64,000 bases of DNA, taken from assembly GCF_002277955.1 (NCBI RefSeq), contig NZ_CP018477.1, forward strand, positions 2,625,206 to 2,689,205. The letters run 5' to 3'. Positions 1-64,000 of this stretch are shown piece by piece. Within the stretch, counting starts at the first letter, position 1, and every line of letters starts with the position of its first letter. This DNA comes from Thermogutta terrifontis (GTDB lineage: Bacteria; Planctomycetota; Planctomycetia; Pirellulales; Thermoguttaceae). The position numbers and the translations under genes are program-made. The notes beneath the pieces are model-generated. The model did not search any database. It was given only the letters and a program-made list of their open reading frames with translations, and was not told the DNA's origin.

Positions 1-1
1 G

Positions 2-3000
2 GGAAGAGTCCTCGGAACGGGCGTCCTGCCAGCGGGTGCGTATTTCGTCATCCCAATAGAGTGCCGTGCCGGCTCGATGACGCGACTTTTTGTCTACCTG
101 GACAATCCAAAAGCGACTGCCGTGCCGGACCACTGGACCAAACGACCGTTTCTGACCAATGGTGGGATGGAACTCGGAAGCGGCGAAGCACCGCTCGGCT
201 GGGCCCACGACCCCAGGGACGCTGACCACCAGGCCTACTGGACGAATGATCATCCCCATTCCGGTTCGAAATGTGTGACTACGGTCGTTCGACCTGGTGC
301 CGCACCGAGTTGGATCGCCACTCGACAGATAGGAATCGCCGCCATTCCGGGTGCGAGATATCGTTTGCGGGCATGGGTGAGGGCTGAGAATGTCCAGGGA
401 AACGCGGGATGGTACGTGCATGCTGGAAATGAAGCAAACCCAATGATGATTGCCCCAGTATTTTCGGCAGGGGGTGGCACTTACGACTGGAAGGAGATTC
501 AGGCCGAATTCTCGGCTCCCATGCAGGCAACGACACTGAGCGTGGGCACAGTTCTGTGGGGCACCGGCCAGGCGTGGTTCGATGATGTGTCTCTTGAGGT
601 CATTGGCCAGTCGCCCTGGATCGTAAAAGTGGGGAGGCCGGAGCAGCGGTTTCTCAAAGAAGTGGCAGCAGAAGAACCCTGGCGAGCGGAAGCGGCGATT
701 AACGGAGGGTGGCCCTCGCGGATTCACGCGAAGGTGTTTCGATTTGCCGATGAAGAGGCCAGAGATGTTTTGGTGGCGCTGCCTCTGGAACAATTTCGCA
801 GGAAAAACGAAGGCGTGGACGGCAGCTTTATCGTGCAACACAACTCAGGCATAAAAGAGTGCCTGGTGGTGGGAACGTGGGTCCTGTGGAGCGACGATTT
901 GCCGGCTGGCTCGGTTTTGCATCGTTATTTGAAGTTAACAGCCGATGACCAACGATCGCCTGCCGAAGGCGGTCATCAGCGTGACTTTGAACGGCTCCTT
1001 TTCAGCGGGAAAAATCTGGTCAAAAACCCATCGTTCGAAGATGGTGAAAAACTGCCCGAGGTTTGGATGCGAGTCGGTGAGGGAGTCACGGGTGTGAAGT
1101 TTTCCGTCGAGGAGAACGCCCCTTTCACTGGAGGGAAACGGCGGTCGGCTCGCTTAGAAGTGAGCAATGACACCAAGCCGGGATGGTACGGCTGGCAGCA
1201 AAAAGTTCCCGTCAAGGCTGGGCGCAATTACTTCGTGGCGGGCTGGCTCAAATGCCAGAACGTCAGCCAAGGTGAAGTCCGGATCCATTTACACTTTCAC
1301 GATGCGCAGGGGCGGCTCACAGCGCAGGGAGCGATGACCAGCATCGGACCAGGAATATCGGGAACGCGAGATTGGACACTACTCAGCGGGGTAGTACGGG
1401 CACCGGCTGAGGCCACCGACATGACGATCCACTTGACGACGAACGTCCCCGGGGTTTTATGGCATGACGCCATTGTGGTGGCTGAAGTCGCGCTGGTCGA
1501 CGCGGCCGAGTGGGAAACCAAGCCCCTTCCCAGTGGCGAATTAGCGTTATGGCAGATGCCGAGTGTCGTCAAAGTCTTTCGGGAAGATCCGCCGGGCCGC
1601 TCGGCGAAGGAACTGTCCCTTTTCGCCGCAAAAGGGGAATGGGAGGCCATCCAATTCGTCGTGAAGTCGCACGATCCGTTGGGCCCAGTGACGGTCGAGG
1701 TCGACCCGCCCAAAAACAATCTCGGTGAAAAACTCGACCAGTTCCAGGTGGCAGTCGTGGGGTTTGTTCCGATCGACCACCCCTCCAACTACTTTCGTTC
1801 CGAGGAGCCCGCCTGGTACAGGAAAATCCCTGCGGGGTCACGAGGAAGTGACGGTTGGGCGGGTTGGTGGCCCGATCCCCTCCTGCCTGCGAATACATTT
1901 GATCTTAAGGCTGAAACAGCCCAGCCAATTTGGATCATCTTCAGAATTCCTCGCGATGCACGTCCCGGTGACTACCGTGGACAGGTTCGGCTTCGCGTGG
2001 GAGGCAACATCGTGAAACAGGTACCGTTGCGGTGCCAAATCTGGGGTTTCGCTTTACCAGAAAGAACCACCCTTCCGGCAATCTACGACGTGCGGCTGGG
2101 TCCGGGCAGAGATTTCTGGGGGAAACGTTTTGACGAGATTTATCCTCAGCTCGTCGCATTCATGGCCGAGCGGCGTTTGTGTCCGGATGCCATTCGTCCC
2201 GACCCCGTGATCCGGTTTGAAAACGGAAAGGTCGTGGCAGACTTTACAGATTACGATCGAGTGGCCGAATGGTACTTTGACAAGCTGGGGTTGCCCTCAT
2301 CTTATGCTCCGCAGCTCTTTTATCTGTTTGGCTGGGGATTTCCGCCCCGGGACCTGTTCGGCCAACGACCGTATCCAGGAGCTCCCCCCTATCAAGGAGT
2401 GGATCGTTCGGCTTTGAGGCCACAATACAAGGAGACTTACCAGGCGTGTCTGCGAGCGTACTGGGAACACATAAAACAGCGAGGTTGGGCGGATCGCATA
2501 ACTCTCTACATTTCGGACGAACCATTTGCGCATCTTCCCGAAATCAAAGAGCAGATGAAGGCCCTCTGTGCGATGATCCACGAAGTTGATCCGTCCATCC
2601 CCATCTATTCGAGCACCTGGGAGCATGTTCCAGAATGGGATGGTTGTATCACCGTGTGGGGCCTTGGTCACGATGGACGAGTGCCACCGGAAAAGTTTCC
2701 AGCCATCCGCGAGAAGGGAGCCAAAATCTGGTATACCACCGATGGGCAGATGTGTATCGACACACCCTATTGCGCTGTGGAGCGCCTTTTACCGCATTAC
2801 TGTTTCCACTATGGTGTTTCCGCCTATGAGTTCTGGGGTGTCGCATGGAACACCTATAACCCCTACGAGTTCGGCTGGCATTCCTTCATCCATCAAAGTG
2901 ATCGGCCGGGCGAATCGTATTGGGTACGATATCCCAATGGCGACGGTTACCTGATCTATCCCGGTCAGCCAATCGGTTATGATGGCCTAGTCAGCTCGAT

Positions 3001-3253
3001 CCGTTTGGAACAAGCTCGAGAGGGTGTGGAGGACTACGAGTATTTTGTTCTGTTGAGTCAGTTAATCGACCAAGCCAAAACGCGCGGTCGGGATACCAAG
3101 GAAGCAGAGAAGGCGCTCACCGAAGCCCGTCAACTTGTGTTGATACCTAACCCTGGCGGCCGATATTCCACAAGGATGCTTCCCCATCCAGAACGGGTGG
3201 AAGAAGTCCGTCGGGCGATAGCGCGGGCAATTGAGGATCTCTCCAAGAATTGA
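2..3253 (+). CDS. Partial large carbohydrate-active protein, GH123/DUF4091-like with two CBM-like domains
   Basis: The reading frame is open to the left edge without a stop, and the residues before the first ATG (77) still look like a folded beta domain, so the gene begins outside the window. Counting from 77, residues ~25-170 and ~310-480 look like carbohydrate-binding jelly rolls (each starts with an 'NGGME' or 'NPSFEDG' motif typical of CBM4/9-type modules). From ~500 on there is a GH123/DUF4091-like region: a beta domain with 'RPGDYRGQV', then a barrel with 'YISDEPFAH'. Asp814-Glu815 match the adjacent Asp-Glu pair used in substrate-assisted catalysis by GH123 beta-N-acetylgalactosaminidases. 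A role in glycan breakdown, probably outside the cytoplasm, is inferred; the substrate is unknown. It converges with the HtrA-like gene, with 57 bases between the two stops. Confidence 0.75.
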   Translation, partial: GRVLGTGVLPAGAYFVIPIECRAGSMTRLFVYLDNPKATAVPDHWTKRPFLTNGGMELGSGEAPLGWAHDPRDADHQAYWTNDHPHSGSKCVTTVVRPGAAPSWIATRQIGIAAIPGARYRLRAWVRAENVQGNAGWYVHAGNEANPMMIAPVFSAGGGTYDWKEIQAEFSAPMQATTLSVGTVLWGTGQAWFDDVSLEVIGQSPWIVKVGRPEQRFLKEVAAEEPWRAEAAINGGWPSRIHAKVFRFADEEARDVLVALPLEQFRRKNEGVDGSFIVQHNSGIKECLVVGTWVLWSDDLPAGSVLHRYLKLTADDQRSPAEGGHQRDFERLLFSGKNLVKNPSFEDGEKLPEVWMRVGEGVTGVKFSVEENAPFTGGKRRSARLEVSNDTKPGWYGWQQKVPVKAGRNYFVAGWLKCQNVSQGEVRIHLHFHDAQGRLTAQGAMTSIGPGISGTRDWTLLSGVVRAPAEATDMTIHLTTNVPGVLWHDAIVVAEVALVDAAEWETKPLPSGELALWQMPSVVKVFREDPPGRSAKELSLFAAKGEWEAIQFVVKSHDPLGPVTVEVDPPKNNLGEKLDQFQVAVVGFVPIDHPSNYFRSEEPAWYRKIPAGSRGSDGWAGWWPDPLLPANTFDLKAETAQPIWIIFRIPRDARPGDYRGQVRLRVGGNIVKQVPLRCQIWGFALPERTTLPAIYDVRLGPGRDFWGKRFDEIYPQLVAFMAERRLCPDAIRPDPVIRFENGKVVADFTDYDRVAEWYFDKLGLPSSYAPQLFYLFGWGFPPRDLFGQRPYPGAPPYQGVDRSALRPQYKETYQACLRAYWEHIKQRGWADRITLYISDEPFAHLPEIKEQMKALCAMIHEVDPSIPIYSSTWEHVPEWDGCITVWGLGHDGRVPPEKFPAIREKGAKIWYTTDGQMCIDTPYCAVERLLPHYCFHYGVSAYEFWGVAWNTYNPYEFGWHSFIHQSDRPGESYWVRYPNGDGYLIYPGQPIGYDGLVSSIRLEQAREGVEDYEYFVLLSQLIDQAKTRGRDTKEAEKALTEARQLVLIPNPGGRYSTRMLPHPERVEEVRRAIARAIEDLSKN

Positions 3254-3310
3254 GACGGAGGAGCGGGTATCTCTTCCGAGTCGTGTTTTGAGGCATTCTG
3301 GCTAGAGGGC

Positions 3311-4807
3311 CTACGGCTCCACGGTGCGTACCGGCTGAAAGTCATCGGACCCATCAGGAACGAGGCCCAGCCGTACCGGACCTTGTATCGATTTGACGGC
3401 CTCAAAGAATTCGCGGGGGGTTTTCACCGGAATTCCATTAACATGGGAGATGAGGGCGCCGGGACGAAGCCCGGCCTTCCACGCAGGGCTATTCTGATCA
3501 ACTTCCACCACACCAACGGCCTCAAGAGTGCGGGGAAATTGCCAGAAACTCTCGGGAGCAACCGTGATGGCGGAAACATAGTCCACCGCCATCCCGCGCC
3601 ACTTGGGTCGCGGCGCTGTCACTATTTTTTTTCCTCGAACAGGATACTTGGTGAGTCGCGCTTCCAGTTTGAATTGACGACCTTCCCGAAGAACCTCCAG
3701 ATTGACGGAGGCATCAGCTGGAAGCCGCCCCACTGAAAGCACCAGTCCATCTTCATCATAAATTCTTTGTCCATTCACCGATGTGATTATGTCGTTGGGC
3801 CGTATGCCCGCCCTCTCGGCCGGTGCACCGGGAATCACCCGGCCTACACGCGTCCCATTTTTTCCGGATGCTCGCTCCTCCAGAGTCAGCCCTTCTGGTT
3901 GAACACCAAGGAATCCGTACTCCACCTCTTCCCCTCGCTTCAAGTGGTTGAGCACCCGCCGAAATGTCTCGTCGACCGGGTAGGCATAGCCAGCCGCTGT
4001 TTCAAAACCGGCCACGGCCGGCAGTGCCGTGAGCATTCCCACCATTTCTCCGCTCAGGTTAATGAGAGCCCCGCCATTCGTGGAGAAACTCAGCCGGGCG
4101 TCCGTCTGAATGAGCGTGCCAAAATGATGGAGAGTCGGTTTCCCGGTGGGTTCCTGATCGGATGGAAAAGCTGGCGCTTTGCGACCGAGATTCGACACAA
4201 TTCCCCAGCTCGCGCACACCTGACCGTCGCGCGCAATGGCGTAGGGATTCCCCAAGGCGATGACAATTTGCCCCTTGCGAAGTTTGCTCGCATCGCCGAG
4301 CGGTATCGGCGTCAGGTCATGGGCAGGAATTGCCAGGACCGCCAAATCGCTTCGTGGGTCTGCAGCTTTGACAGTGGCTCGGAACACACGGCGATCATTC
4401 AGAGTGATGTAGTACTCGCTGTCATCAGCGATAATCTGGGCCAACGTAAGAACCAGCCCATCGGAATCCACAACAACACCAGCCGCATAATCCGTGGCGA
4501 CAAAATCGGAATCTCCAGGTTGGAGTCGGGGCGCTGGTGTCAGAGGCCGCCCGAAAAGATCGAGTCTTGGCTCTAGATTGAACACTTCCCCCGGTCGTGA
4601 GACACGTACCCGAGCAATTGCCACCACGGACTTTTCCGCTTTCTCCACGGCGTTGATAATCGCCGATTCCATGGCCGCGACAAAAGCCATTCCCTCCTCT
4701 GGCCCCGGCGACCCAGGAGACTCCCCCCGGGCTATCGATACAAAAAACATAGCGAAGATCACAAGCGCCGACCGATACTGGAGACGTGCGTACCAACCGT
4801 TCTTCAT
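3311..4807 (-). CDS. HtrA/DegP-like pseudoprotease with two PDZ domains
   Basis: 498 aa. N-terminal hydrophobic segment (~13-27) looks like a signal peptide. Residues ~85-270 align by eye with the trypsin-like domain of DegP/HtrA: 'GVVVDSDG', 'DPRSDLAVL', 'ALGNPYAI', 'NGGALINL'. The triad Asp is present (Asp154), but the His of the usual 'TNNHVV' is Gln124 ('LTLAQII') and the Ser of 'GNSGG' is Asn244 ('STNGGAL'). Two PDZ-like domains follow (~295-385 and ~415-485, 'AERAGIRPNDII' and 'AWKAGLRPGALI'). The fold is kept and the frame is intact, so I infer a non-proteolytic binding or chaperone role in the periplasm rather than a decayed gene. It is the last gene of a leftward group with the small protein and TerC (80-base gaps). 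Confidence 0.85.
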   Translation of the reverse strand: MKNGWYARLQYRSALVIFAMFFVSIARGESPGSPGPEEGMAFVAAMESAIINAVEKAEKSVVAIARVRVSRPGEVFNLEPRLDLFGRPLTPAPRLQPGDSDFVATDYAAGVVVDSDGLVLTLAQIIADDSEYYITLNDRRVFRATVKAADPRSDLAVLAIPAHDLTPIPLGDASKLRKGQIVIALGNPYAIARDGQVCASWGIVSNLGRKAPAFPSDQEPTGKPTLHHFGTLIQTDARLSFSTNGGALINLSGEMVGMLTALPAVAGFETAAGYAYPVDETFRRVLNHLKRGEEVEYGFLGVQPEGLTLEERASGKNGTRVGRVIPGAPAERAGIRPNDIITSVNGQRIYDEDGLVLSVGRLPADASVNLEVLREGRQFKLEARLTKYPVRGKKIVTAPRPKWRGMAVDYVSAITVAPESFWQFPRTLEAVGVVEVDQNSPAWKAGLRPGALISHVNGIPVKTPREFFEAVKSIQGPVRLGLVPDGSDDFQPVRTVEP

Positions 4808-4887
4808 GCAAAACCGCTCACCGTGTCATTTTGAGAAACCAAGAGCGTGCTTCCTGGCCGCGGCTATTGCAGCTCATGACAGAGCGC

Positions 4888-5337
4888 CTACGTTTCCCAT
4901 ATTTCAAGGTAAACTTTTCCCCCCACACCCGGCAACTCTTCCGACCCTTTCCGCACACTTCCAAACTGGGACGATGCTTCCCGGAAATGAAAGCGGATGA
5001 TCACCAAATTGCTGCTCGCATTCAAAAGGTCGGTAATGTCCGCCCGATACACCGATTGGTCGCCCCCATTTGGCCGGTTTTCCTCCAGACAGATCATCCT
5101 TCCATTCAACTGGACATCCGCTGGAGCTGGCACTGACTCCAGAATGAGCCACACCCGACTTCTATCAGTCAACCCCGAGGGAGTGTGAAAACGCCGCTGC
5201 AAGATTTTTCCCTCGCGCGACTCAGACACAATCCAAGGCTGCCGGAGATAAATGCGATGCCTATCCATGGAACCGCTGCGGGTCGAGCTCGACCAATTCG
5301 CCCATTCGATCCAGATTTTGATATCGAACAGTGGCAA
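4888..5337 (-). CDS. Small beta-sandwich protein, galactose-binding-like (hypothetical)
   Basis: 149 aa, function unknown. The middle and C-terminus ('RVWLILESVPAPADVQLNG', 'YRADITDLLNASSNLVII') resemble the sugar-binding jelly roll found at the N-terminus of family 2 glycosidases, but there is no catalytic module and no signal peptide. An in-frame stop lies 15 bases upstream, so the earliest start is TTG at 5337; ATG at 5268 (residue 24) is the alternative and still keeps the whole domain. It sits between TerC and the HtrA-like gene on the same strand with about 80-base gaps, so co-transcription is possible. The domain suggestion is inference from pattern only. Confidence 0.6.
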   Translation of the reverse strand: MPLFDIKIWIEWANWSSSTRSGSMDRHRIYLRQPWIVSESREGKILQRRFHTPSGLTDRSRVWLILESVPAPADVQLNGRMICLEENRPNGGDQSVYRADITDLLNASSNLVIIRFHFREASSQFGSVRKGSEELPGVGGKVYLEIWET

Positions 5338-5416
5338 GGATATTTTGGATGATCAAAGAGGTTATGCCAATTGTATCACCATGGTGGGCTGTGTTTTCCG
5401 GCTGCCTTCATCGGTG

Positions 5417-6469
5417 TCATCGCCGCTCCTCGCGCACCGCTTCGGCAGGCGATGGGGTTGTTTGCAGTGGCCGGGGTTCGTCGGGCTTGCTTTCGGTGGA
5501 TTTACCTTTCACGAAGAATGTCGGCAACAAGGAGATGCCCAAAATACCACCCACGATCGCCAACGAGACCCAGGGATCAATGAGACGCCCATGAAGATCG
5601 AAGTAGTGGTGCCCCACGTACTCACCCACCATTTTCAAACCAATGAAGGACAACACTGCCGCCAGACCGTAATGCAGGTACTCGAAGCGGTCCAACACGC
5701 CAACGAGGAGGAAGTACAATGCCCGCAACCCAAGAATTGCCCAGATGTTGGAGGAATAGACGATAAATGGGTCGCGGGTAATGCCGATGACGGCGGGGAC
5801 GCTGTCCACCGCAAAGAGCACGTCGGTACTTTCCACCACGAGGAGAACCAGGAACCCCGGCGTGGCATGCAGAAGACCATTCCGCCGTACAAAAAAATGG
5901 TCGAAAATGGGTTCGGGACTGATGCGAAACCACCTTTGGGCGAAGCGAAGCACGACATTTTTCTCGGGATGAACGTTCTCCTTTTTGGAGAAGGCCAGGT
6001 GAATTCCGGTGTAAATCAGAAACGCACCGAAAACCAATAGAACCCACTCGAACATTTGAATGAGGCTGACCCCAGCGGCCACGAAGATTCCCCGCATAAT
6101 GATGGCGCCGAGGATCCCCCAGAAAAGAATCCGATGTTGGTATTTGATGGATACCCCAAAATAGCGGAAGATCACCGCGAAGACGAACAAATTGTCAACA
6201 GAGAGCGATTTTTCCACCACGAACCCCGTCAGAAACTTGACGCCTGCTTCGGAAGATCCGTGAAGGTGCCAGCCCCACCACCAGACGAACGCATTAAACA
6301 CGAGGGCCAGCCCGATCCAAAACACGGACCACAAAAACGATTCGCGCAGACTTGGCGCATGGTCATGGCGATGAAAGACGACCAGGTCTAAAAATAGCAG
6401 GACGGCGATGCCACCGAGAAAGGCTGCCCAATGCCACCAATGCACTTCCAACAAGTTTTCGGCTGCCAA
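5417..6469 (-). CDS. TerC family integral membrane protein
   Basis: 350 aa from the preferred start. Multi-pass inner-membrane protein with the family hallmarks 'EKSLSVDNLFVFAVIF' and 'LFAVDSVPAVIGIT', which carry the conserved acidic residues in membrane helices. TerC/Alx proteins act in metal-ion handling (manganese export is known for some members). I prefer TTG at 6469 because AAGGAG lies 6 bases upstream and the protein then starts just before the first helix ('LLEVHWWHWAAFLG'); ATG at 6565 would add 32 polar residues. No yybP-ykoY manganese riboswitch is visible upstream. The C-terminal ~35 residues are a polar, Pro/Glu-rich tail. Confidence 0.9.
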   Translation of the reverse strand: MAAENLLEVHWWHWAAFLGGIAVLLFLDLVVFHRHDHAPSLRESFLWSVFWIGLALVFNAFVWWWGWHLHGSSEAGVKFLTGFVVEKSLSVDNLFVFAVIFRYFGVSIKYQHRILFWGILGAIIMRGIFVAAGVSLIQMFEWVLLVFGAFLIYTGIHLAFSKKENVHPEKNVVLRFAQRWFRISPEPIFDHFFVRRNGLLHATPGFLVLLVVESTDVLFAVDSVPAVIGITRDPFIVYSSNIWAILGLRALYFLLVGVLDRFEYLHYGLAAVLSFIGLKMVGEYVGHHYFDLHGRLIDPWVSLAIVGGILGISLLPTFFVKGKSTESKPDEPRPLQTTPSPAEAVREERR

Positions 6470-6700
6470 GGCTGACTCCTTTTCCGGCTGCGTCCGGCGA
6501 CAACGCACCCGCTCGAAGACACGTCCAATGGGTACCCGGGTCCACCGGTCCGAGTTCCATTCCATTACTGTTACCCGGACCGGCTTGAGTGTTGTCGCTG
6601 GCTAACCGTCGTCACCGACACAAAATTCGCAGGCGGGGTTGCCCCCGATGGACATGATCCTTTTATTTTCCCATGGGCATAGCGAAATTGTATCCCTCCC

Positions 6701-7789
6701 TCACTGGCCGGGCCATGTTGCCTTTTGTGTCAGAACAGCTACCACTTCCTGCACGAGCCGTTCGACTTCCACCTGACTGGGCGATCCAATGACGGTTGGC
6801 AAAGTCGATGAATCGGGCGACACCGATTTGTACTCAAAGGGACTCTCCTTCGCAGGTGTTGAACCAAGGAAGCTCTCTTCCTCCAGTCCGTCTTCCGCCA
6901 GCAATTGGGCAAGCTCAAGTCGTAATCGGTTGAGGTTTTCCCGGTGGCGTTCGGAAAGGGGCTGCCTACTTACTCCCATCCGAAACCCGCGGCAGGCGAC
7001 GCCTACGCGAAAACCCTCGGGGAAGTCACTCGCTCCAAAAAGACAGTCATTGTAACGCAGCAGCCTGTATTGCCAGCGTCTTGCCTCATCCATTCGCCCC
7101 TGGCGGACAGCGTCGTAGATTGCTCGCGTGATCTCGGGCACCACCCCGCTTGTTGCGTTGGTGCCGCCATCACATCCGATCAACAGCATGGGAAAAAGCA
7201 CGGCATCCCAACCTGTCAAAAAGCTAAACTCCGGCCGTCTGGGGCGAATGGCAGTGAGCATCCGCATCATCTGCGGGAGATCTCCCGAAGAATCCTTAAT
7301 TGCTACGATCCGCGGATGCTCCTCTGCTAACCGAATAATCGTGTCGAGATCGAGAGGAGATGCCAACCAGGGAATGTTATAAATCGTGATGTCAACGGGA
7401 CTGTGCTTAGCGATTTCGGAAAAGTATTGATAGATATTGTCCACACTGACCCGGTAGTAATAGGGACATACAATCGCTACGGCACGTACGCCGAGTCGTG
7501 CGTAGTACTCGCATGTGGCGATCGTCTCTTTGACGTTAGCTTCGGCTGCCCCGGCTAAAATGGGGACCCGCCCAGCCACCTGATCCACTGTGATTTCAAT
7601 GATGCGGCGTCGTTCTTCTGGTGTGAAACGCACAAATTCCCCCGTGGATCCGTTCGGATACAGTCCATGGACACCCCGGTCGATAAGCCAATCGATGTAC
7701 CGCCGCAGTTCAGACTCGCAGATGTTCCCGCGATCATCCAACGGGACCATGTTCGGGGTAAAAATGCCCTCTATTTTTGCCTGTGCCAT
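6701..7789 (-). CDS. Dihydrodipicolinate synthase/N-acetylneuraminate lyase family protein
   Basis: 362 aa; a class I aldolase TIM barrel. 'NGSTGEF' near residue 46 matches the substrate-carboxylate loop, 'YNIP' carries the conserved Tyr and '[10 protein letters not shown]' carries the Schiff-base Lys. The barrel should end near residue 295; about 65 further residues ('[15 protein letters not shown]...') form a non-conserved tail. The exact reaction cannot be told: DapA proper, sialic-acid lyase and sugar-acid aldolases share these motifs, and no lysine or sialic-acid genes are beside it. It stands alone, divergent from the membrane glycosyltransferase gene. Start ATG at 7789. Confidence 0.85.
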
Positions 7790-7884
7790 GATGAAGACGC
7801 CTCGCCGGTATGCTACTTTGAGAAAGGATCGGGGGAGTCAATGCCTTTGTCGAAAAAACTCATTTTACCTGATTGTCGCACAGA

Positions 7885-10191
7885 ATGAAAAAAACGGGAT
7901 CCAAGCGAGAGATACCGCATCAAAACCGCGACAGGTTTCCCTGGCAGGCCGCAGTCGCTTTCCGAACCCGTGCGATTCGTGGGTTCGTCATTCTCGCAAT
8001 TGTAGCTTATACCCTCGGCTTTTATGCCTGCGAATGGCGGCCACTTTCCGAGGCTTTTCAACGTCCCGTCCGTCGGTTCGAGATTTTTCCACTGGTTCTC
8101 CTGCCGGATCAGATTGTTTCTCAGTGGACTGGATCGCACGGCGAAATAGCCTTGGGTGACCGGATTCCTGCCCTGGCAACGGCATTTATCATGCTTTTTG
8201 CGGCATTTTGGTGGGGAAGCTGGATCCTCGTGGGACTGCGGCTTGAAAATAGGCTAATCCGCGGGGAAAATGGCCCGCTGGCCATTTTGATTGGTCTTGC
8301 GGTTTCATCCCACCTGATTCTGATTAGTGGCCTCGTCGGATTGTACTGGACGCGCTGGCTGTTGCGCTTCTGGGTGGTAGTCCCTCTCGCTGTAGCCACT
8401 TGGACGCTCCTGCGCAAGCTGTTTGCGCAGAGAGTGTGGAATCCTAGGGGAGCGGGCTTAAAGTGGTTCATGCGTTCCAGCAATTCAAACGCGACGGGGC
8501 GGAAAGACTCCGGCGATGCGTCAACCTTCCCTGACAGGTTAATTTTCACGGGAGCACTGATCGTGTTCGGAACACTGCTGGTACTGGCAGCGGTTTTACC
8601 GCCTACGGACTTCGACGTGCGGGAATACCATCTTCAGGCTCCGAAAGAGTTTTTCCAGATAGGTGCCGTTACCTTTCTTCCGCACAATGTTTACGCAAAT
8701 ATGCCGCTGGGCGCCGAGATGCATGTCCTGGGTGCGATGGTGTTGTTGGGCGATATTTGGACCGGGGCACTGGCGGGGAAGTTGATCCTTGGTTTATATG
8801 CCGTGGCTGGCGCATGGTTGGTGTCCGTCTTTACAAGCCGTTATTTCGGTTCGGTGGCGGGGCTGGCGGCGGCCGGCATATTCATCACCACGCCCTGGGT
8901 CATATCGGTGTCCGCCGCGGGACTTGTGGACGTCGCACTGGCTGTCATGGTTTTCGCTGGATTTGTAGTGATTTGGGAAACGCTTGGTTGCAGCGAGTTG
9001 GCCAAAAGAGGCGGGAAGTTCTTTTCGCCCAGCACAGACGCGAAAGGCACTTTGGAACTTCCTCAGTCGGCAGTGGGAGACGTTGGCCCAGAGGGAACTC
9101 AAAAGCTGTCCGCAATATTTGCCGCAGGTCTCCTGGCAGGTGGCACCGCCTCGCTCAAATACACGGGCCTTGCGTACGGCGCCGTCCCGATGGCAATTCT
9201 CGCTGGTCGCCTATTGTGGAGAAATGTGAGAGACGTCAAAACACTGATAATTGGCATCTTCCTGTTCGTTCTCGGCCTGGGTCTGGCAGGCGGGGGATGG
9301 TACCTCAAGAATCTCGTTCTGGCGGGCAATCCCGTTTACCCTATGGGATATGCTTTGTTTGACGGGCACATTTGGGACGCCGCGAAAGCCGCGCGCTGGC
9401 ATCGCGTGCATAGTCCGCCCGGCTTTTCACCATTTACTCTGGCCAAAGACTTGTTGAGGGTCACTCTCACCAGCGACTGGCAGGGGGCGCTTGTGGCACC
9501 GTTCGCAGTACTAGGGGCCGTGAAGCTCCGGAGAAACAGGCTGGTCTTTCACACCCTGGTTCAGGTTGGATGGATCTTTCTCATCTGGTGGTTCTTCACA
9601 CACCGGATTGATCGATTCTGGCTTCCTATGTTGCCCTTCCTGTGCGTTTTGTGTGGTCCCGGCTTTGCGACGTTGGGTGAACTCCGCCTTCGTTGGCTCG
9701 GTCGGTTGGTTGTTCTCACAGCGATTCTGTGGAGCTTGCTTGTCGTCACCAGTGGTGCCGCAGTTTACAACCGTTTCCTCGCACCTCTGGCCGAGTTATG
9801 GAATGACCCGGGGCGCATAGGCCAGGAACACGTGCTACTCAATGAGCTTTATTCTCGACTTCCCCACGATGCTAAGTTACTGTCCGTTGGAGAAGCGGCC
9901 GTCTTCGACTTGAGAATGCCGGTCCTGTATGCGACCTGCTTTGATGACCAACCCTGGGAACGTATGACAAAAGGCAAACCTCCCGAGGAAATTCGTCATG
10001 AATTAAAAATACAGAAGATCGCTTATGTTTACGTGAACTGGCTTGAAATTGCCCGTTACCGCTCGCCCGGCAACTATGGATTCACCGATTTTGTGCAACC
10101 AGCGCAATTTCGCGAGCTTGTCAAAGCAGGTGTCCTTGTACCCGCGCTCATGCCAGCAGATACCCCCAACCAACTTTTCCTCGTCAAATAG
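7885..10191 (+). CDS. Multi-pass membrane protein, GT-C (GT39-like) glycosyltransferase
   Basis: 768 aa from ATG 7885 (TTG at 7873 would add four residues). About a dozen hydrophobic segments are visible. After the first helices comes a lumenal loop 'PPTDFDVREYHLQAPK', the placement and acidic pattern expected of the first loop in ArnT/PMT-type GT-C transferases, which use polyprenyl-phosphate sugars. The C-terminal ~130 residues are a soluble domain. By analogy it would transfer a sugar to a lipid or protein on the outer face of the inner membrane; donor and acceptor are unknown. The polysaccharide-export gene that follows on the same strand, after 188 bases, is consistent with a cell-surface glycan role. 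Confidence 0.65.
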   Translation: MKKTGSKREIPHQNRDRFPWQAAVAFRTRAIRGFVILAIVAYTLGFYACEWRPLSEAFQRPVRRFEIFPLVLLPDQIVSQWTGSHGEIALGDRIPALATAFIMLFAAFWWGSWILVGLRLENRLIRGENGPLAILIGLAVSSHLILISGLVGLYWTRWLLRFWVVVPLAVATWTLLRKLFAQRVWNPRGAGLKWFMRSSNSNATGRKDSGDASTFPDRLIFTGALIVFGTLLVLAAVLPPTDFDVREYHLQAPKEFFQIGAVTFLPHNVYANMPLGAEMHVLGAMVLLGDIWTGALAGKLILGLYAVAGAWLVSVFTSRYFGSVAGLAAAGIFITTPWVISVSAAGLVDVALAVMVFAGFVVIWETLGCSELAKRGGKFFSPSTDAKGTLELPQSAVGDVGPEGTQKLSAIFAAGLLAGGTASLKYTGLAYGAVPMAILAGRLLWRNVRDVKTLIIGIFLFVLGLGLAGGGWYLKNLVLAGNPVYPMGYALFDGHIWDAAKAARWHRVHSPPGFSPFTLAKDLLRVTLTSDWQGALVAPFAVLGAVKLRRNRLVFHTLVQVGWIFLIWWFFTHRIDRFWLPMLPFLCVLCGPGFATLGELRLRWLGRLVVLTAILWSLLVVTSGAAVYNRFLAPLAELWNDPGRIGQEHVLLNELYSRLPHDAKLLSVGEAAVFDLRMPVLYATCFDDQPWERMTKGKPPEEIRHELKIQKIAYVYVNWLEIARYRSPGNYGFTDFVQPAQFRELVKAGVLVPALMPADTPNQLFLVK

Positions 10192-10379
10192 CTCAGTCTA
10201 GTGGTTCAACACCGTACGAATGGACTATTTTCCCTGCCGGAAGCTGGCGACCCGAGAAATTTCCACCAAGTTTTTGGAAAACTTTGCCGATTATTCCGAC
10301 AGCGACGACTACGGCAGCATTGCCGAAAATGATGGTTTTGTCGAAGCGATTCCGGCTCGCTTCACCCCACGAGGGCCCC

Positions 10380-11507
10380 ATGCGAACCATGAAACACCGT
10401 TGCCATAATGCCCCTCAATACCTCAGGCAACCCAAATATCCCGGCTTGACGGGCCGAACGGTCTTCTGGCTCGCCCTTTGCAGTTGCCTGGGTTTGCTCT
10501 CTTCTCCAGGTTGCCGAACGATGGACTTCTATGACCGCGGCTTGGAGCAGAGGGCCGCCCAGCCGGAGCTCGAACCGCCGCGGGAGCTGGCCAAGGTTTC
10601 TCTGCCCGCTTACTGCCTGGAACCGCCGGACGTCGTGCAGATCGAGGTCCCCAAGATGGTTCCCCTGCCCCCCTACCGGCTGGAAGTGTATGACGTACTT
10701 CAAATTGACGTCATCGGCACGCTCATTGATCAGCCCATCAGCGGCTACTACATGGTGGAGGCGGAAGGGACGGTGAATCTCGGTCCGGCTTATGGCTCCG
10801 TGCGGGTGGTGGGAATGACGGTGGCGGAAGCCCGCTGGGCCATTGAGGCCCATCTGCGGCAGATTCTGCGGGCACCGGAGGTCTCGGTGCAACTTGCGCG
10901 GGCGAGTGGCCTCCAACCAATCAGCGGGGTCTATTTGGTGTCCCCGGATGGCACGATCAACCTCCGGCAATATGGGGCGGTGTATGTGGCGGGGCTGACG
11001 ATCCCGGAAGCCCGCGAGGCCATCCGCCGCCATCTCAGCCAGTTTCTGGATTCTCCCGAGGTGTCTCTGGAGGTGCTGGCCTACAACAGCAAAGTGTATT
11101 ACGTGATCACAGAGGGACCGGGAGAAGACGACAGCGTGATCCGCCTGCCCTGCACGGGCAACGAGACGGTGCTCGACGCGATCGCCCAGGTGGGCGGGAT
11201 TTCGCAGGTCTCCAGCAAGCGGATCTGGATTGCCCGACCGTCCCCCGCAGGGACCGGCTGCGAACAGATTCTGCCGGTGGACTGGAATGCCATCACCCGG
11301 GGCGGAAACACGGCGACGAACTATCAGATTTTGCCCGGGGATCGGATTTTCATTGCCCACGATGACATGATCGCTTTCAGTACGTGGATCGACAAGATGG
11401 TATCGCCGGTGGAGCGGCTGTTCGGGTTCACGGGATTGGGGGCCTCGACAGTTCGCTCGCTGCAGACCATGGGCCGTGGATATAACCGCACCCGCAGCGG
11501 ATTCTGA
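10380..11507 (+). CDS. Polysaccharide biosynthesis/export lipoprotein (Wza/SLBB-like) with internal duplication
   Basis: 375 aa from ATG 10380, chosen because GAGG lies 5 bases upstream and a lipoprotein signal follows directly (hydrophobic 'VFWLALCSCLGLL', cysteine at residue 45 in 'SSPGC'). An in-frame ATG at 10284 would place 32 atypical residues before it. Residues ~80-150 and ~175-240 repeat one another: 'QPISGYYMVEAEGTVNL' and 'QPISGVYLVSPDGTINL', each followed by 'V-V-G-T-EA--AI--HL'. These are poly-export/SLBB-type beta modules. A further SLBB-like region ('VLDAIAQVGGIS', 'QILPGDRIFI') completes the fold. The likely role is the outer-membrane exit channel for an exopolysaccharide. No Wzc-type kinase or Wzx/Wzy is adjacent. 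Confidence 0.85.
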   Translation: MRTMKHRCHNAPQYLRQPKYPGLTGRTVFWLALCSCLGLLSSPGCRTMDFYDRGLEQRAAQPELEPPRELAKVSLPAYCLEPPDVVQIEVPKMVPLPPYRLEVYDVLQIDVIGTLIDQPISGYYMVEAEGTVNLGPAYGSVRVVGMTVAEARWAIEAHLRQILRAPEVSVQLARASGLQPISGVYLVSPDGTINLRQYGAVYVAGLTIPEAREAIRRHLSQFLDSPEVSLEVLAYNSKVYYVITEGPGEDDSVIRLPCTGNETVLDAIAQVGGISQVSSKRIWIARPSPAGTGCEQILPVDWNAITRGGNTATNYQILPGDRIFIAHDDMIAFSTWIDKMVSPVERLFGFTGLGASTVRSLQTMGRGYNRTRSGF

Positions 11508-11779
11508 GGTGTAGGCGGGTGAACGGAGTAGGACGAAACTTGTGCTAAGCCAATAAGGCGCGTAGACGGCCGCAAACGGTCCGGCCAACACCTGTGTCAA
11601 ATAATCAAAAGCTCACGACTCGCAGCAAGTTGGATACCTCGTGATTGAAAAGGCAAGATGGTTTGATCTCACCGGTGCCACGAGACAGGAATAAAATGCA
11701 AAGGGCACACGGGCAGTTGGAACGTCGGTTCACTGTGATTATCGTTAATGGTCATTGAAGATAGCACGAGGTGGGTGCC

Positions 11780-12547
11780 ATGCAGCGGCAACATTCGGCC
11801 ACCATGTCAGGACAACTCATTATGCGAACTCGGTGGTGCATCCAAACTTTCTGTGTAGCGCTGGCCGCCGCCACGTTAATCGCTGCGGCTCAGAACACGT
11901 CGGCCCAAGTGACGGGTAGTAATGCCGTGTCCGGTCCGGGGACCGTGGGTCCTCCCGCGCCACCGCTGACGCCTTCCGTGCCGTCTCCCACCGCCGGTTT
12001 GCCTGAGCCTGCGCCTGTGATAACGCCATCCCAGCCTGGCGGTTTGCCGACACCTGCTGACACCTCACGAATGGAAAGCACGCGTGGTAAGTCGAATCGC
12101 TCCGAAATGCCGTTGCCGCCCACAATGCCCGCGAGCCCATCACGTCTTCAAATGAGCGGAGGCGGCTGGGTCAGCGGGGAAGCTGCCTTGGCTGGGGGTC
12201 CTTTTCCGGCATATATGACGGGATTGTCTAGCTCCCAAGGCGGGGGTTGGGGGGCCGCTCCAACTCGACCGATAGAACGGCCGTTTTCAGATTATTCACC
12301 CCCAGCCAGTGTCAGCCCTTACATTAACCTTTACCGCCCAGAAGGTGCGTTTGGTCGGGTTGGCAACTACTACTCCCTTGTCAGACCCATGATCCAGCAA
12401 CAGCAGACAAATCGCCAGATTTCTCAGCGACTTCGGCAAATGGAAAGTCCGGTCCAGTCCGGTGGTGGCTATGTGGGCCGTGCCGCCCCGACGGGTGGCT
12501 ACTTTATGAATTACTACGGCTATTTTCCAGGCCTCGGGGGTCGTTGA
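11780..12547 (+). CDS. Secreted Pro/Gly-rich protein (planctomycete hypothetical)
   Basis: 255 aa from ATG 11780, which has GAGGTG 7 bases upstream; ATG 11822 (AGGA upstream) would give a tidier signal peptide. A hydrophobic stretch ends in an 'NTSAQ' signal-peptidase-like site. The middle is low complexity, rich in Pro, Gly and Ser. The C-terminal third has 'SPYINLYRPEG', 'NYYSLVRPMIQQQQT' and 'QISQRLRQ', a pattern I associate with small exported planctomycete proteins of unknown function, then a Tyr/Gly-rich end. No catalytic residues are evident. It lies 272 bases after the export lipoprotein gene on the same strand. Confidence 0.65.
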   Translation: MQRQHSATMSGQLIMRTRWCIQTFCVALAAATLIAAAQNTSAQVTGSNAVSGPGTVGPPAPPLTPSVPSPTAGLPEPAPVITPSQPGGLPTPADTSRMESTRGKSNRSEMPLPPTMPASPSRLQMSGGGWVSGEAALAGGPFPAYMTGLSSSQGGGWGAAPTRPIERPFSDYSPPASVSPYINLYRPEGAFGRVGNYYSLVRPMIQQQQTNRQISQRLRQMESPVQSGGGYVGRAAPTGGYFMNYYGYFPGLGGR

Positions 12548-12715
12548 GCAGAGACTCAATCCATTTTTTCTGCGAATCCAGCGGCAATTTGTAGGATTTC
12601 TCATGAAGAGGCATCGAGGCATGCCGCTTATCCGGAGTTTCAACTTTCGCCAACAGTCACGTGGGATCGTTCTCTAAAACCTCCAACATTTCCCGTCTGT
12701 CACGGAGGACGGAAA

Positions 12716-13075
12716 ATGGTATCCAATATGGAAAGCCCCTCAAGTCATCCCGGACCACCATTGTGGACTCAATTGGGCCCATGCGATTCGGGCGTCTCCG
12801 GCTCCCCGCCATCCCAGACTTTACACGCGTCTCGGCAGTCCTCCGTTAGTGATGAGAGCTCTCCAACAGACGAAATCGTGAACGTACTGCGGCTGTGGCT
12901 CGAGTGGAATGAAAACTACGAAAAACTTACGGAACTGATGTATCAACAGGCGCGAGATTTTCATTCTCTCCAGCTTATGGCTGACGATCTTGACAAACTG
13001 CGCCTGCGGGCTGTTGCTGCCACGGAAGTCTTACTGAAACGGCTCAACGAAAAAGCAACGCTAAAAACGGATTAG
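12716..13075 (+). CDS. Small helical protein of unknown function
   Basis: 119 aa. ATG 12716 is preceded by GGAGG at a 7-base spacing, which supports a real gene. The first ~45 residues are disordered (Ser/Pro rich). Residues ~50-115 are strongly helical, with regular Leu spacing ('EIVNVLRLWLEWNENYEKL', 'MADDLDKLRLRAVAATEVL'), suggesting a short coiled coil or helical hairpin. No signal peptide or membrane segment. It may follow the secreted-protein gene in one transcript (168-base gap) and converges with the Hsp70 gene. Function not recognised. Confidence 0.55.
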   Translation: MVSNMESPSSHPGPPLWTQLGPCDSGVSGSPPSQTLHASRQSSVSDESSPTDEIVNVLRLWLEWNENYEKLTELMYQQARDFHSLQLMADDLDKLRLRAVAATEVLLKRLNEKATLKTD

Positions 13076-13170
13076 CCAGACGTCGGCGACAAATCCGCGA
13101 GCCCGGCCTTCCTGCCCTTTTCTGATGACTTCCTTTCTTCACGTAGCTGACAGTTCAGCTCCGTGCGAAC

Positions 13171-16113
13171 TTAGAGTATACGCAATCCGCGCGGCAACTC
13201 TTCACCGAAGATCTGGGTTTGCTCCGTCTCTTCGAGAGTGCCTCCCTCTGCCACGAGTCGCACGAGATGTTCAGGAGTGTTTCTGTCTGCAAACCATGTG
13301 AGGACGCGTTGCCGGGTCTTGTTCGGGACGTCGCGGTAACGGTCACCCGTCTTGCGCGCAAGCTGCATCAGCACGTACGGAGGAATTTCCTCAGGAAGCT
13401 TCAAACGTAGGAGGCGTTCGATCCACACGGTCACGACATCCTCGGGCAACACGGAGTTCAAGGGGGCATAGACCGGGATACGGGCGCCCAATCGAGCGAG
13501 TGTCCACAACAAAGCCGAGAGCGCCTGCTGAAAGCGGCGTTTGGGAAGGAGGTCGAGAATGATCTGTCCCAATTCGACTTTCCAGTTGAGGGGTAGAAGC
13601 TCCAAACTGCCCAGCAGCCGCCAAATTTCCGCACCTTCATGGCTTGCGTAGGGAAAGTCGGTGCTGCCTGTTCCCTGCACCTGCTGTCGGTGAAGCGAGC
13701 GCACCGACGCCATCAGCGGGGTGGCCAGCGCTTGCTGTTGACCCGCCGTGAGACCTCCCGCGATACGACGCCAGAGAATCCACCATTCAGCCCGACACGC
13801 AGCAGTGGAATGTACCAGCTTGCCCTGAAGAACGCGCCACGTCTCTGCGACTCGCCAGTCATCGGCGGCCAGTCCATAACCCGGCCGAAGGGCATAACCC
13901 AGAGTGTTCAACCATCGGGCTTCGTGTTCAGGACTGCGTCGCCGCCCAGCTTCGTTTTCCATCAGCCGCTGCCAAATCCTTCGCAGAAAAGAGCTGGGCC
14001 AGTCACGGCGGTTCATGCGGGTTGCTTCGCTTAATTTCTTAAGGAGAGCGCCTGGGGATTCCGTTCCTTCCGGGCCGAAAATTTGGTCAATTAACTCCAG
14101 GGCCTTTTCCGCCAGGCCTTCTTCTAGGATTCCTTCCTGCTCGGCGGAGCTCTGATGCGGCGCGCGATCCGTCTGGACAGCCGACCGCACATCGAATTCC
14201 AGTTTCCACCGACCGTGCCCCCCCACCTCGGAACACCAGATCTCCAGCGTGCCAATCTCGGTCAATTTGGCATGCAGCGTTACAGCGATATCCTTCGGCG
14301 CCTCCCGACGGGAACTGGCCTTGAGAATGGTGCGTACCGCAGGCAATGAGCTCAACTCCTCAGGGCGTACCAAGACCAGCGCACCTGCGGGGTCGGTCAA
14401 TCGAGTTCCCGAATAATACACCGGAAACTCAACCGGCTCCCCAATGCGCAGATGGAACGTACGTTCCGCCAGATGGACCTCGTCCCCAGGCTCGATTCCT
14501 GCCGGCAGGACACAGACGCCTGCCGCCAATTTTTCCGCCACCTGCAATTCACCTGCCTGATCCTCCCTGGACATTTGCTGTTCGGCAGGTTCGCTTTCGG
14601 CGAGCTCGGTTTTAGCTGCCTCCGCCGTTGCGGCCAGGTGCTGTAACTCCTCCTCGGACATGGCCACACCGATGTAGTACGTGCGGGCTAAGCCGGCTGA
14701 TATTCGCACGCCTTCGCCGCGCCGTACCATACCGTAATAAGCCGCTCCCTGCGCTACCGCCAGGTCCAACCGCTCATTTTCCAGCACAGTTGGTTGCCAG
14801 GGCTTTTGGTCGGTACTGAACCATCGGGTGATGACTTCAATAACACGCCGTCTGATAGCGCTGGAATAAAAGACCCCCCCGTTAAACAGCACCAGATCAG
14901 GCCGCGCAGGATCGTGGTCCGAGCACTCTCCATCCAGGGCCACAAAACGATGGGCCGTTAAAAACGCTGCCAGGTACCGCGTCACCGCAGGATCAGGGGC
15001 AAACGGAAGGCCGAATTCCTGGAATCCGGACCGCCGAAGCGCTGGCCTGGCATCTAACTCCACCCGTGGGAAGAATCCGTCCAAAACAAGCTCAAGCACT
15101 TCGTCCCGGGTCAATTCGACATGCCGGGCTGCACCGATAACCCGCGAACCCCGCCCGGGCAGGGTCACCGTTACTCGTTCGGGCGCCGGTTCGCTCAACA
15201 GCTTTTCCTTTAAGAACTGGCAACGTCGGACCAAGACCGACCATGTTTGAGGGTCGAGGGGCTCATCCGGATTGAGCTTTCGTTCAATATGGTGCGCAAG
15301 GGCAAGGTCCAGATTATCCCCGCCCAGAATGAGATGCTCCCCCACCGCTACCCGATGGAATTGGACCATTCCGTCCCTGGATTCTCGGACCCGGATGAGC
15401 GTGAAATCGGTCGTCCCACCCCCAATATCGCACACAAGGATTTTCTGCCCCGGCCGAACATAGCGCTGCCAGTCTTCGCTGTGGCGATAGATCCATGCAT
15501 AGAAAGCAGCCTGTGGCTCTTCAATAAGAGTGACACGTTTCAACCCTGCCTGCGCCGCCGCCTTGATTGTTAACTGTCGGGCTACCTCATCGAAGGAAGC
15601 CGGAATCGTAAGGACAAGGTCCTGTTCGGCCAGCGGATATCCGGGAAAGCGGCTGTCCCAGGCCTGACGGAGATGTTCCAAATAGCGGGCAGAAACTTCC
15701 ACCGGAGACAGCTTGGTGGCATCTGGTGCTCCATGCCAGGGAAGCAGCGGTGCTGTTCGGTCCACTCCGGTATGGCAAAGCCAGGATTTGGCAGAACTGA
15801 TGAGTCGCCCGGGGACTTCTGCACCGTGATCTCGAGCGAACACCCCGACAATGTAGTCCCGGTGAACCGGACCAAACGGCAAGCGGAGCAGTTTTGGATC
15901 AAACTCGCCAGGCGCAGGTTCGTAATGGAATGATGGCAGCGTCTCCCGTTCCTCCACCTGGCCGGGGGCCACCAGTTGTGGAATCCGAAAGACGCGCACC
16001 CGCCAGGGCGACTCGGCGCTATCCACGTAACACAGCGCTGAATTTGTGGTTCCCAGGTCGATCCCCACGACAAAACGCGGGGCAACAGGTTCGGTTATTT
16101 CCGAGTGATGCAT
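13171..16113 (-). CDS. Hsp70 family protein with long C-terminal helical extension (DUF3731-like)
   Basis: 980 aa. The N-terminal ATPase domain has 'GIDLGTTNS' (phosphate 1), 'LVCDIGGGTTDFTLI' (phosphate 2) and 'DLVLFNGGVFYSSAIRRRV' (adenosine region). Instead of a normal DnaK peptide-binding domain there is a short beta region ('LEIWCSEVGGHGRWKLEFD') and then about 320 residues of helical sequence with many Trp and Arg; this is the arrangement I recall for DnaK-related proteins carrying DUF3731. It follows the 600-aa paralogue after a 43-base gap, and both follow the DUF2760 gene, so the three probably form one leftward operon. A cytoplasmic ATP-driven chaperone-like role is inferred; no J-protein or GrpE gene is nearby. 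Confidence 0.9.
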   Translation of the reverse strand: MHHSEITEPVAPRFVVGIDLGTTNSALCYVDSAESPWRVRVFRIPQLVAPGQVEERETLPSFHYEPAPGEFDPKLLRLPFGPVHRDYIVGVFARDHGAEVPGRLISSAKSWLCHTGVDRTAPLLPWHGAPDATKLSPVEVSARYLEHLRQAWDSRFPGYPLAEQDLVLTIPASFDEVARQLTIKAAAQAGLKRVTLIEEPQAAFYAWIYRHSEDWQRYVRPGQKILVCDIGGGTTDFTLIRVRESRDGMVQFHRVAVGEHLILGGDNLDLALAHHIERKLNPDEPLDPQTWSVLVRRCQFLKEKLLSEPAPERVTVTLPGRGSRVIGAARHVELTRDEVLELVLDGFFPRVELDARPALRRSGFQEFGLPFAPDPAVTRYLAAFLTAHRFVALDGECSDHDPARPDLVLFNGGVFYSSAIRRRVIEVITRWFSTDQKPWQPTVLENERLDLAVAQGAAYYGMVRRGEGVRISAGLARTYYIGVAMSEEELQHLAATAEAAKTELAESEPAEQQMSREDQAGELQVAEKLAAGVCVLPAGIEPGDEVHLAERTFHLRIGEPVEFPVYYSGTRLTDPAGALVLVRPEELSSLPAVRTILKASSRREAPKDIAVTLHAKLTEIGTLEIWCSEVGGHGRWKLEFDVRSAVQTDRAPHQSSAEQEGILEEGLAEKALELIDQIFGPEGTESPGALLKKLSEATRMNRRDWPSSFLRRIWQRLMENEAGRRRSPEHEARWLNTLGYALRPGYGLAADDWRVAETWRVLQGKLVHSTAACRAEWWILWRRIAGGLTAGQQQALATPLMASVRSLHRQQVQGTGSTDFPYASHEGAEIWRLLGSLELLPLNWKVELGQIILDLLPKRRFQQALSALLWTLARLGARIPVYAPLNSVLPEDVVTVWIERLLRLKLPEEIPPYVLMQLARKTGDRYRDVPNKTRQRVLTWFADRNTPEHLVRLVAEGGTLEETEQTQIFGEELPRGLRIL

Positions 16114-16156
16114 CGCTTATCATCGGCCAGAATGGCAAAACACCGCTGAAAGTTGC

Positions 16157-17959
16157 TCACACATCGGTATCAGCGTCTTCTCGAACACTGAATTCGAGCT
16201 TCCACCGCTGGTCACTCGTAGTGCTCTGGCACCATAGTTCCAGGACGCCCAGTTCGGTCACGCGGCTTTGAAAGCGCACCGGCACGTAGTCACCAGGCCG
16301 TCCGTCTTCCGCAGGCAGACACGCTTCCAGCGAGTCAGTCTCCTCTATTTCATCCGGCGACCAGCTTTGGTGCACGTCTCCCGGCCGGTCTTGCTTCCTC
16401 ACCGAAGAACTGAAGAAGCGAAAAACGACCCGCTCTCCGACCACAAGACCGACTTCCTCGGAAGGTATGTCGATGGATGTGCCCTCTTCCATACCTATTG
16501 GAACCACACAGAGCAAATGGAGCGGGCGTGGAATTCCCGGAACAGCGGGTCCTGCCGTTTCAATTCCCACGTAATACGCGCGAGCAGTTCCCCCGCGAAT
16601 TCGCACGCCGCCATGGTCTTTCGCCCAGCCGTAATAGGCCGCTCCTTTGGCCACCGCGTGATCGAGATCGTGAAGTCCCGGCAACAGGGTCGGTTGAGGC
16701 TGATCGGGAAACCAACGAGTCAAAACCTCGAGCAATCGCTCGCGGAATCGCGCCGCCTTGAAAACACCGCCATTGAGAAGCACATGCGTCGGGCGAACGG
16801 GCAAATCCTGGCCTTCCCCGTGGGACTGGAGGAACGCCGCCAGATGACGGGTCACCGCAGTGTCGGTCTCAAACGGCAGGCCGAGTTCTCGGAATCCAGA
16901 AACTCGGCGACGGGCCGGCCGGTCCGAAATCTCGCACACCGGGAAGAAACCATCCACCAATAGTTTCTCCACACTTTCTCTGTCGATATCCACCGAAATT
17001 GTGCCACCGATCAATCGACTGCCACGTCCCAAGATTGTTACAGAGTGTTGCGCCGGAGGGTTCTCCCCAAGCAGTGTCTCCTTTGCCACCCGACATGAAT
17101 GCCAGAGAGCCACGGATTGCCAGGGATCAAGTGCAATCCCTTTTTCAGCAAATTTCTGGCTGACAAAGTGGGCAAGAGTGAGGTCCATGTTGTCGCCACC
17201 CACGAGGAGGTGATTTCCCACGGCCACACGCTGGAGCGTCAGCTCCCCGTCTTGTTCTTCCACCCGAACAAGCGTGAAGTCCGTCGTTCCTCCTCCCACG
17301 TCACAAACGAGGACCTGATTGCCTACTTTAAGTAGCTTTCGCCACTTGGGACCGATGTCTCCCAGCCAGGCGTACAACGCCGCCTGAGGCTCTTCCAAAA
17401 GGATCAGATCCTCCGGTAGTCCGGCTGCCAAAGCAGCTTCGCGGGTCAATTCCCGCGCCGCGGCATCAAACGAAGCCGGCACGGTGAGTACGACCTTTTG
17501 CTGCTTTATGGGGGCCTCTGGGAAAGCGTGATTCCATGCTCCGATCAGGTGCTCCAAATATCGCTGCGCAGCAGTCACCGGCGAGATCCGAGGAACTTCG
17601 GCAGGAGCGTTCCAGGGCAAAATCGGCTGGTGTCGATCCACCCGGCTGTAGCACAGCCACGATTTGGCCGCCGAGACAGTGCGTTCGGGTGCGTCGGCCG
17701 ACTGCCGGCGGGCAAACTCTCCCACTGCGTAAGTCAGCCCCTGCGCCCACGGCAAATCGAGCGTCCCCGCTGAGATTTCATGGTCCCGGGCAAGATAAAG
17801 GAAAGACGGGAGTGTGGTACGGGTTTCGATAACTCCGGGCGCCACAAGTTGGGGAATCTCCAAAACCGTCAGCTTGGGTTCGTCGACCTCATACGGAGCA
17901 TATGCGAGAACAGAATTTGTCGTTCCCAAGTCAATCCCGACCACAAATTGGGGACTCAT
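16157..17959 (-). CDS. Hsp70 family protein (YegD/HscC-like paralogue)
   Basis: 600 aa. 'GIDLGTTNSVLAYA', 'LVCDVGGGTTDFTLV' and 'HVLLNGGVFKAARFRERL' mark a complete Hsp70 ATPase domain. The C-terminus ends at a short beta region ('LELWCQSTTSDQRWKLEFS') equivalent to the one in the downstream paralogue, and there is no helical lid. The two proteins share long colinear motifs ('SAAKSWLCY', 'RYLEHL', 'GFRELGLPF'), so they arose by tandem duplication. Start ATG 17959 has GGGAGG 7 bases upstream. It is the second gene of the DUF2760-Hsp70-Hsp70 set. Confidence 0.9.
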   Translation of the reverse strand: MSPQFVVGIDLGTTNSVLAYAPYEVDEPKLTVLEIPQLVAPGVIETRTTLPSFLYLARDHEISAGTLDLPWAQGLTYAVGEFARRQSADAPERTVSAAKSWLCYSRVDRHQPILPWNAPAEVPRISPVTAAQRYLEHLIGAWNHAFPEAPIKQQKVVLTVPASFDAAARELTREAALAAGLPEDLILLEEPQAALYAWLGDIGPKWRKLLKVGNQVLVCDVGGGTTDFTLVRVEEQDGELTLQRVAVGNHLLVGGDNMDLTLAHFVSQKFAEKGIALDPWQSVALWHSCRVAKETLLGENPPAQHSVTILGRGSRLIGGTISVDIDRESVEKLLVDGFFPVCEISDRPARRRVSGFRELGLPFETDTAVTRHLAAFLQSHGEGQDLPVRPTHVLLNGGVFKAARFRERLLEVLTRWFPDQPQPTLLPGLHDLDHAVAKGAAYYGWAKDHGGVRIRGGTARAYYVGIETAGPAVPGIPRPLHLLCVVPIGMEEGTSIDIPSEEVGLVVGERVVFRFFSSSVRKQDRPGDVHQSWSPDEIEETDSLEACLPAEDGRPGDYVPVRFQSRVTELGVLELWCQSTTSDQRWKLEFSVREDADTDV

Positions 17960-18234
17960 TGGGCAACCTCCCGAGGCTGTTTCTCATAAAGTCGTGGGTT
18001 GAGAAATTCTTCCGAAGCCCGGAGCGACCTCGTGGTTCGATACGATTCGTCCAATCTCCACCGGGCTTGATAAAGGGTCCTCTCGGAACGCCTATCGCAC
18101 GGAGGTGTTTGGCACATCCATTGTTCGACGCCGAACAATTCATTTCGCTCAATTAGGCACCACAGGTACGTCCCACACCCGGGCATGGGGCAGCAAGGTC
18201 CGAGAGATCGGATTGACGCGCAGCGGATCTAGAA

Positions 18235-18807
18235 CTACGGCCCACCGACTTCCACTTCCGCCGGAGCGATAATCCTCGCCGAGGCTTCCGTGCCTGTCCA
18301 GACCGGAAGACGGCACTCTGTGGCCTCCCAACCGTGATGTGTGACCCGCCCTCGATATGGTGGACCACCGTGCACGTTTCCCACCAGGCGAATCCGCCCG
18401 GAGTCGAAACTTTCGGGGATTACGTACTCTGCCCCTTCCGGCACATCGATAGCGGGTCGGATAGCGAAAAGTCTTTCCAACACGGCGGCACAGTCTCGGT
18501 GAATATCGCGAACTGCTGCGCCGATTTGAGCGTCGCTGTATCCGCTAAGGTCCTCTTTAATGAAGTCTACAAATCGCGCCTCACGCTGAAGCGTTTCCAA
18601 AAGGATCAATGCCTCGCTCTTCGCCGCCTTCCCTGGAGCTGGCTTCAGCGGCTGGACCGCGGGTTTGGGAAGAACTGCCTCTGCCGGCTGAGCCTCGCTC
18701 GGCCTCTCACCGATGCGACGCTTTTCCAGGACTTCTCGCACCCGGCGAGCCGTTTCCCTGTCAAACAGCGTCGCAAAAAAGATCCGAATTGCATCCCATA
18801 TCACCAT
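18235..18807 (-). CDS. DUF2760 domain protein
   Basis: 190 aa from ATG 18807, preferred over GTG 18819 because GAGG lies 7 bases upstream of it. N-terminus 'IWDAIRIFFATLFDRETARRV', a Pro/Lys-rich linker, then a conserved-looking C-terminal half ('ALILLETLQREARFVDFIK', 'YSDAQIGAAVRDIHRDCAA', 'GRVTHHGWEATECRLPVW'). I recognise this as DUF2760, a family of unknown function that I recall lying beside Hsp70-like genes in other bacteria; that association is from memory. First gene of the leftward set, 275 bases from the first Hsp70 gene, so possibly a dedicated partner of these Hsp70 proteins. Confidence 0.75.
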   Translation of the reverse strand: MVIWDAIRIFFATLFDRETARRVREVLEKRRIGERPSEAQPAEAVLPKPAVQPLKPAPGKAAKSEALILLETLQREARFVDFIKEDLSGYSDAQIGAAVRDIHRDCAAVLERLFAIRPAIDVPEGAEYVIPESFDSGRIRLVGNVHGGPPYRGRVTHHGWEATECRLPVWTGTEASARIIAPAEVEVGGP

Positions 18808-19085
18808 AGTTGGCCTCACGTGTTCTCACAGCCTGAATACTTGCATTTCGATAGCCAGTGTCGGAGGGCTCCAAGCCTCCTCCTGATGCCGGCAGGTTAA
18901 ACCGGCGAAGCCTACGAAGATTAGTGAGGTACTGCGTATTCTATCACAAAATTTTATCCAGGAACCGTCGTTCCCAGCGAAACAACGCCTCGTTCTGTAT
19001 TTCGCTAAAGAAACGCGGGCACCACACTTGCCTGGTCCAACGCCGTGCCTGGAGCGATAAGCCCCGTCCAACCGGGCATCAAGCA

Positions 19086-19679
19086 TCAAACGATTCCATG
19101 GGCTTTCTCATAAGCTGTGATTTTGTCCTCGTGCTGAAGGGTCAAGGCGATGTCGTCCAGCCCTTCGAGAAGACATCTCCGCCGAAATGGATCGATTTCA
19201 AAGGTGGCGTGAAAGCCCTTGTCGTCCGTGACCACACATTGCTCCAGGTCCACAGTGAGGCGATAGCCCGGCGTGCTGACGCATCTTCGGAACAGTTCGT
19301 CCACCAGAGACTCATCCAGACGGACCGGTAAAAGGCCATTCTTGAGGCTGTTATTGTAAAAAATGTCTGCAAAGCTCGGAGCAATGATCGCCCGGAACCC
19401 ATAGTCGACGAGGGCCCACGGGGCGTGCTCGCGGCTCGACCCGCAACCGAAATTGCGACGCGTCAGGAGAATCGTGGCCCCCTGATATTCGGGTCTGTTT
19501 AGAATAAATTCGGGATTGGGAGTTCCGTCTTCCAGGTACCGCCAGTCATAAAACAGAAACTGGCCGAAACCGGTCCGTTCGATTCGCTTGAGAAATTGCT
19601 TCGGAATGATCTGATCGGTGTCAACATCCGAACGATCGAGGGGCACTACCAATCCCGTATGTCGCACGAACGGCTGCAT
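19086..19679 (-). CDS. leuD: 3-isopropylmalate dehydratase small subunit
   Basis: 197 aa, normal for LeuD. With LeuC it isomerises 2-isopropylmalate to 3-isopropylmalate in leucine synthesis. Motifs: '[13 protein letters not shown]', '[15 protein letters not shown]', '[21 protein letters not shown]'. The open frame extends 243 bases further upstream into leuC, but ATG 19679 has GGAGG 6 bases upstream and gives the normal family N-terminus ('[20 protein letters not shown]'). It follows leuC after 104 bases on the same strand. Confidence 0.95.
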
Positions 19680-19783
19680 GCCTGTGCCTCCTATCGTTTG
19701 CATTAAAAAGTGTTGATTGAACGCGAGCGCTAGAGCATGGAATGCTGCTGTAAAGGTGTGTGGGCGTTGGCGAATCAGGTTCG

Positions 19784-21208
19784 TCAGCGGTAGTCCCAAT
19801 TCCTGATATCGACGAAACGCCCGGCAATCGCTGCCGCAGCCGCCATGGCGGGAGAAACCAAATGCGTTCTTCCCCCTCGCCCCTGCCGCCCTTCGAAGTT
19901 GCGATTGCTCGTCGATGCGCACCGCTCGCCGGGTTCTAATCGATCAGGGTTCATCGCCAGGCACATACTGCATCCCGGTTCCCGCCATTCAAAACCAGCG
20001 TCCTTGAATATTTTGTCCAGACCTTCCGCCTCCGCCTGTTTCTTGACCAATCCACTGCCCGGCACCACCAGCGCCTGCACATGGTTGGCAACCCGATATC
20101 CTTTCGCCACTGCCGCTGCCGCCCTCAGGTCTTCCAGCCGTCCATTCGTGCAGGAGCCAATAAACACTTTGTCGATGCGAATCTCGGTCATCGGCGTCCC
20201 CGGCTCCAGACCCATGTACCGGAGAGCATCCTCCGCGGCCTTGCGTTCCACAGGATCCTGAAAATCTCGGGGATCAGGAACCCTCGCCGTCACAGGAACC
20301 ACCTGGGCTGGGTTAGTTCCCCAGGTCACTTGAGGCTCAATCTGGTCGGCAAAAAATACTTCCACGCGATCGTATTGCGCCCCCGGGTCAGTGCGTAGCG
20401 TCCGCCAGCGTGCGACCGCCTGCTCGAAAGCCTCTCCCTTGGGCGCAAAAGGTCGCCCGCGGAGATAAGCGAACGTTGTCTCGTCCGGCGCGATCAGCCC
20501 TGACCGTGCGCCGGCTTCGATCGTCATGTTGCACACCGTCATCCGCTCTTCCATGCTCAGTCGGCGGATGACCTCTCCGGTGTATTCAATACAGTATCCC
20601 ACACCCCCCCGTGTGGTGAGTTTCCCGATGAGATAGAGGATCAGGTCTTTTGCCGTGACACCGCGCGGCAGCTGGCCCTCTACCCGGACCTCGAAAGTCT
20701 TGGGCTTCCTCTGAAGCAATGTCTGGGTTGCCAGAACGTGCTCGACCTCACTGGTTCCGATTCCGAACGCCAGGGCCCCAAAAGCCCCATGGGTGGCAGT
20801 ATGGCTATCCCCGCAGACGATGGTCATCCCTGGCTGGGTCAGGCCGAGCTCGGGGCCGATGACATGCACGATCCCCTGCTCGACGCTGTCAATATCGTAC
20901 AGCCGGATGCCGAACTCCCGACAGTTCTTGCGAAGCGTCTCAATCTGCTGGCGTGAAATCGGATCTGCGATCGGAAGCGAGCGATCCGTGGTGGGGACAT
21001 TGTGATCCACAGTGGCAACCGTCCGCTCGGGCCTGCGGACCCGCCGCCCAGCCAATCGCAATCCCTCAAATGCCTGAGGACTGGTCACCTCATGGACCAA
21101 ATGAAGATCGATATAGAGAAGGCTCTGTCCCCCCTCATCGGTGTAGACTACATGATCATCCCATATCTTTTCGAAAAGCGTCCGGGGTCCGTTAGCTGTC
21201 GCGGTCAT
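19784..21208 (-). CDS. leuC: 3-isopropylmalate dehydratase large subunit
   Basis: 474 aa from ATG 21208; an in-frame ATG at 21250 would add 14 residues not typical of the family, whose N-terminus is close to '[13 protein letters not shown]'. Aconitase-type [4Fe-4S] enzyme: the three ligand cysteines are in '[14 protein letters not shown]' and '[13 protein letters not shown]'; '[20 protein letters not shown]' is also present. First gene of a leuC-leuD pair; leuA, leuB and ilv genes are not in the window. No T-box or leader peptide is evident upstream. Confidence 0.96.
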
Positions 21209-21708
21209 TGGGTACGTCCAGAATTTCGTCCTCTCACAGGGCATTTGCAAATACGGGAAACTATTTTGCCGTTTGATTCATTCTAGCAAAGGCGGCTACG
21301 CGGCGGGAGTTTCTAGCCCGACGGTATGTCTGTAAACCACTAATCTGCGGGAGTCCAAAAATTGACGAGCGCCCCTGCACCAAGCCGAGCGACAGGTTTG
21401 ACCATCTCCCAGACCGACAGATTAGAGGCATTCCGCGAAGTTGCGGCTCTCCCGCCCGGCTGTGCGGTCGCGGCTTTTTGCTTTCCGCCGATCGTCGATC
21501 CCATCTATGCACGCCGCTAATCTTTTCGATAGGTGCCGTACCGCAAAAATGTTTGTCAAACCTGGCAAAAAAGGCAAAAAAGGCACTACCGGAATAAACC
21601 CCTCGAGTACCCGATAGAGACCAGCCGAGGAGATGCTTGGAGATTTGATTTTTGAAGGCCACCTCCCCCATGTTTTCGAAGACGCGACAAGAGCCGGGGG
21701 AGCCCCAC
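21209..21708. other. Divergent intergenic region between leuC and the porin gene
   Basis: 500 bases with no convincing gene. It must hold the promoters of leuC (leftward) and the porin (rightward). At about 21563-21583 there is a short tandem GGCAAAAAA repeat. 'CCGCGAAGTTGCGG' near 21438 is a small inverted repeat. I could not identify a convincing promoter or regulator site. Confidence 0.4.
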
Positions 21709-23400
21709 ATGCTTCCCCGCGCGACGCGATGGACGACTGGTTTCTTCAACGCGGAGTCTTACCCCGTGGTACGAAATCCGTTTCACGTCTCGATGTTCCT
21801 GGTCGCCGTCAATGGCCTGACCGTCATAGCCCTCTCGGGGGAACCCATTCTGGTGTTCCCGGAACAGCCCGGGGCGGACATTTCCACATTGCTCGCCCCC
21901 GATCGAGATGTGGTGCCGGTCGGCAAGCCGGAATTAGCGCCAACTGCTTTTGAGGATGAGCATGACACCGCTACCGCGCGGAGCCAGGAGCCGACTTCCA
22001 GATCAGACCAAGACAATCAGGCAAAAACCTCCCCGGTTAAAGAATCTGCGACCAATCCCACTTCCGAGCCGCGTCCTACCTCCGTCGTTGCTCCCAAACC
22101 GCCCAATCCCTACAAAGGCGTGTTCTACGAAAATGACTTTTCTTACCTCGATAAGCCTAATAATCCGTACTTCTACTTGGGTGACGCTCTCAAACGGAAT
22201 CGTCTGGGAGACTGGGGAATTTTGGACATCGGCGGAGAATACCGCCTGCGACAGCACAACGAGCACATGCTGAACCGCGATAATAACTTCCTCCTTCAGC
22301 GAACGCGGATTTATGGCGATCTTCATGTGGGCGAGAGGCTCCGAGCCTACGCGGAGGCCATCGATGCGACCAGCGCCTGGGAGGACCTTCCCCCACGTCC
22401 GACTGAAGAAAACCGATTTGATGCCCTCAATTTGTTTGCCGACGCTAAAATGATCGATGCCGACTCGGGGGATCTCTGGTTTCGCGGAGGACGGCAGGAA
22501 CTGCTCTACGGCAATCAACGGCTCATTTCGCCTCTGGATTGGAGCAACACGCGGCGAACGTTTGACGGTGTCAAACTGTTCTGGCGGGGCGAGCGCTGGA
22601 ATATCGACGGATTCTGGACCCGACCGGTGCCCTTTTCTCAACACGTCAACAACGACCACAATTTTGACCATCCCGACCTGGACCAGGAGTTTTATGGCCT
22701 GTACATGACCCGAAAAGCTAGCTGTGGTCAAACGCTCGACCTTTACTACCTCGGCTATGCCAAATACAACGATCCGCGACCGTTCAAAACCCATACGTTT
22801 GGGAGTCGCTGGGAAGGAAAACTCGATCTGTGGTTATGGGAAATCGAAGGTGCCTACCAGTTCGGGGAATATGGCCCCGCGGATCACTCAGCCGGTTTCT
22901 ACACGCTCGGGCTGGGACGAAAGCTGGCACGACTCGGTTGGGAGCCCACGTTATGGTTTTATTACGACTGGGCTTCAGGCGACGAAGACCCTACCGATGG
23001 ACGTCACGAAACGTTCAACCAGCTATTTCCCCTCGGCCACAAATACTTTGGCTGGATGGACCTTGTGGGCCGACAGAATATCGAAGATTGGAACCTGCTT
23101 TTAACGATGAAGCCCCATCCAGCATGGGAAATCGCATTCTGGTGGCATACGTTTCGGCTTCAAGAAGCCCGCGATGCTCTCTACGATGCAGCCGGCAATG
23201 CCATTCGGCAGGACCCCACCGGGGCAGCAGGACGCGATGTGGGCAGTGAGGCCGACGTGACTGTCCGCTGGACTTTTCATCCGCGGGCTGACGTGTTGTT
23301 TGGATATTCCCATCTGTTTCCAGGCCGGTTTCTTAAAGTCACACCAGGCGGCGGGGACCAGAGCGATTTCTATTACACGCAGCTCAGTGTGAGGTTCTGA
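21709..23400 (+). CDS. Outer-membrane beta-barrel, alginate-export family
   Basis: 563 aa from ATG 21709, which has GGGGAG 6 bases upstream; TTG 21652 and ATG 21670 are earlier in-frame options. A hydrophobic segment ('MFLVAVNGLTVIALSG') acts as signal or anchor, followed by ~90 residues of Pro/Thr/Glu-rich linker. From ~'GVFYENDFSYL' the rest is a beta-barrel with alternating aromatic strands, closing on a C-terminal Phe ('YYTQLSVRF') as expected for BAM insertion. 'GGRQELLYGNQRLISPLDW' and 'RRTFDGVKLF' match the alginate-export (AlgE-like) domain. It is probably a porin for anionic sugars; alginate itself is not shown. Confidence 0.8.
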   Translation: MLPRATRWTTGFFNAESYPVVRNPFHVSMFLVAVNGLTVIALSGEPILVFPEQPGADISTLLAPDRDVVPVGKPELAPTAFEDEHDTATARSQEPTSRSDQDNQAKTSPVKESATNPTSEPRPTSVVAPKPPNPYKGVFYENDFSYLDKPNNPYFYLGDALKRNRLGDWGILDIGGEYRLRQHNEHMLNRDNNFLLQRTRIYGDLHVGERLRAYAEAIDATSAWEDLPPRPTEENRFDALNLFADAKMIDADSGDLWFRGGRQELLYGNQRLISPLDWSNTRRTFDGVKLFWRGERWNIDGFWTRPVPFSQHVNNDHNFDHPDLDQEFYGLYMTRKASCGQTLDLYYLGYAKYNDPRPFKTHTFGSRWEGKLDLWLWEIEGAYQFGEYGPADHSAGFYTLGLGRKLARLGWEPTLWFYYDWASGDEDPTDGRHETFNQLFPLGHKYFGWMDLVGRQNIEDWNLLLTMKPHPAWEIAFWWHTFRLQEARDALYDAAGNAIRQDPTGAAGRDVGSEADVTVRWTFHPRADVLFGYSHLFPGRFLKVTPGGGDQSDFYYTQLSVRF

Positions 23401-23568
23401 TCCCAGTGTGAAACGATAGTCTGGCTGGTGGATCGAAACTCAGTTACGAGTGATACCGCCCGTGGTCAAATCAATCAGCGCCCGCCGGGCCCTCGCCCGC
23501 CATCGACTCGCTTAACGGGGACCCATAACGGCCTCAGGAGTCAAGGAGCCTCAGGTACGCCAAAACCG

Positions 23569-24690
23569 CTACTGCGCCGCCGGAGTAGGCAAAGTGTCCT
23601 CGCAGACCGCCGCCGATTCTCCGTGGACGACCTGCTCTATCTCGAATCCCAGCGCCGCGATCATTCGGTAGTCTTCTTCCGGCGGTTGACCCTTTGTCGT
23701 GAGATAATCGCCCACAAAAATGGAGTTTGCGACGAATAGCCCCAGAGGTTGAAGCGGCCCAAGGTGGACCTCTCTCCCCGCGGCAATCCGCAGGTCCGAG
23801 GTCGGCGTCGCGAACCGTATGAGACAGAGAACTTTCAAGCAATGAACGGGGGATGGTGCCGGACGGCCTTCCAACGGAGTGCCCGGAATTGGAATCAGAA
23901 AATTAATCGGCACCGATTCCGGGCGTAACTCGCCAAGCGCCAGAATGAAGTCGATGAGGTCATCCTCACTTTCGCCCATCCCGATGATCCCGCCACAGCA
24001 CAATTCCAGCCCTGCCTGGCGTGCGGCCCTCAGCGTGGCCAGTCTGTCTTCGTACGTATGAGTGGAACAGATCTCCCTGTAAAAACGGCGACCCGTGTTC
24101 AAATTGTGATTGACCCTGTCCAGCCCCGCTTTCTTGAGGGCTTCCGCCTGCGCCAGTGTCAGCAGCCCCGGCGAGAGACACACTTTCAAGGGAAACCGCT
24201 CCTTGATCTGACTTATCGTCCGGCACAGTCGATCCAACTCGCGAGGATTGGGGGATCGGCCGGCAATCGCGATACAGTACGTGGAGGCCTTTCTCTCCAC
24301 GGCAGCCGCCGCCCCCGCCAGAATAACTTCTTCATCCAGCAGCGGATACTTCGCGATGCTGGCGGTGGAAACTTTCGATTGCGAGCAGTAGGCGCAATCC
24401 TCACCGCACAGGCCGCTTTTTGCGTTGATGAGCATATTGAGTCGCATTTTCATCCCATGAAAATGCCGGCGAACGCGGTATGCTGCGGCTAGAATTTCCA
24501 GAATGGCCGTGTCAGGGGACCGCAAGATCGCCCTCGCTTCCTCCGCCGTCAAACGGCGACCGGCGATTATCTCATCGCTCAAACGAAAGAGGGCATTCGC
24601 CTCCCACTGAGCGTCGGAGATTACACTCTGACCATCCCGACGGCTGTTATCCACTTGTGGTGAAAAAATTTCTGGCACTTGAAAGGGCAC
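23569..24690 (-). CDS. bioB: Biotin synthase
   Basis: 373 aa radical-SAM enzyme that inserts sulfur into dethiobiotin. 'GLCGEDCAYCSQS' carries the CxxxCxxC cluster ligands; 'YCIAIAGRSPNPRELD', 'NHNLNTGRRFYREICSTH' and 'AAGREVHLGPLQPLGLFVA' match BioB, including the Arg of the auxiliary [2Fe-2S] cluster. GTG 24690 is preceded by AGGAGG at 5 bases. It is a single gene convergent with the porin gene; bioA, bioD and bioF are not in the window, and no BirA operator is seen. Confidence 0.95.
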   Translation of the reverse strand: MPFQVPEIFSPQVDNSRRDGQSVISDAQWEANALFRLSDEIIAGRRLTAEEARAILRSPDTAILEILAAAYRVRRHFHGMKMRLNMLINAKSGLCGEDCAYCSQSKVSTASIAKYPLLDEEVILAGAAAAVERKASTYCIAIAGRSPNPRELDRLCRTISQIKERFPLKVCLSPGLLTLAQAEALKKAGLDRVNHNLNTGRRFYREICSTHTYEDRLATLRAARQAGLELCCGGIIGMGESEDDLIDFILALGELRPESVPINFLIPIPGTPLEGRPAPSPVHCLKVLCLIRFATPTSDLRIAAGREVHLGPLQPLGLFVANSIFVGDYLTTKGQPPEEDYRMIAALGFEIEQVVHGESAAVCEDTLPTPAAQ

Positions 24691-24914
24691 AGCAGCCTCC
24701 TGGGAAAATTCCCTGTCACGATGTAGTCGCGCACTATTTCACGATGCACTTCGATTGAGCCTATTTTACGCGCCGACTGCCGAAGGCCAAGGCAAACTTG
24801 CATTACTCCAGTAAGATGGTTACCATTCTCAGCGTGAGGTTCCCCACTGGAATAGGATCGCCGCAGCGGATCAGCATTTTTCGACAGCCTTCCTCGAAAC
24901 AGTCACAATTCGCC

Positions 24915-26084
24915 ATGGCTTTTCGCAAGTCACTATTTCCGGCACGCCATGCCGTAAGCCGTCGTTCCTTCGTCACTGCCGCAGCGTCTTTCTTGCTTGC
25001 TGGGCCGACAACCAGCCCTGGAGGGCAAAGAGAACAAGAAGCATCCAAACCTCCTGCTGGGGAACGCCCATTACTGGTCGTCGCGACTGACCTGTATCGG
25101 CCGCACGATGATCCCGATGATCACTGGGACCTTGCCACGGCATACGCCCTGGCCCAGCAAAACCTGGTCGAACTTCTCGCTGTATTGATCGACTACCCCC
25201 GGCCAGACTCGCTTAAGGACCCCGACATAGAGGCGGTGGCCCAATTGAACTACCTCACCGGCCTGCTTGTTCCAGTACTGGTTGGGTCCGGACGTCCCTT
25301 CAAGGAATGGCGCGAAAACCCAAGCGACAGCCGGGCGTTATGGGGCGTCCAAGCGCTTCTCGAGCTGATGCGGAATGCTCCACGCCCGGTCGTCATCAGC
25401 GTCGCGGGCACCTGTCGCAATATCGCCATGGCGGCCCATCTGGATGGTGAGACTTTTCGCAAAAAATGTGCCGGAGTGTACGTCAACGCGGGTACGAGTC
25501 GTCCGCTGACTGAAAATGCTCCCCTGGAGTGGAATGTCACTTTGGACCTCGAGGCCTATCAGGCTATGTTTGCTCTTCCCTGTCCGGTGTACTGGATGCC
25601 GTGTTTTGAAGATGTTCGCAGGTTTGAAGTCAGCGAATACGCGACATATTACCGATTCCGACAGGGAGAAGTACTGCCCGAATTATCCGCTGGGTTGAGG
25701 AACTTTTTTGCGCATGTTTTTCGGCGAGAACTGTCCGGCCAACACGCATCCCTGGGCTGGCTCCAAGCACTTCTGGCACCCGAGGATCCGGAACTTGTCG
25801 CCCGAATGAATACCATGGACAGAAATATGTGGTGCACGGCGGGATTCTTGCACGCTGCGGGAATCTCAGTCGACGGGGAGGGGCAACTGCAACCCCTTCA
25901 GGAGACGGCCCATCCAGTTTTCAAGTTTGAGAAAATCCGCGTTATAGATCGCCAGAGCGGTCATATCCGTTGGGTCACCGACGAAGCAGCCGCGGATCGG
26001 TACATCTTTCGCGTGCTGAACAAAGAACGTTACGGCTATGCCATGACACAGGCCCTCAAGCGTTTGCTTCGGACAATTTCCTAG
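24915..26084 (+). CDS. Tat-exported nucleoside-hydrolase-like protein
   Basis: 389 aa from ATG 24915 (an earlier in-frame ATG at 24798 adds 39 residues with no signal character). The N-terminus has a twin-arginine motif 'SRRSFV' before 'TAAASFLLAG', so export folded by Tat is likely. The mature part starts 'LLVVATDLYRPHDDPDDHW', resembling the Asp-rich calcium site of inosine-uridine nucleoside hydrolases, followed by 'RPVVISVAGTCRNIAMA' in the position of the second conserved strand. Substrate unknown; in this superfamily it could cleave N-glycosidic bonds or have another role. It stands divergent from bioB. Confidence 0.65.
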   Translation: MAFRKSLFPARHAVSRRSFVTAAASFLLAGPTTSPGGQREQEASKPPAGERPLLVVATDLYRPHDDPDDHWDLATAYALAQQNLVELLAVLIDYPRPDSLKDPDIEAVAQLNYLTGLLVPVLVGSGRPFKEWRENPSDSRALWGVQALLELMRNAPRPVVISVAGTCRNIAMAAHLDGETFRKKCAGVYVNAGTSRPLTENAPLEWNVTLDLEAYQAMFALPCPVYWMPCFEDVRRFEVSEYATYYRFRQGEVLPELSAGLRNFFAHVFRRELSGQHASLGWLQALLAPEDPELVARMNTMDRNMWCTAGFLHAAGISVDGEGQLQPLQETAHPVFKFEKIRVIDRQSGHIRWVTDEAAADRYIFRVLNKERYGYAMTQALKRLLRTIS

Positions 26085-26437
26085 TGATTGTTACCCATCT
26101 AGCGCAAACTCGGAGGTCGTCCTCTATTTGACGTATCGTTAGTCCGGTCCGGAATTTGGAGGTGTCCAGGTCGAGTCGGAACGTGCTCAAGGGCGCCTTT
26201 TGTTCCAGACTTGAGTCCCGCAACGGCTTGGCAAGTTGTTTGCCCGATATCGCGTCACCTGCACAACACTTAGAACCGTTGTGCCGTTCTGCGTTCTGCG
26301 TGCCGCCGAAAAAAACCTTTTCCCACGGCTCGGTTTTCCCTATAATCCGTCCCTCGCGCACTGATGAGGCAATTTTGCGGGTGAAAAAGGGGTGCTGGTA
26401 TGCATCCCGTTGGCTCATAACGTGTGAAAAATGCTCC
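26085..26437 (+). other. Intergenic region with a candidate -10 element
   Basis: 353 bases between the nucleoside-hydrolase-like gene and the lipoprotein gene. A perfect TATAAT lies at 26341-26346, 91 bases before the chosen ATG; 17 bases upstream of it only a weak -35 (TTTTCC) is present. The frame of the next gene is open through much of this stretch from 26156, but its composition does not look coding. Confidence 0.35.
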
Positions 26438-27439
26438 ATGGCCTGGCTAAAGGAAGACGCAAACACTGATCCCCCAGTCTGGATTCGGCTCTCACTATGG
26501 ACGGCCGTTTGCCTGGCGGTCGCAGTGGTTTGCGCGTGCGCCGTTGGCTGCGGGACAACAAAGTGGACGGAGACCCGCCGCACCGCGACAGAACAGCTTC
26601 TCATTTCCGACTCCATGGACCAGGCTGTTGGCAGGCTCGATTTCCGGGCCCTGTCCGGCAAGAAAGTTTATCTGGACGACACCTACTTGAAGGACGTCGT
26701 GGACGCCAATTACCTGGTCAGTTCACTCCGCCAGCAACTCCTGGCTCATGGGGCCATCCTGCGGGAAAAGAAAGAAGAGGCGGATTACGTGGTGGAAGTG
26801 CGTTCAGGGGCCGTCGGCACAGACATGCACAGCGTCCTTGTGGGCATTCCCCAGGTGAACCTCCCCCCTGCCGTAAGTGCAGTCGGTTTACCCACTGCGC
26901 TTCCTGAAATTCCGCTCATCAAGAAAACTCAGCAAAGCGCTGTCACAAAAATTCTGCTCTTTGCCTACAACCGCAGGACTGGTCGACCTCTCTGGCAATC
27001 GGGAGCCGTTCTCGCAAAGAGCGACGCAAGCGATGTCTGGATTTTCGGTACCGGACCGTTCCAGAAAGGGACGATTTATCAGGGCACGCAGTTTGCCGGA
27101 GAACGGTTACCCATCAAACTGCCGGATGTGCCGCTGATCGACCTCAGCACACAGCGCGAGCCCGTAAGTCTGCTGGAAGAAGCATTCTATGCCGAGCCTT
27201 TGGGAGAGTTGTCTCAAGAAAGTTCTAACACTTCCCAGGAGCAGAAAGGGACGTCAACCCCGAGCCGCGACTCCACGGGAACACAGGCGGGCGAAGTCGC
27301 GACAAAGCCCAGTTCATCTCCGCCCCGAGAACCCCAGGTTCCCTCCGCTCCCACCCTGGTCATGCCGTCTCAAGGCCCGGCACCCCAGGTGGCTTCCCCC
27401 ATGACTCCCCAAATCTGGCCGGCATTCCCGCCCCAATAA
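26438..27439 (+). CDS. Lipoprotein of unknown function (planctomycete type)
   Basis: 333 aa from ATG 26438; the frame is open from 26156, but the residues before this ATG look non-coding, and this start puts a signal peptide at the N-terminus. Hydrophobic 'LWTAVCLAVAVVCACAVGC' ends in a lipobox cysteine at residue 38. The body has 'TEQLLISDSMDQAVGRLDF', 'KVYLDDTYLKDVVDANYLV' and 'ADYVVEVRSGAVGTDMHSV', consistent with a conserved planctomycete lipoprotein family (I recall DUF6655, not certain). The last ~100 residues are disordered and Pro/Ser/Thr rich. No enzymatic motif seen. Confidence 0.7.
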   Translation: MAWLKEDANTDPPVWIRLSLWTAVCLAVAVVCACAVGCGTTKWTETRRTATEQLLISDSMDQAVGRLDFRALSGKKVYLDDTYLKDVVDANYLVSSLRQQLLAHGAILREKKEEADYVVEVRSGAVGTDMHSVLVGIPQVNLPPAVSAVGLPTALPEIPLIKKTQQSAVTKILLFAYNRRTGRPLWQSGAVLAKSDASDVWIFGTGPFQKGTIYQGTQFAGERLPIKLPDVPLIDLSTQREPVSLLEEAFYAEPLGELSQESSNTSQEQKGTSTPSRDSTGTQAGEVATKPSSSPPREPQVPSAPTLVMPSQGPAPQVASPMTPQIWPAFPPQ

Positions 27440-27593
27440 CCAGAACCGCCGCCGACGTTCCATACGTCCCTGTGACTGCTTCCAAAAAAGGCAACAGAAG
27501 GACGTACCGCCGCCGGCGACAGCTCTTCACAGCGCAGCGAGATTCCCGGAATGAACTTGTGACGGCTTGCGTGGTCCGAATGGGTCCGAAGAA

Positions 27594-28496
27594 CTATTCG
27601 TCAGTTTCGACGGCGGCGAACACGTCTCCCGTTCTCCGCGAAAGAATTTCGAGGCTCTCCGCAGGCAAGAGGTTATTCAGACTTCCGGAGCGAAAACCGT
27701 TCAAATCGACGGTAACGAACTTGAAACCAATCTCCGCGAATTTTTGGGTCAAGGTCTGCCGTAGCGGGCTTTCCACCAGACGCGGCAGATCCTCGAGGGG
27801 CACTTCAATTCGTGCCAAATCACCTCGGTGGTATCGCACCCGCAACGTTGCAAAACCGTGCTCACGCAGGAAACTTTCCGCCCGCTCGATCATCATGAGC
27901 CGTTCCGGCGTCACCTCCTCACCATAAGCAATCCGGCTACTCAGACAGGGGGATGCCGGCTTGTTCCACACCGGAAGTCCCCAATACTTCGCCAATTCGC
28001 GGATTTCCCCCTTTGTGAAATCGCACTCTGCGAGCGGGCTTCGTACATTCTTTTCCCTTGCCGCTTTTAGCCCTGGCCTGTGGTCACTGTGATCGTCCTT
28101 ATTCGAACCATCGACCACCACCGCCATTCCGAATCGCGCGGCCCAATCTCCCAATTTGCCGAATAACTCGCTCTTACAGTGATAACATCGATCACCCAAA
28201 TTGCGCTGATAGGCCGGGTTGGACAGTTCTTCCGTCTCAATCACAATATGGCGAATGCCGATGAGCTCAGCCAGCTTTCGGCATTCGTCCAGTTCCCTGG
28301 CCGCCAGGCTGGGGCTCACTCCCGTCACGGCCAGGGCCTTCTCACCAAGGGCAACCTGGGCGGCCTTGGCCACCACGGTGCTGTCCAGCCCGCCCGAGAA
28401 CGCAACCACACACGATCCGAAGCTTTTCAACAGCTCGATCAAACGCTGGGCTTTTTCAGCCACCGTCGGCGAAAGGGCGCTTAATGAATTTTCCAT
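27594..28496 (-). CDS. larE: LarE-type ATP-dependent sacrificial sulfur transferase
   Basis: 300 aa from ATG 28496 (GGAG 9 bases upstream); ATG 28511 adds five residues. PP-loop 'AFSGGLDSTVVA' binds ATP; 'DRCYHCKSEL' and 'KPASPCLSSRIAYG' are LarE hallmarks, the latter holding the cysteine expected to donate sulfur. LarE helps make the nickel-pincer nucleotide cofactor used by lactate racemase and relatives. LarB, LarC and a LarA-type racemase are not in the window, so the pathway must be completed elsewhere or the protein serves another sulfur-transfer role. Confidence 0.85.
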   Translation of the reverse strand: MENSLSALSPTVAEKAQRLIELLKSFGSCVVAFSGGLDSTVVAKAAQVALGEKALAVTGVSPSLAARELDECRKLAELIGIRHIVIETEELSNPAYQRNLGDRCYHCKSELFGKLGDWAARFGMAVVVDGSNKDDHSDHRPGLKAAREKNVRSPLAECDFTKGEIRELAKYWGLPVWNKPASPCLSSRIAYGEEVTPERLMMIERAESFLREHGFATLRVRYHRGDLARIEVPLEDLPRLVESPLRQTLTQKFAEIGFKFVTVDLNGFRSGSLNNLLPAESLEILSRRTGDVFAAVETDE

Positions 28497-28635
28497 GAGA
28501 CTGCTCTCCATCCGGATGCAAGTCGCTGCTTGCTTTCAAGTGCGGCAAAAGTGCCACATCCAGGCGAAAGTCACGGCTGAGCTTCTCTCCGATGATTGTT
28601 CAAGGGGAGAGGCAAAATGTCAACCTTTTGTGACA

Positions 28636-29889
28636 TTAATGTTGCCGGACCGCCCTGCTGGACCGTTGAGCCAGCGGTATCTCGGTTTCTTCCTCAAATA
28701 CGATCAGGCAGTCCAAAAGGGCGCGCAGCGCAATAAGCAAGAGAACCGCCAAGAAGGGCATTAAGAACCCGGCCCAATCATGAAACACGCGTTGTCCCCA
28801 CTCCCGACCGGCATAAACATACAAAAGGCCTGTGAGCGTGATTCTCACGATATTGACAACCAGCGCGATGGGCACGGCACTGAGAAGCAGTACAGGAACC
28901 TGCCATCGCGGAATCTCTGCGACAAGCAGATAAAGCACCACCAAAGCCACAAACACCGTGGCCATGCGAAGCCCGCTACATTGTTCCACAACTCCCAACT
29001 GAAGGTCCCCCAGCTTGATGAAATGGGCTCCCTCGCTGATGGCTTCGAGCCCCATCGTTTGGAGAAGATAGGTGCCGGCCGTTGCCGCCAAGCCTTGAAG
29101 AGGTACCAGGAGGGCTCGTTCCACGCTGAACGGTAACGGGAACGAGAACACGAGGAGGAGGGCCGCGGGCCAACACCACTTCACAGCGCGAGTCCCCATC
29201 ACCGCCAGCACGGCCCCGAGACAACTGAGAGCAAACGTAGCCATGGCCGGCACGTCGAGCCCAAAATACGTGAACGCCAATCGGAGACCTGTCGCTGTCA
29301 CGAGAAGCAACAACCCCGGCCAGGCCTCGCTGATTTCGAGAGCGGGAAAATCCTTAGGTGACGCTGAAGTTGCCTCCCGGAGTGAGACAGTCAGGACCGC
29401 GGAAGGACGTTGGTCCCCGCTCGCCGGGAACGTCTGCGGCGTGGCGGATGCTGCTGCCACTTGCAGCCAGGTTTTTGCAGCAAAAACCACGGCCAGGATA
29501 AGCCCCAAGCTGTAAAAAACCGCAGCCAGGAACATCAGGCCCGAGCTGAAAATCCCGCGCGCCAGGTCACTGGGCGGGGCCGTTTCACCCAGCACTTTGC
29601 CGCCCAGATACGTCACTCCCCCGATCACGACAAAGCTTCCGGCAACGATGATGCGTCCCAACTCACCACGTGTCCTAGGTCTCCAGTCTGCCTTCCCGCC
29701 CAATCGCCGCAGCCAGAGTAGAGCAGCGGCAGCGAGTGGCATGAACACCCCATGCGAGTACTGCTCGCCACGCCAGGAAATCGCAGCCTCGGATAATGCG
29801 TTCCAGTAGGCCCAGGTCACTACAGCCAGGAGAATTCCAAGCAACCACGGTCGCCAGCTTTCGATCGTTTTTGATGCTGCTTCCACCAT
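28636..29889 (-). CDS. Exosortase
   Basis: 417 aa from ATG 29889 (TTG 29910 possible). Integral membrane transpeptidase with about nine hydrophobic segments. The three catalytic signatures are visible in order: Cys in 'VVEQCSGLRM', Arg in 'NIVRITLTG' and His in 'FHDWAGF'. Exosortases cleave C-terminal PEP-CTERM-like sorting signals in bacteria that make exopolysaccharide. A long central loop (~105-185) of low conservation separates the first helices from the core, and no EpsI domain is fused. No protein in this window ends in a recognisable PEP-CTERM tail. Confidence 0.9.
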   Translation of the reverse strand: MVEAASKTIESWRPWLLGILLAVVTWAYWNALSEAAISWRGEQYSHGVFMPLAAAALLWLRRLGGKADWRPRTRGELGRIIVAGSFVVIGGVTYLGGKVLGETAPPSDLARGIFSSGLMFLAAVFYSLGLILAVVFAAKTWLQVAAASATPQTFPASGDQRPSAVLTVSLREATSASPKDFPALEISEAWPGLLLLVTATGLRLAFTYFGLDVPAMATFALSCLGAVLAVMGTRAVKWCWPAALLLVFSFPLPFSVERALLVPLQGLAATAGTYLLQTMGLEAISEGAHFIKLGDLQLGVVEQCSGLRMATVFVALVVLYLLVAEIPRWQVPVLLLSAVPIALVVNIVRITLTGLLYVYAGREWGQRVFHDWAGFLMPFLAVLLLIALRALLDCLIVFEEETEIPLAQRSSRAVRQH

Positions 29890-30164
29890 GGGATGATCCC
29901 GCGCCCCCAATTGCGTAAGGGCAATTATTCACGATCCTCGACCGATTCTTTTCGTCTTTCGCCGCGATGCTTAACTTATCACGGTAGTTGGCAGGGTCTC
30001 CGCTAGCAAGCAGCGCAGGGAGAAACCCCGAAGAGTAACAACCAGGAAAGCGACGCGAACTTGCTTTTCCAACAAAACACGTCTGATCGGCATCCGACTT
30101 TCATTCAAGCCCCTCTGCTCCAATCGCGGGGTCGCACATCAATTAGCCCGGACGAACCCTCTCG

Positions 30165-31304
30165 CTAACTCCCCTCCTCTATATCGTCCCAACCCACTTT
30201 TTTGGCGTGCCGCTGGTGGCGGCCTTTTCCCGATCGGCTGGCACTTGGGCGGTTTCGGACCACGGTGGATTCTCTCCGCTTGATCAGACAACAGAGGAAG
30301 AAGCCCCGCATCTCCGAGGTGGGCAGAATCCGCACTGATTTGGTCACGTCCGGGTGAAATTTCTGGCCCTCCCATTCCATCAGCCCAGGCATCCAATTTG
30401 AGATGGGAATTGAAACGGGAATGACCTCCACCTCACCTCCGAATTCCTTAAGCGCGTAATCAACAACAGCTTCATTCTCTTCGGGCGCGAAAGAACAGGT
30501 ACAGTACACGATCAGACCACCCGGCTTGGCTGCTTTCACGGCTGACACCAGCAGTCCCCGCTGCTTGCGAGAACACTCGGCAATTTTTCGAAGACTCCAC
30601 CGGGCGTAAGAGTCCGGCTCTGTCAGGTGGATTCGCGCCTCCGAGGAACACGGGGCGTCCAGTAACACGCGATCGAACCGATTCGGGGTCTTGTTACCGA
30701 CGGTTCGGCCATCCGTCAAATAGACGTCGACAATTTGTGCGCCGGCCGTCCGGAGGTTGGCCATCAGTCTGTACATCCGCTCGCGAATCACCTCCACGGC
30801 CGCAATGCGTCCCCGATTTTGCATCCGTGCCGCCACAAAGCAGGTTTTGCCGCCGGGCGCAGCCGCCAGGTCAAGAATCTCCTCACCTGGCTGCGGGTCC
30901 AACACATGGACGGCCAACATGCTGGAGAGATCCTGAATATACAACCGCCCCTCGGTAAACGCCGGCGAATGACTAAGCACATCCCGCATGGATGGCGGTG
31001 CCAGATAGGCTTCGGGCAACCACTCCCCTTTTTCGAATGACACGGCCATCTCGGCCAGTTCTCTTTCCAGTGTTGGCTGATCGCTTTTCAGAGTGTTGAC
31101 CCGAAAGCCAACGCATTTTGACGCAAGAAAGCTCATTAGACAGTCCTCAAGCCACGCACCTGGCACAATTCTTCTCAGCCGCGCGATAAACTCGGGCGGC
31201 AAGTGACGGATGGCCAATTCCAGGTCGTCTGGGCAGGGAGAGGTTTCAGGACTTCGTTCCTGAAGGGGTTTGCCCTCACCGGTATGACCGTGCATCCCGT
31301 TCAC
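30165..31304 (-). CDS. RsmB/RsmF-type rRNA (cytosine-C5) methyltransferase
   Basis: 379 aa, Nol1/Nop2/Sun family. 'LDLAAAPGGKT' binds S-adenosylmethionine; 'LLDAPCSSEARI' holds the motif IV cysteine and 'IVYCTCSFAPEENEAVV' the catalytic TC cysteine. The lysine/arginine-rich C-terminus probably contacts RNA. GTG 31304 overlaps the mqnC stop by four bases (GTGA), so it is translationally coupled to menaquinone genes, an association without obvious functional logic. Which rRNA base is modified cannot be told from sequence alone. Confidence 0.9.
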   Translation of the reverse strand: MNGMHGHTGEGKPLQERSPETSPCPDDLELAIRHLPPEFIARLRRIVPGAWLEDCLMSFLASKCVGFRVNTLKSDQPTLERELAEMAVSFEKGEWLPEAYLAPPSMRDVLSHSPAFTEGRLYIQDLSSMLAVHVLDPQPGEEILDLAAAPGGKTCFVAARMQNRGRIAAVEVIRERMYRLMANLRTAGAQIVDVYLTDGRTVGNKTPNRFDRVLLDAPCSSEARIHLTEPDSYARWSLRKIAECSRKQRGLLVSAVKAAKPGGLIVYCTCSFAPEENEAVVDYALKEFGGEVEVIPVSIPISNWMPGLMEWEGQKFHPDVTKSVRILPTSEMRGFFLCCLIKRRESTVVRNRPSASRSGKGRHQRHAKKVGWDDIEEGS

Positions 31305-32440
31305 TCGTCGAGGAGCTCATAAAACACGTTTCGGCGGCGGGGAATATAACCGGCCTGCGAGATAAGCAAACGCAGTTCCTGCTCTGAAGTTCGAAAATGG
31401 GTACCCGCCGCAGCAACCACGTTTTCTTCAATCATCAAACTGCCCATATCATTGGCGCCAAAATGCAGCGAGAGCTGACCGATTCGCGCACCCTGGGTGA
31501 CCCAGCTCGCTTGAATGTTGGGAATGTTATCCAGATACAGCCGCGCGACCGCCAGTGTTCGCAGGTAGTCGAACGCCCCGCGTTTGGGGATGTGTTCCAG
31601 CTCCGTGTTCTTGGGCTGGAACGTCCAACAAATGAACGCGGTGAAGCCCCCCGTCTCATCCTGAAGCTCACGAATCCGGCGAAAATGGGCGACCCGGTCG
31701 GCCAACGACTCCACGTGGCCGAACATCATGGTGGCCGTCCCTCTGCCGCCCAAACGGTGCCAGGCGCGGCAAACCGCCAACCAACCCTCCGTATCCACTT
31801 TGGCGCGGGCGAGTTGTTTTCGCACGGAATCCACTAGGATCTCGGCCCCACCGCCTGGTAAGCTGCCCAACCCTGCCTCTTTCAAACGTCCGAGAACTTC
31901 TTCCAGACTCAGCCGAGACATCCGGGCGAAAAAATAAATTTCCGGGGGGCTGAAGCCATGGATATTGATTTGCGGATATCTCGACTTGATCGTCCGCAAA
32001 AGGTCCTCATACCACTGAAGCGGGAGTTTCGGATTGAGACCACCCTGCAAGAGGATTTGATCACCTCCAAGCGCAAGAGTCTCCTCGATTTTTCGAAAGA
32101 GCGACTCGTAATCAATGACGTAAGACTCAGGATCGCCCGGCTTGCGGTAAAATGCACAAAATCGACATCCAGCAACACAAACATTTGTATAGTTGATGTT
32201 CCGGTCAATGTTGTACGTGCGATACGGCTCGGGGTGAAGTCGCCTGGAAACTTCCCACGCAGCCTCCCCAAGCTGAGATAGATTCCCCTTTTCCAGGAGC
32301 GTCAGCGCTTCCTCGTCGGTCAATCGCTGGCCACCGATCACCCGATCCAGAATCCGATCAATTGATGACCCGCAGCCGTCCGTTTGCCGGGACAAATCCG
32401 TACTTTGCCGCCAGTCTGCCAAACAGGTCGAGGGATTCAT
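31301..32440 (-). CDS. mqnC: Cyclic dehypoxanthinyl futalosine synthase
   Basis: 379 aa radical-SAM enzyme of the futalosine route to menaquinone. 'NVCVAGCRFCAFYR' carries the CxxxCxxC ligands; 'LLQGGLNPKLPLQWYEDLL', 'GFSPPEIYFF' and 'SLPGGGAEILVDSVR' match MqnC. ATG 32440 lies inside the end of mqnA, giving an 83-base overlap; later in-frame TTG codons (32422, 32395) would still overlap. The order mqnA-mqnC-methyltransferase is a tightly packed leftward unit. Confidence 0.95.
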   Translation of the reverse strand: MNPSTCLADWRQSTDLSRQTDGCGSSIDRILDRVIGGQRLTDEEALTLLEKGNLSQLGEAAWEVSRRLHPEPYRTYNIDRNINYTNVCVAGCRFCAFYRKPGDPESYVIDYESLFRKIEETLALGGDQILLQGGLNPKLPLQWYEDLLRTIKSRYPQINIHGFSPPEIYFFARMSRLSLEEVLGRLKEAGLGSLPGGGAEILVDSVRKQLARAKVDTEGWLAVCRAWHRLGGRGTATMMFGHVESLADRVAHFRRIRELQDETGGFTAFICWTFQPKNTELEHIPKRGAFDYLRTLAVARLYLDNIPNIQASWVTQGARIGQLSLHFGANDMGSLMIEENVVAAAGTHFRTSEQELRLLISQAGYIPRRRNVFYELLDE

Positions 32441-33197
32441 GTTCTTTTGGACCCATCGTGAAGTGCAGGTCTCTCGTGAGGTACTCGTAACACAACGTGT
32501 AGGAAAGCCCTAAATCCGCGGCGGCCTTCCTTGCAATGATATCCAGGGCGGCCAGTCCACGGTCCCGCGCAGCGGCGAAAATCCGGGCGACGTGGCTCCA
32601 GTCACGTTCTGGCGAATGGGCCACCCAAACGGCGAACACCAAAGGGAGGCCGGTCCAGGAACACCACTCCGCCGCCAGGTCGTGCACGTGGGGAAGCGGA
32701 GGACGTTTGACGGTCATCGCCCGGTCCCCAATCATCAAAATCGCATCACAATCCAGGCTAGCGGGATCGTCCCCGAGCGGCAACTCGCGCACCTCGGGAA
32801 AAACGCCGTATTTTTCCGCCAGTAGGATGCGGGAAACCGCGGCGCTGGTTCTCGAAGCAGCATCCACCGCCAGTGTTCTCACTTTCTCCAGCGGAACACG
32901 ACTGAAAATGACCACGCTGCGGGCAAAATCCGCTGCCGCGATGCACGCGTCCGAGAGCACAACGTAATCGGAGGAGCGGAAAGCTTCAATGGCCGGCACG
33001 ATGGCCACGTCCAGCTCCTTTGCAGCCAACTGGGACGCCAAACGACTGGGGACGTCGAAGGAAATCCTGGCCCAGGGACACAGCGACGGCAGCGCCCAAA
33101 TGAGCGGCCTCGCATTAAGGTAGACGACACCCCCAACACGCAGGGGCTCAACATCGTCCTGTCTCGCTTGTATTTCCTCTCGGTACAATTCCGACAT
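32358..33197 (-). CDS. mqnA: Chorismate dehydratase
   Basis: 279 aa from ATG 33197; a TTG at 33287 is in frame but adds 30 unlike residues. MqnA converts chorismate to 3-enolpyruvyl-benzoate, the first futalosine-pathway step. Motifs: 'VGGVVYLNARPLIWAL', 'ELDVAIVPAIEAF', 'CDAILMIGDRAM', 'AEWCSWTGLPLVFAVW'. The fold is that of a periplasmic-binding protein, but no signal peptide is present, as expected. First gene of the unit with mqnC. Confidence 0.93.
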   Translation of the reverse strand: MSELYREEIQARQDDVEPLRVGGVVYLNARPLIWALPSLCPWARISFDVPSRLASQLAAKELDVAIVPAIEAFRSSDYVVLSDACIAAADFARSVVIFSRVPLEKVRTLAVDAASRTSAAVSRILLAEKYGVFPEVRELPLGDDPASLDCDAILMIGDRAMTVKRPPLPHVHDLAAEWCSWTGLPLVFAVWVAHSPERDWSHVARIFAAARDRGLAALDIIARKAAADLGLSYTLCYEYLTRDLHFTMGPKEHESLDLFGRLAAKYGFVPANGRLRVIN

Positions 33198-33458
33198 CGT
33201 TCCCGCAGTTTCAGTAAATCCTTCGCTTATGAACACCCCGCTCCGCGAACACGTGACTGCATGGAAGCGCGCGGTGCGGTTTTCCAAAGGGCTCTCATCC
33301 GGCGTAAAACTACGTCGGTCGTTCCCACAAGCTATGTTTTACTACGGAGAACAGCCTCACAAATGGCGAACGGGAAAAAATCCACGGTAGCACAGTAGTC
33401 TGGTGAGTCAACCTCGGCTGCTGTTTGGACGCCTCCTGAAGATAGATCGGAGCCAGGC

Positions 33459-34913
33459 ATGGGAACCACGCCGCTCGCCGGGAAATCGGCCAGCCGCCAA
33501 TCGTCGGACGATAAAAAACTGGACGAGCTCGTGGAACGGCTGCACCGTCTGGTTGGTGCACGGACCGTCTCTGTGGAAGAATCGCGGCCGCCGCAACAAG
33601 AATCACCCCGAATCGACGCATTGTCTTCAAAATCCCTTGAAGAGTGGGCAGAAACGGACTTCGTGCCGATCGAGCCGGAAAGCCTGGAGGACGCGCAGCT
33701 CACCGAGAGCGAGGTCGAAGCCCTCATCTTGAAGTTTCTGCTCAACACGGGCGACGCCACGGGACGGCAGATCGCCGATCAGGTGAAGTTGCCATTCAAG
33801 ATCATCGACCCCCTGATGCGGCGGATGAAGGGCGATCGCCTGGTCGTTCATCGGTCTGATGCCCCCATGAACGACTATGTGTATGAGTTGACGGAGCTCG
33901 GGCGGGAACGGGCCAGGCGTTATGCTGAGCACTGCACCTATTTTGGCGCCGCGCCTGTGTCTCTCAGAGACTACGTGGCCAGTGTGGCCGTGCAGTCTTT
34001 GACAAAGCAGCGTCCGACCCGAGATGATTTGCGTCGCGCCCTGGAAGGTCTCGTCATCAGCGAGGAGATGCTTAACCGTCTGGGGCCTGCTGTCAACTCT
34101 GGTCGTGGGCTCTTTCTCTACGGGGCACCAGGAAATGGCAAAACGACGATTGCCGAGCGGGTGACGGCAGCCTTTGGGCCTTATATCTGGATCCCCCGGG
34201 CGATCGGCGTGGACGGGGAGATCATTCGCGTCTTCGATCCGGTGAATCATTTCGAGGTGCCGCTTCCCGATCCGGAAGGACTCCTGGACACCCGGCATAT
34301 CGACAAGCGCTGGGTTCGCATTCGCCGACCTACCATTGTAGCTGGCGGTGAATTAACAATGTCCGCTCTAGAGGTCACCCTCAACACTTCAACGGGGATT
34401 TGCGAAGCTCCACTTCAAATGAAGAGCAACTGTGGCACGCTTGTCATCGACGACTTTGGTCGCCAGAGGATGCCCATCCGCGAGTTGCTCAATCGCTGGA
34501 TCGTGCCTTTGGAGCGTCGCTACGACTTTTTGAACCTTCCCAATGGGAAAAAGATCACCGTTCCATTCGACCAACTCATCATTTTTTCCACGAATCTCGA
34601 ACCCCGCGAGTTGGTGGACGAAGCTTTCCTCCGTCGCATTCCCTACAAAATCGAGGTGATCGATCCTTCGGAAGAGCAATTCCGCCAGCTTTTCCGAATC
34701 CTCGCGCCACAACTCGGAATTAAGTTCAACGAAGATGCCGTGAACTACTTGATCGAAAAGCATTACAAGGCGGTGGGAAGACCATTCCGGTTCTGCCAGC
34801 CCCGTGATCTGATGCTCCAGGTCCTCCATTATTGCAATTACCTGCAGATCACACCCGAGTTAAAGCCCGAGTATTTCGATATCGCCGTAGCGAACTACTT
34901 CTCGGTCATGTAG
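33459..34913 (+). CDS. AAA-type ATPase with N-terminal winged-helix domain
   Basis: 484 aa. Residues ~1-80 are polar. Residues ~85-150 look like a winged helix ('[19 protein letters not shown]', '[12 protein letters not shown]', '[14 protein letters not shown]'). The ATPase domain has Walker A '[13 protein letters not shown]', a Walker B-like strand '[11 protein letters not shown]', a sensor region '[10 protein letters not shown]' and the arginine-finger-like '[11 protein letters not shown]'. ATG 33459 has GGAG 6 bases upstream. No signal or membrane segment: cytoplasmic. The next gene starts 22 bases later and encodes a membrane CBS protein with a prepilin-like start, so the two are likely co-transcribed and may act together. 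Substrate unknown. Confidence 0.8.
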
Positions 34914-34935
34914 TCACATCTATCGAGGAAGGAAC

Positions 34936-35958
34936 ATGTTCTCGGCGTTTAGCCTGCACGGTTTGGATCGTAACCGGCAAAAGCAAAGGAAAGTTTGTTT
35001 TCTCTATGGCGAAACTGCCACGACGACCACGGAATACGCGGTTTTCCTGCTCATTCTGACTGTTTCCGCGATGGCAGGATTTGTAACCGTTTCTGGAATT
35101 ACGCACTTTGTTTTTCAGCAGGCATATACTGCGATGTTGCCGGTCAGTGCAGAGAACAACCTGCCATCCTCGCAGTCGCTCATCGACCGTGCGCTGGGTT
35201 CACTCGTGCAGAACGGTTCTCATGGGGTCACGCGCCTTGACTTTTTCGTAACGGTTCTCGGTGGGCTATTGGGGTTGTTCTTCGCGGTGATCCTCGTGAT
35301 GAGCTTCATGAAGCCACGCCACCGGAAAACGCAAGAGCATCCTCAACAGAAACATCTGGCAGTTCAGCAGCTTCGAGAGATCCACCGGCGTGTCCTCTAT
35401 GCTAAAAGAAATCTCCTTCGCAGAGTGCTCGGCCGATCTCTTGACGAGCGCCGCGTCATTGACCTGCCCGTGAAATACTTTATGTCCGAACAGGTGGAAG
35501 CCGTTGCCCCCGACACACCGCTGGAACGCGTTCGGCACATCATGCGTCAGAAAGGCATCCGACACCTGATTGTGGCCGACGAGAGCAACCAGCCTCTGGG
35601 GATCATCAGTTCCCATGACCTCTGCTGCCGTAGTGGCTCCACAGCGCGAGACGCGATGACTTCCGAGCCCCACACTGTTGGTCCCGGACTCCCCATCAGC
35701 CAAGCCATTACACTGCTGCTCCAACACGGGATTTCCTGCCTTCCCGTGGTTCAAAACGGTAAACTTGCGGGGATCCTAACCACCACCGACATCCTTATCG
35801 GTTTTCAGGCGCTCATTCAGGCCTGGGAACTTGTTCACCAACCGCCGGCGGATATTGAGGAGCCTGAGGCCACAGAGTGCGACGGCAACTCGGCGTTGAC
35901 GATTTCGCATGAAGATAAAAGCCCCCGCGACGCATCGTCAGCACAATGCGTCTGTTAG
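34936..35958 (+). CDS. Membrane CBS-pair protein with Flp-prepilin-like N-terminus
   Basis: 340 aa. Near residue 26 is 'ETATTTTEYAVFLLILTV': relative to the Ala before TTTT, Glu is +5 and Tyr +6 and a hydrophobic helix follows, the arrangement of Flp/TadE-type prepilins cut by a TadV-type peptidase (usually after Gly, sometimes Ala). A second membrane helix lies at ~95-115 ('FVTVLGGLLGLFFAVILVM'). The cytoplasmic part has two CBS motifs: 'MSEQVEAVAPDTPLERVRH' and 'MTSEPHTVGPGLPISQAI', each ending in a 'P(L/V)-GI(I/L)' strand. CBS pairs usually sense adenine nucleotides. AGGAAGG lies 3 bases before ATG. The combination is unusual; whether it is processed is not known. Confidence 0.75.
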   Translation: MFSAFSLHGLDRNRQKQRKVCFLYGETATTTTEYAVFLLILTVSAMAGFVTVSGITHFVFQQAYTAMLPVSAENNLPSSQSLIDRALGSLVQNGSHGVTRLDFFVTVLGGLLGLFFAVILVMSFMKPRHRKTQEHPQQKHLAVQQLREIHRRVLYAKRNLLRRVLGRSLDERRVIDLPVKYFMSEQVEAVAPDTPLERVRHIMRQKGIRHLIVADESNQPLGIISSHDLCCRSGSTARDAMTSEPHTVGPGLPISQAITLLLQHGISCLPVVQNGKLAGILTTTDILIGFQALIQAWELVHQPPADIEEPEATECDGNSALTISHEDKSPRDASSAQCVC

Positions 35959-35970
35959 CCTGCGATCGAC

Positions 35971-36198
35971 TTATGCCCAGTCCAGTCCCGTCTCGCGTTT
36001 CACCCGCGTCTCAAAGTCACCGATCAAGCCGCCGATGAGATCCCAACGATCCTTACGACGAATCTCAATATCCCCCTGCCGATTGATTCGTACAATGCTA
36101 TCTTCCTTGAGGCCGACTTTGGCCAATTCCTCCGGCGTCGGCCCTCCTTCGGTCACCACCCTCAAGAGCTGCCGTCCGAGCATCTCAATGAATTGCAT
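35971..36198 (-). CDS. Small conserved-looking protein of unknown function
   Basis: 75 aa from ATG 36198, which has GGGGAG 10 bases upstream; an in-frame ATG at 36231 would add 11 residues. Sequence is helical then beta ('MLGRQLLRVVTEGGPTPEEL', 'DSIVRINRQGDIEIRRKDRW', 'LIGGLIGDFETRVKRETGL'). No signal peptide, metal site or known motif. It converges with the CBS-protein gene with 12 bases between stops. Codon use and ribosome site suggest a real gene. Confidence 0.6.
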   Translation of the reverse strand: MQFIEMLGRQLLRVVTEGGPTPEELAKVGLKEDSIVRINRQGDIEIRRKDRWDLIGGLIGDFETRVKRETGLDWA

Positions 36199-36441
36199 GT
36201 TTGACGAACTCCCCGCGTCACACATTCTCAACCTCGAACCACCGCTTCTTGAACTCTGAATGCTTCATACCGAGAAAGCGAGTGACACGCATTCAGCTTC
36301 CTCGAATGGGGTTCCGTATTGTCCTGCAGGTTGCCCTCCACCCCATTGTACTTCGCGCTGGGATCTTCCTCACCGATTTCCAGGGCACCGTATTCTGTGC
36401 TGCTCACAGGCGATAAACGCCAGCCAAAATCTCAGCTGTTC

Positions 36442-37449
36442 TCAGTCTTTTTCTGAATCGTCTTCCGAATCTCCGGGAAAGTCCTTAGAAAGCTCCTCAC
36501 CGCTTGATTCTTGAGTTTCCACTTCCGGTGTTGCAAAGGCCCCGCCTCTGAATTGATCCCGAAGCGCCCCGTAAAGCCGTAAGATGCTTTCCACGTCCAG
36601 TTGCTCCGCGCGAGCTTGGGGATCGAACCCCATCTTCTGGAGCACTTCATCCACAGCGGCCTTATCAGTTTTCCTACCCAGCGCGCTCAGCACCTGAGCC
36701 CGCAAAAACTTCCGCCGATGGAGAAACAAACCGCGGATGAAACTGTGAAACAGTTCCCGGTCCTGGATGCGATTTCGCCGTTCCGGCTCCAACACGATGT
36801 GAATGATCGCCGAAAAAACTTTCGGCCGCGGCCAGAACACCTGCGGGGGCATGGTCCGCTCAATTCTCGCGCGACATTGGCTTTGAATCCAAACACTCAA
36901 CGCCCCGTAATCTTTGGTACCCGGCCTGGCAACAATCCGGTCTGCCAGCTCTTTCTGAATCGTCGCAGTCATCGTCACCGGAGGCCGTTCCAGTGACAGT
37001 AAATTCGTCAGCACCGGAGTGGCCACATTATAGGGCAGGTTTGCCACCAGTTTGAATTGCCGATTGCCCTCGGCGAGCGCCTCCTCCACTGCCTCCAGCA
37101 CCGCGGGATGGAAACGGTTTTTGCTTTTCAGGGCATCCTGGCATAACAGCCGGACATTGGCCTTCTGACCGACCAACTCCTTGGCAACTGCGTGGAGCTT
37201 GGGATCGATTTCCACCGAAATAACATATCCGGCGCGTTCCGCCAGCAAGTTGGTCAGGCTGCCGGTTCCCGTACCCACTTCCAGGACCACATCCTGAGGC
37301 CCCAACTGGGCCGTGTCTGCAAGAACACGCAGTAAGTTGAGGTCGATGAGAAAATTCTGCCCGAGGTCTGTTTTCGGGCGAACTCCGGCAGCCTCCAGGC
37401 GTTCTCGGACAAACGTCAGGGTTTGTCGCGGTGAACCAGCGGTGCTCAT
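36442..37449 (-). CDS. rsmA: 16S rRNA (adenine1518-N6/adenine1519-N6)-dimethyltransferase
   Basis: 335 aa KsgA/RsmA. 'KTDLGQNFLIDLNLL', 'VLEVGTGTGSLTNLLAERA' (SAM site) and 'KLVANLPYNVATPVLTNLL' (catalytic NLPYN) are present, and the C-terminal helical domain ('HRRKFLRAQVLSAL') is complete. The last ~40 residues are an acidic tail not usual in the family ('SGEELSKDFPGDSEDDSEKD'). It follows ribE after 47 bases on the same strand and may share its transcript. Confidence 0.95.
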   Translation of the reverse strand: MSTAGSPRQTLTFVRERLEAAGVRPKTDLGQNFLIDLNLLRVLADTAQLGPQDVVLEVGTGTGSLTNLLAERAGYVISVEIDPKLHAVAKELVGQKANVRLLCQDALKSKNRFHPAVLEAVEEALAEGNRQFKLVANLPYNVATPVLTNLLSLERPPVTMTATIQKELADRIVARPGTKDYGALSVWIQSQCRARIERTMPPQVFWPRPKVFSAIIHIVLEPERRNRIQDRELFHSFIRGLFLHRRKFLRAQVLSALGRKTDKAAVDEVLQKMGFDPQARAEQLDVESILRLYGALRDQFRGGAFATPEVETQESSGEELSKDFPGDSEDDSEKD

Positions 37450-37496
37450 GGAAATGTGTGAGGTTTTCCCTGTGCCAAATTGAAAACGCTTTGTCG

Positions 37497-38099
37497 TTAA
37501 ACAGGCCAGGTTTTTGCCTCAAGTTGCCTTTCCACGTATTTGGCCAGGATGTCTGTTTCCAGATTGACTTTGTCACCCACTTTCATCGGTCCCAAAGTGG
37601 TAACAGCAAGTGTGTAAGGAATCAGCGCAACGCTGAAGCGCTCAGGCTCACTGTCGACAATGGTGAGACTCACGCCGTCAACAGCGATGGATCCTTTGGG
37701 AGCCATTTGGCGAGCCAGTCGGCGCGGAATCTGGAACCAGAATCGCGACCACTCACCAAAGTCTTCCCGTTGAATAAGATACCCCACATCATCAATGTGG
37801 CCGGTCACAAAATGCCCGCCCAGGCGATCCCCTATTTTTAGGGAGCGCTCCAGGTTAACACGACTTCCCTCCTTGAGATCTCCCAAATTGGTCCGCGAAA
37901 GGGTTTCCGGCCCTGCCTGGAACGCAAAGGTGTCTCCATCAACGGCAATGACGGTGAGACAACATCCGTTGACAGCGATGCTGTCGGCCACCTTTGTTTC
38001 CGCGGCAATCCGGGGTTCACGCACCACAAGTCGCACCCCTGGGGGCTCCGAAATAACGGCCGCGACGGTCCCCAGCGCCTCGACAATCCCCGAAAACAT
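37497..38099 (-). CDS. ribE: Riboflavin synthase alpha chain
   Basis: 200 aa from ATG 38099 ('MFSGIVEALGTVAAV'); an in-frame start at 38126 adds nine residues outside the family N-terminus. Two tandem lumazine-binding barrels are visible: 'VNGCCLTVIAVDGDTFAF' in the first and 'VDGVSLTIVDSEPERFSV' in the second, with 'GGHFVTGHIDDVGYL' between. It joins two 6,7-dimethyl-8-ribityllumazine molecules to give riboflavin. No FMN riboswitch is seen in the ~280 bases upstream. Confidence 0.95.
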   Translation of the reverse strand: MFSGIVEALGTVAAVISEPPGVRLVVREPRIAAETKVADSIAVNGCCLTVIAVDGDTFAFQAGPETLSRTNLGDLKEGSRVNLERSLKIGDRLGGHFVTGHIDDVGYLIQREDFGEWSRFWFQIPRRLARQMAPKGSIAVDGVSLTIVDSEPERFSVALIPYTLAVTTLGPMKVGDKVNLETDILAKYVERQLEAKTWPV

Positions 38100-38411
38100 G
38101 TTAACGGCGCTCCTTTCGTGCCTCATTTTTCACGGTCGCGTAAATTGGACGCGTTCCTTCCAGATTAGTCACTACTACTAGATGCTAAAGGTAAGGATTC
38201 GGATTGGCTAGCCGCACCAGTCATTCCGGAGGTTCGTGATCTATTGCGCCACCCCTTACCCGAGCCAAATTAGTTTACAGGCTTCCAAGTCCGCATTGTT
38301 CAGCCCGTAAAAAACAAATATGATGAAGTTTGATCCCCATGTGTGCGGGACCGAACCGGCTCCCCAGGAGTACCGTCTTCCCCTCCAGACGACATTTGTT
38401 TCTCCCGATCT

Positions 38412-39407
38412 ATGAACCCTGAAGCCCGGACACCGGCTGCCACTGATTCCAAGTCTCCGGCAACTTCCCCAGGTGGTGAAACTCTTCGTTTGACCGAGAA
38501 CGTGAAACTACTCCTGGAGCATGCTGCGGCGGTGGCCAAGGCGGCTGAAGCGGCAGCCATTCTCATTTTGTGGCCGGGAAAGGCAGACTGGTCCCGCGTG
38601 ACAGGGCTGCTGGGGGATCAAAAACTGATTGTGGCGGTGGACACGCCTGCCCAGGCGGAGCCTCTGCATAATTCGAAAGTCCACGTCGTGATCACCAACA
38701 TGCCGGAGTCATCGCCCCAGGACCGCCTGGCGGAGGCCCTTGTGGAGTGCGTGACGGAGGAGTACGTGGCCATGGGCAACGATCTGGTTGCCGTTTATGG
38801 GGCCTTCGATGCGACGTCGCTGGACACCCTCAGTCTGTTTCACCTGTCAGATTACTTGGGAAGACTGACCGTTCGCGAGTTACGCCAGCTCAAAACAGAC
38901 ATTCCCGTCGAAACCCTCAAGCTGGTCATCAATCTGGCGATCGAGATCGGTCGCGAAGGCCGGGAAGGAAAACCAGTCGGCACAATCTTCGTCATTGGTG
39001 ATACCCGCCGCGTTCTCGCCCATACTCGGCCTCTGGGCTTTGACCCTGTTCGAGGATACAGCAAACGCGAGCGAAACCTATTTGATGCCAAGGTTCGCGA
39101 GGGGATCAAGGAAATCGCCCAGCTCGACGGGGCGTTCATTATCAGCAAAGACGGATATGTTGTGGCTGCGTGCCGTCACATTGACTGCTCGGCTGATGGG
39201 ATTTCCCTCAGCAAAGGACTGGGTTCGCGACACTGGGCCGCGGCGGCCATTACCCGCCGGACAAAAGCCGTGGCGGTTTGCGTCAGCCAATCCAGCGGTA
39301 CGGTGCGCGTATTCCACGATGGCGAGGTGCGCATGCGAATCGAGCCGGAGCGCAAACGAGTTGTGGTCTGGCGGGATACCGACGGCAATCCGGAAACCGC
39401 GCGGTAG
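38412..39407 (+). CDS. Diadenylate cyclase (DisA_N/DAC domain) protein
   Basis: 331 aa from ATG 38412. The N-terminal ~115 residues form an alpha/beta domain resembling the pyruvate-kinase C-terminal fold ('AAILILWPGKADWSRV', 'KVHVVITNMPE'). The C-terminal DAC domain has 'GTIFVIGDTRRVL', 'LDGAFIISKDGYV' (the DGA motif) and 'LGSRHWAAAAITRRT', which aligns with the RHR motif, with Trp in place of the second Arg. DAC enzymes make cyclic di-AMP from two ATP. There are no membrane helices and no DisA DNA-binding domain, so it is soluble and not a typical DisA or CdaA. Single gene, divergent from ribE. Confidence 0.85.
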   Translation: MNPEARTPAATDSKSPATSPGGETLRLTENVKLLLEHAAAVAKAAEAAAILILWPGKADWSRVTGLLGDQKLIVAVDTPAQAEPLHNSKVHVVITNMPESSPQDRLAEALVECVTEEYVAMGNDLVAVYGAFDATSLDTLSLFHLSDYLGRLTVRELRQLKTDIPVETLKLVINLAIEIGREGREGKPVGTIFVIGDTRRVLAHTRPLGFDPVRGYSKRERNLFDAKVREGIKEIAQLDGAFIISKDGYVVAACRHIDCSADGISLSKGLGSRHWAAAAITRRTKAVAVCVSQSSGTVRVFHDGEVRMRIEPERKRVVVWRDTDGNPETAR

Positions 39408-39493
39408 ACAGCCGCAGCTCAGCCGGGGCTGGGAACACCTTGTCTCGGTGCCCAGGTCGGTTCTTCCAGGAACCAGACACTCGATGCAAACGG

Positions 39494-40186
39494 TTATCGG
39501 TCTGGGCGCTCTAGAACCAGACTTAGATCGAAACGGTGCTGCGGATCGCTACTGGTCAGAACTCCTCGCGGCCGAATCCACAAGTAGCTGTGGGTTTCCC
39601 CCCGCGACCCTTCTTCGGGCACGACGTAGAGGTAAACGGCCGGATTGTTCGTCGGACGGTAAACAAATCCGTAGTAGGTCGCCAAAAAAGCGAGGAGCCG
39701 ATTGGGATTACCGGTCGTGCCTTCAAACACGATCCTTCGAACCTGCCGCGAAGCATCAAAGTAATAAGTGACCGTGCCTACCAGATCGTCTTCGGCGGTG
39801 CCTGTGACGAGTGGTACACGGTATCCCTGAAAGTTCAAAATAGCCAGACCTGTAGTAACACGTGGAAATCGCGATACCACCCAATCAGGGGATATATCGA
39901 AGCGGAATATTTCGCTCATGTCCACTAATGGTGGCAGAGCCTCTTCCACTTCTTGCGGGGAGACCGTTTTTTGATCGGACCCGTTGCCCATCCCGAGGGA
40001 CGTGAGGACCGGTTCTCCCGATAAGATTTTGGCTAGCACGGCCGCGAGAGACCCCGATCCAGAAAGCACGACAATTGGAGACAGGACCAACAACAGCCCG
40101 ATGACAGCCAGGATCACCTGGTTGAGGACCGGGGTTGGCGGAGGTGGTTTGGGTTGTTCCTGGGGTTTCTGCTCGTTGTCGCCCAT
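39494..40186 (-). CDS. Single-pass membrane protein of unknown function
   Basis: 230 aa. A Pro-rich N-terminus (~1-20) is followed by one membrane helix ('VILAVIGLLLVLSPIVVLSG'), and then a soluble domain with 'WVVSRFPRVTTGLAILNFQ', 'VGTVTYYFDASRQVRRIVF' and 'LATYYGFVYRPTNNPAVYL'. The start ATG at 40186 and lack of a signal cleavage site suggest an anchored protein with a large outer domain. I take it for a planctomycete-specific family but could not assign it. It is convergent with the diadenylate cyclase gene. Confidence 0.65.
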   Translation of the reverse strand: MGDNEQKPQEQPKPPPPTPVLNQVILAVIGLLLVLSPIVVLSGSGSLAAVLAKILSGEPVLTSLGMGNGSDQKTVSPQEVEEALPPLVDMSEIFRFDISPDWVVSRFPRVTTGLAILNFQGYRVPLVTGTAEDDLVGTVTYYFDASRQVRRIVFEGTTGNPNRLLAFLATYYGFVYRPTNNPAVYLYVVPEEGSRGETHSYLWIRPRGVLTSSDPQHRFDLSLVLERPDR

Positions 40187-40383
40187 GGATCACGTAACTC
40201 GAACCGCTCGCTCAAGGCCGGGAAAAGCGGGGACTATCAGGGTAAGATGCTCCTTTTAGCTATCAGTCGGGCAATCTTATCGGCCGGATGAACTCGCGCG
40301 GTATCCCGCGCTACAATGAGCAGAAGCCGCATGATCGGTACACGCGGGCTGGGCGAGATAAGTCACCGGCCTCGAAAACCATT

Positions 40384-40950
40384 TCACGGGTTGCTTGCGC
40401 CGCCGTTGGGTGGCGAGGGGGGAGGCGTCATGAGACCCGGCGTCCAGGGGAAATACGGCCACCAGGGCGGGTTGGGAAGCTGGCCCAGAGCGAACGGGTT
40501 GACCCACGACTGAAATGGAAGAGTCCACGGCCCCTGCGGATTACCCCACGGTCCGAACGGGGTAGCCCCTGGCCGGAAGGGAAATTCCCACTCCTCATAC
40601 GGCCGAATGTAGGCCCCTAACCCCCAAGTTTTAACGATATGGAGGTGATCATAACTCTCTGCACCCCGGATTGTTGCGCGGCTGTGGCGGTATCCACTGA
40701 CGACATAATTGGGTGCGTATGGCAAGGCAACTTGCGGCGGTGGAGAAAACTGCACTATGCGACGGCCTTCATCGTTATGAGAAAAATACGAAGGCTGGAA
40801 AATCCAGCTTTCAGCCCGCGATTTCGAAGCGGTGAACAGCAGGTACCCGCACAGCACCAGGGCACCAATCGCCGTAAAACCCGTAGCGCGCCCAGACAGT
40901 TTAACCCCAAGAATCATGCGTGGATGAAGAGCTTTTCGAAAGGTTTGCAT
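40384..40950 (-). CDS. Exported Trp/Pro-rich protein (planctomycete hypothetical)
   Basis: 188 aa from ATG 40950 (the frame is open to 41073). Signal-like helix 'FTAIGALVLCGYLLFTA' followed by 'SKSRAES'. The mature part has 'QPSYFSHNDEGRRIVQFSP', 'SGYRHSRATIRGAESYDHL' and 'ETWG'-like 'KTWGLGAYIRPYEEWEFPF', then repeated P-W-G segments. I recall this 'YSHD...GRRVVQY...SGYRH' pattern in exported proteins of Pirellulales; the function is unknown. It lies 258 bases after the lipoprotein gene on the same strand. Confidence 0.65.
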   Translation of the reverse strand: MQTFRKALHPRMILGVKLSGRATGFTAIGALVLCGYLLFTASKSRAESWIFQPSYFSHNDEGRRIVQFSPPPQVALPYAPNYVVSGYRHSRATIRGAESYDHLHIVKTWGLGAYIRPYEEWEFPFRPGATPFGPWGNPQGPWTLPFQSWVNPFALGQLPNPPWWPYFPWTPGLMTPPPSPPNGGASNP

Positions 40951-41208
40951 ACGCGACCGATCAAGAGCTTTTCTATTGCATCGCCCTTTTTTAGCGTAAT
41001 TACGCGGCGTCGCGATGCAACCGTAATCCGCAGCGCTTAGGTTGGCCCACCACCATCCACGGTCACGAGACAAGTTCGACCGGATCTCACCAGCGGGTTA
41101 ATCAGGGGAAAAACTCAAGGGAACTCACTGGGAAAAAGCCACGACGCGACCCGCTCAGGGAAACCCTTTTTGGTAGGGGGAGCGAATCCGCTACCTTGGC
41201 CCGAAAAA

Positions 41209-41886
41209 TTATGGCGGCGGCGACCCAGCCGGAACTTCCACCATAAGCTCTCCTCTTTGCGGGTCATACACATATCGGTGCCCTGGTGGAAGCCTGGGAA
41301 GCTGAATATTGTTTTTTTCAATAATCTCCCGCCAGAACTCTTCGTGCGATTGCGGCTTTCGGCCGTGTTCAGCCTCGAATAATTGCAAAGCCTGGGGAAC
41401 CTGAATTCGAAACGCCATGTGTTCTTTGCTGCGGAAATAGACGTATACGGGCGTGGTCAAAAAGCCTGGCTGGAGACTGCTGCCCTTTTGTCCGACGCCC
41501 ACATCTGCTTTCACGTACTGCCCCTCAGTGGCGGGCGGCAGTGCCTGTGGGGCCGTCGGCGGTGGCGGCACCATCCCTGTACTTGGTGGAGAGCTAGGTG
41601 GGCTTGGGGGCGATGGAGCGGCACCAAAATCACTTGTCACGTCCTCCGGACGCGCAATCCCTGGAGGCATCGCCACCGGGCGGCGTTGTTGACTTGCGGC
41701 AGGCGGACTCGGAGTTGCTAGCGCGGGCGAAGCGGGAGCCGGGGCCGTCGTAACCTGCCCTCCAGCACTCGGCTTCGGTGTCACCCGAAAAGAGTCGTCG
41801 GAACTTGTTGAACACCCAATCACAAACACCAGCCCGACCAGTCCAGTACCCAAGGAAATCAACTTCTTCCAGCGGAATCGGGCCAT
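41209..41886 (-). CDS. Lipoprotein of unknown function
   Basis: 225 aa from ATG 41886 (AGAGG 7 bases upstream). Signal 'LGTGLVGLVFVIGC' ends at a lipobox cysteine (residue 25). Residues ~30-115 are a Pro/Ala/Ser-rich linker. The C-terminal ~100 residues look folded: 'VKADVGVGQKGSSLQ', 'MAFRIQVPQALQLFEAEHG', 'HEEFWREIIEKNNIQLPRL', 'RYVYDPQRGELMVEVP'. It begins 25 bases after the surE stop, so the two are likely co-transcribed. Function not recognised. Confidence 0.75.
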   Translation of the reverse strand: MARFRWKKLISLGTGLVGLVFVIGCSTSSDDSFRVTPKPSAGGQVTTAPAPASPALATPSPPAASQQRRPVAMPPGIARPEDVTSDFGAAPSPPSPPSSPPSTGMVPPPPTAPQALPPATEGQYVKADVGVGQKGSSLQPGFLTTPVYVYFRSKEHMAFRIQVPQALQLFEAEHGRKPQSHEEFWREIIEKNNIQLPRLPPGHRYVYDPQRGELMVEVPAGSPPP

Positions 41887-41911
41887 GGCCACACCTCTTC
41901 AACGAATGTTT

Positions 41912-42778
41912 TCAGGATTGATCAGTTTCTGGCGACACAATCGATTGTAATCGCCGGGTGGAGCGCACAACCAGTGGTGCCGAAACCACCGTCCCGTTTT
42001 CCCACGTCGGGGGCTGCTGCACACAGAATCGGCATGTTTCCAAAGCTTTGAGCGCGTTGTGAGCCGTGAGATCGAAGTGAAGTGGTGTGATCGCAATCTT
42101 CCCCTGAGCCAACACGGAAAGGTCGGTCCCGTGGTCTCCGGGTTCCGGCGCCGGCTCGCCGGTTGCCCAGTAGTACGTTCGCCCCCATGGATCCACGCGC
42201 TTCTCGTACCGCTCGCCGAACTGACGCACATCCATCGGAACAACACACACTTCAGGCTGTGGATTGAACACGGCCGCCGTCGGGATGTTGAGATTGAAAA
42301 GCCGACTTCCTGCAGCCTTTTTCTCTAACAGTTGGGCAATGATCTGCACTGCAATTTCTGCCGCGCGGTCGAATAGGGGATTTTCCTCAAACTGAAGCGA
42401 TACGGCGATACTCGTGATCCCGAAAAACGCCCCTTCGATAGCGGCAGCAACGGTTCCCGAATACAGGACGGCAATACCCGCGTTGAGTCCTACATTGATT
42501 CCGCTGACCACAACATCAGGACGACGAGGGCACAACTCCGTCACACCAAGTTTGACACAGTCCGCCGGGCTTCCGTCGACCGCAAACCCGAAATGCTTAT
42601 CGCCCTGAAAAACTTCCTTGAGAATGAGTGGGCGCAAATAAGTGATGGAATGCCCCACTCCGCTTTGCTCTGTGGCGGGAGCGACGACCTGCACCTCCCC
42701 CAACTGCTTGAGCGCTCGAGACAAAGCAGCCAACCCTGGCGCATAGATTCCATCGTCATTTGTCAGCAGTATCAGCAC
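41912..42778 (-). CDS. surE: 5'/3'-nucleotidase SurE
   Basis: 288 aa from GTG 42778. 'LLTNDDGIYAPGL' holds the metal-binding Asp pair, 'ATEQSGVGHSIT' the conserved Ser loop, and 'PDVVVSGINVGLNAG' the metal-binding Asn. SurE removes phosphate from nucleoside 5'- and 3'-monophosphates. It is the first gene of a leftward pair with the lipoprotein gene and is divergent from trpB across 433 bases. The ~30-residue C-terminal tail extends past the usual ~250 residues. Confidence 0.93.
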   Translation of the reverse strand: MLILLTNDDGIYAPGLAALSRALKQLGEVQVVAPATEQSGVGHSITYLRPLILKEVFQGDKHFGFAVDGSPADCVKLGVTELCPRRPDVVVSGINVGLNAGIAVLYSGTVAAAIEGAFFGITSIAVSLQFEENPLFDRAAEIAVQIIAQLLEKKAAGSRLFNLNIPTAAVFNPQPEVCVVPMDVRQFGERYEKRVDPWGRTYYWATGEPAPEPGDHGTDLSVLAQGKIAITPLHFDLTAHNALKALETCRFCVQQPPTWENGTVVSAPLVVRSTRRLQSIVSPETDQS

Positions 42779-43211
42779 GGCGTCAACTCATTACCTCTTA
42801 ATCCGGGTGAGCACCGTTTCTCTGAAACGATCCGAATGCAGCACCGATGCGCGACCTAAAAGCCACCCCAACCTCTATTGGTAAACTATATCGATGCTAG
42901 TGATAATCGGCAACGATCAAGTTGCGGTGAGCGGTCCACGCTGATCACGTTGACGCTGCTGCTTTTCCTGGAGCCTGGCCGATTTCGCTGGCTGAAAGTA
43001 TTGGAGCGGTGCGACCTGACCGACGTCCCACAGCGGATGTGCGTAAAAGACCAAGACTGCCGCCGGTGAATGGCGGGACTGCGTTTTCTTAAGGTTTTAG
43101 TGTAGGATGGATAAATGATCGTTGAGCGTCAACCATCTACCTTTCTGGATGCCTGAGCACACTCAGGCTGATAATGCAATCTCCCATATTTGTATTGCGC
43201 GGCAAAATCCC
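42779..43211 (+). other. Divergent intergenic region between surE and trpB
   Basis: 433 bases with no convincing gene. Toward trpB, TTAAGG and TAAATG separated by 17 bases (about 43090-43118) could be a weak promoter. I see no trp leader peptide with Trp codons and no T-box. Confidence 0.3.
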
Positions 43212-44426
43212 ATGGAGCAGACTGCCCATTCGCTCTCAAAGGTTCCTGATGCCCGTGGCCGATTTGGACCATTTGGCGGACGTTACGTGCCGGAAACCCT
43301 GATCGCTGCCTTGGACCAGTTATGGGCCGAATATCAGCGAGCCACACAGGACCCCACTTTCCACGCGGAACTTGAACACCTTTACCGCCACTATGTTGGG
43401 CGACCGTCCCCGCTGTATTACGCGGAACGACTATCAGAATTCTGCGGCGGCGCGCGGATTTATTTGAAGCGGGAAGACCTCAACCATACTGGTGCGCACA
43501 AGATTAATAACTCGCTCGGCCAGGCGCTCCTCACGGTCCGCATGGGAAAGCGACGGGTCATTGCGGAAACCGGGGCAGGTCAGCACGGGGTGGCAACCGC
43601 CACGGCATGTGCTCGATTCGGCCTTGAGTGCGTTATCTACATGGGTGAAGAAGACATGCGTCGTCAGCGGCCGAATGTTTTCAACATGCGGCTGCTCGGG
43701 GCCCAGGTGGTGCCTGTCACCAGTGGATCACGAACGCTTCGTGACGCAATCAACGAGGCGCTTCGCGACTGGATGAGTTCCGTCGAGACGACACACTACT
43801 GCCTCGGATCGGTCACCGGCCCGCATCCTTTTCCACAAATTGTCCGCGATTTTCAATCGGTCATCGGGAAGGAAACCCGCTCACAGTGCCTTGAACAATT
43901 CGGGCGACTACCGGACTGGATTGTGGCATGCGTAGGGGGAGGAAGCAACTCCGCCGGCATGTTTTATCCGTTCATTGATGACGATGTGAAACTTCTGGGG
44001 GTCGAAGCCGGAGGGCGTTCTTCCCGTCTCGGGGACCATGCGTCGACCCTCTGTTACGGTCGACCCGGCATTCTTCACGGTACCTACTCCTACGTTTTGC
44101 AAGACGAAGACGGCCAAACTGCGGACGTGCACTCAATTTCCGCCGGTTTGGACTATCCGGGCGTGGGACCCGAACACAGTTATTGGAAAGAGACGGGGCG
44201 TGTTACCTACACCAACGTGAGCGATCGCCAGGCTTTGGAAGCGTTCCAGACCTTGGCGCGATTGGAGGGCATCCTTCCCGCCCTCGAAAGTGCCCATGCC
44301 CTGGCCAAGGCCATGGAGCTGGCCCCAACATTGGGTCGGGACCAGGTGATCGTCGTCTGCCTTTCCGGAAGAGGAGACAAAGATACCCAGGAGGTGGCGA
44401 GACTGCTGGGGCATGATTTCGCATAG
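43212..44426 (+). CDS. trpB: Tryptophan synthase beta chain
   Basis: 404 aa from ATG 43212 ('[19 protein letters not shown]'); the frame is open to 43122, but the added 30 residues are not family-like. It makes tryptophan from indole and serine using PLP: '[20 protein letters not shown]' carries the PLP lysine, '[12 protein letters not shown]' and '[14 protein letters not shown]' the substrate and phosphate loops. This is the TrpB1 type that partners TrpA. trpA follows after 62 bases; other trp genes, except a separate glutaminase at ~60 kb, are absent. Confidence 0.96.
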
Positions 44427-44488
44427 ACGCGCGGGTATATCCTCTGTATCTTTGCGATCACTCTGGAAGCTTGCAGCAGGAAATCCAT

Positions 44489-45319
44489 ATGTCGGCTGTT
44501 TCTACCGTTTTTCAACAACTCCGCCAGCATGGCAAAAAAGCCCTGATGCCGTTTCTTACGGCGGGCGATCCCAATCTGGAGTTTACCGAGGAGGTCATTC
44601 AACTGCTTTCCGAGGAAGGTTGCGCGCTGCTGGAATTGGGATTCCCGTACAGCGATCCCATCGCGGATGGCCCGGTTATTCAGGCATCTTATACCCGCGC
44701 ACTGCGGAGTGGGGTCAAGGTGGACGCGGTGTTTGACACTGTCGCCCGGGTTGTACCGAAGGTTGCTACTCCGATCGTGGGAATGGTGAGTTATGCCATC
44801 GTTCTCCGACGCGGACTTCAGAGGTTCGTCGAGGCTGCGCGGTCATCCGGTCTGGCAGGACTCATCGTCCCCGATCTGCCGGTTGAAGAGTCCAGCGAGC
44901 TTCGCGCGGTGTGCGATGAAGCGGATTTGGATTTGATCCAATTGATTACTCCCACCACGCCGCGGCCTCGGGCGATCGAAATCGCCCAAAAAAGCCGGGG
45001 ATTCATTTACTATGTGTCCGTGGCCGGGATTACCGGTGAACGCTCTGAGCTACCAGCCACCGTGGTGGAAAATGTGGCCTGGTTACGGCAGCAGACCGAT
45101 CTACCGATCTGTGTGGGATTTGGCGTCAGTCGGCCGGAACATGCCCGAATGGTGGCACAGGTCGCCGATGGGGTCATCGTAGGATCGGCTTTTGTTCGGC
45201 GCATTTCCGAAGCTGCTACGCGGCCAAAAGAGGAAGTCCTTCGCGAACTCCAGCAATTCGCCAGGAGTCTCCTTTCTGCACTGGATACAGCACCCCAGTC
45301 TTTGTCGCAACGTGATTGA
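44489..45319 (+). CDS. trpA: Tryptophan synthase alpha chain
   Basis: 276 aa from ATG 44489. TIM barrel that releases indole from indole-3-glycerol phosphate: 'LELGFPYSDPIADGPVIQ' has the catalytic Glu and Asp, 'GLIVPDLPVEES', 'GFIYYVSVAGITGER' and 'PICVGFGVSRPEHA' bind the phosphate. Its stop is followed by a 426-base spacer and the convergent argG. Confidence 0.96.
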   Translation: MSAVSTVFQQLRQHGKKALMPFLTAGDPNLEFTEEVIQLLSEEGCALLELGFPYSDPIADGPVIQASYTRALRSGVKVDAVFDTVARVVPKVATPIVGMVSYAIVLRRGLQRFVEAARSSGLAGLIVPDLPVEESSELRAVCDEADLDLIQLITPTTPRPRAIEIAQKSRGFIYYVSVAGITGERSELPATVVENVAWLRQQTDLPICVGFGVSRPEHARMVAQVADGVIVGSAFVRRISEAATRPKEEVLRELQQFARSLLSALDTAPQSLSQRD

Positions 45320-45745
45320 GAACCATCAGAGTCCCATCCGACCTGTGTGTGCCGACCTGTCCCCAAATTTTTTCCCTGGCGATGGAGCCGCGAAGGTTCA
45401 CAAAGGTTCACGTAGGAGCGAGATTCAACCCCGTGGGAGCTGATTGTCACGTCCACTTGCGGCGGGACGTGTTCGTTGCATCTGCTTTCCAAAGTTTGGA
45501 TAGTCCATTTTGCTGAGCCAGCTCCAACTCCTCGGTTCAGTTGCTGGCCACACGGGAGGGGCAATTCATGAATTGCCGCTAAAACATGTTCCGCCGTGGC
45601 CACTCGGAGATTCTTGCAGGCCTGGGGATGGGACATGTGTGCCGGCGGGTTGACGCGCGAGCGAAATCCAGCTTCGTGGCGGCGTCCACTGAACCCAAGC
45701 CTAATCCGACGTCGGTTGACCGGAAACGCCAACGCCCGTGAGGAA
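45320..45745. other. Convergent intergenic region between trpA and argG
   Basis: 426 bases without a gene. It holds a tandem AAGGTTCAC repeat near 45392-45412, and at 45546-45630 a diverged partial copy of the 202-base repeat. No clear intrinsic terminator was found for either flanking gene. Confidence 0.5.
45546..45630 (+). repeat. Partial, diverged copy (C) of the 202-base dispersed repeat
   Basis: Starts with GGCCAC and ends GGGGATG like copies A and B, and carries the central palindrome (45558-45579, GGGGCAATTCATGAATTGCC with one mismatch in the arm). Corresponds to the 3' part of copies A and B; the first ~110 bases are not recognisable here. Confidence 0.55.
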
Positions 45746-46960
45746 TCAATAGGTTCTCGGTCGTACCCGCGCTTGCACACGCAGAGGAAGGCCCTGGATC
45801 CGCAGAAATCCTTCCGCGTCGCTCTGGTTGTAATCTCCGCCCGCTTCCATTGTGGCAATGCCTTCATCGTAAAGGCTGTTGGGACTGGTCCGGCGATCCA
45901 CGAAGATATTTCCTTTATACAAGCCGAGTGTCACCTCCCCAGTCACCGGCTTCTGAATTTCGCGGATCATCGCGAGAAAGGCATCCATTTTGGCGGAATA
46001 CCAGAAGCCATAATAAACGAGTTCCGCTACCTCCGGAGCCAGTCGGTCCCGCAAGTGCATCACATCTCGATCAAGCGTCAATTGTTCGATTTGCCGATGG
46101 GCGAAGTACAGGAGTGTCATTCCTGGTGCTTCATAAACGCCCCTGCTCTTCATCCCCACAAAGCGATTCTCCACCATGTCCACCAGCCCGACGCCATTCC
46201 GACCGCCAATCTGGTTCAGTCGGTTAACAATTTCATAGGCGCTGAGACTCTCGCCATTTACCCGGGTGGGAACGCCTGATTCAAACGCAATGGTGACTTT
46301 TTCCACACGGTCAGGCGCCCTCTGCGGTGGCGTGGTCATTCCAAATTCAACCAACTCCACGCCGTTGACAGAAAGATCTTCCAGACGTCCGGCCTCATAA
46401 CTGATATGAAGGCAGTTTTCGTCCGAGCTGTACGGCTTCGCGGCCGTTGCCTTGACGGGAATTCCCTTTTGTTCGCAATATGCGATCATTTCCTTCCGCC
46501 CGGGGAATTTCTCACGGAACTCTGCCAGGCGCCACGGAGCCAGGACCTTGATCCCGGGCTGGAGGGCTTCCGCGGCAAGCTGGAAGCGACACTGATCGTT
46601 ACCCTTACCGGTTGCACCATGGGCAAAAGTATCGGCACCAACCTCCCGGGCAACCTGAAGACAGACCTTGGCAATAAGAGGCCTCGCTATGGACGTACCC
46701 AGCAAGTAGACACCTTCATACCGGGCGTCCCACTGCATGACCGGAAAAGCGAAATCCCGGCACAACTCTTCTTTGGCGTCCACCAGCCGGGCAGATTTGG
46801 CTCCGATTCTTTTAGCTTTCTCCAGGATGGCCCCACGGTCCTCACACGGTTGCCCCAGATCCACATAGACCGCGTGGACATCGTAGCCCCTCTCAACCAA
46901 CCAACTCAGAATGACTGAGGTATCCAATCCTCCGGAATAAGCCAGCACGCAACTTGCCAT
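45746..46960 (-). CDS. argG: Argininosuccinate synthase
   Basis: 404 aa. Joins citrulline and aspartate with ATP in arginine synthesis. 'VLAYSGGLDTSVILSWL' is the PP-loop-like ATP site; 'HGATGKGNDQCRFQL' and 'YSSDENCLHISYEAG' bind citrulline and aspartate. ATG 46960 has GAGAGG about 10 bases upstream. Length and motifs are normal. No other arginine gene is adjacent. Confidence 0.97.
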   Translation of the reverse strand: MASCVLAYSGGLDTSVILSWLVERGYDVHAVYVDLGQPCEDRGAILEKAKRIGAKSARLVDAKEELCRDFAFPVMQWDARYEGVYLLGTSIARPLIAKVCLQVAREVGADTFAHGATGKGNDQCRFQLAAEALQPGIKVLAPWRLAEFREKFPGRKEMIAYCEQKGIPVKATAAKPYSSDENCLHISYEAGRLEDLSVNGVELVEFGMTTPPQRAPDRVEKVTIAFESGVPTRVNGESLSAYEIVNRLNQIGGRNGVGLVDMVENRFVGMKSRGVYEAPGMTLLYFAHRQIEQLTLDRDVMHLRDRLAPEVAELVYYGFWYSAKMDAFLAMIREIQKPVTGEVTLGLYKGNIFVDRRTSPNSLYDEGIATMEAGGDYNQSDAEGFLRIQGLPLRVQARVRPRTY

Positions 46961-47226
46961 GGTAAACCCGTCCTCTCAAGGTAACTGGCCCGCCACCGCA
47001 CAAAAGCCGTAACTCACACAACAAGTCGAGAAATACGTATTGTAACGGACCGAGGCCATCATCCCAACAACCGCGCCCAGGTAACACAGCCCGGCTTTTC
47101 CTCTGGCGAGTGGGTGCCGTGCCCAATTGGCTCGTGTCGCCCAGGATGCACCTGCTATCAGGTCTGCCTCTTCAACGTTGGATACTCTGTTTTGCATGAC
47201 CGGGCACGACAAGCGTGCCACTCTGT

Positions 47227-47428
47227 GTTCCACGGACGTCGTGAAAGGCGTCCCTCCAATAAGCTCGGATTCCACGCCGCACGAGCGTCCCGGTTGCAGC
47301 CCAATCAAGTTAGGGACTGGAGGACCCGGTTCCACCCGGGCCACGCCACTCGTAGGGGCGATTCATGAATTGCCCCTACCACACTTTGCACTCGTGGCAC
47401 GTCATGGTTTTTTGCAAAAGTGGGGATG
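47227..47428 (+). repeat. 202-base dispersed intergenic repeat, copy A
   Basis: Aligns without length difference with 52672-52873. Internal structure: a GGACG...CGTCC inverted repeat at the start, a CCCGG-TT-CCACCCGGG hairpin in the middle, and a near-perfect 28-base palindrome at 47352-47379 (GTAGGGGC arms around ATTCATGAAT). It ends TTTTTTGCAAAAGTGGGGATG. No transposase is nearby. Confidence 0.8.
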
Positions 47429-47538
47429 AGTCAGCCCAGCAGCCTCCTTCCCTGCTCCCAATTTTTCGGAAGTTTTTCGCGAGCCAAAATGGCCGCAAAT
47501 GCAAAAATCCGGCAACAGTCTGAGATCACATCCCCATC

Positions 47539-47568
47539 AAAAAAGTAACTCCGGCACGCACGCCGGAG
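47539..47568 (-). terminator. Intrinsic terminator of tRNA-Arg
   Basis: Read on the minus strand, the 7-bp stem CTCCGGC/GCCGGAG with a 6-base loop (47549-47568) is followed within a few bases by six T residues. It lies 11 bases after the tRNA 3' end. Confidence 0.8.
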
Positions 47569-47579
47569 CCCTATCGAAG

Positions 47580-47653
47580 CGCGCCCGGAGGGAGTCGAAC
47601 CCCCAACCCTCGGTTCCGAAGACCGATGCTCTATCCAGTTGAGCTACGGGCGC
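47580..47653 (-). tRNA. tRNA-Arg (anticodon UCG)
   Basis: Full cloverleaf on the minus strand: acceptor GCGCCCG/CGGGCGC, D stem GCTC/GAGC, anticodon stem TCGGT/ACCGA with loop CTTCGGA (anticodon TCG, reads CGA), T arm with TTCGACT, discriminator G. CCA is not encoded. A stem-loop terminator follows. Confidence 0.93.
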
Positions 47654-48044
47654 CCGAGAGCAGGCAGCCATCCTTGAAGGTTTTTACTTTCATCTATTGT
47701 ATGGGCCAGAAAACCGTGCGCAAAGCCGCCTGGTAGGAGTCCGTCCGATCCCCTACGCGCCTGTGGAAATCCGGCACGAGTCCACACGAGCGAGGTTGAT
47801 CGCTCCCAACCCCATGGCGAGCAGGGGCCTCGGTCCCCGTTTTCCACTCCAACCCCGCCGGTTTTGTCCGCATTTTCTGTACAACCTGAATTCAATTGTA
47901 CCCCCTGAGTATTTTTGTCAGCTTAATCTGGGCAGATCAGCTCAAGTTCGGCGCATCTTGCCAGCTACTGTGACCTATGGTTTTACGAGGACCGAGTCGG
48001 GGCGTCCCCAAGCATGCCCACGACTGGGTTGACCGACGCTCGTC
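47654..48044. other. Intergenic region between tRNA-Arg and the C25 protease gene
   Basis: 391 bases. Holds the candidate tRNA-Arg promoter at its left end. The rest must contain the protease promoter; no clear element found. Confidence 0.35.
47696..47724 (-). promoter_or_regulatory. Candidate sigma-70-like promoter for tRNA-Arg
   Basis: On the minus strand TTTGCG (47719-47724) and TACAAT (47696-47701) are separated by 17 bases, and the -10 lies 42 bases before the tRNA 5' end. Two matching boxes at the ideal spacing; not tested. Confidence 0.45.
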
Positions 48045-51000
48045 ATGGCTTGTGTCTTTTCTCCAGGAATTGCACAGGCTTATCAGTCACTCAAAGACCC
48101 TGTTTCATCGTTGGAGTTGCAGCCTTCTGGTTACTACTCAGGTACGACAACAATGACTATTCAACGACGCTCTATTCTCTCGGCTGGGTTGTGGTACTGG
48201 AACGACCGCCTCCCCGCTGCTGACTGTCCCGCACGGCCTTTGTCAAGCCTTTTACCGCTACTGGCTAGCTGGGGCGTGAAGAAGCACAATTCTCGGCGCC
48301 CGCGACGATCTGGTCGGCGTCGCTCTTTCGAAATGCTCGAAGCCCGCGATCTCTTCTCCGTCAGTCCCCTGACGGACACACTCCTGCCCCTGACAAATTT
48401 TGGCAGCCAGTCCAGCGCGACAAGTCGGGCGGTAGCACTGTCATGGTCCGGTTTCGAGTCCACCACCAACGGCACAATCGCACGCCTCCGTGCGACGTTT
48501 CAGGGGGACCCGCAAATCCGGCAGTTAGGTGCCGGAGTCATGGTCTCACTCGACGGCACGGATCTCTGGCTGGCAACAGGCGATCCGGTTCTCCCCGTGA
48601 CATCGGTGCTGTTGGCGCTTCCTGCAGGCACGGAGCTTGTCGCCGTCGAGCCGATTCTCACAAGTCAAATCGACGTCATTGGCCACGGGCTACCTCCGGT
48701 CGTGGCGCCCAACCCCGTGCCCTTCGACTCGGTGGAGGACGCCCATCTCGATTGGACCCAGGTTTTGGACCGCTCTCTGAGCGCGTCAGAGATTGTCCAT
48801 TTCTCCAACTACATCTGGGGTGGATATCGTCTTGCCACGGTTTCCATCTCGCCGATCATTTACGACCACTCTTCCGGAGAGCTGGCGTTTGTTCGGCAAA
48901 TCGAGCTTAACCTTACCCTCACTCCCACCGCCGACGACTTACCCGTGAATCCGCTGCTTGCGAGTCAGGTGGCGGGCTTTGTTGCTAATCCAGAGGTCCT
49001 GCAAACATATTCGACCGCCACGGCCTCCCCGCCGGTTGACCCCTATGAGTACGTGGTTGTCACCAGCGCGGCACTCGCGAGGGAATTCGAACCGCTGGTC
49101 CAGGAAAAAATTGCCCGCGGTCTCACCGCGCGCATCGTGACCACCGAATGGATAGCCGAAAACTACCGTGGGACGGAAAACGGAGACCTTGCCGACCGCA
49201 TTCGTCAGTTCCTGTCGGACGCCTATTTCAACCACGGTACACGGTGGGTCCTGCTCGGAGGTGACGCCGAGGTCGTGCCGGCGCGCGGTGTGTATGTCGC
49301 TGTAGGCAACACGGTTGAAACAGCGCTTGCCACAGACATGTATTACGCCTGTCTGGATGGGCCATGGAACCGGGACGGCGACAACTTGTGGGGAGAACGA
49401 ACAGATGGACTCAACGGTGGGGACATCGACCTGGTTCCGGAACTCTTCGTCGGCAGGGCACCGGTGAGCAACGCCACAGAGGCCCGAAATTTCGTTGCCA
49501 AAACGCTCTTGTACGCAACGACGCCGCATCCCAATGCCACAACGGCCCTGCTCTTGGGCGAAAAACTTGATAGCATCACTCAGGGGTCGATTTCAAACGA
49601 AATTATCCGGCAACAGACAATTCCCTCAGACTGGAATGTGCAAACCCTCTATGATTCGGACACTCAAGCCTGGACCACGGCCCAGATTGTGGCCGCGTTA
49701 AACTCCTCGCCGAATATCGTCCACCATCTAGGTCACGCCAATTCCACCTATGTCGCACGAATGACCGTATCTCAGGTAGCCGCACTGAGCAACGCCTTTC
49801 CCTATTTCATGTATTCGCAGGGGTGTGATGCCGGCGCTTTCGACACTCGCGACGTGGCCATTGCCGAAGGGCACGTTGTCGCGCCGCATGGCGCTGTGGC
49901 AGTCGTCATGAACACCCGATATGGATGGTACGTGCCTGGCAACACGCCCGGTGGCAGCCACGACTACGCCCTGGCCTTTTTCGATGCGATATTCAATGAG
50001 CATAAAGTACGACTCGGTGAAGCACTGGTTGATTCCAAACTCGACAACCTCTTCCGTTTAAGCGCCGGCGGTGCCTATCGGTGGATCCACTTCACGTCCA
50101 CATTGTTTGGTGATCCTGAGCTTGCCCTCCAAACGGGAGATTGGGTCCCTCCCCAGCGAGCCCTCATAAGCGGTATCGTGTTTGAAGATCAAAACCGAGA
50201 CAGACAACGGGATCCGAGCGAACGTGGAATGTCCAACCAGCTCGTGTATCTCGATTTGAATGGCGACGGCCGCTGGAATCACGGTTCAACGACTTTTACC
50301 CAAAATTCATCGGTCCCTCTTCAAGACAACGGAACCATCATTTCTCAGTTGCAGGTCTCCGGTGTAGGACGAGTTCACAATCTTACTGTTTCCATCAATA
50401 TTTCGCATACCTACGTTGCCGATTTGCGGATCACGCTCATAAGCCCCACGGGAAAACGCGTCACGCTCGTCGCCAATGCGGGTGGTTCGGGAGATAACTT
50501 CACTGACACCGTATTTGATGACTCTGCGTCACGGTCCATTCTGGAAGCCGCTGCCCCCTTTACAGGTACTTTTCGTCCTGTCGATCCCCTGGGACTTCTC
50601 AAAGACGATCTTGCAGACGGGACGTGGTCCCTGGAAGTATCCGACACCGCGCCCTGGGACACGGGCGTGCTCAACCGCTGGTCGCTGACGTTTTCTTATG
50701 AAGAACCGTACACCGTTACAGATTCTAACGGTGCGTATATCTTCAGTGGCCTTGCTGCCGGCGACTACACCGTGCGCTGCGCAAGGGCCGCCTCGGCGTG
50801 GCCGGTTTCTGCCGATCCCGGGGTAACGGTTTCACTCACCCCAGGGGAACAGCGCACGGACGTCAATCTGGCCATTTCAAATATTCCCTCGACCTCGGTT
50901 GACCTGGGCGAAATCACGCTACAATCAATTCTCGTCGATACCTCCCGGCCCCAGCTCTACCGACTGATAGCCACACACGATGGCCTGCTCTCGATGGTGG

Positions 51001-52670
51001 TGCCCGACTCAATATCGTCCTCTACCGCACGTGTTTCGCTGTACAACGCGCAGGGCGAAACGATTGGTAGTCACCCACTCTCAGCAGACCCACAAAGATT
51101 TGACTGGACTGTGCTGGCCGGAGGGGAGTATTACCTCCTTCTCGACGGTCTCCAGGGTGAAATCCGTCTGATCAACTTGGTTGGAATTCATCCCGGAAGC
51201 GTCACGATTTTCGGCACCTCGGGCGATGATCAAATAAATCTGTCTCTTCAGCACGGGCTGGTAGTGTCGGTAAACGGCGTCCAATATGACCTCACGAATG
51301 AATTCACTGGTAGCGGCGGCGCCCTGAGTATCACCGCAAATGGTTTGGAAGGTAACGACAGCCTCACGCTGGTCCTGAACGACAGTGATTGGTATCTCCG
51401 GGGTGAACCAGGTGGAATTCGGGCCACAAGTGGATCAATCGCGGTATCCGCCTCGGGGGTCGAACTCGTACAGGTATGTGCCGGTAAAGGGAACAATACG
51501 GCCGAATTGAGCGACTCTCCCGGTGACGATGTATTTGTGTGTCAACCCGGTTTTGCCCAATTGCGCGGTCCGGGATTTGAAATCAACGTGGAAAATTTTT
51601 CCATCGTGCACGCATACAGCCGCGCCGGTGGGGACGATGTCGCCCATCTGTCTGATTCCATGGGCGATGACCGCTTTGTGGCCCGCCCCGATTACTCCGT
51701 GATGTCAGGCTCCGGATTTTATCACCGCGTGAAAGGTTTCCGGTACGTACATGCATACAGCCGCAACGGCGGGAATGACTCGGCTCAACTCTTTGGGTCA
51801 ACCAACTCCGACATTCTCACAGGCACGCCTGATTGGGTGAGCATTCGGAGAGACGGTTACTTTGCCCGGGCAAAATTTTTCAAGACGGTGGAAGTCGTCG
51901 GAAATGGCGGGACCGACGTGGCTCAACTGAGCGGGTCTTCTCAGCAAGACCGCCTCGTCGCCGGGCCGAGATGGTTGAGCCTGTCGATGAATGAAAAACT
52001 CATCACCATCCGCGGGATCCCCCAGATCATTGTGAATGGCGGATCCGGTTGGGATATCACAGAGCTCACAGACTCGGCGGGTGATGATCGGTTGCGTTCC
52101 TGGTCAGGCAAAACACTTTTTAGTGGTCCCGGCTTCAATATGATCTTGACCTCGTTCGAAGAGGTAACCGCCCGTTCTGTCAACGGTGGAGCGGATGCTG
52201 CTGAACTCTGGGACTCCAGCGGCGACGATACGTTCGTCAGTTCGCCGCAGGTATCACGGATGGTAGGACCGGGATTCCGTCACACGGTCGAAGGTTTTCG
52301 CTACGTCCACGGATACGCGACCGCCGGTTATGATACTGCCTATCTGTCAGGAGGGCTGTCTGCCACCGCCTGGACGCTTCGCGATCGGCAGGCAATTGCC
52401 GCGGATGTAAACACTTACCGGCGGGCAAAGGCCTTTGATGCAGTTTTTATCGAAGGGGGCAACTCGAACCAAGACGAGGCCCGGCTGTTTGATACTCCCG
52501 GTAACGACTATCTGAAGGTAATCGGTAACGAATTGACGTTTGTGACGTCGGACTGGAACGTGACGTTACGCAACGTCCCGTACGTGAAGGCCTACGGAAG
52601 CACCGGGACCAATCTCATCGCTCGGACTGCAATAGACGTGGTGCTGACCCTTTTTGGGTCCTGGGTCTGA
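48045..52670 (+). CDS. Secreted gingipain-like C25 protease with P-domain and C-terminal repeats
   Basis: 1541 aa from ATG 48045; ATG 48153 (residue 37) is an alternative. N-terminus: a basic stretch then 'FEMLEARDLFSV', the LEPR-like signature of planctomycete exported proteins. Residues ~120-320 resemble the C25 propeptide. Residues ~335-690 are the peptidase: His564 in 'HHLGHANSTY' and Cys594 in 'MYSQGCDAGAFD' fit the His/Cys pair of gingipains at the right spacing. Then an SdrB/Cna-like piece ('VFEDQNRDRQRDPSERGMS') into which a proprotein-convertase P-domain is set ('SHTYVADLRITLISPTGKR', 'GTWSLEVSDTAPWDTG'), a beta region, and eight ~46-residue repeats from residue ~1150 to the end. It should act outside the cell; the physiological substrate is unknown. 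The stop is followed directly by repeat copy B. Confidence 0.85.
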   Translation: MACVFSPGIAQAYQSLKDPVSSLELQPSGYYSGTTTMTIQRRSILSAGLWYWNDRLPAADCPARPLSSLLPLLASWGVKKHNSRRPRRSGRRRSFEMLEARDLFSVSPLTDTLLPLTNFGSQSSATSRAVALSWSGFESTTNGTIARLRATFQGDPQIRQLGAGVMVSLDGTDLWLATGDPVLPVTSVLLALPAGTELVAVEPILTSQIDVIGHGLPPVVAPNPVPFDSVEDAHLDWTQVLDRSLSASEIVHFSNYIWGGYRLATVSISPIIYDHSSGELAFVRQIELNLTLTPTADDLPVNPLLASQVAGFVANPEVLQTYSTATASPPVDPYEYVVVTSAALAREFEPLVQEKIARGLTARIVTTEWIAENYRGTENGDLADRIRQFLSDAYFNHGTRWVLLGGDAEVVPARGVYVAVGNTVETALATDMYYACLDGPWNRDGDNLWGERTDGLNGGDIDLVPELFVGRAPVSNATEARNFVAKTLLYATTPHPNATTALLLGEKLDSITQGSISNEIIRQQTIPSDWNVQTLYDSDTQAWTTAQIVAALNSSPNIVHHLGHANSTYVARMTVSQVAALSNAFPYFMYSQGCDAGAFDTRDVAIAEGHVVAPHGAVAVVMNTRYGWYVPGNTPGGSHDYALAFFDAIFNEHKVRLGEALVDSKLDNLFRLSAGGAYRWIHFTSTLFGDPELALQTGDWVPPQRALISGIVFEDQNRDRQRDPSERGMSNQLVYLDLNGDGRWNHGSTTFTQNSSVPLQDNGTIISQLQVSGVGRVHNLTVSINISHTYVADLRITLISPTGKRVTLVANAGGSGDNFTDTVFDDSASRSILEAAAPFTGTFRPVDPLGLLKDDLADGTWSLEVSDTAPWDTGVLNRWSLTFSYEEPYTVTDSNGAYIFSGLAAGDYTVRCARAASAWPVSADPGVTVSLTPGEQRTDVNLAISNIPSTSVDLGEITLQSILVDTSRPQLYRLIATHDGLLSMVVPDSISSSTARVSLYNAQGETIGSHPLSADPQRFDWTVLAGGEYYLLLDGLQGEIRLINLVGIHPGSVTIFGTSGDDQINLSLQHGLVVSVNGVQYDLTNEFTGSGGALSITANGLEGNDSLTLVLNDSDWYLRGEPGGIRATSGSIAVSASGVELVQVCAGKGNNTAELSDSPGDDVFVCQPGFAQLRGPGFEINVENFSIVHAYSRAGGDDVAHLSDSMGDDRFVARPDYSVMSGSGFYHRVKGFRYVHAYSRNGGNDSAQLFGSTNSDILTGTPDWVSIRRDGYFARAKFFKTVEVVGNGGTDVAQLSGSSQQDRLVAGPRWLSLSMNEKLITIRGIPQIIVNGGSGWDITELTDSAGDDRLRSWSGKTLFSGPGFNMILTSFEEVTARSVNGGADAAELWDSSGDDTFVSSPQVSRMVGPGFRHTVEGFRYVHGYATAGYDTAYLSGGLSATAWTLRDRQAIAADVNTYRRAKAFDAVFIEGGNSNQDEARLFDTPGNDYLKVIGNELTFVTSDWNVTLRNVPYVKAYGSTGTNLIARTAIDVVLTLFGSWV
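51492..52622 (+). repeat. Eight tandem ~46-residue protein repeats in the C25 protease
   Basis: Within the coding sequence, units begin with a pattern such as 'D-A-L-DS-GDD-F' and continue with 'GPGF...V..FRYVHAYSR.GG'. Clear units include 'DDVAHLSDSMGDDRFVARPD' and 'ADAAELWDSSGDDTFVSSPQ'; units 3, 4, 7 and 8 are more diverged. The Asp/Gly-rich loops could bind calcium, as in RTX-like repeats, but the spacing is not that of RTX nonapeptides. Confidence 0.7.
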
Positions 52671-53095
52671 AGTTCGACGGACACCGTAAAGGGCGTCCCT
52701 TTAATAGGCCCGGGTACCACGCCGACCGAGCGTCCCGGCTGCATCCCAAACATGTGAGAGACTGGAGGGCCCGGTTCAACCCGGGCCACGCCACTGGTGG
52801 GAGCAATTCACGAATCGCCCCTACGACTTACTGCACACGTAGCATGTCAATGTTTTTTGCAAACGTGGGGATGGCTTAGGGTTCCCCCTCGTTTTTCTTC
52901 GCGGACCGGTTGGTATGCTGGAAGAATGGCGTCCCAATTGCGAAAGGCTGGGAAAAGCGATTACTCGTTGTCTCTCCAACGCGTTTTTTAACAGTCATTT
53001 CGATCTTTCCAGCCGTTTTGGAATGATGATTGGGTATAAGAACGTCTTTAACGAAGTTTGATCCGTCACTCCTGCTAACTGACACGCACGGAATA
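52671..53095. other. Intergenic region after the C25 protease gene
   Basis: 425 bases. The left half is repeat copy B (52672-52873). The right half has no clear feature; the frame of the next gene is open from a TTG at 53030, but ATG 53096 is the better start. Confidence 0.5.
52672..52873 (+). repeat. 202-base dispersed intergenic repeat, copy B
   Basis: Begins two bases after the protease stop codon and matches 47227-47428 along its whole length with the same total length. Carries the middle hairpin GGCCCGGTT-C-AACCCGGGCC and a diverged version of the central palindrome (GTGGGAGC...GCCCCTAC). Same orientation as copy A. Confidence 0.8.
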
Positions 53096-53770
53096 ATGGG
53101 CAAGGACGTATCTCTCTATGAAATCTTCCAGCGGTTATTCGAGCGGTTTGGTCCCCAACATTGGTGGCCTGGGGAAACTCCCTTTGAGGTGCTTGTCGGA
53201 GCGGTGTTAGTCCAGAACACAGCCTGGTCCAACGTGGAGAAGGCCATTGAAAGACTACGAGAGGCGGGACTCACCAACCCGAAGGCTCTTTATTCTGTCC
53301 CGGAGACTGAGCTCGAAGAGTTGATTCGACCTGCCGGCTATTATCGCATTAAGGCTCGCCGGCTGCGAAACCTTTTGCGCTTTTGCATCGAACGTTATGG
53401 AGGTTCGCTGGAGCGGATGTTTCGCACACCTCTCAAGGAACTCCGCGAAGAGTTACTCTCCATCAACGGCATAGGCCCCGAGACTGCCGACTCAATCCTC
53501 CTTTACGCCGGAAATCTGCCGACGTTCGTGGTCGATGCCTACACACACCGCATATTTGCGCGGCATGGGTGGGTGGATTTCGACATCGACTATCACACTT
53601 TGAAGGATTATTTTGAAAGTCAACTGGAGCCGGATACAGCCCTCTATAATGAGTTTCACGCTCTGCTGGTAAAATTAGGAAAGGATTATTGCCACAAGAA
53701 GCAACCTCGATGTGAAGAGTGTCCGCTGCGAGAATATCTTCCCGAAGGCGGACCTTACGAGCCTGTCTGA
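53096..53770 (+). CDS. Endonuclease III-like (HhH-GPD) DNA glycosylase
   Basis: 224 aa from ATG 53096. Helix-hairpin-helix 'LLSINGIGPETADSILLYA' and the catalytic Asp in 'FVVDAYTHRIF' define the HhH-GPD superfamily. The Lys that gives endonuclease III its lyase activity ('GVGRKTA' in Nth) is Glu here ('GIGPETA'), so a monofunctional glycosylase is likely. The iron-sulfur loop has only three cysteines, C-x6-C-x2-C, where Nth has four; I recall the same in the MagIII-like branch acting on alkylated bases. It lies 95 bases before rarA, another DNA-repair gene. Confidence 0.85.
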   Translation: MGKDVSLYEIFQRLFERFGPQHWWPGETPFEVLVGAVLVQNTAWSNVEKAIERLREAGLTNPKALYSVPETELEELIRPAGYYRIKARRLRNLLRFCIERYGGSLERMFRTPLKELREELLSINGIGPETADSILLYAGNLPTFVVDAYTHRIFARHGWVDFDIDYHTLKDYFESQLEPDTALYNEFHALLVKLGKDYCHKKQPRCEECPLREYLPEGGPYEPV

Positions 53771-53865
53771 GCACGGGACTCAGATACCTTCTGAGGCCAA
53801 GAATCGCGTGTTATTGATGGAGTATCTGTTATTCGCCATCCTGTCAGACTCGGGTATAACGTTCG

Positions 53866-55272
53866 ATGTCCCTTTTCGAAGCAGAGGACCAGGCCCGACG
53901 ACGTGATGTTCAACCGCTGGCTGCGCGAATGCGCCCGCGAACGCTGGAGGAATTCGTTGGTCAGGAACACTTTTTGGGGGAAGGCAAATTACTGCGGCGT
54001 CTCATCAAAGCCAACCGTCTGGGTTCGGTGATCTTTTACGGACCGCCGGGAACGGGCAAAACCACGCTGGCGCGACTCCTGGCCACGGAAACGAAAAGCG
54101 TTTTTCGACAAATCAGCGCGGTGACTGCCGGTGTCAAGGAACTCCGGGAGATTATCGAGGAAGCATACCGGCGCCTGGCAGCCACGGGACAGAGAACCGT
54201 CTTGTTCATCGACGAGATTCACCGGTTCAATCGGGCACAGCAGGAGGTGCTTCTTCCTCACGTGGAGGAAGGTGTCATTGTTTTGGTGGGTGCAACCACA
54301 GAGAACCCTTTTTTCAGCATCACGAGCGCCCTCATCAGCCGGAGCCGGGTTTTCGAGTTTCAGCCGCTTTCCCCCGAACATATCAAGGTTCTCATTCGCC
54401 GTGCTTTGGAAGACAAGGAACGTGGGCTCGGGCAGTACGAAGTGATCATGGACGAGGATGCTCTGGACTTTCTGGCGCACGCCTGCGACGGCGATGCTCG
54501 GCGTGCCCTGTCGGCCCTCGAAGTAGGCGTGCTCTCTTCGGAAACGTTTCCTCTACGGTTCACGCGGCAACTGGCAGAGGATTCTCTGCAGCGGAAGGCA
54601 GCCGTTTACGACCGCGCCGGGGACGCCCATTACGACACCATCAGTGCGTTTATCAAGAGCATTCGAGGAAGCGATCCCGACGCAGCGATTTACTGGCTTG
54701 CCAAGATGCTGGAGTCCGGGGAAGACGTGCGATTCATCGCGCGTCGCCTGATGATCCTGGCCAGTGAAGACATCGGCAACGCCGATCCTACGGCCCTGAT
54801 GCTTGCCGTTGCGGCGGCCCACGCCTGTGAAATGGTCGGTCTGCCCGAATGCCGCTTAAATTTGGCTCAGGCAGCGATTTATCTTGCCTTGGCGCCGAAA
54901 TCGAATGCCGTCATTATGGCAATCGACGACGCAATAGAGGACATCCGCTCGAATCGAGTCCTGCCGGTCCCCATGCACCTTCGAGACGCAAACTACCCCG
55001 GCGCGAAGCGACTGGGCCACGGTGCCGGGTATCAATACGCCCACGACTTTGAGAACGGGATCGCAGCTCAAGACTATCTGGGAGTGGCAAAAACCTACTA
55101 CCACCCCACCGATCGAGGGTTTGAAAAAGAGCTCCAAGCACGCTTAGAAAAAATCCGGGCCATCCTGCAGTCCGCCAAATCGGACGCTTCAGAACCCGCG
55201 CACGACAAGCCCCGAAAAGGGGCAGTCCGCGGAGGCAAGCCATCTTCCAAGAATGTTGATTCTTCCTCATGA
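53866..55272 (+). CDS. rarA: Replication-associated recombination protein RarA (MgsA)
   Basis: 468 aa. AAA ATPase related to clamp loaders: 'FYGPPGTGKTTLARLLA' (Walker A), 'VLFIDEIHRFNRAQQEVLL' (Walker B), 'LVGATTENPFFS' (sensor 1), then the RarA-specific C-terminal region ('LASEDIGNADPTALML', 'YPGAKRLGHGAGYQYAHDF'). It acts at stalled replication forks. The last ~40 residues are a basic/Ser-rich tail. Its end overlaps an in-frame start of the next gene, but the preferred start there is downstream. Confidence 0.95.
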   Translation: MSLFEAEDQARRRDVQPLAARMRPRTLEEFVGQEHFLGEGKLLRRLIKANRLGSVIFYGPPGTGKTTLARLLATETKSVFRQISAVTAGVKELREIIEEAYRRLAATGQRTVLFIDEIHRFNRAQQEVLLPHVEEGVIVLVGATTENPFFSITSALISRSRVFEFQPLSPEHIKVLIRRALEDKERGLGQYEVIMDEDALDFLAHACDGDARRALSALEVGVLSSETFPLRFTRQLAEDSLQRKAAVYDRAGDAHYDTISAFIKSIRGSDPDAAIYWLAKMLESGEDVRFIARRLMILASEDIGNADPTALMLAVAAAHACEMVGLPECRLNLAQAAIYLALAPKSNAVIMAIDDAIEDIRSNRVLPVPMHLRDANYPGAKRLGHGAGYQYAHDFENGIAAQDYLGVAKTYYHPTDRGFEKELQARLEKIRAILQSAKSDASEPAHDKPRKGAVRGGKPSSKNVDSSS

Positions 55273-55387
55273 GGAGGTGTCCGCTGTGGTGTCAAGTGTG
55301 AGCATTTCCATAGCGTCTCTTGAACTGACACGTAAATTGTTCGTTCGGTGGCGGGAAAACTTTGTATTCCGCACAGCTAAGCGCGGA

Positions 55388-56464
55388 ATGAAGAGCCCTC
55401 GTGATAGGATCATATGGCCAATAATCTTCTTAATAGCATCGGCATTTTTGACGCGATCTGGCCCCGACCATACCGCTTGTGCCGATCAGGGAACTCAGCA
55501 GCCTGAGGTGGAAATCGAGTTGGCCGTGGATCCCAGACTACCGCCACTCACTCAGCACGAATGGGCCCGTGAACTTGGTCGAATGGGGATCACACGCGTG
55601 AGAATCCGCACTGCGTTTCCGTCAGATCAACCGAAGGTAGAAGTACTGCCCACATCTCCCCAACCCACTTACCGCGTCATTGGGATCATCAACAATTCCA
55701 ACGAACTCGTCGTGCCGGGGGCACGCTTTTCCATTCGACAGTTGGGCGGTTTTGTGCGGTGGATTGATGAACTGCGAACCAGCGGCCCACCGGAATCTCG
55801 CCCCAAAACAGTGGCGTTTGGGTTAGACCTCGTCCGCTTCCAGTTAGTCAAACAGGATCTTGCACAACCGGTGGCCATTTCTACCCTGGGGCGAAACAGC
55901 CGCGAAATCGTGGACCAACTCCTTGCGAAATTGCACAACCCCGTCGTCTGGGATGAACGCGCGAAGTCCCTCCTGTCATCACATGAAGTTAACGAGGAAC
56001 TCAAGAATTCAGCTTCTGGCACGGTGCTGGCGTACCTCTTGCGCTATGACGGCCTGGCCCTGGTGCCACGGGGCGACGTGCAGGGCGTCAAATACTGGAT
56101 TGTCCGCGGCGGCCCCAACGTTGCCTGCTGGCCTGTGGGATGGCCTCCTGAAGAGGGTGAAAGCACCGCGGTGCCGCAACTGCTCGAGTTTCTCACCGTC
56201 AACATACAAAACGTCAACATTCGTGCGGTGCTGCAGTCGATCGAATCGCGTCTTGGTCTTGTCGCCCTTTTTGACTATCCAGCGCTGGTAAGATACGGCA
56301 TCGATCTCGAAAAAACCTCAATCAACATTCCCCAAACAAAGACCACATACAGTCAGATCATCAAGCGAAGCCTGTTCCAGGCGAAGCTGAAGGGAGAGGT
56401 GCGGGTGGATGATGCGGGGAAACCATTCCTGTGGATCACCACCCTTCGGCCAATCGAGGATTAG
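55388..56464 (+). CDS. Secreted protein of unknown function, STN-like C-terminus
   Basis: 358 aa from ATG 55388 (frame open from 55253, overlapping the end of rarA). Signal-like 'IIWPIIFLIASAFLTRSG' followed by 'ACADQ'. Residues ~45-110 are a beta region ('GITRVRIRTAFPSDQPKVEV'). The end ('EFLTVNIQNVNIRAVLQSI', 'EKTSINIPQTKTTYSQIIK') resembles the small STN/secretin N-domain that packs in TonB-dependent and secretin systems; that comparison is by pattern only. No enzyme motif seen. Confidence 0.6.
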   Translation: MKSPRDRIIWPIIFLIASAFLTRSGPDHTACADQGTQQPEVEIELAVDPRLPPLTQHEWARELGRMGITRVRIRTAFPSDQPKVEVLPTSPQPTYRVIGIINNSNELVVPGARFSIRQLGGFVRWIDELRTSGPPESRPKTVAFGLDLVRFQLVKQDLAQPVAISTLGRNSREIVDQLLAKLHNPVVWDERAKSLLSSHEVNEELKNSASGTVLAYLLRYDGLALVPRGDVQGVKYWIVRGGPNVACWPVGWPPEEGESTAVPQLLEFLTVNIQNVNIRAVLQSIESRLGLVALFDYPALVRYGIDLEKTSINIPQTKTTYSQIIKRSLFQAKLKGEVRVDDAGKPFLWITTLRPIED

Positions 56465-56818
56465 AGCCTCTCCAAAACTCAAACGGCGTCTGGCAATTTA
56501 GGCCAGTTCTGAGGTTCTCGCATAGGCACCAAAAGGCTTTCACTTACAGCCCTGAACGTCCTCCTGGTTCGCATTGCCAGCTATTGTGCCAGGCCGTGTC
56601 CCCTCCGCTCTTCCCCACCGCCACCCGCCAGGAAAGTACCGGTTATCCCGGTCGGCGTCGGCCAAGCCAGAAATACCAAAATTCATTCCGAGAGCCCAAT
56701 ACCCGACCTAAAATTGAAGCGTTGCTCTTGACAGCCACGACCTTCAGTCGTAAAAAACTGCCGAGTCAGTCGGGGGAGAAGTAACACAAACAGTTCGATT
56801 GTCGAAGGAGATGTGCTC
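56465..56818 (+). other. Intergenic region with a short dispersed repeat
   Basis: 354 bases without a convincing gene. Contains a ~58-base element (56470-56527) matched at 62258-62314. The ribosome site AAGGAGA of the next gene is at about 56803-56809. Confidence 0.45.
56470..56527 (+). repeat. ~58-base dispersed repeat, copy 1
   Basis: CTCCAAAA, a 17-base variable spacer, then AATTTAGGCCAGTTCTGAGG and TTCTCGCATAGG. The same blocks with the same spacing recur at 62258-62314. Confidence 0.65.
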
Positions 56819-57586
56819 ATGTTCGCGGTAAATCTCGGTTTAACTCTTCCTCCTCTGCCACCCGTGGATATTCCCTGGCCCGGAATGCACGTCTTGGTGG
56901 TCCACTTTCCCATCGCACTCCTGCTGGTGGCCCCAGTATTCGTCCTCCTCGGACTGATCTTCGCTCCGCGCTGGCAGGGATTCGCAATTTCGGCCGTGTT
57001 GTTGCTTGCCCTGGGCACAGCGGGAACCTTCGTGGCGGCGGCCACTGGGCTGGCCGCGCGGGATATCGTCGAGGAAGGTCCTGACGAAATGTTCGAGGTG
57101 ATGGAAGAACACGAAGAATACGGCCTGCTTACACGGAACATATACCTCGGCGTGACGATTGCCTACGCAATCTTTGTGCTCCTCACCTTGACAGTATCGT
57201 CCATCGGCAAGGCAGTCGTCCGCATCCCGATTTCGCTGGTTTTTTTAGTGGCCATGGCAGTGGCTGGCTTGTATCTTGCTCACACAGCCCACCTTGGCGG
57301 CATATTGGTCCATCAGTATGGCGTCAAGGCGAAACTAACTGAAACGCGAGAACGTGCGGAAGATAAAAAACAGCGTGCGAATACGGAAATCAAAGATCAA
57401 GCCTCACAACCTGCCGACGAGCAGGATCGAGCCGCCAGATCCCCGAAAGACACGGAAGAAACCGAATCTTCAGAACCTCAAGCTCAATTACAATCTGAGA
57501 AGTCGGCCCGGCCAGCCTCAGCCGAGACGCCCTCCACCCAAGAATCCTCCCCTGCCGAGTCCGAATCAAAACAAGAGAAAGAGTGA
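56819..57586 (+). CDS. DUF2231-like membrane protein
   Basis: 255 aa from ATG 56819, which has AAGGAGA 9 bases upstream; GTG 56813 is too close to that site. Four membrane helices; the first begins 'MHVLVVHFPIALLLVAPVF' and the last is followed by 'AHTAHLGGILVHQYGVKAK'. The His residues in these two places are the arrangement of DUF2231-type membrane proteins, proposed to bind heme. The C-terminal ~90 residues are a charged, disordered tail rich in Glu, Lys, Ser and Gln. No redox partner gene is adjacent, so the heme idea is inference. Confidence 0.7.
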   Translation: MFAVNLGLTLPPLPPVDIPWPGMHVLVVHFPIALLLVAPVFVLLGLIFAPRWQGFAISAVLLLALGTAGTFVAAATGLAARDIVEEGPDEMFEVMEEHEEYGLLTRNIYLGVTIAYAIFVLLTLTVSSIGKAVVRIPISLVFLVAMAVAGLYLAHTAHLGGILVHQYGVKAKLTETRERAEDKKQRANTEIKDQASQPADEQDRAARSPKDTEETESSEPQAQLQSEKSARPASAETPSTQESSPAESESKQEKE

Positions 57587-57629
57587 AACTCAACGGTTGA
57601 CGATTGGGACAGTCTGCTGCCCCCGCGAA

Positions 57630-59636
57630 TCAGCCTTGCCGAGTAGTGCCTTTTGATTTCGGCAGCCGTTTCCAAAAACGGTCGATCGCCCGTAGGAGAA
57701 TTTCTACTGCCACAACCAGTACAACAGCAGAAACAAAGATCGTGTTGGGGATGATTCCATAATCCAAATACCAACTGTGAAAATCCGATTTTCCAACCTC
57801 CGTGACGAGAATCGCCACATCTCGACGAGGCCCTTGGGAGAGGATTCGGCCTGTCGCATCAATCACCGCTGAAAAGCCCGTGTTGGCTGCAATCAAGAAT
57901 GGCTTTCTGGTTTCCACTGCCCGAAACACACCACATATCAGGTGCATATCAAGTTCACTCGATCCCCAGAACCATCCGTCGTTTGTCAAATTGACGAGCA
58001 CGTCCGGTTCGGTTCCGTGCTTTCGCAGCTCGAGAATCTGCTGGCGAATAAGATGAGGAATCACGCTCTCAAAGCAAATGTTAGGGCAGAACCGCACACC
58101 TCGCACCGAGAACGCTTTTGGCACTTTGCCCGGTGTTGTATTCGTGCTTAATGGTGTGAGGTACCGCATCGGGGGAAATTCGTCGGCGAAGGGCACGTAT
58201 TCCCCGAACATCACCAGGTGCATCTTATCATAGCGCCCCAGATAGCAATACCCTTTGGTCTCAGAGCTGTGGTGTGTTGCTCCTTCAGAAGCTCCTGGAG
58301 AGACTGATATGCTATCCCGCCTGTTCGTGGCCCCACCATTTGCGGATTTCGGAAAAACTTCATCCGTGGAACATTTTCCCACGAATGCGGCCGAGTTGTA
58401 ATAGCGTATCCCGGATCCGGTATAAGCGACGGTCTCGACGCCTAAAATGAGCCTTGACGCGAGTTGACTCGCGAGGCGTTCCATCGCTGCTTGGCTACTC
58501 CGCTTCGCCGCGACAAGCTGATCCACAAATTCGTGATCAGTCTTTCCTTTGGCACGCCATTCAGGCGGGACAGCGGGGTGAGAGTCGGCGTCAATCAACA
58601 ATCCCCCGTAAACTGTCTCCGGCCAAACCATGAGATCGAGGTCACGGTATTGTCTGGCCGCGAGGAAAGCCAATTCAAGATAGTGACGGTGGATACGCTC
58701 CCGTTTCTCCTCACCGTCCTCCAGTCGAATATCCTGCGAACCCTGGATGAGGGCCACCCGCACGGTCGAAGTTTGTGGCGTTGCCGCGTGGACCACCAGA
58801 CGGTAATGGCCGTACACCACAACCGCCCCCAGCACGACCCCTGCCGCCATAAGTGGACGACCGGCAGCCAAGACATACCGAGTTAGTTTTTTTGCGGAGA
58901 TCGCGTCCGAAGAAACCTCATTCGATCTTTGGTATGCCCCAGCCCGGTGGAATTCTGCCATGCGCTGTGCCGCCAAATAAAGGCAACCCGAAACAAGAAT
59001 CATGACCCACCCTACGCCGTACGTTCCGACCAGGTCAGCCACCTGAATCAGGCTGAGCCACCGGTATTGGGTGTGCGCAAGGCTGGCCATGGTAAAACCC
59101 GTGAGTAAATGTGCCCGCGCCACCTCCAGCCCTGCCCAAATGGTGGCAGCCGCCGCAGGGATCGGTATTCGGCAGAGGTGCACGGCTATTCGACTGAAAC
59201 CTATAAAGCACGGCAAATACCAGGCGAGATAGAACGAGAGGGCCACCCAGCCGAAACTTGTGGCCCAGTGAGGCAAACGAAGCCAATGAAGAGCCGCCAT
59301 CCAGAAGGCAAATCCAACTCCCGCGAGAATGAGATATTCTCGAGTTTTCAGGGGCTGTGAACGCCCGATAAGTGCGCACCAGAAACACGGTCCCACCCAC
59401 GCCAGAGGTGCCACATCAAGAGGAGGAAGCGCCATCCATAACAGAACCGCCCCAATGGCCGCCAGCAAGAACGTCTGCCGATCCGCGCTCAAAGCCAGTC
59501 TGCTTTTCCACGCGCGATTCTTCTCAGATGCGACATTCTTTCCACGGGAATGATGGCGGTGGGAAGTTGCGCCGGTGGATCCGTCACTGCGGCCCATTTT
59601 GGCCAACCTCAGTCTCTTCGGACCTCCCGAAGTCAT
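57630..59636 (-). CDS. lnt: Apolipoprotein N-acyltransferase
   Basis: 668 aa; longer than the usual ~510 because of a polar N-terminus (~45 residues) and two low-complexity inserts. Several membrane helices are followed by a nitrilase-type domain with the catalytic triad: Glu in 'MVWPETVYGG', Lys in 'GRYDKMHLVMFGEYVPF' and Cys in 'NICFESVIPHLI'. It adds the third acyl chain to lipoproteins in the inner membrane, which fits the lipoproteins seen in this window. Its ATG shares one base with the stop of the preceding glutaminase gene (TGATG), so the two are coupled. Confidence 0.93.
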   Translation of the reverse strand: MTSGGPKRLRLAKMGRSDGSTGATSHRHHSRGKNVASEKNRAWKSRLALSADRQTFLLAAIGAVLLWMALPPLDVAPLAWVGPCFWCALIGRSQPLKTREYLILAGVGFAFWMAALHWLRLPHWATSFGWVALSFYLAWYLPCFIGFSRIAVHLCRIPIPAAAATIWAGLEVARAHLLTGFTMASLAHTQYRWLSLIQVADLVGTYGVGWVMILVSGCLYLAAQRMAEFHRAGAYQRSNEVSSDAISAKKLTRYVLAAGRPLMAAGVVLGAVVVYGHYRLVVHAATPQTSTVRVALIQGSQDIRLEDGEEKRERIHRHYLELAFLAARQYRDLDLMVWPETVYGGLLIDADSHPAVPPEWRAKGKTDHEFVDQLVAAKRSSQAAMERLASQLASRLILGVETVAYTGSGIRYYNSAAFVGKCSTDEVFPKSANGGATNRRDSISVSPGASEGATHHSSETKGYCYLGRYDKMHLVMFGEYVPFADEFPPMRYLTPLSTNTTPGKVPKAFSVRGVRFCPNICFESVIPHLIRQQILELRKHGTEPDVLVNLTNDGWFWGSSELDMHLICGVFRAVETRKPFLIAANTGFSAVIDATGRILSQGPRRDVAILVTEVGKSDFHSWYLDYGIIPNTIFVSAVVLVVAVEILLRAIDRFWKRLPKSKGTTRQG

Positions 59637-60244
59637 CAGCTTATCTTCACGTTCTTGTCGCTCAGGATGAGAAATCTTTCCAAAATGGCCGGACCGGCCG
59701 CAGTGAGGAAACTTTCCGGATGGAACTGCACTCCGAAAACGGGATACTCCTTATGCCGAATGCCCATGATTTCGGGGCTGCCATCCGGGAGAAACGACCA
59801 TGCACAGACCTCGAAACATTCGGGCAGCGACTCGGGTTCGATCACCAAACTATGGTAACGGGTCGCCACAAAGGGATTTTCGATCCCCTCAAACAGCCCC
59901 TTCTGATCATGGTAGATCATGTCCGTCTTGCCATGCATCAGCCGCCTCGCCCGGACGATCCTCGCACCAAACGCCTGCCCGATGGACTGATGCCCCAGAC
60001 AGACCCCCAGAAGCGGCACCCGTCCTGCAAAATAGCGGACGCACTCCACCGATATCCCGGCTTCTGACGGGGTGCAGGGGCCTGGTGAAATGATGATCCG
60101 GTCCGGGTTCCAGCGCTCGATCTGTTCGACGGTTATCTGATCATTTCGCTCTACAGCAATCTCCAACTCGGGGTTGATTTCCCCTAACCGTTGCACAAGG
60201 TTGTAGGTGAACGAATCGTAATTGTCCAGCACAAAAATACGCAC
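59636..60244 (-). CDS. Anthranilate/aminodeoxychorismate synthase component II (glutaminase)
   Basis: 202 aa. Class I glutamine amidotransferase: 'LDNYDSFTYNLVQ', 'IISPGPCTPSEAGIS', nucleophile Cys in 'LLGVCLGHQSIGQAFG', and the His/Glu pair in 'FGVQFHPESFLT'. It supplies ammonia to TrpE or PabB; whether it is TrpG, PabA or serves both cannot be told, and no component I is adjacent. GTG 60244 has GAGGA 8 bases upstream. Coupled to lnt by overlap. Confidence 0.93.
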   Translation of the reverse strand: MRIFVLDNYDSFTYNLVQRLGEINPELEIAVERNDQITVEQIERWNPDRIIISPGPCTPSEAGISVECVRYFAGRVPLLGVCLGHQSIGQAFGARIVRARRLMHGKTDMIYHDQKGLFEGIENPFVATRYHSLVIEPESLPECFEVCAWSFLPDGSPEIMGIRHKEYPVFGVQFHPESFLTAAGPAILERFLILSDKNVKIS

Positions 60245-60465
60245 GCGGATGGTCCTCTTTCTAACAACTCACAGGCATGGAAGCCACGTCCGAAATGATG
60301 GCCGAATGGACTCCTGAGCGAGCCACCGCAACGAACACCAAGCTCCGGAAGGGAGAAAAAACGCTTAATGTCGCCTGCCGCAAACCTTCAATTTAACGCT
60401 TCAGCACGCCTCTCGGAACAGCGCGTCCACCTTCAAAATACGTGGGCTCCTTCCACGAGCCCCGC

Positions 60466-61404
60466 CTATTTAGTGGTGGAGACTTTTCGGGCGTCTTCGG
60501 TTCGGGAGGAAGTTCGTCCGGAAAGGACCACGTACCGTTCGGGTGGCAGTGTCATTTCCAGAATGCGCAGGCCGAATTTATCTCCTACCTTGACCGCCTC
60601 TCCCCGGGCAATGACATAACCATTGACGGCGAGTTCAAGGGGTTCATCGCACGACTTGTTGAACTGAATGATCGTCCCTGGGGCCAGTTGGAGGATTTCA
60701 GCGAGAGGCTTACGTGTTCGAGCCAGAATGACCTCGACAGGTAGCTTGATCTTCAGGAGGCTACGGGTCAAAAGTGGGAGAATCCTGGCCCGCACAGGAT
60801 GAGCTCCAGCACCCCTCGTGCGTGCTGGCGGTGGCGTCGCAACTCCGGCTGTGCTCGCAGCTAACTTTTCGGTTGAGGCTGGCTGGTCTCGAGGAGGTGC
60901 TTGTGGCGTCACTGGGGCATATGCCGTCGCCTCTTCTCCCAATAACCTGATCAACATCGGCAACTCCCGGTTGCCCATGTTCACCGGCAGCAGCATCCCG
61001 GGCGAGTCTTCCGGCAACTCTGTCGCGGTGAAGGCCGGAACAACACGGGCAGCACTCTCCCGCAGCGGCCAATCAGGGGGAAAAAGGAGGATGCCGAGTT
61101 CCTGGGCGAGCGTCGCCAGCTTAGCCTTTCCCGTAGGATCAGGATTCTCGGCCCATTTTGGAATGACCTCTGCCTCGTCAGGGAGAAAGATCTCGACCCG
61201 GAAACCCTCGAAATGAAACTCTACGGACAGGCCCCGCGTGGAGGTTGCCTTTCTCAGGACCTCCTTCTGTTCTTGTAGAGACTCCGTTCTGTCTATGTTT
61301 CCTAGCCTGAAGTTTTGGTCGAATGTTCTTTGAAAGGAGGCCTCAACCTCCTCGCGAGCCGTTTTGAGGCATTCCAGAATTGCAACCAACTTCGGATGGG
61401 CCAT
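60466..61404 (-). CDS. FliN/FliM-like SpoA-domain protein
   Basis: 312 aa. The C-terminal ~75 residues form a SpoA domain ('LLKIKLPVEVILARTRKPL', 'APGTIIQFNKSCDEPLELA', 'GYVIARGEAVKVGDKFGLR'), the building block of the flagellar C-ring and type III secretion sorting platform. The N-terminal ~160 residues are a separate alpha/beta region, then a Pro/Ala/Thr linker. Typical FliN is ~100-140 aa and FliM has a CheC-like domain, so this architecture is not standard. No other flagellar gene is in the window. Confidence 0.8.
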   Translation of the reverse strand: MAHPKLVAILECLKTAREEVEASFQRTFDQNFRLGNIDRTESLQEQKEVLRKATSTRGLSVEFHFEGFRVEIFLPDEAEVIPKWAENPDPTGKAKLATLAQELGILLFPPDWPLRESAARVVPAFTATELPEDSPGMLLPVNMGNRELPMLIRLLGEEATAYAPVTPQAPPRDQPASTEKLAASTAGVATPPPARTRGAGAHPVRARILPLLTRSLLKIKLPVEVILARTRKPLAEILQLAPGTIIQFNKSCDEPLELAVNGYVIARGEAVKVGDKFGLRILEMTLPPERYVVLSGRTSSRTEDARKVSTTK

Positions 61405-61808
61405 AGAGCCGAAAGCTTTTCAAACGGCATTCGAATGAGCACGACAAAATCTGCGCTAATCCCGCAGATTCATTATCGGCTTCCTAATCGGAAAACTTTT
61501 CCCATTTCGCTCAAACCCCAATCCACCGATGTAGCAAAAAGGGACTCTGGCCACACCACAGAAAAATACCCATTCTGCAGAAAATGGGCAGATGGACTAT
61601 GCGGCTGCGATACCCGGGCCTGTTTGCTGCCCCCACCACGGATAGGTCTAAATCCACATATAAGTTGTGCATCCGGATTGAAAGGTATCCTAACTTTGCC
61701 AAGGCACAACAGATGCGAAGTCGCTTCTTCCAAATGTGCCCTCGTCTTGACGGAAAAAAGGCAGGATTGTACTCTTACCTATGGAGCTACAAATGTTCCT
61801 TTCCGCAC
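61405..61808. other. Divergent intergenic region between the SpoA gene and tRNA-Gln
   Basis: 404 bases without a gene. The right end holds a candidate promoter for tRNA-Gln. No other structure recognised. Confidence 0.4.
61747..61775 (+). promoter_or_regulatory. Candidate promoter for tRNA-Gln
   Basis: TTGACG (61747-61752) and TACTCT (61770-61775) with a 17-base spacer, 33 bases upstream of the tRNA. The -35 is good, the -10 matches only in part. Confidence 0.4.
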
Positions 61809-61879
61809 TGGGGTATGGTGTAACGGTAGCACGACTGACTCTGGATCAGTTAGTCTAGGTTCGAATCCTAGTACCCCAG
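61809..61879 (+). tRNA. tRNA-Gln (anticodon CUG)
   Basis: Acceptor TGGGGTA/TACCCCA, D stem GTGT/GCAC, anticodon stem ACTGA/TCAGT with loop CTCTGGA (anticodon CTG, reads CAG), T stem CTAGG/CCTAG, discriminator G. CCA is not encoded. A T-rich stretch follows. Confidence 0.92.
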
Positions 61880-61961
61880 CTTTTCTTTTGCTATAGTCGC
61901 GGCCCTGAGAGGGATTGGATCGAAACGCTTTCCAATACCGGTTCAGGGTGCGGCGCACGTT

Positions 61962-62044
61962 GGAGGGTATGCGAATTGGTGAGCAGCCTGACTCGAAATC
62001 AGGTGCCCCGAAAGGGGTTGCGGGTTCGAGTCCCGTGCCCTCCG
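61962..62044 (+). tRNA. tRNA-Ser (anticodon CGA)
   Basis: Type II tRNA: acceptor GGAGGGT/GCCCTCC, anticodon stem CCTGA/TCAGG with loop CTCGAAA (anticodon CGA, reads UCG), long variable arm CCCC-GAAA-GGGG, T arm with TTCGAGT, discriminator G. CCA not encoded. 82 bases after tRNA-Gln, probably one transcript. Confidence 0.9.
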
Positions 62045-62675
62045 CTAGGATAAAGCGATGCTTTAAGAGACGGTGCTGCGATCGGTTGCCAGGCCTGTCG
62101 AACTCGCCAGGCCGCGAATGATCGTCTAAAAAGCTGGTCATGTGACGGGCGGGGCAGGCTAATCAATTTTCCGTGAGCGATCTTCTTGCGTGAGAATTAG
62201 TCGGTGCGCCCGTCGATAGCTGAGCGTAATCAGCAGGCGCGCTCTGTTTTAGGGATTCTCCAAAAAGTAAACCGTCCCCAAGAATTTAGGCCAATTCTCA
62301 GGTTTTCGCAGAGGTTCGTGCTGACTCCCTGCCTGTCTTTTCTTTTTCGCTGCCGTCGCGTGTTGCCATATTAGGTCCAGTTACGTAAAGATGGTGGTGC
62401 AGATCGCGCCGGTGGTGTGGTCGGCCGGTGCCGCATGAAAAGCGCCGGGGCTTTCCAGTGTCTGAGCCCTCCGGGGTGCACGTCTGGCGACGTGTTTTCC
62501 CCTACGTTACATTGTCTGGTGGGAGGCCCAAACCGGACAGGAAACAGAACGGTAGGGAACTGCCCGAGAAGGCCTGGCCCATGAGGTGGGGCCTCTTGTA
62601 CAGTTCGGGCAACCTCGGCAGGAAGGCCGGTGCTATCACCCTTTTGCGGCTTTGACGTTAATCGTGGAGCGTTCC
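62045..62675 (+). other. Intergenic region between tRNA-Ser and the GYF-domain gene
   Basis: 631 bases. Contains copy 2 of the ~58-base repeat (62258-62314). Open frames here have atypical composition and I see no supported gene. Confidence 0.4.
62258..62314 (+). repeat. ~58-base dispersed repeat, copy 2
   Basis: CTCCAAAA, 17 variable bases, AATTTAGGCCAATTCTCAGG, TTTTCGCAGAGG; matches 56470-56527 in the same orientation. Confidence 0.65.
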
Positions 62676-64000
62676 GTGGCCCAGGGCTCCTTATGGTTTA
62701 TCTATCGAACCGCCAGCCAGCAGGTCGTCGGTCCGATTCCGGCGGCACAGGTGGCTCAGTGGCTGAGTGGGGGCGGATTGGGGGAAGACGATCTGATTGG
62801 GCCTTCTCCGAACGGCCCCTGGTCGCCACTCCGAGATTGGTCGAGGGCTCAGGTTTCGGCGGTTCCGCCAGCCGCACCCCCAACCCCAGTTGCCGGTTCA
62901 ACAGTTAGCCACCGATCGGCAAATCCACTGGCCGGCGATCCAGAGTTCCTTCGCAAACAGCGGCAGCGTGCCCGGGAGCGGGCAAAAAAGATTACTTATT
63001 TTTTGGTTGGCACCATCGGGGTGCTGTTTATCCTGTTTATCGTTGTTCTCACGCGGCCGTTGCAAAGTATCTTGGGAGGTAAATCAAGCGGAAAAACAGT
63101 GCCACAGCCAGCTGGACTGGGAGACCCGGCGGCCCAACTGGCCAGCACCGCGTCTGCGGATCTTCGGCAATTGTTAGGCCCTCTGGATGCCAATAACGAT
63201 CGCACAATTGCGTCTCCGGGAGGTAACGCTGCTATTCTTAAGAATCCCGTTGAGCGGCTTGCCGAGGCCGCGAGGGCATTTGGGGGAAGCGGAGAAAAGC
63301 TTCGCGATGCCCACGACGGCATCGAAATTCGAGTGCAGGGCGTGGAGATTACACCGCTTCGTGTGCGTCTCGGGGAGCGGTCCTTTCGAACTCGATCGCC
63401 CTATCTTGTCGTTCGAATACGAATCGCTAACCAAACAAGTGATCGGTTTGTAACATATTCCCCAGCCCATAGCAGCCAGCCGAGTGCGACACTCACCTGG
63501 GCCGGGAGCACCGATCCAGTGCGTCCTTACTGGAGACAGGGGTACGATATAGACGGCCAGCAGCGGAGCCCTCTGCGTCTTGGGCCAGGTGAGGCTGCGA
63601 TGGATGCCTATGCCTTCACTGTGCCTCCCGAATCGGTTGACCAGGTCGCGCTGACGTTGCCGGGTCAGTCGCTGGGCACGAAAGAAGACTTTGCTTTTAT
63701 TCTTTCGCTCGATAAGTTGAACCGTGCGGAGCGAGCAAACCCGGAACCAGCGGAAGGCGGCATCGAAGAGGATTCTGGAATTGGTCCGTTGTCGCCAGCA
63801 ACCTCCGCGTCTTCCGATCAATCTGAGGACGCTTCGCCACCCGACGAAGAGGCTCTGCCGATTCCCGGAATTCACGATACCCCTGGAACCGGCCAGCCGA
63901 CAATGTCGGAGGAGGATTTGCGACAACAGGAGGAACTCCGCCGCAAAGCCGAGGTGATGCAGGAACTCCTCGACCGTCAGAGGGAAAAAGCCAGGTCCGA
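62676..64000 (+). CDS. Partial GYF_2-domain single-pass membrane protein
   Basis: At least 441 aa; no stop before the right edge. GTG 62676 is preceded by GGAG at 6 bases. Residues ~5-55 form a GYF_2-like domain ('LWFIYRTASQQVVGPIPAA', then 'QWLSGGGLGEDDL' and 'GPWSPLRDW'), a small module found at the N-terminus of many planctomycete membrane proteins. A Pro/Ala linker and a basic stretch precede one membrane helix (~105-127, 'ITYFLVGTIGVLFILFIVV'). The outer part has a beta domain ('GIEIRVQGVEITPLRVRLG', 'SPYLVVRIRIANQTSDRFV'), then a long Glu/Pro/Ser region and a helical, charged segment at the edge. Function unknown. Confidence 0.7.
   Translation, partial: MAQGSLWFIYRTASQQVVGPIPAAQVAQWLSGGGLGEDDLIGPSPNGPWSPLRDWSRAQVSAVPPAAPPTPVAGSTVSHRSANPLAGDPEFLRKQRQRARERAKKITYFLVGTIGVLFILFIVVLTRPLQSILGGKSSGKTVPQPAGLGDPAAQLASTASADLRQLLGPLDANNDRTIASPGGNAAILKNPVERLAEAARAFGGSGEKLRDAHDGIEIRVQGVEITPLRVRLGERSFRTRSPYLVVRIRIANQTSDRFVTYSPAHSSQPSATLTWAGSTDPVRPYWRQGYDIDGQQRSPLRLGPGEAAMDAYAFTVPPESVDQVALTLPGQSLGTKEDFAFILSLDKLNRAERANPEPAEGGIEEDSGIGPLSPATSASSDQSEDASPPDEEALPIPGIHDTPGTGQPTMSEEDLRQQEELRRKAEVMQELLDRQREKARS

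Follow-up and report, generated by a model that had tools for sequence, protein, structure and literature searches.

An Flp prepilin-like domain combined with a second predicted membrane helix and a CBS pair in Thermogutta terrifontis and its relatives

Flp/Fap pilins of type IVb (IVc; PF04964) are proteins of 50–80 aa with a single helix, are encoded in the tad locus and carry a prepilin site of the form G/xxxxEY (a slash marks the cleavage position here and below). The TadE/TadF pseudopilins likewise have a prepilin site with Glu at +5, and their C-terminus lies outside the cytoplasm. Their site is given as GxxxxEF in the part of the literature available to us. According to the available part of PMC3244431, prepilin peptidases cleave after Gly or Ala, whereas the available part of PMC4471445 calls Gly at the cleavage site absolutely critical and quotes a leader range of 6–26 residues. 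In the modular pilins treated in PMC10191384 (available in part), the pilin N-terminus carries a foreign domain, and the grafted domains are adhesive and located on the filament. The prepilin-type proteins named in the available parts of our sources, including PMC4471445 and PMC10191384, have additional domains that are extracellular. CBS-pair sensors, among them AcuB, CBSX2, MgtE and OpuCA, share the CBS fold with [ST]xxD in both repeats.

In this study, we analysed a window of 64,000 nucleotides (positions 2,625,206–2,689,205) of the T. terrifontis genome, a single contig of 4,810,751 bp. The window contains a real gene, here called the Flp-CBS gene (Table 1), in which an initial annotation had pointed out the segment A/TTTTEY followed by a hydrophobic helix, a second helix and a two-CBS domain. 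All of these are found in the ORF, in its hydrophobic segments (residues 35–53 and 103–121) and in its Pfam matches, the site being numbered A28/T29-T30-T31-T32-E33-Y34. A start codon downstream of the motif had been considered as an objection; however, the Shine-Dalgarno-like sequence GAGGAAGGA precedes the ATG of the ORF, and the start codon is therefore placed upstream of the TEY motif.

With Flp/Fap pilins, the Flp-CBS family shares the leader, Gly or Ala at −1, Glu at +5, mostly Tyr at +6, the hydrophobic helix and a G...TF pattern after the helix. The window protein, whose site reads A/TTTTEY, differs from them in its length (340 aa), its two helices and its CBS pair, and the family differs in lying outside the tad locus and below the Pfam cut-off. 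TadE/TadF, with the GxxxxEF site of our partial source, differ from it by Phe where the family has mostly Tyr at +6. The grafted domains of modular pilins are on the filament in the available part of PMC10191384, whereas the CBS pair is predicted to lie inside the cell. Compared with AcuB, CBSX2, MgtE and OpuCA, the family has a prepilin-type anchor, and no attached enzyme or transporter was seen. Judged from profiles and alignments, the family members consist of an Flp domain followed by a further membrane helix and a CBS pair, an architecture undescribed in the sources searched: no combination of an Flp pilin with a CBS domain was found in the open literature by title and start of abstract (subscription papers were mostly outside this search), in line with the remark in the initial annotation that the arrangement was unfamiliar. 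In the open literature on Tad/Flp pili or on the neighbouring winged-helix AAA ATPase in Planctomycetes, nothing on this architecture was found by title either.

Table 1. Features in and around the Flp-CBS gene (positions in the window)
Feature	Position	Strand	Details and basis
Flp-CBS protein gene	34936..35958	+	ORF, 340 aa, ATG start
Shine-Dalgarno-like GAGGAAGGA	34925..34933	+	sequence; last base 2 bases before ATG
Putative leader, residues 1-28, Ala28 at -1 as last residue	34936..35019	+	alignment; cleavage predicted
Flp-like domain, residues 29-70, Glu33 (+5, bases 35032-35034), Tyr34 (+6)	35020..35145	+	profiles and model
Second membrane helix, residues 99-131 in model, hydrophobic core 103-121	35230..35328	+	
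Linker helix, residues 136-170, Lys157-Arg158 invariant in alignments	35341..35445	+	alignments and model
CBS pair, residues 176-287	35461..35796	+	Pfam, alignment, model
Winged-helix AAA ATPase, 484 aa	33459..34913	+	genus-level neighbour, not a fixed partner
DacZ-like diadenylate cyclase	38343..39407	+	DacZ_P 126 bits, DAC 76.6 bits
Exosortase-family protein	28636..29910	-	148 bits

Of 99 related genomes searched, 64 contained matches, which in many cases covered the CBS part only. Thirty loci were fetched and read, and genomes outside these loci have best matches with E above 1e-9. In 16 of the 30 loci, including that of the window, the layout is complete and the motif is present; a helix without the motif occurs in L019 and L020, L017 lacks the first helix, and by eye the remainder encode CBS proteins that are soluble or GGDEF-like. 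The membrane CBS gene is present in 18 of the 99 relatives, two of which (G070 and G078) have it without the motif. A GTDB scan using CBS-only peptide patterns kept 80 loci; among the 17 read, seven belong to the Flp-CBS family, and all seven carry the motif, including two new members (L086 and L089). A class-wide profile search of 297 genomes, in which L172–L180 were read, yielded a motif-bearing homologue from another order (L172), one without the motif (L174) and a genus whose four matching genomes lack the first helix and keep the CBS pair. In 245 sampled genomes of the phylum, the matches at E 1e-25 from classes other than Planctomycetia cover the CBS part only.

In a tree of the CBS part, eight soluble relatives are set apart from the membrane family with support of 100/99. 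The motif needs four changes on this tree. L019 represents a well-supported loss, forming a fully supported pair with the motif-bearing L012; the genus lacking the first helix forms a single clade, and L020 and L174 are placed on weak deep forks. A single gain of the motif with losses is likely. Two related CBS proteins (L008 and L030) end, by eye, in a GGDEF-like part. The frame of L008 contains no membrane helix, and the tree places this protein within the membrane family; L030 is partial and not included in the tree.

Among the 33 homologues examined that have the first helix in frame, 30 keep the prepilin-type signal. Position −1 of these 30 motif-bearing rows is occupied by Gly (26) or Ala (4) and position +6 by Tyr (21) or Phe (1) in 22 rows together, whereas the presence of Glu at +5 in all 30 is by construction, and 11 of the 30 rows were retrieved with a profile that had itself been made from rows with the motif. 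When the CBS-driven searches are taken alone, the motif is found in 19 of 22 homologues with the first helix (19 with, 3 without). Homologues with the helix and without the TEY motif, which the initial annotation would have taken as a sign of chance, do exist, namely the three among the 33 (L019, L020 and L174). In an alignment of 20 homologues (19 picked as motif-bearing, plus L019; L020 and L174, which have no motif and could not be anchored, were left out), the three columns of lowest entropy within −9 to +34 are +5 (E in 19 of 20), +6 (Y in 18 of 20) and −1 (G in 15, A in 4). Besides Met1, Glu33 is the sole invariant residue before residue 157 in an alignment of 16 members chosen as motif-bearing.

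The window copy is atypical, with Ala at −1, no Pfam Flp match and a leader of 28 residues, which exceeds the range of 6–26 quoted in the available part of PMC4471445. Since it has Ala at −1 and the sources, as far as available, disagree on the need for Gly (PMC3244431, PMC4471445), its putative cleavage is the least certain. At one locus (L179, genome G150), which was excluded from the motif counts, an Flp-like stretch with the motif lies in another reading frame just upstream of the CBS part; this frame break may be real or due to the assembly.

The similarity to Flp pilins extends beyond the motif. An hhalign comparison of 19 N-termini with 21 Flp pilins aligned 53 columns with a score of 59.7 (probability 98.3, E 2.4e-14), whereas the best of 100 column shuffles reached 22.3; the 19 N-termini, like the 16 alignment rows, were all picked as motif-bearing. 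With the leader and motif removed (from residue +7 on), the score was 31.1 versus at most 12.7 in shuffles, and the second helix (TM2) of the same 19 proteins, which served as a natural control, scored 11.8 against Flp. A profile of the N-terminal 146 positions, containing no CBS columns, matches the T. terrifontis Flp at E 1.4e-10. In 396 genomes of the order, this profile found true Flp pilins, 17 known genes and 11 new members, and all 11 new members carry the CBS pair (eight by Pfam and three by eye). We also looked for the same N-terminus fused to other C-terminal domains and found none among the 28 long-frame loci (L231–L258), which consist of 17 already known CBS protein genes and the 11 new ones; the second match of G614 and L260 lay outside this survey, and L259 is an ordinary Flp. 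The apparent Flp in a 333-aa frame of G086 was judged by eye to be a normal Flp preceded by a spurious frame.

Flp_Fap is the second commonest Pfam family after CBS, matching 4 of the 16 members (best E 1.9e-4) and, in a second scan, 2 of 10 (L086, E 4.8e-4; L255, E 1.8e-3). A genome search with the Pfam Flp_Fap model matched two homologues (E 1.4e-4 and 3.0e-4). None of the homologue scores seen reached the PF04964 gathering score of 32.2 (L011, 25.0 bits), and the window protein alone gave no Flp_Fap match in the Pfam scan at E 1; the case for Flp therefore rests on the family and not on the window protein. For the family, the profile comparisons, shuffles and TM2 control indicate that the likeness to Flp is homology, so that the Flp-prepilin-like N-terminus suspected initially is real and conserved. 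The layout had been described as that of Flp/TadE; the Flp half is supported, and TadE is not among the 21 Pfam families matching the 16 members in the Pfam scan.

The two CBS domains of the window protein score 96.7 bits against a Pfam cut-off of 24. G222/S225/D228 and G279/T282/D285 are invariant in the 16 aligned members, and [ST]xxD, which we take to be the usual ribose contact, is kept in both repeats in all 16. An AlphaFold2 model built from eight sequences (mean pLDDT 69.7, poor at residues 1–31 and 68–98) contains helices at 27–67 and 99–131 and the linker at 136–170, with block means of at least 90 over residues 181–290 of the CBS pair. The Foldseek neighbours of the CBS part include AcuB with AMP/ADP and CBSX2 with AMP, among others, and on this modelling a CBS fold is present. 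Lys/Arg residues are more numerous after TM2 than before it in 15 of 16 members, and the CBS pair is for this reason predicted to lie inside the cell. Around TM1, Lys/Arg counts are higher before the helix in nine of 16 members, equal in three (0 and 0 in the window protein) and lower before it in four.

The initial annotation had advised a search for a TadV-type peptidase, and an A24 peptidase of this type (198 aa) was found adjoining the gene for the 71-aa Flp of T. terrifontis, whose genome has five A24 peptidase matches in total. TadE-, CpaB-, CpaC- and TadZ-like genes, named by eye, are present in the same stretch as Flp. This Flp/TadV locus is 1.6 Mb away from the Flp-CBS gene of the window, and the Flp-CBS gene lies outside the tad locus, by eye, in all 20 contexts for which genes were called (one of them, L043, cut by the contig end; L045, L047 and L048 are members without the motif). 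A weak co-occurrence of Flp with the membrane CBS protein was observed: an Flp_Fap match is present in 17 of the 18 genomes with the membrane CBS protein versus 59 of the 81 others (Fisher p 0.064, kinship ignored), at a loose threshold (E 0.05) that 76 of the 99 relatives pass, compared with 63 of 99 at the Pfam cut-off. G087 has no Pfam Flp match; the N-terminal profile matches it three times, once in the Flp-CBS gene itself.

The gene ending 22 bases upstream of the Flp-CBS gene encodes, as initially annotated, a winged-helix AAA ATPase: it has a Walker A motif (GAPGNGKT, from residue 222), a DD Walker B motif and a winged-helix region, which the TrmB model matches in 8 of 15 members of the ATPase family (best 2.1e-4). 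The two genes had been proposed to form a two-gene module. The short gap on the same strand, the same gene order in G003 of the same genus (gap of 164 bases) and the tendency of the ATPase family to track Flp among genomes speak for a dedicated module. However, the ATPase adjoins the CBS gene in 2 of the 20 contexts, those of the window and G003, and the ATPase family is present in 75 of the 99 relatives versus 18 for the membrane CBS gene. The module is thus not general, and we consider a dedicated pairing quite improbable. Within the same genus, G002 has another gene beside the ATPase and no homologue better than E 2.4e-4, and the contig of G001 ends inside the ATPase gene.

The distribution of the ATPase family itself was unexpected. 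An Flp_Fap match (E 0.05) is present in all 75 relatives with the ATPase and absent from 23 of the 24 without it. In a sample of 99 genomes from the phylum, the full-length ATPase is present in seven, all of which have Flp over the Pfam cut-off (Flp in 9 of 99 at this cut-off and in 36 of 99 at E 0.05), and in none of the 90 genomes without strong Flp; a partial ATPase match (E 3.5e-4, residues 197–242) in G388, which has no Flp match, was dropped. These counts ignore kinship, and clades without both genes may simply be reduced. Possibly, this family is an unrecognised Tad-associated ATPase, a candidacy drawn from its genomic distribution. No member was seen within a tad locus, and a link with the Tad locus of G083 was discarded because 13 kb of genes, unrelated by eye, lie between them. 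At five loci (L070, L072, L073, L074 and L075), a second ATPase paralogue (~50–55% identical) is found close to an FHA protein and to a large protein resembling Ser/Thr kinases; at four of the five, a response-regulator protein containing GGDEF- and CBS-like parts is nearby as well (all named by eye).

The best reading, which we hold tentatively and at somewhat less than an even chance, is that the Flp-CBS protein senses nucleotides at the Tad machine while anchored by its Flp domain. For this scheme, we infer topology, cleavage, ligand, partner and direction of control as follows. The leader would be inside the cell, the Flp helix would run outward through the membrane, and after a short periplasmic loop the second helix would return inward, with the helical linker and the CBS pair located in the cytoplasm. 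The leader would be removed by a TadV-type peptidase, and the cleaved Flp helix would pack with Flp pilins or with the TadB/TadC platform in the inner membrane, where the second helix and the CBS domain would retain the protein. Nucleotide bound to the CBS pair could then alter the linker and tune Tad pilus assembly. This suggests, without proving it, that bacteria with Flp-CBS proteins couple pilus building to their energy state; if so, pilus assembly would receive a direct metabolic input through a pilin helix and an intracellular nucleotide sensor, and Glu33, Ala28 and the CBS [ST]xxD sites would offer a simple genetic handle.

The sensor reading has to be weighed against others. Chance resemblance to a prepilin signal could be argued from the three homologues with a helix and no motif and from the missing Pfam Flp match of the window protein; however, the 19 rows that keep the motif are spread over the tree with long branches, and the profile similarity survives removal of the motif and is absent for TM2. 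Column conservation, the profile comparisons and the two controls led us to reject chance, to which we give hardly any probability. Alternatively, the Flp domain may have been borrowed as a membrane anchor only, perhaps cleaved, with the CBS pair regulating a membrane or cytoplasmic process unrelated to pili. The gene mostly stands alone among unconserved neighbours, its presence in the relatives is patchy, and some lineages lack the motif or the first helix while the CBS part persists, so that this borrowing is a serious contender, with the same somewhat less than even chance as the sensor reading. The same three homologues without the motif and the genus without the first helix, together with the mixed charges around TM1, the Ala at −1 and long leader of the window copy and the location outside the tad locus, were counted against the sensor reading. 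On the other hand, Glu5 is the best conserved residue of the first helix, and a plain anchor needs no near-invariant Glu in a membrane helix. As far as PMC4471445 is available to us, processing does not require Glu5, whereas the formation of homopolymeric pili does, and in the available part of PMC10191384 Glu5 is presumed to pair with the N-terminus of the overlying subunit. Conservation of a residue dispensable for processing favours, without proving it, packing with pilins or the platform over a plain anchor (PMC4471445, available part); this argument is weakened by the statement in the same partial source that Glu5 mutants can enter filaments alongside wild-type pilins.

The protein may instead be a basal anchor or brake pilin: a subunit with Glu5 kept and a second helix holding it in the membrane could dock under the last pilin and halt or hold the filament, at a time set by the nucleotide bound to its CBS pair. 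We regard this as unlikely; if true, no earlier case of a pilin-like subunit with a sensor inside the cell is known to us.

A DacZ-like gene lies 2.4 kb downstream of the Flp-CBS gene, and c-di-AMP was considered as an obvious ligand of the CBS pair. This was not supported by the distribution of DAC, since DAC is present in 93 of the 99 relatives and, in G003, is located on a different contig from the CBS gene; in G071 and G074, the Flp-CBS gene is present and no DAC gene was seen. The DacZ-like gene can thus count as no more than a general supplier of a possible ligand for the CBS pair. The window also contains an exosortase-family gene, and a divergent response-regulator gene adjoins the Flp-CBS gene in two other loci (L036 and L037) and is one 468-aa gene away from it in L086.
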